From positions 1 through 22,439 of the IMG/VR virus record IMGVR_UViG_3300047550_002398: DNA of 22,439 nucleotides. One strand, written 5' to 3'. The translations under genes were made by a program, and so were the position numbers. Source of the DNA: a virus. Positions 1 through 22,439 of the stretch are shown one piece after another; positions within the stretch are counted from its first letter, which is position 1, and every line of letters begins with the position of its first letter. Under the pieces are notes generated by a model. It had not been told where the DNA came from. It was given only the letters and a program-made list of their open reading frames with translations, and did not search any database.

Positions 1-26
1 GGGTTCGATTCCCACCCGCCCTACCA
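1..26 (+). tRNA. 3' end of a tRNA, identity unknown (partial)
   Basis: The window opens inside a tRNA. The T-loop TTCGATT is followed by the 3' T-stem strand CCCAC, an acceptor strand CCGCCCT, discriminator A and an encoded CCA at 24-26. The anticodon lies before the window, so the amino acid cannot be told. A second tRNA begins 13 bases later, so this is the tail of a tRNA cluster. Confidence 0.85.
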
Positions 27-38
27 AGCAATAAATCT

Positions 39-126
39 GGAGAGGTGTCTGAGCGGCCAAAAGAGATAGTCTTGAAAACTATTGAGGTGAAAGCCTCCGT
101 GGGTTCAAATCCCACCCTCTCCGCCA
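39..126 (+). tRNA. tRNA-Ser (UGA)
   Basis: A complete class II tRNA. Acceptor GGAGAGG (39-45) pairs with CCTCTCC, followed by G and an encoded CCA. The anticodon stem ATAGT/ACTAT (66-70, 78-82) holds the loop CTTGAAA with anticodon TGA at 73-75. A long variable arm precedes the T-arm GTGGG TTCAAAT CCCAC, as expected for serine. It reads UCA (and by wobble other UCN) codons, which are common in the A+T-rich genes of this window. Confidence 0.95.
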
Positions 127-127
127 T

Positions 128-156
128 TCGACAAAAAACAATACTCATGCTATCAT
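128..156 (+). promoter_or_regulatory. promoter for the 48-residue gene, leaderless type
   Basis: TCGACA (128-133), a 17-base spacer, then TATCAT (151-156) with an upstream TG (148-149), giving an extended -10 TGCTATCAT. The ATG at 163 follows the -10 by six bases, so transcription should begin at or next to the start codon. Confidence 0.55.
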
Positions 157-162
157 CATTAT

Positions 163-309
163 ATGACAATTGATACTGGTTCAATTGGCGCTGGTGGCGG
201 GGGTATTAAGAAGCCGCAACGGGGGTACCCCAAGAGCGGCTCGCGAGTAACAGAGATAACTCCTCAGAAGGTGAAGGCAGTTACACCTTCTAAGGATAAA
301 ATGCGCTAA
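163..309 (+). CDS. small basic glycine-rich protein, function unknown
   Basis: A 48-residue open frame that runs ATG to TAA. The N-terminal part has a Gly-rich stretch (GAGGGG at residues 9-14). The rest is rich in Lys, Arg, Pro and Thr, so the protein is strongly basic and probably disordered; there is no membrane segment. No Shine-Dalgarno sequence precedes the ATG. Instead an extended -10 element ends six bases upstream, the same arrangement as at several other genes here, which is the main reason to accept this short frame. It stands alone between tRNA-Ser and the promoter of the next gene. I do not recognise the family. A basic tail could mean nucleic-acid binding, but nothing more supports that. 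Confidence 0.5.
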
Positions 310-338
310 TTGATTTTTATATCAAAAACTGTTAAAAT
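310..338 (+). promoter_or_regulatory. promoter for the 81-residue gene at 423
   Basis: TTGATT (310-315), a 17-base spacer, then TAAAAT (333-338) preceded by TG (330-331), an extended -10 TGTTAAAAT. The expected start of transcription is near 345, which is exactly where the first of three leader hairpins begins. Confidence 0.6.
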
Positions 339-344
339 AAAAGT

Positions 345-422
345 GTTAACGAAAATACGTTAACGGTTGATATCGGATGAAGGATATCAACAAACCGGAT
401 TGTCCGGATTTTAGGAGATATT
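345..422 (+). promoter_or_regulatory. structured 5' leader with three perfect hairpins
   Basis: Hairpin 1: GTTAACG (345-351), loop AAAATA, CGTTAAC (358-364). Hairpin 2: GTTGATATC (366-374), loop GGATGAAG, GATATCAAC (383-391). Hairpin 3: CCGGA (395-399), loop TTG, TCCGG (403-407). The ribosome binding site AGGAG (413-417) follows directly, then ATG at 423. All stems are perfect, and together they fill almost the whole leader from the predicted transcription start. Likely roles are mRNA stabilisation by a 5'-terminal hairpin or a regulated leader; the sequence alone does not decide. Confidence 0.7.
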
Positions 423-668
423 ATGGCTCAATACGCTGGTGTTACAGGTCTCTACAAGACTGCCGCTGGGTATGTTCCTGCGGTAACAACCGCTCACCGC
501 AACTCAAGCGGCGCTATCGTTGACGTTGCCATCGGGTCCGCTGACTCGGTAGACATCGTTACGCTTGGTTACCAGCCAACTCGCGTTTCAAGCGTGGATG
601 TGGCTGCTGGCACGAACTTTGCTGCTCGTCTTACAAATGACACGGGTAGCTTCTGGGTACCTGCCTAA
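423..668 (+). CDS. 81-residue protein of unknown function, likely highly expressed
   Basis: The protein is Ala/Val/Thr/Gly rich with alternating hydrophobic residues that suggest a small beta-rich soluble fold. There is no signal peptide, membrane segment or cysteine. Its codons lean to C-ending forms (GGC, AAC, GTT/GTC mix) like those of the major capsid protein and unlike the glycosyltransferase genes, which hints at high expression. The gene is a self-contained unit: extended -10 promoter at 310-338, a 78-base leader of three hairpins, AGGAG five bases before ATG, and a strong intrinsic terminator at 699-732. Such insulation is unusual in a compact phage genome. A small abundant structural or decoration protein is possible, but I do not recognise the family and make no functional claim. 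Confidence 0.8.
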   Translation: MAQYAGVTGLYKTAAGYVPAVTTAHRNSSGAIVDVAIGSADSVDIVTLGYQPTRVSSVDVAAGTNFAARLTNDTGSFWVPA

Positions 669-698
669 TTTTTAATTCTTAGGTGTTACCTTAGGACG

Positions 699-732
699 GA
701 GAACCCGCTGGTGACGGCGGGTTCTCTGTTTT
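699..732 (+). terminator. intrinsic terminator after the 81-residue gene
   Basis: GAGAACCCGC (699-708) pairs perfectly with GCGGGTTCTC (717-726) over 10 bp with an 8-base loop, followed by TGTTTT. It lies just before tRNA-Pro, so the tRNA is either read by leak-through or processed from a longer transcript. Confidence 0.85.
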
Positions 733-807
733 CCGGATATAGCTCAGCTTGGTTAGAGCGTTGCCTTTGGGAGGCAAAAGTCGCAAGTTCGAATCTTGCT
801 ATCCGGA
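733..807 (+). tRNA. tRNA-Pro (UGG)
   Basis: Acceptor CCGGATA (733-739) pairs with TATCCGG (800-806), discriminator A at 807. D-stem GCTC/GAGC; anticodon stem TTGCC/GGCAA with loop TTTGGGA and anticodon TGG at 768-770; T-arm GCAAG TTCGAAT CTTGC. The 3' CCA is not encoded (CTA follows), unlike the two upstream tRNAs. Reads CCA and by wobble other CCN codons. Confidence 0.95.
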
Positions 808-824
808 CTATAAAATGTTATGAT
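796..824 (+). promoter_or_regulatory. leaderless-type promoter overlapping the tRNA-Pro 3' end
   Basis: TATGAT (819-824) with upstream TG (816-817) forms an extended -10 exactly six bases before the ATG at 831. A -35-like TTGCTA (796-801) sits 17 bases upstream and lies inside the T-arm and acceptor of tRNA-Pro. Confidence 0.5.
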
Positions 825-830
825 TTTTAA

Positions 831-1046
831 ATGCACACTAGCTGTTTTATCGGTGGCCCCCTGCATAAGAAAAAAACTGTTACGAAGCTTAATATCTGTA
901 AAACTATTATTTTTCGTGATAAGCATTATATAGTTCATTTATATGAATCTATTGGCATGAATGAAGACAAGACAAAAGTTTTTTATCACTACATTGGCCC
1001 TGCTGAAAAAAATGCAGATGGTGAGTGGAAACCGATTTCAAGATAG
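831..1046 (+). CDS. small phage protein with N-terminal GGPL motif
   Basis: A 71-residue protein. Near the N-terminus it has a CFIGGPLHKK segment (residues 5-14). An 'xGGPLxG' start is frequent in small actinophage proteins of unknown role, from memory and not checked. A mixed hydrophobic core with HYIVHLY and VFYHYIG segments suggests a small beta-rich domain. No ribosome binding site is visible; the extended -10 TGTTATGAT ends six bases before ATG, so the message is probably leaderless. It ends just before the extended -10 of the next gene. Function unknown. Confidence 0.7.
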   Translation: MHTSCFIGGPLHKKKTVTKLNICKTIIFRDKHYIVHLYESIGMNEDKTKVFYHYIGPAEKNADGEWKPISR

Positions 1047-1055
1047 TGGTATAAT
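1047..1055 (+). promoter_or_regulatory. extended -10 promoter TGGTATAAT
   Basis: A perfect extended -10 (TG at 1047-1048, TATAAT at 1050-1055) directly after the stop codon of the preceding gene. The expected start near 1062 leaves a very short leader containing GGAGG (1062-1066) for the ATG at 1075. No good -35 is seen. Confidence 0.5.
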
Positions 1056-1074
1056 GGCACCGGAGGCCGATGAT

Positions 1075-1242
1075 ATGCGATGTTTTCAATGTGGAAATTT
1101 CGCTTCCGTAAAAGCTGAGTTACGGAACGATTATGAATTTAAAGTTAGATTTTATTGTGCAAAGTGTTTAAAGCTTTTTAATAAGGAAAATAAAAAATGG
1201 GAAATACAAACAAAGCCAATAGAAAACTGGAAATCAGTCTAG
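1075..1242 (+). CDS. small zinc-ribbon protein
   Basis: A 55-residue protein with two cysteine pairs, CFQC near the N-terminus (residues 3-6) and CAKC near residue 30, separated by about 22 residues: a minimal zinc ribbon. I chose ATG 1075 because GGAGG lies 8 bases upstream and the promoter at 1047-1055 would start transcription near 1062. The longer frame from 961 would begin inside the preceding gene, and an ATG at 1054 would lie within the -10 itself. Basic and polar residues dominate the rest. A small zinc ribbon in a phage could be a transcription-modifying or DNA-binding factor, but no specific role can be assigned. Its 3' end overlaps the next gene by 46 bases. Confidence 0.7.
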   Translation: MRCFQCGNFASVKAELRNDYEFKVRFYCAKCLKLFNKENKKWEIQTKPIENWKSV

Positions 1243-1424
1243 ATGCTTTAGAGGATAGTCGTGGCGGTTTTGTGCCAGTTATATCTATTGGAGATGTCAA
1301 ACTTAACTTAAAAGCCAATATGTATGAGACAGCTGAACAAGCCGTAGATAAAGGTAATAAAAATTTTGCTGCAATGTTAGAAATTACATTACGGGCGGCA
1401 ATGGGTAATAACTACTACTTATAG
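1197..1424 (+). CDS. 75-residue protein of unknown function
   Basis: The translation reads like a real soluble protein: a charged N-terminus, a central beta-like stretch (FVPVISIGDVKLNLKA) and a C-terminal helix-like segment (NFAAMLEITLRAAM). AAGGAAA about 8 bases before the ATG is a modest ribosome binding site. It overlaps the preceding zinc-ribbon gene by 46 bases in another frame, longer than other overlaps here. No in-frame start just after 1242 would keep the conserved-looking N-terminus, so I keep 1197. The stop is five bases before tRNA-Thr. Family not recognised. Confidence 0.6.
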   Translation: MGNTNKANRKLEISLDALEDSRGGFVPVISIGDVKLNLKANMYETAEQAVDKGNKNFAAMLEITLRAAMGNNYYL

Positions 1425-1429
1425 TTTTC

Positions 1430-1503
1430 GCCGGAGTAGCTCCAGCGGTTAGAGCAGCCGCCTTGTAAGCGGCAGGTCATCGGTTCGAATCCGATCTCCG
1501 GCT
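1430..1503 (+). tRNA. tRNA-Thr (UGU)
   Basis: Acceptor GCCGGAG (1430-1436) pairs with CTCCGGC, discriminator T at 1503. D-stem GCTC/GAGC; anticodon stem GCCGC/GCGGC with loop CTTGTAA, anticodon TGT at 1464-1466; T-arm ATCGG TTCGAAT CCGAT. CCA is not encoded. Reads ACA and by wobble other ACN codons. Confidence 0.95.
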
Positions 1504-1521
1504 CAATTTTGACTTAAGGGA

Positions 1522-1530
1522 TGATATAAT
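1522..1530 (+). promoter_or_regulatory. extended -10 TGATATAAT, leaderless type
   Basis: TG (1522-1523) and TATAAT (1525-1530) form a consensus extended -10. Six bases separate it from ATG 1537, while ATG 1531 abuts it and would lie upstream of the expected transcription start. This decides the start of the zinc-ribbon gene. Confidence 0.55.
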
Positions 1531-1536
1531 ATGATT

Positions 1537-1782
1537 ATGGATTTAGAAGTTATTTGTATTATAGAATGTGACGATTGCGGTAAATCGGTTATTATTGACC
1601 CCACATATGTCACTATTATTACTGGTGACTTCATCACCGCTGCCGCAGTTTGTTCACACTGCGAGAGGCCGGTAGTAGAGGAGATTGATTCATCTCTTGC
1701 TCGCAATATGGCAATGAAGGGCGTTCGCACTCTTTCTTGGATTTCCGGAGAGGAAGTAGACCCAGATGACATCAAATGCTAG
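1537..1782 (+). CDS. zinc-ribbon protein with two Cys pairs
   Basis: An 81-residue protein when read from ATG 1537 (83 from ATG 1531). Two pairs, CDDC near residue 11 and CSHC near residue 39, are spaced as in a rubredoxin-type zinc ribbon, with beta-like hydrophobic segments between them. The acidic C-terminus (GEEVDPDD) overlaps the following glycosyltransferase by 17 bases. Start 1537 is preferred because it lies six bases after an extended -10, the arrangement seen at several genes here; no ribosome binding site is present. It follows tRNA-Thr and opens the glycosyltransferase block, which may be co-transcribed from this promoter. Specific function unknown. Confidence 0.7.
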   Translation: MDLEVICIIECDDCGKSVIIDPTYVTIITGDFITAAAVCSHCERPVVEEIDSSLARNMAMKGVRTLSWISGEEVDPDDIKC

Positions 1783-2815
1783 CGGTATAACTCTTTTAGA
1801 CGATTCAGATAGTAGGACATTAAAGCCAACTCAGGCTGCTCTTTCGTGGTTCACCCCCTCTGTCGGTGACATGGCAGGATATGGCGTGGGAGCTGTGGGG
1901 CTCATTCAAGGTCTCATGCATGAAAACATATATGTAGGCTTTAATCATCCAAAAACTAAAGTTCATGTCTCATTTGTTCAGCCGGAGTGGTACCTTGGCA
2001 GCAGTAATCAATATAGAATTGGATACACTCCTTGGGAATCTACGGAAATTCCTGAATCTTGGGTGTACTACATGCAAGAACAAGATGAAATCTGGACAAC
2101 ATCTAATTTTTGCGTAGATGTATTTAAGAAATATGAAGTTAATGACACAATTCATATGATACCTCATGGTATCGACCCGGAAATTTGGGCTGTTGTCGAT
2201 AGAACATTAGCAAATGAATTTGTTTTTCTTCACATGGGCAGCCCAAGCGAGCGCAAGGGCGCTCAAAAAGTCGTTGATGCCTTCCTTGATCTCTTTGACG
2301 GCAGAAATGATATCAAGCTTATAATGAAGTCCACTGGGGCGACAGAAGCCAGATGGCGTAGAGAAAATTTTTACGGGGGAAACATTAAAAACCATCCTCA
2401 AGTAACAGTAATAGAAGCAGACCTGCCAGTTAATGATTTAGTAAAAATATATCATTCTGCTCATTGCTTGGTTTATCCAACCAATGGAGAGGGTTTTGGC
2501 TTCATCCCCTTTCAAGGGATCGCAACGGGATTACCAACCATTACCACTAACCTAACGGCAACCGCCGATTTTGCTGAACTTTCTATGCCTCTAAAGGCAT
2601 CTTGGACAGATGGTATTGGCTTGCATCTGGGCCTCTGGGCCGAGCCAGACCTTGATGACCTGCGATTTCAGATGCAATCAGCAGTGGATAACTGGGAAGA
2701 CCATAAGAAGAAAGCCATGCATAGCGCTCGTATTATTCACTCAACGCAAACATGGTCTCATATTGCTGATCAAGTTATATCTATTTTAGGTGATAAATTA
2801 TATGAAAGATGTTAA
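1766..2815 (+). CDS. GT-B glycosyltransferase (GT4-like)
   Basis: A 349-residue protein with the two-Rossmann organisation of GT-B enzymes that move a sugar from a nucleotide-sugar donor. Seen: a GYGVGAVG glycine loop near residue 40, IPHGID near 132 at the domain linker, HMGSPSERKG near 155 that fits the donor-binding start of group 1 transferases, and NGEGFGFIPFQ at 240-250 followed by ATGLPTI. The EX7E signature of GT4 enzymes is altered: E242 is kept but the second Glu is Q250. C-terminal helices are rich in Trp and His. The start overlaps the zinc-ribbon gene by 17 bases, with GGAGAGGAAG upstream. It leads five GT-A genes. Likely role is virion or other glycan decoration; the acceptor is unknown. 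Confidence 0.88.
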   Translation: MTSNASGITLLDDSDSRTLKPTQAALSWFTPSVGDMAGYGVGAVGLIQGLMHENIYVGFNHPKTKVHVSFVQPEWYLGSSNQYRIGYTPWESTEIPESWVYYMQEQDEIWTTSNFCVDVFKKYEVNDTIHMIPHGIDPEIWAVVDRTLANEFVFLHMGSPSERKGAQKVVDAFLDLFDGRNDIKLIMKSTGATEARWRRENFYGGNIKNHPQVTVIEADLPVNDLVKIYHSAHCLVYPTNGEGFGFIPFQGIATGLPTITTNLTATADFAELSMPLKASWTDGIGLHLGLWAEPDLDDLRFQMQSAVDNWEDHKKKAMHSARIIHSTQTWSHIADQVISILGDKLYERC

Positions 2816-2818
2816 TAT
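2810..2818 (+). promoter_or_regulatory. extended -10 TGTTAATAT, leaderless type
   Basis: TG (2810-2811) and TAATAT (2813-2818) overlap the stop codon region of the preceding gene and end six bases before ATG 2825. No ribosome binding site lies before that ATG. No convincing -35 is seen (GTGATA at 17 bases). Confidence 0.45.
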
Positions 2819-2824
2819 ATCTCT

Positions 2825-3397
2825 ATGGATTCATTAATTACATTTATTATCCCTACAATATGTAGACCTTCATTGCCGCTTTCAATTCAGACGTTGCAAC
2901 GTCAAAGCAACACAAATTGGAAAGCTGTTGTATGTGGGGATGGCTGTGATCCTATAGTAGATAGGCCACATGGAGATTATAATATTATCGAAGATAATAG
3001 AGTGATATATATAAAAGCACCACATTTTTCTAATCAATCTAAAACGAGAAATTATATGATTGATATCTGTCAAACGGAATGGATTGGATGCTTGGATGAT
3101 GATGATGCACTCATGCCCGAGTATGTTCAATATGTAGAAGATAATAAAGATAATAATGATATTATTATCTTTAAAATGAATAACTATGGAGATATTATTC
3201 CATTTAATCATAGTTTAATTTTGGGTCAAGTTGGCATTAGCTTTGCTGCTAGAGCAGATGTCATGAAGGCAGTGCCATTCCCCGATCCACCCGCAGAAGA
3301 TTATTACTGGCTGCTTAGGTGCGAACAGCTAGGATATAAAATTCATTACGCTGAATATATCGGATATTGGGTCAGGCCAGACTGGGATAATGTTTGA
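2825..3397 (+). CDS. GT-A family glycosyltransferase (GT2-like)
   Basis: A 190-residue, single-domain GT2-type enzyme. The N-terminus TFIIPTICRPSLPLSIQTLQ is the usual nucleotide-binding opening, followed by a CGDGCDP segment. D91-D94 (GCLDDDDALM) is the metal-binding DXD region. The C-terminal half has SFAARADVMKAVPFPDPP and AEDYYWLLRCEQLGY, which match the acceptor-side ED motif of the family. It is shorter than many GT2 enzymes and has no membrane segment, so it is soluble. It overlaps the next gene by 8 bases. Codons are strongly A/T-ending, like the other transferases in the block. The sugar and acceptor cannot be told from the sequence. Confidence 0.88.
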   Translation: MDSLITFIIPTICRPSLPLSIQTLQRQSNTNWKAVVCGDGCDPIVDRPHGDYNIIEDNRVIYIKAPHFSNQSKTRNYMIDICQTEWIGCLDDDDALMPEYVQYVEDNKDNNDIIIFKMNNYGDIIPFNHSLILGQVGISFAARADVMKAVPFPDPPAEDYYWLLRCEQLGYKIHYAEYIGYWVRPDWDNV

Positions 3398-3974
3398 TTT
3401 AATTACCGTGATTCATAATGAGATAAATTTAGATTTGGCTTTAAATAAATTACAGCCATCTATTGAACAATTTTCCACTATGGATTATAACTTTTATCTT
3501 CACGACAATCGTACTAATAATATCGGCTTTGGTCATGCTTGCAATTATCAATCACGGATTGGATCTAGCCCGATTATTGGGTTTTTAAACCCAGATTCTA
3601 GAGTGACTGGCCCATTTATGGATCTCGTGGTCGAGACGTTAAGCGAGGATATTGTAGTTACTGGTGCTAATTTTAATAAAAATCCAGTAGAGATTCATGG
3701 ATGGGGCCTTAACGACTGGGTTTGTGGTGCAGCGATGTTCGTCACCCGCAGTTGGTTTGAAGAATTAGGTGGCTTTGATGAACGATATATATGGTCACAT
3801 GAAGAAACAGATTTTATTAGAACTACCGAGAGTCGCGGACGATCATGTAAATCTCTATATCCTGAACAGCTTCCTATCTTGCATGAGCCAATAGCTGATA
3901 CCCCAGAAGATATAAGATATAAACAACATTATTTTGCTGAAGCTGAAAGGTTATATTGGCAAAAATGGAGATAG
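3390..3974 (+). CDS. GT-A glycosyltransferase, rhamnosyltransferase-like
   Basis: A 194-residue GT2-type enzyme. The segment NIGFGHACNYQ fits the common 'NxGFaxAxNxG' helix. N67-P68-D69 (GFLNPDSRV) replaces DXD, as is usual in the WbbL-like rhamnosyltransferase group. GAAMFVTRSWFEELGGFDE and the following HEETDF give the acceptor/base region of that group. It begins 8 bases inside the preceding gene and its end overlaps the next one, so translation is probably coupled. The start is early in the fold (MFDLITVIHNE), so the nucleotide-binding strand is intact. No membrane anchor. Donor and acceptor are unproven. Confidence 0.87.
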   Translation: MFDLITVIHNEINLDLALNKLQPSIEQFSTMDYNFYLHDNRTNNIGFGHACNYQSRIGSSPIIGFLNPDSRVTGPFMDLVVETLSEDIVVTGANFNKNPVEIHGWGLNDWVCGAAMFVTRSWFEELGGFDERYIWSHEETDFIRTTESRGRSCKSLYPEQLPILHEPIADTPEDIRYKQHYFAEAERLYWQKWR

Positions 3975-4621
3975 GATTATTAATTATTACAGATGGTAGA
4001 AAAGAACTTCTTGATGCTACAGTAAATTCCGCAAGACAGAATTTAATTTGCAATTTTAAAACACAGATCATTGTAAATGATTCACAAGATCAAGAATACC
4101 AAATTTATCTATCTTCTCTATATCCTGACTTTACTATTATTAATAACATACCTAAAGCTGGTTTTTCTGGTTCGATCAACGCTGGCTGGAAAGCCCTATC
4201 TAAAGAAGTAGACTATATCTTTCATCTAGAAGAAGATTTTTTATTTGAGCAGGAAGTAGAAATCTCTAATTTAGTTGAGCTGCTACAGCGCTCAGGAGCT
4301 TATCAGATGATGTTCAAAAGAGATGCTGTATTATCTAATCCTATTGAAGCCGAATATGGTGGATATATAGAGGCTAATCCTCATCTATATGAGCAGCATG
4401 ATGGTTATATATTACATAATAATTTCTTTTCTACTAATCCATGCATTTATTCTACAACTATTTGTAAATTTGGTTGGCCTGAAGGTCAAGGAGAAATTGA
4501 ATTTTTTAATCAAATTAAAAATGTAGATAAAGAAGCAAAATGTGGCATTGTAGGTAATAAATTTGATAAACCCCTCGTTCGTCATATAGGTTATTTCAGA
4601 AATGATGGATGGAAAATTTAA
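3965..4621 (+). CDS. GT-A family glycosyltransferase
   Basis: A 218-residue protein from ATG 3965; a TTG at 3956 would add three residues but has no advantage. The fold opens with IGLLIITDGRKELLDATVNS, then IIVNDSQ, then GFSGSINAGWKAL (the glycine/asparagine helix of GT-A enzymes), and HLEEDFLF with E89-E90-D91 as the metal-binding position. The C-terminus carries WPEGQGEIEFF and a VRHIGYFRNDGW tail. A weak TATATT lies seven bases before the ATG, but without the extended TG, so promoter evidence is poor. The stop overlaps the next start as TAATG, suggesting reinitiation. Acceptor unknown; the EED rather than DXD may mean altered metal or donor use. Confidence 0.8.
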   Translation: MEIGLLIITDGRKELLDATVNSARQNLICNFKTQIIVNDSQDQEYQIYLSSLYPDFTIINNIPKAGFSGSINAGWKALSKEVDYIFHLEEDFLFEQEVEISNLVELLQRSGAYQMMFKRDAVLSNPIEAEYGGYIEANPHLYEQHDGYILHNNFFSTNPCIYSTTICKFGWPEGQGEIEFFNQIKNVDKEAKCGIVGNKFDKPLVRHIGYFRNDGWKI

Positions 4622-5361
4622 TGTCTGTATGGGGTATATCTATGATGAAAGACGAAGCGGACTTTGTAGAATGTATAATTCCTTGGATGGCATCTCAGCT
4701 AGATCATTTATTGATTGCTGATAATCTCTCAACAGATGGAACCCTAGAAAAGTTATATGAATTATCTAAACAATATAACAATATCAATATAGTTATTGAT
4801 TCAGAAGTAGCATATTATCAATCAAAGAAAATGAATGCTTTGGTTCAACAAGCTTATGAGATAGATTCTAAAATATCTTGGGTCTTGCCATTCGATGCAG
4901 ATGAAATGTGGTTTTCCCCAACTGGAAATATTGCTGATACGCTGAACTCATGTGATATGAATGTGATCTCTTGCAATATGTGGCATATGGTTTCCTTCGA
5001 TGAGAAGACATCGATTAACCCATTAGAAACTATTACAATGAGGAGGGCCACTCCCGAGCCGTTTCCAAGCGTAGCATTCAGGTACCATCCAGATGCCCAT
5101 TTGCATATGGGTAATCATGGTATAGATTATCCTGATATAAATATTGGATATGATATCTTAACAATTAAACACTATCAATATCGAAGTTTTGAACATTTTA
5201 AAACTAAGGTTATAAATGGTAAAAAAGCCTATGATGCAACTGATTTTCCAAATTCTACTGGAGCACATTGGCGTGAGTATGGTAGTATGAGCGACAACGA
5301 ACTTCGTTATGTCTGGAATAATTTCATGGATGAAAAAGATCTAGTCTACGACCCGTGGTAA
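4621..5361 (+). CDS. glycosyltransferase of the Glyco_tranf_2_4 type
   Basis: A 246-residue protein from ATG 4621 (TAATG overlap with the preceding stop); an in-frame ATG at 4609 would add four residues. It has the marks of the PF13704-like group: SMMKDEADFVECIIPWM at the N-terminus, LLIADNLSTDGTLEKL near residue 30, and LPFDADEMWF with D92-A93-D94 as the DXD site. Later segments HLHMGNHGID and IKHYQYRSFEHFKTK are typical of the C-terminal acceptor side in this group. Unlike its neighbours it has a clear DXD. No transmembrane segment. Target not determinable. Confidence 0.88.
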   Translation: MSVWGISMMKDEADFVECIIPWMASQLDHLLIADNLSTDGTLEKLYELSKQYNNINIVIDSEVAYYQSKKMNALVQQAYEIDSKISWVLPFDADEMWFSPTGNIADTLNSCDMNVISCNMWHMVSFDEKTSINPLETITMRRATPEPFPSVAFRYHPDAHLHMGNHGIDYPDINIGYDILTIKHYQYRSFEHFKTKVINGKKAYDATDFPNSTGAHWREYGSMSDNELRYVWNNFMDEKDLVYDPW

Positions 5362-5364
5362 AAT
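5356..5364 (+). promoter_or_regulatory. extended -10 TGGTAAAAT, leaderless type
   Basis: TG (5356-5357) and TAAAAT (5359-5364) overlap the last codons of the preceding gene and end six bases before ATG 5371. No ribosome binding site is present. This gives the poly-G glycosyltransferase its own transcript. Confidence 0.45.
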
Positions 5365-5370
5365 ATTATA

Positions 5371-6099
5371 ATGAATATCGGCATTGTTGTTCCTGTTTTA
5401 AATCAATTTCAAAAAGCTATAGATGCTATATCTAGTATTTATACTGAGTTTATTTATGAAATAAAAATTATCCCACAGTATAGATTAGAACAGCCCCTAT
5501 CAGCAGCTTGGAATCAAGGTCTCGAATGGTCTCTTAATAGAGATCATGATTTTACTTTAATTATTAATGATGACATTTTATTTGCTCCTCAGACAATAGA
5601 TAATATGATTAAATCATTAATTGAAAAAGAACAAAGTAATAATTGTCTTATGATTACAGGTAATAATATTAATGGATTATTTGATAATCCATTGCATATA
5701 TTAGAATATAAAACCGACGTAGAGGCATATCAGGAACATCCAGATTTTGCTTGTTTCATGATTAGGCCCTCAATTCAAAATATTATTGGTTCCTTTGATG
5801 AAAATTTTATTCCTGCATATTTTGAAGATAATGACTATCATTATCGTATTAATATAGCTGGATATAAAGCATACAATGCAGTATCTGCTCCGTACTATCA
5901 TTATGGCTCACAGACACAAAATGCTAGTGATATATTACCTATAGTTCCACCTTTTGCATTTGAACTTAATAGAAGTTATTACTGTGATAAGTGGGGGGGG
6001 GTACCCGGAGAAGAGTTATGGGTCCATCCTTATAATAATCATTCTCTTAATTATGCTCAATGGGAGAAAATTCGCACTCATGATTCCTTGTTTTCTTAG
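5371..6099 (+). CDS. GT-A glycosyltransferase with a G9 tract
   Basis: A 242-residue GT2-like enzyme. Seen: IGIVVPVLNQ at the start, QPLSAAWNQGLEWS near residue 41, IINDDILF with N66-D67-D68 as the metal site, and GSFDENFIPAYFEDNDYHYR as the acceptor/base region. Near the C-terminus is YCDKWGGVPGEE, a KWGG-PGEE motif that I recall in related phage enzymes. The codons for W208-G209-G210 are TGG GGG GGG G, giving nine consecutive G at 5993-6001, exceptional in this A+T-rich gene. One extra G would end the protein at the TAA at 6033-6035; one fewer would keep an open frame to 6116-6118 with a different tail. The start lies six bases after an extended -10. Last gene of the block; a promoter follows. 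Confidence 0.88.
   Translation: MNIGIVVPVLNQFQKAIDAISSIYTEFIYEIKIIPQYRLEQPLSAAWNQGLEWSLNRDHDFTLIINDDILFAPQTIDNMIKSLIEKEQSNNCLMITGNNINGLFDNPLHILEYKTDVEAYQEHPDFACFMIRPSIQNIIGSFDENFIPAYFEDNDYHYRINIAGYKAYNAVSAPYYHYGSQTQNASDILPIVPPFAFELNRSYYCDKWGGVPGEELWVHPYNNHSLNYAQWEKIRTHDSLFS
5993..6001 (+). repeat. homopolymer of nine G inside a glycosyltransferase gene
   Basis: Nine consecutive G in a very A+T-rich gene, falling in codons 208-211. Such tracts are classical sites of slipped-strand mispairing and phase variation. The two nearest slippage products differ in length and C-terminal sequence from the product shown here. It could also be a sequencing-length error. Confidence 0.9.
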
Positions 6100-6144
6100 A
6101 ATCCTTCTTGCTAAATAATTTTATATAATTCCTAATGTGTTCTG

Positions 6145-6173
6145 TTGAATTGTGAAAATGCTCATGGTATAGT
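6145..6173 (+). promoter_or_regulatory. promoter for the ribonucleotide reductase
   Basis: TTGAAT (6145-6150), a 17-base spacer, then TATAGT (6168-6173) with TG at 6165-6166. Transcription from about 6180 gives a leader of about 50 bases with AAGGAGA before ATG 6229. The leader is too short for a cobalamin riboswitch; only a weak GGGT/ACCC hairpin is visible in it. Confidence 0.75.
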
Positions 6174-6228
6174 AGTTATCACATTTCGCTCTGGGTATTC
6201 ACCCGCAACAATGTAGAAGGAGAATTTA

Positions 6229-8256
6229 ATGACGGATACAAACTTTACCTTAGAGATCCCTGCGCTTTTTTCGAAGTCGGGCTATCAGGGATATAAAATC
6301 TTTTTAGATAGATACACCAAGAAGGCACCTAAGGGAGAGTTAATCGTCGGTGATCTCGTTCTGGTTGTGACAAAGAAAGATCCCAAGTTCCCACAGAAGG
6401 ATTTGGGCTGGGTTACTGAAGTTGCTAAAAAGGGCGCATCGGTGCAACTTTATAATGGTGAAGAAATTTTTCAAGATTTTGATTTAATTTCTAAGCCTCT
6501 TGAGACGCAGCCTGAGCAGGTTCGTCGTCGCGTAGCCGCGGCGCTTGCCTCATGCGAGGATGAGAGCATCCGACAGTCTGTGGAAGATGACTTCTATCGT
6601 ATTCTTCTTGATTACTTTATCCCCGGTGGGCGCATTCTTGCTGGTGCTGGCCTTGATGTTCTTACACTTCAAAACTGCTTTGTCCTTCCCGGCGCCGAAG
6701 ACTCCAGAACTGGAGTATTTGATAGGGTTAAGGAAATGGCTGAAACACACAGTCGCGGTGGTGGAGTTGGAGTTAACCTTTCATCGCTTCGTCCTCGCTA
6801 TGCTCATGTAAAGGGTGTCAACGGCATCTCATCAGGTGCAGTTTCTTGGGGGCAAGTATTTAATCTTTCTACTGGGCTTATTGAGCAGGGTGGATCTCGT
6901 CGTGGTGCCACCATGCTTATGATTGATGACTGGCACCCTGATGTATTTGAGTTTATTCAGGCCAAGCGTACTCCGGGGCACTTTGAGAATGCCAATATGA
7001 GCGTCTGCATCTCTGATGCATTTATGGAAGCCGTAGAGGCTGACGGAGACTGGGACCTTGTATTCCCAGATACTTCAGATGCCAAGTACGATGAAATGTG
7101 GAACGGCAACCTCCAGCAGTGGCAGGAAAATGGTGGAGCGGTTAAGGTTTATGACACCGTAAAAGCTCGGGATATTTGGAGCCTGCTTATTGAATCTGCT
7201 TGGGCATCTGCCGAGCCCGGCTTACACTTCCTTGAGAGAAGCAACAAGATGTCGAATTCTTGGTACTTTGCTCCGCTCGTTGCAACTAACCCGTGCGGTG
7301 AGCAGCCGCTGGAGGCATATGGTGTATGTACCCTTGGAGCCCTTGATCTTTCTAAGTTTGTTTCACCTTGGCCGCATGGTGGAGTGAATTGGGCCTTACT
7401 CGGGTCAACGATTGAGGTCGCCGTCAGATTCCTTGACAATGTTATCGATATCAATAATTACCACCTCCCAGAGATTGAGGAAAATCACCGCTCCAATCGT
7501 CGCATCGGTCTGGGTACGATGGGGCTGGGCGAACTTCTGGTGCGACTCGGTATTAAGTACGGTTCAGATGAGTCAGTTGAATTTGTAAATACTCTATATC
7601 AGTACATTGCCGAAACAGCATATCAAACATCAATCAATCTTGCTATCGAAAAGGGCGCTTTCTCTAAGTATGATGGGCGATACCTCCGCTCAGGATTCAT
7701 GGAGAATATGCCAGAATCGATTCGTTTGCGAGTTAAGGAACACGGTATTCGAAATGTTTGTCTTTTAACGCAAGCTCCAACTGGTACAACTGGTACAATG
7801 ATGGGTACTTCTACTGGTATTGAGCCATATTTCTCATGGCAGTACACAAGAACCTCACGCCTTGGTGTCCATGTTGAGGTTGTTCCTGTTATCAAGGAAC
7901 TTGGATTAAAGGTTGGAGACCTTCCTGATTACTGCGTAACGGCTCAGGATCTCGCTCCAGAAGAGCACGTAAAGGTTCAGGCCGCAATTCAGCGGTGGAC
8001 AGATTCAGCTATTTCCAAGACTACAAATGCTCCATCACACTACAGCATTGAGCAAACAGACCATCTCTACCGCATGGCCTATCAAATGGGCTGTAAGGGT
8101 ATTACCATCTATCGTGACCAATCTCGCCACGAGCAGGTGCTCTCTGCCATTACAGAGGAATCTGAGCCGGTAGAGGACGGGGTAGATGTTATTCACCAAG
8201 GGGCCTGTGAAATCGCCTACCTCCCAGACGGTACTGTTTACTCTAAATGTGATTAG
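6229..8256 (+). CDS. nrdJ: class II (adenosylcobalamin-dependent) ribonucleotide reductase
   Basis: A 675-residue enzyme that reduces ribonucleotides to deoxynucleotides for phage DNA synthesis, using B12 to make the thiyl radical. Seen: the finger-loop NPCGE with N354, C356 (radical Cys) and E358; the redox pair C150 (LQNCFVLP) and C367 (YGVC), spaced 11 residues after C356 as in bacterial NrdJ; SRGGGVGVNLSSLRP; QAPTGTTGTMMG for phosphate binding; and GCKGITIYRDQSR near the end. There is no ATP-cone. Residues about 30-85 (LIVGDLVLVV to NGEEI) look like an inserted small beta-barrel between the N-terminal helix and the PLETQPEQ helix. The usual C-terminal CxxC arm is missing; only C660 and C674 (YSKCD) remain. 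AAGGAGA ribosome binding site and a clear promoter precede it. Confidence 0.95.
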   Translation: MTDTNFTLEIPALFSKSGYQGYKIFLDRYTKKAPKGELIVGDLVLVVTKKDPKFPQKDLGWVTEVAKKGASVQLYNGEEIFQDFDLISKPLETQPEQVRRRVAAALASCEDESIRQSVEDDFYRILLDYFIPGGRILAGAGLDVLTLQNCFVLPGAEDSRTGVFDRVKEMAETHSRGGGVGVNLSSLRPRYAHVKGVNGISSGAVSWGQVFNLSTGLIEQGGSRRGATMLMIDDWHPDVFEFIQAKRTPGHFENANMSVCISDAFMEAVEADGDWDLVFPDTSDAKYDEMWNGNLQQWQENGGAVKVYDTVKARDIWSLLIESAWASAEPGLHFLERSNKMSNSWYFAPLVATNPCGEQPLEAYGVCTLGALDLSKFVSPWPHGGVNWALLGSTIEVAVRFLDNVIDINNYHLPEIEENHRSNRRIGLGTMGLGELLVRLGIKYGSDESVEFVNTLYQYIAETAYQTSINLAIEKGAFSKYDGRYLRSGFMENMPESIRLRVKEHGIRNVCLLTQAPTGTTGTMMGTSTGIEPYFSWQYTRTSRLGVHVEVVPVIKELGLKVGDLPDYCVTAQDLAPEEHVKVQAAIQRWTDSAISKTTNAPSHYSIEQTDHLYRMAYQMGCKGITIYRDQSRHEQVLSAITEESEPVEDGVDVIHQGACEIAYLPDGTVYSKCD

Positions 8257-8265
8257 TGTTATGAT
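8237..8265 (+). promoter_or_regulatory. leaderless-type promoter at the nrdJ 3' end
   Basis: TTTACT (8237-8242), 17 bases, TATGAT (8260-8265) with TG at 8257-8258. The -10 ends six bases before ATG 8272. The -35 and spacer lie over the last nrdJ codons. Confidence 0.55.
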
Positions 8266-8271
8266 ATAGTA

Positions 8272-8475
8272 ATGTCAAAGCGTCTAAGGCCATACGAGTG
8301 GTGGGGTTTATTCATCGCCATTATTGCTTATGATATATTTGTCTATAAGACACAAAGAAGACCGACGCTAACAAGTGTAGTCAAAGGTCTTCGAAAAGAT
8401 AAACTTACACGATCTATTCTATGGGCATTTTGGTTATGGTTAACATATCATTGGTTACTGGAGACTGACGATTGA
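8272..8475 (+). CDS. small membrane protein, two transmembrane segments
   Basis: A 67-residue protein. A basic N-terminus (SKRLRPYEWW) precedes a first hydrophobic segment (GLFIAIIAYDIFVY, about residues 12-25). A basic loop (KTQRRP to RKDKLTR) leads to a second, Trp-rich segment (SILWAFWLWLTYHWLL, about 48-63). Both ends are predicted in the cytoplasm by the positive-inside rule. The short EYxxW-type N-terminus resembles a family of small actinophage membrane proteins, from memory. The role could be holin-like or superinfection-related, but it is not near a lysin here, so I leave it open. No ribosome binding site: the message is probably leaderless. The last four bases overlap the next gene (TTGA). 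Confidence 0.78.
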   Translation: MSKRLRPYEWWGLFIAIIAYDIFVYKTQRRPTLTSVVKGLRKDKLTRSILWAFWLWLTYHWLLETDD

Positions 8476-8624
8476 AATCGACATATATTTCATATAAGTG
8501 TGATGAAGAATTTGAAATTGATACCCATAAAGAAAATATTCGTTTTTCTGTCAATATTTACTGCGATGAGTGTCAAACTGTACACACTTTCATATTAAAA
8601 CAGTCCAAAAAACGTAAAAAATAG
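8472..8624 (+). CDS. 50-residue Cys-containing protein, TTG start
   Basis: A short frame beginning with TTG that overlaps the preceding TGA stop as TTGA, with GGAG (8460-8463) eight bases upstream, so translational coupling is likely. Residues 10 (KC) and 35-38 (CDEC) give a partial zinc-ribbon-like pattern with three cysteines and nearby His. The C-terminus is strongly basic (KQSKKRKK). The alternation of beta-like segments (FEIDTHKENIRFSVNIYCDEC) looks like real protein. No ATG start is available. Function unknown; it may be a nucleic-acid-binding miniprotein. Confidence 0.6.
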   Translation: MKSTYISYKCDEEFEIDTHKENIRFSVNIYCDECQTVHTFILKQSKKRKK

Positions 8625-8633
8625 ATGAAAAAC

Positions 8634-8662
8634 TTGGATTTTCATATAAAACATGATAGGAT
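8634..8662 (+). promoter_or_regulatory. promoter before the 107-residue gene
   Basis: TTGGAT (8634-8639), 17 bases, TAGGAT (8657-8662) with TG at 8654-8655. Nine bases separate it from ATG 8672, so the mRNA would start at or within about three bases of the start codon. A second TATAGT at 8662-8667 is too close to the ATG to be the -10. Confidence 0.5.
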
Positions 8663-8671
8663 ATAGTAATC

Positions 8672-8995
8672 ATGGCAATAAATCAACCTAAACGCACTAT
8701 AGCTGTCCCCGAATCGTCATATGGAGTATGTCTTTGGCGTATGCCAAATGGAGAATACTTTGGCGCCGAGGGTAGATATTTATCAATGGAGGGAGTACTT
8801 GGTGATGCTCGCATTGAAGAAAAAATGCGACAGGCTGCTTACTACTGGATTGGTGATAGCGTAGGTCAGCCCGCTTGGGTTTCCGGCGCCCGCAAGGTTT
8901 CTGACGATGAGTACGATGATCAGAGCGCAAGGTTGCGTGACGGCCGCATCCCCGATGAGGTCGATGAGTACCGTCAGGCCATTCGGAGGAAATAA
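8672..8995 (+). CDS. conserved phage protein upstream of the portal gene
   Basis: A 107-residue soluble protein. The N-terminal half has a VPESSYGVCLWRMPNG motif followed by GRYLSMEG and a helix rich in charged residues (DARIEEKMRQAAYYWIG). The C-terminus is acidic and helical, ending in RRK. I recall related proteins next to portal genes in actinophages but cannot name a role. The position directly before the portal, with a TAATG stop-start overlap, suggests a structural or packaging role. No terminase lies between it and nrdJ in this window. A promoter just upstream makes it the first gene of the head operon. Confidence 0.75.
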   Translation: MAINQPKRTIAVPESSYGVCLWRMPNGEYFGAEGRYLSMEGVLGDARIEEKMRQAAYYWIGDSVGQPAWVSGARKVSDDEYDDQSARLRDGRIPDEVDEYRQAIRRK

Positions 8996-10608
8996 TGAAT
9001 CACTCAGCTTCGCTCATTGACGAATCTCAAGATACAGTTGTGTACTTACCTGAAATCGATATAGAGTCGGTTCAGCCATTATTTGAAAAAGTCTCTACCG
9101 ATCCATTTAAGAAGGTTGGCTATGATTCGCTTTCAAGAAAAGGTAAGCGTTTAGCCAAACGTCTCGTAGGCGTCGATGGGGCTAAAACTAAATATGAAGA
9201 TCCATTGATGATTGATGGATACGGACTATGGAATGTAGCAGTTCCGCCATATGATTTAGATACGTTATCCACTCTATATGATGAGTGCGGTTTTCTTCAT
9301 GCTACCATAGACGCAAGAGCTATGAACACAGTTGGGCTCGGTTACGACTGGAAACCCACAAGCAAAGCTCAAAAACGCGTATCAAAAGCCGCTACAAATA
9401 CAGAAAAATCTGAACGAATTCGTCAGATGCATCAGACCGAAATGGACCGGCTAGAAGCTTTATTTGAAAGTTTTAATGAAGAAGAAACTTTTACTGAGAC
9501 TATGATTAAGGTTTGGACCGATGTGCTTGTTACCGGCAATGGATACTTAGAAATAGGTCGAACTTTAGTTGGAAAAATTGGGTATATTGGACATATACCT
9601 AGTAAATTAATGCGTGTACGTAAAGATAGAGATGGCTACGTGCAGTTAGCCAACCGTAATGCGGTCTTCTTTAGAAATTTTCAGGATTTTGAAACATCAG
9701 ATCCGATCAATGACGACCCATCGCCTAATGAAGTTTTACACTTTAAGCTTTATAGCCCTAATCATACATATTATGGCGTACCACCTTCGGTATCTGTAAT
9801 TTCAGCCATCATTGGTGATAAGTTTGCTAAAGAATATAATATTGACTACTTTGAGAATAAAGCAATTCCGCGATATGCTATTGTCCTCAAGGGGGTAAAA
9901 CTTAGTGAAGCTTCCAAGCGTGAACTTATTACATACTTCAAGAAAGAAGTTAAAGGACGAAACCACGGAACACTTGTGGTGCCTATCCCTGCTACTATTG
10001 GAGCAAATAATGACGCGGACATCAGATTTGAAAAACTTGAAACGGGAGTGCAAGAAGGTTCTTTCGATCAGTACCGTAAGTCGAACCGTGACGAGATTGT
10101 CTCGGCCTATCGTGTCCCACCTACCAAGGTAGGTATTTTCGATAATGCGAATATGGCCGTCGCCCGGGATGCTGATAAAACATTCAAGACGCAAGTGGTT
10201 AGTCCAGATCAAGTAATTGCCGAAAAGAAGATTAATCGAATTGTCGCTGAATTTAGCGATTTGTTCCTATTCTTCTTTAACCAACTTGATATCATTGATG
10301 AAGATCTTCGTTCACGCATTAATGATAGATATCTTCGTACTGAAGTTATTACGCCAAATGAAGTTCGCACTCAGATTGGCCTTCCCGCAATTCCCGGCGG
10401 CGATGAGGTTCTTCCGTATCCTACAAGTGTAAAGATGCAGCAGAATAATGCCAAGAGTCAAGCTGCTATGGGCAATGATAATGCTTCGGTAGGAACTCCG
10501 CCGAAGTCTGGACAGGATAACGGCAATAATGTAACACCACAAAATGATGGAACTGGACAGGTTCGTGGTGAAGGACAAGATACCCAAGGGGTAAGAGAAA
10601 GAGGTTAA
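8995..10608 (+). CDS. phage portal protein
   Basis: A 537-residue portal subunit, which forms the dodecameric ring at the capsid vertex for DNA packaging and tail attachment. Seen: TLYDECGFLHATIDARAMNT and VGLGYDW near the N-terminus, NGYLEIGR near residue 182, LHFKLYSPNHTYYGVPPSV near 250 (the characteristic 'YG..p' segment of HK97/PBSX-type portals), YFENKAIPRYAIVLKG near 285, and DEIVSAYRVPPTKVG then NMAVARDADKTF near 365-395. The last 60 residues are rich in Gln, Asn and Gly and look disordered. GGAGG lies a few bases before the ATG, which overlaps the preceding stop as TAATG. High confidence from these motifs and gene order. Confidence 0.93.
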   Translation: MNHSASLIDESQDTVVYLPEIDIESVQPLFEKVSTDPFKKVGYDSLSRKGKRLAKRLVGVDGAKTKYEDPLMIDGYGLWNVAVPPYDLDTLSTLYDECGFLHATIDARAMNTVGLGYDWKPTSKAQKRVSKAATNTEKSERIRQMHQTEMDRLEALFESFNEEETFTETMIKVWTDVLVTGNGYLEIGRTLVGKIGYIGHIPSKLMRVRKDRDGYVQLANRNAVFFRNFQDFETSDPINDDPSPNEVLHFKLYSPNHTYYGVPPSVSVISAIIGDKFAKEYNIDYFENKAIPRYAIVLKGVKLSEASKRELITYFKKEVKGRNHGTLVVPIPATIGANNDADIRFEKLETGVQEGSFDQYRKSNRDEIVSAYRVPPTKVGIFDNANMAVARDADKTFKTQVVSPDQVIAEKKINRIVAEFSDLFLFFFNQLDIIDEDLRSRINDRYLRTEVITPNEVRTQIGLPAIPGGDEVLPYPTSVKMQQNNAKSQAAMGNDNASVGTPPKSGQDNGNNVTPQNDGTGQVRGEGQDTQGVRERG

Positions 10609-10609
10609 T

Positions 10610-10855
10610 ATGAGTTATGGACAAATTATTGCCGCTGGCGAAGTAAATGCTGGCGATACCGTTACAACGACAAGTAGAACTACGCAATGGCTCATCATGC
10701 AGCATCAGAGCAATTCTGAGATTATTGCTACATTTGATGGGCAATACCAAGTGCATCTTTCAAAGGACATTACGGCCTATGTAAAGATCCCCGGTAACTA
10801 CCAGAGCGTGGCTACATCCGGTCATGGTAAATTTCATTATGTTATCTTTGGTTAA
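10610..10855 (+). CDS. 81-residue protein between portal and protease
   Basis: A small beta-rich protein: alternating polar and hydrophobic residues (QIIAAGEVNAGDTVTTTS, EIIATFDGQYQVHLS, KFHYVIFG) suggest an Ig-like or jelly-roll domain. It begins two bases after the portal stop with AGAGG upstream and ends just before the strong capsid promoter. No cysteines, signal or membrane segment. Its place in the head operon points to a virion or assembly role. It has the same length as the protein at 423-668, but I see no convincing similarity between them. Family not recognised. Confidence 0.72.
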   Translation: MSYGQIIAAGEVNAGDTVTTTSRTTQWLIMQHQSNSEIIATFDGQYQVHLSKDITAYVKIPGNYQSVATSGHGKFHYVIFG

Positions 10856-10884
10856 TTGACATATTGACTAAATTCTGATATAGT
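10856..10884 (+). promoter_or_regulatory. strong consensus promoter for the capsid genes
   Basis: A perfect TTGACA (10856-10861), a 17-base spacer and TATAGT (10879-10884) with extended TG (10876-10877). It lies just after the 81-residue gene and drives protease-scaffold and major capsid genes. Expected start about 10891. This is the best sigma-70 type promoter in the window. Confidence 0.88.
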
Positions 10885-10890
10885 CAATAT
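10861..10890 (+). promoter_or_regulatory. dyad overlapping the capsid promoter, possible operator
   Basis: ATATTGACT (10861-10869) and AGTCAATAT (10882-10890) are perfect 9-base inverted repeats separated by 12 bases, spanning the promoter from the end of the -35 to the predicted start. A third TTGAC copy follows at 10890-10894. Such a symmetrical site over a promoter is where a dimeric repressor or activator could bind. Confidence 0.55.
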
Positions 10891-10912
10891 TGACAAACAT
10901 TATCACTACTAT

Positions 10913-10950
10913 CCCAAAACGATGGTGCCGCCACAGCGCCATTTTGGGAG
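10913..10950 (+). promoter_or_regulatory. leader hairpin that covers the ribosome binding site
   Basis: CCCAAAA (10913-10919) pairs with TTTTGGG (10942-10948). After a three-base bulge, TGGTGC (10923-10928) pairs with GCGCCA (10936-10941) with one G-U pair, loop of seven bases. The GGG of the 3' strand is the first part of the Shine-Dalgarno GGGAG (10946-10950) for ATG 10958, so the hairpin would limit ribosome access. Confidence 0.65.
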
Positions 10951-10957
10951 AATATAT

Positions 10958-13060
10958 ATGTCAGAACAAATTACATTATCAATCCCCATCAGCAAGATAG
11001 ATACATCTCGTCGTATTGTGACGGGATATGCTACTGCTGATAACATTGACCCATCAGGTGACTTAATCGAATATGAGGCATCCGCTGAGGCATTCAGTAA
11101 TTGGATTGGAAATATCCGAGAAATGCATGCTCCAAAGGCTGTCGGTAAAGCGATTAGCTACCGTCCAGTGGTAGTTCCATATCAGGGTCGTGAGTACAGA
11201 GGATTTGAGGTTGATGCCTACATTTCCAAAGGAGCTCAGGACACATGGGAGAAAATTCTGGATGGAACCCTGAAGGGTTTTTCTGTTGGTGGTGTAGTGA
11301 AGAATTCATCTGAAGATTTTGATAAGTCTTCTAATCGCACTATTCGACGCATTAAGAAATATGACTTAAATGAGTTAAGTCTTGTTGATAATATGGGCAA
11401 TCCTGCTGCAACTGTAACTATGATTAAGATGGCACAGGATGGTTCATTAAACTATGAATTAGCAAAGTATAAGGTTTTTTATTGTGACCGTCACGGAGTT
11501 GCTCGCATTAACAACAGTGAATGTGAGCATGGTGACGCTATGCGCGAGATTGGTGCAGTAGACGAAATCGATATCGATGTGATTTCTAAGATGATTCAGA
11601 CCGAGGTGGTGAAAGCCGCCGAGGGGTTCACCCCGCCTCAGGGTGCAAGGGCAGAGGCTCGTAAGGGCCTTGAGTGGCGTCGTGAGTTCAATCGCGGCGG
11701 CACGGCTGTTGGTGTAGCCAGAGCGCGGGATATCTCAAATGGAAAAGAATTATCGATTAGCACGATCAATAGAATGGTCAGTTACTTCGCTAGACATGAA
11801 GTCGATAAAAAGGGTCAAGGATGGTCACCCGGCGAAGACGGTTTCCCATCAGCTGGTAGAATTGCTTGGGCTTTGTGGGGCGGCGATGCCGGTCGAACAT
11901 GGGCCAATTCAATTGCTGACAGGATGAATAAAATTGATTTTATGGATGAAATTGAGGCTCTTTACAAAGAAGAGGCAATGCAGTCCGAAAATAAGGAGGT
12001 AAGTAACATGGAAGACGTATTTACAGACTTCGTTGAGAAGGCTGTCGAATATGGTCACAAGACTCCTCCCAAAGGATTTCCAGAGAGTCGTAGTGACTAC
12101 GCCGATCCAGATAATTACAAGTATCCACTTGATACAGCGGAGCGAGTTATGGCCGCTTTCCGTTACTATAATCAAGCGGGTCAGCGTGAGGCTGGTGGCT
12201 ACACAACGGAACAATGGACTTCTATTGGAAGAAGAATCATTGCTGCTTTAAATCGTTTAAGTGAAACAGATTACACGATGGAAAGTGGTAAAATTGTAAG
12301 GAAAGATATAGGAGGCAACATGGATTTGCAAAAAAATGTTGTAGATGATACAGTTGAGTCTGTGCAGACACTTTCAGAGTCAACCAAAATCGGTTTAATT
12401 GCGAAGTTTGTTTCATGGATTAATGGTGACACAAATGATGTAACTAAGTCGGTTGAGACTGACGAAACTGTCAAAGCTAACAATGTTTCATCTACCGTGC
12501 AACCTGCGCCGAGTGTTAATATCTACATTAACAAGAATGGCGATGTAGAGAAGTCTGCTGAAACTTCAGTCGAAGACTCATCAGAGATCACAAAGGCTAT
12601 GGAGTGCCCTGAGTGCGGTGCTGCCGTACCTGAGGGTGAGGACTCTTGCCCTGAGTGTGGTCATGAAATGGGTGACATGGAAGAGGGAGCAGGCATGAAG
12701 AAGTCTGATGAAACAGATACAACACTCACCGAAGGTGAAGACAATGGAGGTAACGAAGTGGACGTTGAGAAGCTGATGGAGGGGTTTGGTGCCCTTCTGG
12801 ACGAGAGAATCAACAAGATTAAGGAAGAAGTACTTGAGTCAGTGGATGAGAAGCTGTCTGAAGTATCCAAGTCCATTGACGAGAAGGTAGAAACAGTCTC
12901 AGAGCGTGTAGAAACGGTTGAGAATGCTGGCGCTATCAAGAAGTCGGTAGACGAGGAAGTTGTGGGCGATGAGGAAATCATCGAGAAGAAGGCCGAGTCA
13001 TTCTGGGGTGGCATCTTCGTACCCGCGGAAATCGCAGAAGTTTTGGGCTATCAGTCCTAA
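10958..13060 (+). CDS. capsid maturation protease-scaffold fusion
   Basis: A 700-residue multidomain protein. Residues 1-150 are a prohead-protease (XkdF/S78-like) domain, with H57 (REMHAPKAVG) and S109 (GFSVGG) as likely catalytic residues. About 222-325 is a phage head-maturation accessory domain (PPQGAR, RGGTAVGVARA, ARHEVDKKG, IAWALWGGDAG). About 351-450 is another known accessory domain (PPKGFPESRSDYADP, YPLDTAERVMAAFRYYNQ). C550, C553, C564, C567 form a zinc ribbon. About 605-660 is an acidic coiled coil typical of scaffolds, then an aromatic tail (ESFWGGIFVP). ATG 10958 has GGGAG eight bases upstream; an in-frame ATG at 10922 lies inside the leader hairpin. Four in-frame internal starts with ribosome sites fall at domain borders. 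It precedes the capsid gene. Confidence 0.88.
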   Translation: MSEQITLSIPISKIDTSRRIVTGYATADNIDPSGDLIEYEASAEAFSNWIGNIREMHAPKAVGKAISYRPVVVPYQGREYRGFEVDAYISKGAQDTWEKILDGTLKGFSVGGVVKNSSEDFDKSSNRTIRRIKKYDLNELSLVDNMGNPAATVTMIKMAQDGSLNYELAKYKVFYCDRHGVARINNSECEHGDAMREIGAVDEIDIDVISKMIQTEVVKAAEGFTPPQGARAEARKGLEWRREFNRGGTAVGVARARDISNGKELSISTINRMVSYFARHEVDKKGQGWSPGEDGFPSAGRIAWALWGGDAGRTWANSIADRMNKIDFMDEIEALYKEEAMQSENKEVSNMEDVFTDFVEKAVEYGHKTPPKGFPESRSDYADPDNYKYPLDTAERVMAAFRYYNQAGQREAGGYTTEQWTSIGRRIIAALNRLSETDYTMESGKIVRKDIGGNMDLQKNVVDDTVESVQTLSESTKIGLIAKFVSWINGDTNDVTKSVETDETVKANNVSSTVQPAPSVNIYINKNGDVEKSAETSVEDSSEITKAMECPECGAAVPEGEDSCPECGHEMGDMEEGAGMKKSDETDTTLTEGEDNGGNEVDVEKLMEGFGALLDERINKIKEEVLESVDEKLSEVSKSIDEKVETVSERVETVENAGAIKKSVDEEVVGDEEIIEKKAESFWGGIFVPAEIAEVLGYQS
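11993..12010 (+). promoter_or_regulatory. internal ribosome binding site and in-frame ATG (codon 351)
   Basis: A full AAGGAGG (11993-11999), eight bases, then ATG 12008 in the reading frame of the protease-scaffold gene. It lies in the linker right before the second accessory domain. Initiation here would make a 350-residue product with no protease domain. Confidence 0.65.
12310..12322 (+). promoter_or_regulatory. internal ribosome binding site and in-frame ATG (codon 455)
   Basis: AGGAGG (12310-12315), four bases, then in-frame ATG 12320. It falls between the second accessory domain and the zinc-ribbon/scaffold part. A start here would give a 246-residue product. Confidence 0.55.
12685..12697 (+). 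promoter_or_regulatory. weaker internal ribosome site and in-frame ATG (codon 580)
   Basis: GGGAG (12685-12689), five bases, then in-frame ATG 12695, just after the zinc ribbon. Would give a 121-residue product. Weaker than the other sites. Confidence 0.3.
12746..12760 (+). promoter_or_regulatory. internal ribosome binding site and in-frame GTG (codon 601)
   Basis: GGAGG (12746-12750), seven bases, then in-frame GTG 12758. A start here gives exactly the 100-residue coiled-coil scaffold part. Confidence 0.5.
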
Positions 13061-13075
13061 TTAGGAGGAAATAAT

Positions 13076-14104
13076 ATGGGTTCTAGAGAACTGTTAGAAA
13101 AGGTTGTTTCTACTACGCAGATTGGGGCCGGTGGTGGGGGTCTTCTTAACCCTCAGCAATCAAACCGATTCCTTGACTACTTAGTAGAGCAGTCAGTACT
13201 CCTTAACGATGTGCGCGTTGTGCGAATGAATCAGCCAACAGTGGAGATCGATAAGGTAAACGTGGGCACACGTATCATGCGTAAGGCTACTGAGGCTGTC
13301 GATGACGGCACGAATGTGGACCCCACATTCAGCAAGATTTCGATGACGACAGTGAAGCTTCGTCTTGACTGGGAACTCTCAACAGAGGGTCTCGAAGACA
13401 ACATTGAGGGGACAAGCCTTGAGGACCACGTTGCCTCACTTATGGCTCGTCAGACCGCTAATGACCTTGAGGACCTTGCTCTTCACGGCGACACAACGGA
13501 TTCAGACGCCCTTCTCAAGTCGCTCGATGGTTACATCGTGCGCGCCCGTGCGGATGCCACGGTTGTAGACGCGGCTGGTGCGAACCTGACACGATCACTT
13601 TTTGACCGTGCGCTCCGCAACCTGCCCAACAAGTACCTTCAGCGTCGTAGCGCTCTTTCATGGTACACATCATCAAGCCTGATTCAGGACTACATTTGGT
13701 CACTGACCAACGGTAGCGACACGGGTCTTGGTGGCACTGGTGCGGCTTCGCCCGGTGGCACGCTCGGTGACCTGATTGTCAACGCCGGTACAGGCGCTGG
13801 CTCAGGTGGCGGCAGTGCTGTTGTTCAGGGGATCCGTCCTTTCGGCATCACCCTGAAGGAAGTGCCTCTCATGATTGAGACAGAGACTGGTACATACTCA
13901 GGTGCCTCAGGCAACCACGGTATTGTGGAGCTTACGTTCCCCGACAACCGTATCTGGGGTATTCAGCGTGACATCGTGGTTTACCGCGAGTTCAAGCCCA
14001 AGAAGGACACGATCGAGTACACGCAGTTCATTCGCGTTGCTAACCAGATCGAGAATGCTGAGGCTTACGTTCACGTGCGTAACGTTAAGGTTCGCAGCCT
14101 CTAA
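13076..14104 (+). CDS. major capsid protein, HK97 fold
   Basis: A 342-residue capsid subunit. N-arm GGGGLLNPQQSNRFLDYLVE, then a P-domain/E-loop-like region (VVRMNQPTVEIDKV, RIMRKATEAVDD), the spine helix area (LEDHVASLMARQTANDLEDLALHGD), an A-domain with a Gly-rich loop (about residues 220-250), and a C-terminal strand (NRIWGIQRDIVVYREFKPKKDT, VANQIENAEAYVHVRN). There is no long delta domain, which fits the separate upstream scaffold. AGGAGG lies seven bases before ATG. Codons are mostly C/G-ending: bases 13441-13500 are about 55% G+C by hand count, against about 23% in 5581-5640 of the glycosyltransferase block, consistent with selection for high expression. Confidence 0.93.
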   Translation: MGSRELLEKVVSTTQIGAGGGGLLNPQQSNRFLDYLVEQSVLLNDVRVVRMNQPTVEIDKVNVGTRIMRKATEAVDDGTNVDPTFSKISMTTVKLRLDWELSTEGLEDNIEGTSLEDHVASLMARQTANDLEDLALHGDTTDSDALLKSLDGYIVRARADATVVDAAGANLTRSLFDRALRNLPNKYLQRRSALSWYTSSSLIQDYIWSLTNGSDTGLGGTGAASPGGTLGDLIVNAGTGAGSGGGSAVVQGIRPFGITLKEVPLMIETETGTYSGASGNHGIVELTFPDNRIWGIQRDIVVYREFKPKKDTIEYTQFIRVANQIENAEAYVHVRNVKVRSL

Positions 14105-14133
14105 TTTTAATTTAAAATTATGTTGTGTGGTGG

Positions 14134-14163
14134 AGGGCGACTGCTTCGGCGGTCGCCTTCTGC
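14134..14163 (+). terminator. UUCG hairpin terminator after the capsid gene
   Basis: AGGGCGACTGC (14134-14144), tetraloop TTCG, GCGGTCGCCTT (14149-14159): an 11-bp stem with two G-U pairs closed by the very stable C(UUCG)G loop. The T run after it is poor (TTCTGC). A 19-base A/T palindrome (14102-14120) lies between the stop codon and this hairpin. It may attenuate rather than stop transcription. Confidence 0.7.
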
Positions 14164-14169
14164 TATAAT
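14161..14169 (+). promoter_or_regulatory. extended -10 TGCTATAAT, leaderless type
   Basis: TG (14161-14162) and TATAAT (14164-14169) directly follow the capsid terminator hairpin and end six bases before ATG 14176. It restarts transcription for the downstream structural genes. Confidence 0.6.
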
Positions 14170-14175
14170 GTTACT

Positions 14176-14367
14176 ATGGAAAAGGTCTTATTATTTATGC
14201 AGTCAGGTGCTGGTTATATTACGGCAAATGGTGTATACTTTTCTAAGGAACACCCTTATCAATTGGTTGAAACCTCGGAAGCTTCTATTTTATTAGAGAT
14301 GAGTCGCTTCAGAGAGGCCGGAGCCGATGAATTGAAATCATATTATAATTACAATATTGCTATCTAA
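14176..14367 (+). CDS. small phage structural-module protein, 63 residues
   Basis: The protein reads VLLFMQSGAGYITANGVYFSKEHPYQLVETSEA followed by a helix (ILLEMSRFREAGADELKSYY). A short beta-hairpin, a 'HPYQLV' turn and a helix with a DExxxYY end resemble small proteins that I recall beside capsid genes of actinophages. I chose ATG 14176 because an extended -10 ends six bases upstream; the longer frame from 14125 would start inside the terminator. No ribosome binding site. It lies alone between the capsid gene and a beta-rich structural gene; a virion or head-tail role is likely from position only. Confidence 0.7.
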   Translation: MEKVLLFMQSGAGYITANGVYFSKEHPYQLVETSEASILLEMSRFREAGADELKSYYNYNIAI

Positions 14368-14418
14368 TTTGTAATATGAGAAAATATGAAAGGGTTACCC
14401 CATCTTTTAGGAGGAAAA

Positions 14419-15126
14419 ATGTCTTTTTTAGGACTTAAGAAATCACACAAGGACCCCCACAGCCTTAATACTTCTGGCAATGTCGGTATTCAGGTTATTC
14501 GCGCGAGCGAGGGTCCCAAGGACATCAATGAATTAATTAATGAGTATGCTATGCCTCATGCAAACCTTGACGAAGAGGTACGTAGATACCGTTCGATGAA
14601 CTGGCAGAATATTATGAGAGGCTGGAATCACATTAAGATCGCTCATAACAATAAAATTCCAACATTTTATGGAACACTTTGGGGGCAGGTTACAAGCAAT
14701 GGTGAAACGCTTGACCTCGGAATCATCTCTATGAGAGTGGTCACAACTGCAGGCGTTGCCGCAATAGTAGATGCCTTCCAGAACACATTTGAACTTGAGA
14801 CTTTCAAGTATCACGCGATCGGTACCGGAACAGGTTCTGAGAGCAGTGCTGATACGGCACTTGGAACTGAGTTAACAACGGAATACGAGACCAATAACAC
14901 CCGTCCAACAGGAACCACTACCGAGGGCGCCTCATCGAACATCTACCGTTCAGTCGCTACTAACACAGTAGATGCTTCAGTTGCGATCACAGAGCACGGT
15001 ATCTTTAACCAAGCCTCAAATGCTGGTGGGACGTTGCTTGACCGCTCAGTATTTTCTGTTGTGAACTTAGCTAGCAATGATTCTCTTCAAACAACATATG
15101 ACTTAACATTCAGTTCAGGAGGCTAA
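14419..15126 (+). CDS. beta-rich structural protein, probable head decoration
   Basis: A 235-residue protein from ATG 14419, which has AGGAGG four bases upstream; an in-frame ATG at 14386 would add 11 residues. The first 100 residues are charged and helical (INELINEYAMPHANLDEEVRR, WNHIKIAHNN). The second part has the pattern of a beta-sandwich seen in many phage virion proteins: YHAIGTGTGSESSADTALGT, TEYETNNTRPTGTT, then AITEHGIFNQASNAGGTLLD and a final TTYDLTFSSGG. Thr/Ser/Gly rich. It sits just after the capsid gene and before connector genes, so it is more likely on the head than on the tail fibre. Confidence 0.75.
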   Translation: MSFLGLKKSHKDPHSLNTSGNVGIQVIRASEGPKDINELINEYAMPHANLDEEVRRYRSMNWQNIMRGWNHIKIAHNNKIPTFYGTLWGQVTSNGETLDLGIISMRVVTTAGVAAIVDAFQNTFELETFKYHAIGTGTGSESSADTALGTELTTEYETNNTRPTGTTTEGASSNIYRSVATNTVDASVAITEHGIFNQASNAGGTLLDRSVFSVVNLASNDSLQTTYDLTFSSGG

Positions 15127-15127
15127 T

Positions 15128-15520
15128 ATGGCAGTCGGATTTAAGGGTACGGTAGCTAACTCTTTGTTGGGTGCTGTGCTGAAGGCTACATCATATACTG
15201 GTCCATCTAACCTGTATGCTCAGTTACATACGGGAGATCCCGGTGCTAATGGAACTTCAAATACTAGCACTGCTTATACGGGGCGCGTTGCTATTACCTT
15301 TGGAACCGCCTCTGGTGGATCCATAACTAATAATGCAGCTGTAGATTTTACAAGTGCCGCTGCTGGCTCTGTTACGCATACACATATTAGTATTTGGGAT
15401 GCCTCGTCTTCTGGAAATTTTATAGCATCTGGGACTGTAACAAGTAATGCTGTTTCTGTTGGTGATACCCTGCAACTCGCCAGCGGTGCGGTAACAGTAA
15501 GTCTTAATGTAGCTGCGTAA
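15128..15520 (+). CDS. structural beta-protein of the 'LHTGDPG' type
   Basis: A 130-residue protein with the pattern YAQLHTGDPGANGTSN, YTGRVAITFGTASGG, then THTHISIWDASSSGNF and a GDTLQLASG end. This arrangement matches a widespread family of phage fibre-associated beta-sandwich proteins (often labelled tail fibre protein), by memory. No cysteines; Ser/Thr/Ala rich. AGGAGG lies just before the ATG, overlapping the previous stop region, and its stop overlaps the next start as TAATG. Placed between head genes, it may form part of head decorations. Confidence 0.75.
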   Translation: MAVGFKGTVANSLLGAVLKATSYTGPSNLYAQLHTGDPGANGTSNTSTAYTGRVAITFGTASGGSITNNAAVDFTSAAAGSVTHTHISIWDASSSGNFIASGTVTSNAVSVGDTLQLASGAVTVSLNVAA

Positions 15521-16203
15521 TGCGAACAATTTATACTATTACTCCTTGGGTTGGTGCAGGGACCATCCAAAAGGCATATAGAGCTGGGGTATCATCGTTC
15601 GTACCAGCGTGGGCTATGCAGATTGTGATGAATTTCACATGCTGGGATCCAATTACTGGATTACCTAAACCTGTGTCCGATCAAGCTACCTCAGTTAACG
15701 CTACTAATACTCAAAAAGTAGTTGTTGGATTATCGTCCTGTTCCATCTCAGAGATTACAATTCCTGACTGGATGGCGACGATTATGGAAAATCCGCCATT
15801 TGCTCCGGGGTTCGATTTTGTAGAAAATTTGGTATCAGTCGTTGATGACCATTATGAAACTATTTGTTTAGCATTAGATCAAATTAATGGGCCGATTGAC
15901 CGTTCTAACCCCGTTAATCAAGCGATAGATATTTTAGATCAAATGATTAATGGAGATGAACTGCAACAAAATTTATGGTCATATTATAGAGATATTTTTA
16001 CCCCTACTTTAGCAACACCTGAAACTTTTCCATATTTATATAATATATATGGAGATCTTACGCAGGGTGTGAAAATTGATCTTTGCAATGATATAGTGAA
16101 CCGTATTAACGATCCTATAGACTATGATAATCCTGTTTATTTAGCTGACTATTGTTATAGAGCTATTCTATATCGTGAAATTCTAGATTGGGGCAGTAGT
16201 TAA
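15520..16203 (+). CDS. 227-residue virion-module protein with an internal repeat
   Basis: I do not recognise this family. The N-terminal 75 residues are beta-rich with two cysteines (FTCWDP and LSSCSISE). The C-terminal half is helical and carries two copies of a short motif: INGPIDRSNPV at 122-132 and INDPIDYDNPV at 196-206, each followed by an Ala/Asp-rich helix start, so the half may be a duplicated small domain. The start overlaps the stop of the previous gene (TAATG), and the next gene begins directly after its TAA. The context suggests a fibre or linker component. Confidence 0.68.
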   Translation: MRTIYTITPWVGAGTIQKAYRAGVSSFVPAWAMQIVMNFTCWDPITGLPKPVSDQATSVNATNTQKVVVGLSSCSISEITIPDWMATIMENPPFAPGFDFVENLVSVVDDHYETICLALDQINGPIDRSNPVNQAIDILDQMINGDELQQNLWSYYRDIFTPTLATPETFPYLYNIYGDLTQGVKIDLCNDIVNRINDPIDYDNPVYLADYCYRAILYREILDWGSS

Positions 16204-18831
16204 ATGGCAGCAAGGACCACAGATTTTGGATCTGGAAGTGCAGCCTCATGGCCCAACCTAAGCAATGGAGATTCTTGGGCAGCGGCGGTAATTCCAAGTT
16301 CTACTGTTGATGTTAATTCATATTCCTCATTAATAGAAAATGTATCTAGCGCTGGAATAGGTCAACTTTATCTTACCTTTAATAGTGGTCCATCATTTAC
16401 GCATATAGCACAAAGTGGTGCAACTAATCTAACATTAGCTTCTACAACCAATGCTAGTTCTTATTTAGTTCCATCTGCCAATATTGGATTAGCTGTAAAT
16501 ACTAATTATTTACTATGTTTTTCTACAACAGCAGCGTCTAGTCATACTCATGTTATCGACACTGCTGGATCAACTGGTACATGGGCTACATCTACATATA
16601 CTGCTGTTGTAAGTAATCAATGGAGTATTGGAGGATCTGCTGATAACTCATATTGCAGACAGACTATTTATCATGTAAAAGGACCAAGTTCCACAGGCAC
16701 CGTAGGCAGGCTAAATATTCAAATTAAAAATGCAGCAGGAACTAGTGCCGTAACTGCTACTGGACGAACTTTTTATGTTATACAAGTGACTGGAGCAGTT
16801 GATGGATCTGGTGCTTATATAAATACAGCTAGCAATTCTGATACTGACGGAACTTATAATACACAACCAAGTGTAACTTTAAGTTCTAATCTGGCGACTA
16901 GGACATCGACAGTCCTAGCATTTCTTAGTCATCTTACAAATGACTCATCAACCAGCAGTAGTGACTCCTCGATTATTCATATAGGAAACGGTACGCTCCC
17001 AGCATCAGATGGACACGGGACACCTGCTGTTGCAACTGCTGTGATGAACTCCACAGGAGGAACAACATCAGCTACAAGAAAAACTACCAAGACTGTCACA
17101 GGAAATTTCACCACATCAACTACTGCTTGGGGTGTAGTTGGCTGCGAAGTAAAAGACGCTGATACAGCAGATGATACTTGGTATAATGGTAGCGCTAATT
17201 ATTATACACATAAATTAGCTAATACTACTACATATTCATCACCATTAATTTATGCTGGCCTAGGAACAGCCGCCCCAGCATATGGAGTTGTTGGTAGATA
17301 TACCACTTATCAAAGTAATGATTATTGGATTAGCGTTAGCCATGATACGGCTGCAGGCACAGCAGGAAATACTTTAGGTTTAACTATAGCCTTAAATAAG
17401 TTGTCAAGCGGCACCATAACTAGCACTACGCTGACGAGCCCCAGCGTAGCAGTAAGCGCTGCGTCATTTTCCAATATAGCATTAAGGATACGAGAGTTAA
17501 GTAGTACATCTTTATGGATTAGCGCTAAAGCTTGGAATGGCACTGAACCGGCATGGCCCACGAGCAGTAGTACTGCAAATAGCAGTAGTACCACATCAGG
17601 TAGTGAGTACGTTATAGGTAATGGGCTATTTTCGTCGTCAACCCCAGCCTATGCTGATATTGCAAATCTTATTGCAGGGGGGAGTGGCAAGAGTGGACTA
17701 TTCAATGGGAATAATACCTCAACCATTGTAACGTGGTCGTCATTCTCAGACGATGTTATTACAGAAAGCGCTACTGGTGGAACCATCAATGGTGGTGGCT
17801 CATTATCATCTACTTCTACAAGAATTATAAATGCCACCTCTAGCATTAATGGTGGCGGAACACTATCGAGTACGTCTCGTATTGTAAGAACTCAATCTTT
17901 GAGTGCATCCATCTCAACAAATGCCTCAATAGTTAAATTGTCAAATACAATTAATGCATCCTCTATATCGAGTTCTTCTAATATCATTAAATCTTTAAAT
18001 ATGCTATTAAGTGGATCTAGTTCATTAAATGGATCTGTAATTAAATTAAAAACCCAAAACTTTATATCCTCAATAACAAGTAGTGGTGCAGATGTAATAC
18101 TTACGACAGGAAAATTTTTGACATCGAGCATATCCAGCAGCAGCAATATCACTAAATCTGCTACTAAGGATCATAATGGATTAGTGGAATCAGTAGCACA
18201 TATTCATAGAAGCATTAATAAATCTTTAAATGCTCAAGTATCCTCTATAGGAATAAGTTATCTGCAGATAAATAAGAGATTCACAGGATCTATCTCAAGC
18301 TCTGGAGCGTTCTCTTATGAATACATCTCTGGCCTTATCACCCTCTTACTTGCTGGATCAATATCAAGCAATTCTTCTATAAGAAAACAAGTTAATAAAA
18401 TTACTTTAAGTAGTATTTCTTCTACATCTATAATTTCTGATTTTATTGCAAGACGCCTAGCCTCGCAAGTAGCCACGGCTTCTACTGTTAGGCGATTATC
18501 TACAAGGAAATCATCTGGAAGCATATCTTCTTCTGGAAATATTTATTTATTAAATATTTTTCATAAAATACTTACTTCCACAATATCAACTTCAAGCAAT
18601 CTCTTGAAATCACCAAGAAGAAGGATTTCAGGATTGATTACGAGCACCTCCGTGGCTCGTAAGCAGGCTAGAAGGCGTTTAGTGGCCGCTATATCAGCTG
18701 CTGGGTCGGTAATTCGTTTAGCGAGCGGTTCGGATATGGCTATATCTGGATCGATAGAAATTGATACCATAATAGATATTAATATGGTATATGAAGATGC
18801 CTCCATACAAATAAATATTGATGGCATTTAG
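16204..18831 (+). CDS. large Ser/Thr-rich fibre with about 18-residue repeats
   Basis: An 875-residue fibre-like protein with no signal or membrane segment. Residues 1-310 are beta-rich. About 315-520 resemble a concanavalin/LamG-like domain (DDTWYNGSANYYTHKL, GLGTAAPAYGVVGRY, ALRIRELSSTSLWISAKAW, then TWSSFSDDVIT). About 525-850 form a tandem of roughly 17-18 repeats of about 18 residues with a core like GSISSSGNI plus a basic or hydrophobic linker. The tail (ISGSIEIDTIIDIN) is acidic. Ser is by far the commonest residue. It lies before the connector genes, so head fibre or decoration is more likely than a tail fibre (inference). Ribosome binding is weak (GGGGCAG). Confidence 0.82.
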   Translation: MAARTTDFGSGSAASWPNLSNGDSWAAAVIPSSTVDVNSYSSLIENVSSAGIGQLYLTFNSGPSFTHIAQSGATNLTLASTTNASSYLVPSANIGLAVNTNYLLCFSTTAASSHTHVIDTAGSTGTWATSTYTAVVSNQWSIGGSADNSYCRQTIYHVKGPSSTGTVGRLNIQIKNAAGTSAVTATGRTFYVIQVTGAVDGSGAYINTASNSDTDGTYNTQPSVTLSSNLATRTSTVLAFLSHLTNDSSTSSSDSSIIHIGNGTLPASDGHGTPAVATAVMNSTGGTTSATRKTTKTVTGNFTTSTTAWGVVGCEVKDADTADDTWYNGSANYYTHKLANTTTYSSPLIYAGLGTAAPAYGVVGRYTTYQSNDYWISVSHDTAAGTAGNTLGLTIALNKLSSGTITSTTLTSPSVAVSAASFSNIALRIRELSSTSLWISAKAWNGTEPAWPTSSSTANSSSTTSGSEYVIGNGLFSSSTPAYADIANLIAGGSGKSGLFNGNNTSTIVTWSSFSDDVITESATGGTINGGGSLSSTSTRIINATSSINGGGTLSSTSRIVRTQSLSASISTNASIVKLSNTINASSISSSSNIIKSLNMLLSGSSSLNGSVIKLKTQNFISSITSSGADVILTTGKFLTSSISSSSNITKSATKDHNGLVESVAHIHRSINKSLNAQVSSIGISYLQINKRFTGSISSSGAFSYEYISGLITLLLAGSISSNSSIRKQVNKITLSSISSTSIISDFIARRLASQVATASTVRRLSTRKSSGSISSSGNIYLLNIFHKILTSTISTSSNLLKSPRRRISGLITSTSVARKQARRRLVAAISAAGSVIRLASGSDMAISGSIEIDTIIDINMVYEDASIQINIDGI
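17776..18765 (+). repeat. about 17-18 tandem 18-residue protein repeats
   Basis: Within the fibre gene, units such as NASSISSSSNIIKSLNMLL, AGSISSNSSIRKQVNKI and SGSISSSGNIYLLNIFHKIL recur with a period of about 18 residues (54 bases). The Ser-rich core is conserved while linkers diverge, and the nucleotide sequence is not obviously repeated, so the duplications are old or drifted. Confidence 0.75.
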
Positions 18832-18843
18832 TCAGAAAGAGAG

Positions 18844-18849
18844 TATAAT
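18844..18849 (+). promoter_or_regulatory. -10 TATAAT before the 97-residue gene
   Basis: TATAAT ends six bases (ATAAAT) before ATG 18856, the same spacing as at other leaderless-type starts, but the extended TG and a 17-base-spaced -35 are absent. Confidence 0.35.
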
Positions 18850-18855
18850 ATAAAT

Positions 18856-19149
18856 ATGGCAACTACAACTGTATATACTGGGGATACAATTAGAATCAAA
18901 GGGACCTTTCGAAACTCTTCGAATCAGTTAATTGATGCCGACAGCAATAGCGTTACATTTACGGTCTACAGTTACGATACTAAAAGGAGTATCAGTTCCG
19001 CTGCGGCCACACGCCTATCGCAGGGCGTATATTATTATGACTATACAATTCCAAATAAGGAAACTAAGTATATCGTAGAACTTAAAGGGAATTTTGCTGC
19101 GCTTCCGCAACTTACAAGAGCGGTAATAAAAGCAAAATTTAGGGTATAG
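18856..19149 (+). CDS. Ig-like beta-sandwich protein, 97 residues
   Basis: The sequence alternates hydrophobic strands and polar turns (TVYTGDTIRIKGTFRNSS, VTFTVYSYDTK, YIVELKGNF, AVIKAKFRV), as in bacterial-Ig-like or adaptor-type beta-sandwiches. ATRLSQGVYYYDYTI here aligns with ATRDSAGEYSYEFTT in the N-terminal domain of the next protein, so the two are likely copies of one domain. No ribosome binding site; a TATAAT lies six bases upstream. Short gap to the next gene. A virion decoration or neck protein is plausible. Confidence 0.75.
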   Translation: MATTTVYTGDTIRIKGTFRNSSNQLIDADSNSVTFTVYSYDTKRSISSAAATRLSQGVYYYDYTIPNKETKYIVELKGNFAALPQLTRAVIKAKFRV

Positions 19150-19151
19150 AT

Positions 19152-20039
19152 ATGCCAACTCAAGTTTATGTCAAGCAAGATGAATCTTATGAGGCGGGAT
19201 TAAGTCTAGCATCAGATGCAGACATTATATCTGGTATTTATCAAGTCTTTGTGTCACTTGTATATGAGTGGGGAGACGTTATTGTAGATGAAGAGATCGC
19301 AACGAGAGATTCGGCGGGAGAGTATAGTTATGAATTTACCACCAATGACTTAAATAGTTATGGTAAACATAAAATTATTTGGAAATATACAGAGGGTGGC
19401 ACCGACTATACAGTAGTTGAATATATCAATGTTTATAAACCATATATAACAGATAGCGAGTTTTTCGAGGCATATCCATCTTTAGAAACAGAGTTCTCAG
19501 ATCAATTTGATGCAATGGAGCGGAGAGTCCGTGCATTTATCGAAACTGTCTGCGGTCAAAAGTTTCAGTCTATAAAAAATAAATCTTTAACTTATGAGGG
19601 AGATAATCATGAAAATTTATTTCTCGGATTAAGATGTACTAATTTACTTGAGGTAACGCAAAAACCAGATATAGATGTAACAGATACTACAGAAGTAACA
19701 GTAGAATCTAAGATATATTTACGAAGAACAGAACAGGTTATTCCCATTGCGACTCAAGAACAAAAATATATTCAACCTAAATTTATGAGTGATATTTTTT
19801 ATATCGTTCGAGCAGATTGGGGCTGGGATTCAGTACCCACTAATATCACCGAAGCCGCCAGTTTACTAATTGTAGATCTGTGCAATCTTGATACAGCATA
19901 TAGTAAACACGGTATCTCATCAGTCAAAATGGATCAATATTCTTTAAACTTCGCAGATGCTGCATCGTTTGGCACTGGCAATATTGAGGTCGATGTGCTT
20001 TTGATGGACTACATACTTTATACAATGGGATTAATATAA
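19152..20039 (+). CDS. head-tail connector (gp6-like) fused to an Ig-like domain
   Basis: A 295-residue protein. Residues 1-100 form the Ig-like domain related to the preceding 97-residue protein. Residues about 100-295 look like an HK97 gp6/adaptor-type head-tail connector: ITDSEFFEAYPSLETEFSDQ, then helical FDAMERRVRAFIETVCGQKF (the adaptor helix), a beta segment (LRCTNLLEVTQKPDIDVTD), and a C-terminal helix (AASLLIVDLCNLDTAY). The adaptor binds the portal underside as the first connector ring. TAATG overlap with the next gene. Confidence is moderate: the fold call rests on order and the FEAYPSL and helix patterns. Confidence 0.75.
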   Translation: MPTQVYVKQDESYEAGLSLASDADIISGIYQVFVSLVYEWGDVIVDEEIATRDSAGEYSYEFTTNDLNSYGKHKIIWKYTEGGTDYTVVEYINVYKPYITDSEFFEAYPSLETEFSDQFDAMERRVRAFIETVCGQKFQSIKNKSLTYEGDNHENLFLGLRCTNLLEVTQKPDIDVTDTTEVTVESKIYLRRTEQVIPIATQEQKYIQPKFMSDIFYIVRADWGWDSVPTNITEAASLLIVDLCNLDTAYSKHGISSVKMDQYSLNFADAASFGTGNIEVDVLLMDYILYTMGLI

Positions 20040-20407
20040 TGAATTTTATGCCAATGAAACACTCAGCGGACATTTACAGCAAAACTACCGCCACCTCACC
20101 AGCCGGACAAAAGAAAGCCTCTTGGTCGTTAGAAAGTGAGTCTGTAGTTTGTGCATTCCTGCCAAAAGATCAAAAGGTAATTAATTTTTTAATAGATAAA
20201 ACATATGGCTATGATCAAAATCTACATTTTTTCTTTCTATCGAATGCCAATATTGATTTCTCAAAGCGATTGAAAAATATAAAAAATAATTTTGGTGAAA
20301 TACTAGAGGCAGGTCCGATAGAGATTACTAGCATCGTGAAATGCCCCGCCCCTAGCGGAAAAATCAATCATATAGAGGTATCAGGACGCCGGGTAATTGA
20401 GGAGTAA
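20039..20407 (+). CDS. head closure protein (gp16/stopper-like)
   Basis: A 122-residue protein with the features of the small beta-barrel head-closure/stopper group: an N-terminal MKHSADIYSKTTATSPAGQKKASWS segment (shown here only in part as pattern 'aDIY.kt...aGqkkasW'), then a central strand CAFLPKDQ and a long Lys-rich loop, ending in an EVSGRRVIEE strand. It is the second connector ring after the adaptor. ATG overlaps the previous stop as TAATG; later ATGs at 20048 and 20054 are possible starts. Confidence 0.7.
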   Translation: MNFMPMKHSADIYSKTTATSPAGQKKASWSLESESVVCAFLPKDQKVINFLIDKTYGYDQNLHFFFLSNANIDFSKRLKNIKNNFGEILEAGPIEITSIVKCPAPSGKINHIEVSGRRVIEE

Positions 20408-20409
20408 TT

Positions 20410-21054
20410 ATGTTTAAAACTAGAATTAATCATAGAGTGGTAGTTTCAGCTGGTTTGCAGGCAGCGAAAATAGCCGATGCCAATATCAAAGGAGCTCTGC
20501 TTAAGTGGCGAGAAGATTTAATTAATGAAGCTCAAAAGATTTTAGATGACCAAGATACCTGGACATATCCATATGAACACGTTACAGATGCCGCAGGCAG
20601 GTCCGGAGGCAGCGAAGTTCGAGAGGAACATGGATCGCAGCATTTTAAATTCAGCAAAGCAGGAAATCCTCTTGGATACGTTCCTTACTACGATATGATT
20701 CTTGAAGACGCTAGTCCTGAATATATTGGTACTTTCTTACTAGAGGGGACAGCCCCCCATGAGATTCAGGCCGTTAACTCAAATCAACTGGTGTGGGACC
20801 ATGAATACTCAGGTCTTGGCTTCGGCTCAGCCCAGAGAGTTATGCACCCCGGATCGGAAGGGAAGGCTGAGCTTATTGGAAAACTTATTGGAGATAAGGG
20901 AATGGAGTTATATGGAAAAATGACAGTCGAACTCAATGCTATCGGAAACGGCATTTTTAGACCCATAGGTACCTACTCCGCCTATCAGTCAACGCGATTT
21001 GGAGGCAGCGTAACAAACGTTGGCGAGCCATCTGTTAGGGATGTAATAGAATGA
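20410..21054 (+). CDS. HK97 gp10-like neck/tail-completion protein
   Basis: A 214-residue protein. The HK97 gp10 pattern is visible: an N-terminal helical part (KGALLKWREDLINEAQKILD), then EGTAPHEIQAVNS, and RVMHPGSEGKAELIG, that is, the paired 'GT.PH.I' and 'hpG' motifs of this family. The protein joins head to tail during maturation. It is longer than many members because of an insert after residue 50. It begins two bases after the preceding stop and overlaps the next gene by four bases (ATGA). Confidence 0.82.
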   Translation: MFKTRINHRVVVSAGLQAAKIADANIKGALLKWREDLINEAQKILDDQDTWTYPYEHVTDAAGRSGGSEVREEHGSQHFKFSKAGNPLGYVPYYDMILEDASPEYIGTFLLEGTAPHEIQAVNSNQLVWDHEYSGLGFGSAQRVMHPGSEGKAELIGKLIGDKGMELYGKMTVELNAIGNGIFRPIGTYSAYQSTRFGGSVTNVGEPSVRDVIE

Positions 21055-21464
21055 TAATTTATAGTATTAATGACTATTTACAAAATGATAACGACCTATT
21101 GACGACCAGTGACCAAGATTCAATTATATTTCGCCCATTTCTTGGCTCCGACGACGACGCTGCGCCCATTTTCCTCTACCAGTATAATCCAGATATAAAA
21201 AGTCAAGATCAGTACTATATTCACACTGATTCCGTGTGGTATACTGTATTAGATACAGATGTAGATAGAGGATTCAATCTACAAAATATAATTATTAATA
21301 TCCTGAATAAGGCTGATCGAATTCAGGAAACGGCAATTGACGACACATTTGGGAGACTTTTGTACTCAACCCTAAGTAGGACCATACAGCGGCAGCCTTC
21401 TACAGTAGAGGGGTATTACCAGCTATCTGCACTGTTTGAAATCTGCTGGGTGCCATTAGATTAA
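21051..21464 (+). CDS. tail terminator protein
   Basis: A 137-residue protein between the gp10-like protein and the tail tube, where tail terminators lie. Features fit: the N-terminal helix (INDYLQNDNDLLTTSD), a strand (DSIIFRPFLGS), a short loop of Asp residues, VWYTVLDTDVDRGFNLQNIIINILN, and a C-terminal strand (YYQLSALFEICWVPL) ending the fold. The ATG overlaps the previous stop as ATGA, so translation is coupled. The family is divergent, so the call leans on synteny. Confidence 0.68.
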   Translation: MIIYSINDYLQNDNDLLTTSDQDSIIFRPFLGSDDDAAPIFLYQYNPDIKSQDQYYIHTDSVWYTVLDTDVDRGFNLQNIIINILNKADRIQETAIDDTFGRLLYSTLSRTIQRQPSTVEGYYQLSALFEICWVPLD

Positions 21465-21493
21465 TTGCTTTTTATTAAAAAAAATAGTATGAT
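21465..21493 (+). promoter_or_regulatory. promoter for the 65-residue gene and tail tube
   Basis: TTGCTT (21465-21470), 17 bases, TATGAT (21488-21493). It starts right after the tail terminator stop. ATG 21502 follows the -10 by eight bases, so the transcript is leaderless or nearly so; AAGGG sits between the two. Confidence 0.55.
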
Positions 21494-21501
21494 AAGGGTG
21501 T

Positions 21502-21699
21502 ATGACAATGTATACTGCAATTACATACATTGGTAAAACGCCAGGTTTTATCGCTAGGGTAGGCAAACGTACATATGAATTTGAGTGGCAAAAGTCATTA
21601 GGCATCGGCAGACGCCCTGAAGAGGTCGATTTTGTCCATGCAGTGCGTTTATCCAAGCGTAGGGATAGAAATGGTAAAAAAATGTTTGTCCTTGAATAA
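21502..21699 (+). CDS. small basic phage protein between tail terminator and tail tube
   Basis: A 65-residue, Arg/Lys-rich protein. It has a beta-like N-terminus (MYTAITYIGKTPGFIARV), TYEFEWQKSLGIGRRPEEVDF in the middle and a basic end (RLSKRRDRNGKKMFVLE). It reads like a small phage structural or regulatory protein of unknown role. An in-frame ATG lies at 21508 two codons later. The promoter at 21465-21493 precedes it, and the tail tube gene follows after a strong AAGGAGG. Family not recognised. Confidence 0.68.
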   Translation: MTMYTAITYIGKTPGFIARVGKRTYEFEWQKSLGIGRRPEEVDFVHAVRLSKRRDRNGKKMFVLE

Positions 21700-21711
21700 G
21701 GAGGTTATTTC

Positions 21712-22308
21712 ATGGCTGTAACATTCGCAAATATTATCGTAGGTGAAGGTACGCTGTATGTTAGTAATAACAACGTTGGGTCTACAGCCCCCGGCAGCAT
21801 TTCTTTCACTGACGTAGGTGGGACCCAAGAAGGTGTAATGATTTCTTGGGAGCCTGACATGGTGGACATTGAGGTAGACCAATTTGGTGATGCCGCTCGT
21901 GTGATCCAGTCAAAAGTTAAGGTAATGGTTAAGACTAAGATGGCTGAGACAACATTCAGTAACTTAGCTTTAGCATGGGGATACGGTGGTGCTACTGATT
22001 TCGGTGACACATCTCAGACAGACACCACCAAAACAGGTGTAGTCACTTCAGGTGGTACAACTACATTAAATATCGGTATCCACAGCGCTCTCCCAGAGGA
22101 GCGCGCTATCAAGGTAACCGGACCAGCCCCAGGTGCTACAACAGTCACACCAAAGACACGTACATACATTTGTACTCGTGCAGTGTCTGTGGGTTCGGTG
22201 GAGGTTGCCTACAAGCGCAACGAAAACTCTGCCCTCCCCGTTGAGTTCCGTATCCTCCCCAATGCTTCGCAGACGGGCAAGGAATACGGTACTGTTGTAG
22301 ATGCGTAA
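21712..22308 (+). CDS. major tail tube protein
   Basis: A 198-residue protein rich in Thr, Val and Gly. The N-terminus (MAVTFANIIVGEGTLYVSNN) with SFTDVGGTQEGVMISWEPDMVDIEVDQ and a later RVIQSKVKVMVKTKMAETTF segment is the tail-tube pattern: a beta-sandwich with an 'iGzteG...v' strand and a long hairpin. C-terminal strands (ALPVEFRILPNASQTG) close the fold. AAGGAGG lies seven bases upstream of ATG. It directly precedes the assembly chaperone, the usual order. Codon use leans to C/G-ending codons, as for the capsid protein. Confidence 0.88.
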   Translation: MAVTFANIIVGEGTLYVSNNNVGSTAPGSISFTDVGGTQEGVMISWEPDMVDIEVDQFGDAARVIQSKVKVMVKTKMAETTFSNLALAWGYGGATDFGDTSQTDTTKTGVVTSGGTTTLNIGIHSALPEERAIKVTGPAPGATTVTPKTRTYICTRAVSVGSVEVAYKRNENSALPVEFRILPNASQTGKEYGTVVDA

Positions 22309-22335
22309 TAACTAAAAATTAGGAGGTGAGTCTTT

Positions 22336-22439
22336 GTGAGTAACAAGGACTTAGTAACTGGAACGAAAATTAACATTGGAGAGGAAACAGTAGAGGTTAG
22401 ACCTCTTACAATCCGTCAACTTCGTCGTTTTATTAAGGT
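22336..22439 (+). CDS. tail assembly chaperone, N-terminal part (partial)
   Basis: Open to the window end. GTG 22336 has AGGAGG (22321-22326) nine bases upstream. The 34 complete codons end in VEVRPLTIRQLRRFIK, a sequence pattern common at the start of siphovirus tail assembly chaperones next to the tube gene. A frameshift to make a longer form, frequent in this family, would lie beyond the window. Confidence 0.72.
   Translation, partial: MSNKDLVTGTKINIGEETVEVRPLTIRQLRRFIK

Follow-up and report, generated by a model that had tools for sequence, protein, structure and literature searches.

A single open frame of 700 codons lies between the portal and major capsid genes of a 22.4-kb viral contig record, analyzed here as a whole (the window), and inside this frame several start codons follow strong Shine-Dalgarno (SD) sequences, which raises the question of whether the gene yields one protein or several. 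The original prediction described a protease-scaffold gene of the lambda C/Nu3 type, with up to four nested products from start signals that several fused genes had kept. Its four SD/start pairs (12008, 12320, 12695, and 12758) are present, all in one frame. With high probability, this gene belongs with the nested protease/scaffold genes typified by lambda C/Nu3 and Mu I/Z and has inner starts at 12758 and 12320; judged from sequence, it very probably makes one or two shorter scaffold proteins as well as the full-length product.

Setting and domain structure of the gene

The gene (Table 1) is preceded by the portal gene (8995 to 10608; PF04860) and a short ORF (10610 to 10855) and followed by the major capsid gene (13076 to 14104). 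At the left end of the window, three tRNA genes (Ser-TGA, 39 to 126; Pro-TGG, 733 to 808; Thr-TGT, 1430 to 1504) precede genes for two glycosyltransferases and a ribonucleotide reductase.

The assignment of the N-terminal part to a prohead protease is borne out by a match to the head maturation protease phrog_9427 (6e-64), by a Peptidase_S78 (PF04586) score of 22.3 bits, just above the cutoff of 21, and by Foldseek, in which the best match of the domain is the T4 gp21 protease (5jbl; prob 1.00). Across 27 sequences, His57 is retained in at least 90% and Ser109 is invariant, and these conserved residues, together with the profile score, place the protein in peptidase family S78. Beyond the protease lie two inserted modules and a zinc-ribbon-like stretch, followed by an acidic C-terminal part with a long predicted helix at residues 603 to 655 (AlphaFold; low confidence, mean pLDDT of 55). 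Pfam and PHROG profile searches returned no scaffold family match for this part, and its 246 C-terminal residues had no match in known phages within the sensitivity of tblastn; position and the intermediate clade D described below suggest that it is homologous to its counterparts in known phages. Its position, its coiled coil, and precedent in other phages point to a scaffold. The match of the major capsid protein to its profile starts at residue 20, and this protein thus has no large delta domain.

Table 1. Features of the protease-scaffold gene and its flank in the window
Feature	Position	Strand	Evidence or remark
RNA hairpin pairing with SD of full-length start	10912..10949	+	z = -4.5; covariation
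SD GGGAG of full-length start ATG10958	10946..10950	+	anti-SD energy -7.3
Full-length protease/modules/scaffold gene	10958..13060	+	open frame, 700 aa, 77.2 kDa
Protease domain, ~residues 1-160	10958..11440	+	near-invariant His57, invariant Ser109; Foldseek
Inserted module 1, residues 213-326	11594..11935	+	phrog_2859
SD AAGGAGGT of candidate start ATG12008	11993..12000	+	anti-SD energy -12.5
Candidate nested product, 350 aa, 38.4 kDa	12008..13060	+	lineage-specific start
Inserted module 2, residues 379-431	12092..12250	+	DUF6582, PF20223 28.9 bits, cutoff 27.3
SD AGGAGG of start ATG12320	12310..12315	+	anti-SD energy -10.2
Putative nested long scaffold, 246 aa, 26.6 kDa, zinc ribbon + coiled coil	12320..13060	+	conserved start ATG
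Zinc-ribbon-like stretch, residues 549-570	12602..12667	+	Zn_Ribbon_1 7.5e-5, 22.8 bits, below Pfam cutoff 25
GGGAG + ATG12695	12685..12697	+	anti-SD energy -8.2; rejected start
SD GGAGGT of start GTG12758	12746..12751	+	anti-SD energy -10.7
Putative nested short scaffold, 100 aa, 11.1 kDa, GTG start	12758..13060	+	conserved start

Inner start signals and their conservation

We measured SD strength as the energy of the duplex with the anti-SD of the 16S tail, on which scale strong starts of genes in the window range from -9.3 to -12.3. Internal in-frame sites at or below -10 occur within the window's genes at 12008, 12320, and 12758 only, and a threshold of -9 yields one internal in-frame site in the 5,796 aa of the window's other genes. 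Over 18 contigs, ATG or GTG sites at or below -10 number 2.04 per 1,000 aa in protease-scaffold genes versus 0.17 in the remaining ORFs. Of the seven matches behind the latter figure, two are not true internal sites, one being the scaffold start of L037, where the frame is interrupted, and the other the apparent true capsid start within an over-extended ORF of L060. (The protease-scaffold frame of L037, positions 5001 to 6608, has a stop codon past the protease part, ahead of an intact scaffold start; this may be an assembly error.) The same scan applied to lambda returns a single inner site (ATG 5342; AGGAGG, -10.8, 131 aa), in keeping with the predicted C/Nu3-type nesting.

Both 12320 and 12758 combine an SD and a start codon in frame ahead of the scaffold part, the latter at residue 601, where the coiled-coil helix begins. 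The inner sites sit in linkers between domains of the low-confidence AlphaFold model, and the mRNA around them is mostly less structured than the remainder of the gene, with 12008 being average. Acidic linkers rich in Lys, Gly, and Glu easily produce SD-like strings, and the window sequence alone is not decisive, because synonymous recoding that follows the codon usage of the window already gives this protein a mean of 1.3 sites at or below -10 (single-sequence probabilities of 0.10 for 12008, 0.16 for 12320, 0.84 for 12695, and 0.02 for 12758). The real support for the putative inner starts is comparative, and here 12758 and 12320 pass and 12695 fails.

For this comparison, eighty viral contigs, further loci, and named phages were sorted into five groups, including clade A (the window and L002 to L012) and clade D (L096 to L104); sequences within a clade are related, and the counts given below are not independent trials. 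Bacterial genomes searched for relatives gave no confirmed match. In clades A to C, the SD codons are synonymously invariant although mean codon identity is 0.66 to 0.70.

The putative scaffold start at 12758 is retained by almost all lineages, the distant Streptomyces phages among them. Clade A has an identical GGA GGT in all nine sequences that cover the position, followed by GTG in six and ATG in three; clade B has CAG GAG GAA NNN ATG GAT (19/19); and clade C has GAA GGA GGT followed by GTG in 22 of 24 aligned sequences, the other two carrying an AAGGAGG and ATG of their own in the linker, a few codons away. GTG accounts for 42 of the 640 Val codons in clade C genes. The Streptomyces phages place AAGGAGGTG-like SDs (-14.8 to -16.0) ahead of ATG or GTG, and Rhodococcus phage Peregrin has an inner SD of -12.4; Rhodococcus phage Dorin has a weak inner site alone (-8.5). 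Across lineages, the SD motif is encoded in differing registers and peptides (GGN-E, QEE, KED, AEGGNE, and KGGAEQ) and the start codon is always GTG or ATG; since the SD is spelled through differing codons and amino acids, selection acts on the RNA. Recoding P values for this start run from 0.26 to 0.004 by lineage, and no combined P is given for lineages that are related and not independent. A separate lineage (L044, positions 5001 to 6896, and L045) contains several strong inner SD/start pairs, including an ATG at aa 332 (-14.5) and a GTG at aa 462 (-13.6), and possibly more tiers.

The upstream start at 12320 is retained in the window's clade and in the related clades B and D. All 11 clade A sequences read ATA GGA GGC AAY/GAC ATG GAT, a signal that is invariant even where all upstream sequence differs, and L010 to L012, which are without the DUF6582 module, retain ATAGGAGGCAAYATGGAT exactly. 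The corresponding ATG of clade B is invariant (21/21) despite varying neighbors and stands behind a weaker AAG GAG (-5.8 to -8.9). Within clade D, two inner starts are found both in genes of ~430 to 480 aa with no inserted modules (L097 and L101 to L104, the upstream start being TTG in L102 to L104) and in L098, which has modules; the 12320 tier is missing in L096. Recoding P for 12320 is ~0.1 to 0.16. Neither clade C nor the Streptomyces phages have more than one strong internal start.

Of the up to four nested products predicted, those from 12758 and 12320 are thus well supported, and one more is possible from 12008, a strong but lineage-specific candidate: ATG12008 occurs in the window and the identical L002 alone and not at the equivalent place in L003 to L012, among which L007 has an SD and GTG about ten codons off and L003 to L006 have a Met with a weak to fair SD. 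ATG12695 is rejected; besides its weak SD and high recoding probability, its Met is not retained in L003 or in L010 to L012.

The outer start, the inserted domains, and the proposed mechanism

The SD of the full-length start is itself paired in an RNA hairpin, which seven clade A sequences form at an equivalent place but with different stems. Its upper stem is paired in 54 of 56 cells, with compensatory changes in seven of eight pairs, and its loop, GCCAC, is invariant; reshuffled arms do equally well in 0.2% of cases, a count that leans toward pairing in that the arms were chosen from folds. In a pattern scan, the hairpin precedes the protease gene in clade A contigs only, and matches at L117, L120, and L124 to L127 have no protease downstream and look like chance. 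The hairpin looks like a translational operator, and we propose that it acts as a brake on protease translation. Clade B (L016 to L046) has a different inverted repeat (e.g., ATTATACAC...GTGTATAAT) ~20 to 50 bases before the protease start, which leaves the SD uncovered.

The outer SD of clade C and the Streptomyces phages is nearly nil (+2.9 to -2.3) versus -11 to -16 for the inner one, and inner SDs are stronger than the gene's own-start SD (e.g., -13.6 versus ~0). Since the inner SDs are stronger than the outer one, which clade A additionally masks with a hairpin, scaffold should exceed protease; both designs, the hidden and the near-absent outer SD, would predict this outcome.

Initiation at 10958 would give a 77-kDa protease whose inserted domains link it to a scaffold tail, initiation at 12320 a longer scaffold of 27 kDa that includes the zinc-ribbon-like part, and initiation at 12758 an 11-kDa coiled-coil scaffold. 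As all of these products share one C-terminus, protease and scaffolds could co-assemble inside the prohead, where domains inserted upstream of the inner starts would be carried by the scarce full-length form only.

What is inserted differs among relatives. A ferritin/Dps-like domain (PF00210) occurs within the protease-scaffold genes of L046 (5001 to 7082), L038 (2215 to 4275), and L096 (2088 to 5345); in the first two, which belong to clade B, it lies between the two inner starts, and in L096 it lies, with a Tudor domain (PF11160), upstream of the scaffold start. Tudor PF11160 is also present in L098, and DUF6321 is present in clade B. Such ferritin-like and Tudor domains suggest proteins carried within the capsid. 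Module 1 of the window also forms the N-terminal portion of head proteins in other phages; phrog_2859-like sequences stand at the N-terminus of the protease-capsid fusions of Roseobacter phage CRP-406 (L090, positions 2492 to 4876) and Synechococcus phage S-CBS3 (L091), which marks it as a mobile head-gene module.

Tentatively, and with somewhat less than even confidence, we extend the nested-gene reading to a two-tier gene, in which three ribosome sites would give protease, long scaffold, and short scaffold; the zone of the first inner start would take up foreign domains (DUF6582, phrog_2859, Tudor, DUF6321, and ferritin/Dps-like), the tail would carry them into the prohead as low-copy cargo, and the hairpin would set the protease-to-scaffold ratio.

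Competing readings and known systems

A plainer, lambda-type arrangement, in which the scaffold start at 12758 alone is real and the Gly/Glu/Lys-rich linkers generate 12320 and 12008 incidentally, is possible but rather unlikely. It draws on the modest recoding P of 12320, on the weak first-tier SD of clade B, and on the one strong internal start of clade C and the Streptomyces phages, but it leaves without explanation the ATA GGA GGC that all 11 clade A sequences keep despite divergent upstream sequence, the Met that is invariant amid varying neighbors in clade B, and the SD that clade D has at the corresponding border, ahead of ATG or TTG. The conservation of a start codon at SD spacing together with the SD (GTG or ATG at 12758) speaks in turn against the idea that ribosomes pause, rather than start, at the SD-like strings and thereby help domains to fold stepwise. 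Pausing at internal SD-like sequences has been proposed in the literature and the strings do lie in linkers between domains, but pausing requires no start codon, and clade C has a near-invariant GTG where GTG is rare; we regard this idea as very improbable.

We give little credence to the view, which develops the fusion idea of the original prediction, that once-separate genes were fused and retain dead start signals; it is already contradicted for 12320 and 12758. The N-terminal place of module 1 in other phages' head proteins and the near-perfect SD of ATG12008 ahead of the DUF6582 module would suit it, and a captured start is possible for 12008 alone. However, module-free relatives (L097 and L101 to L104) hold both conserved starts in one gene, the loss of the DUF6582 module in L010 to L012 leaves the 12320 signal intact, and synonymous sites would not be maintained for dead signals. 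The pair of starts in relatives devoid of modules indicates that the modules entered a gene that was nested already, and not that genes were fused. A comparison with relatives in which the domains might be separate genes found no stand-alone DUF6582 in the phages collection or in the viral contigs, the latter by a search sensitive to close relatives only; a PF20223 search of five relatives' contigs gave zero matches, which does not establish absence, as its positive control likewise matched nothing. Least probable of all is that the smaller scaffolds come from protease cleavage and that the conserved SD is some other RNA signal, e.g., a protein-binding site. The gene does encode a protease, and prohead scaffolds normally undergo cleavage, but the signals match those of real genes in SD sequence, spacing, and start codon across at least five codon contexts.

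The favored reading, that of a nested protease/scaffold gene, has several parallels. In herpesviruses, the UL26 protease and the UL26.5 scaffold also share a C-terminus, although UL26.5 is translated from a transcript of its own rather than at an inner ribosome site. Both bind the capsid protein through their C-terminal ends (PMC8539031). A scaffold in frame within the protease gene is already known from lambda, Mu I/Z (Z lies inside I in the annotation of the Mu record), and the Mu-like phages PaMx73, with an inner start at Val177 and an SD (PMC4378225), and KS10 (PMC2628397). Lambda, however, has one inner start and no inserted mobile domains were seen in it, and its C protein is annotated as an S49-family peptidase, whereas the present protein is S78/gp21-like; Mu and the Mu-like phages likewise have a single inner start and, by the searches made, belong to a different gene family. 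Closer are the Stanwilliamsviridae (Streptomyces phages Samisti12, BillNye, TunaTartare, Karimac, and Coruscant), which encode a homologous protease (~40 to 45% identity) between portal and capsid and have the near-perfect inner SD described above, but with one strong inner start only and no inserted modules. A literature search that covered few subscription papers found no paper on inner starts, two tiers, domain insertion, or a hairpin in this protease-scaffold family; the two conserved inner starts, the swappable inserted domains, and the hairpin over the outer SD are new details.

The named phage records that we inspected annotate the protease only and no nested scaffold. In this head-assembly family, to which many sequenced Streptomyces phages contribute members, the scaffold lacks annotation; the present analysis indicates its probable place and predicts its N-terminus. 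With the scaffold restarting downstream, the protease could take on foreign domains without spoiling it, and the hairpin over the protease SD, together with open inner SDs, would offer a testable means of setting the ratio of protease to scaffold.
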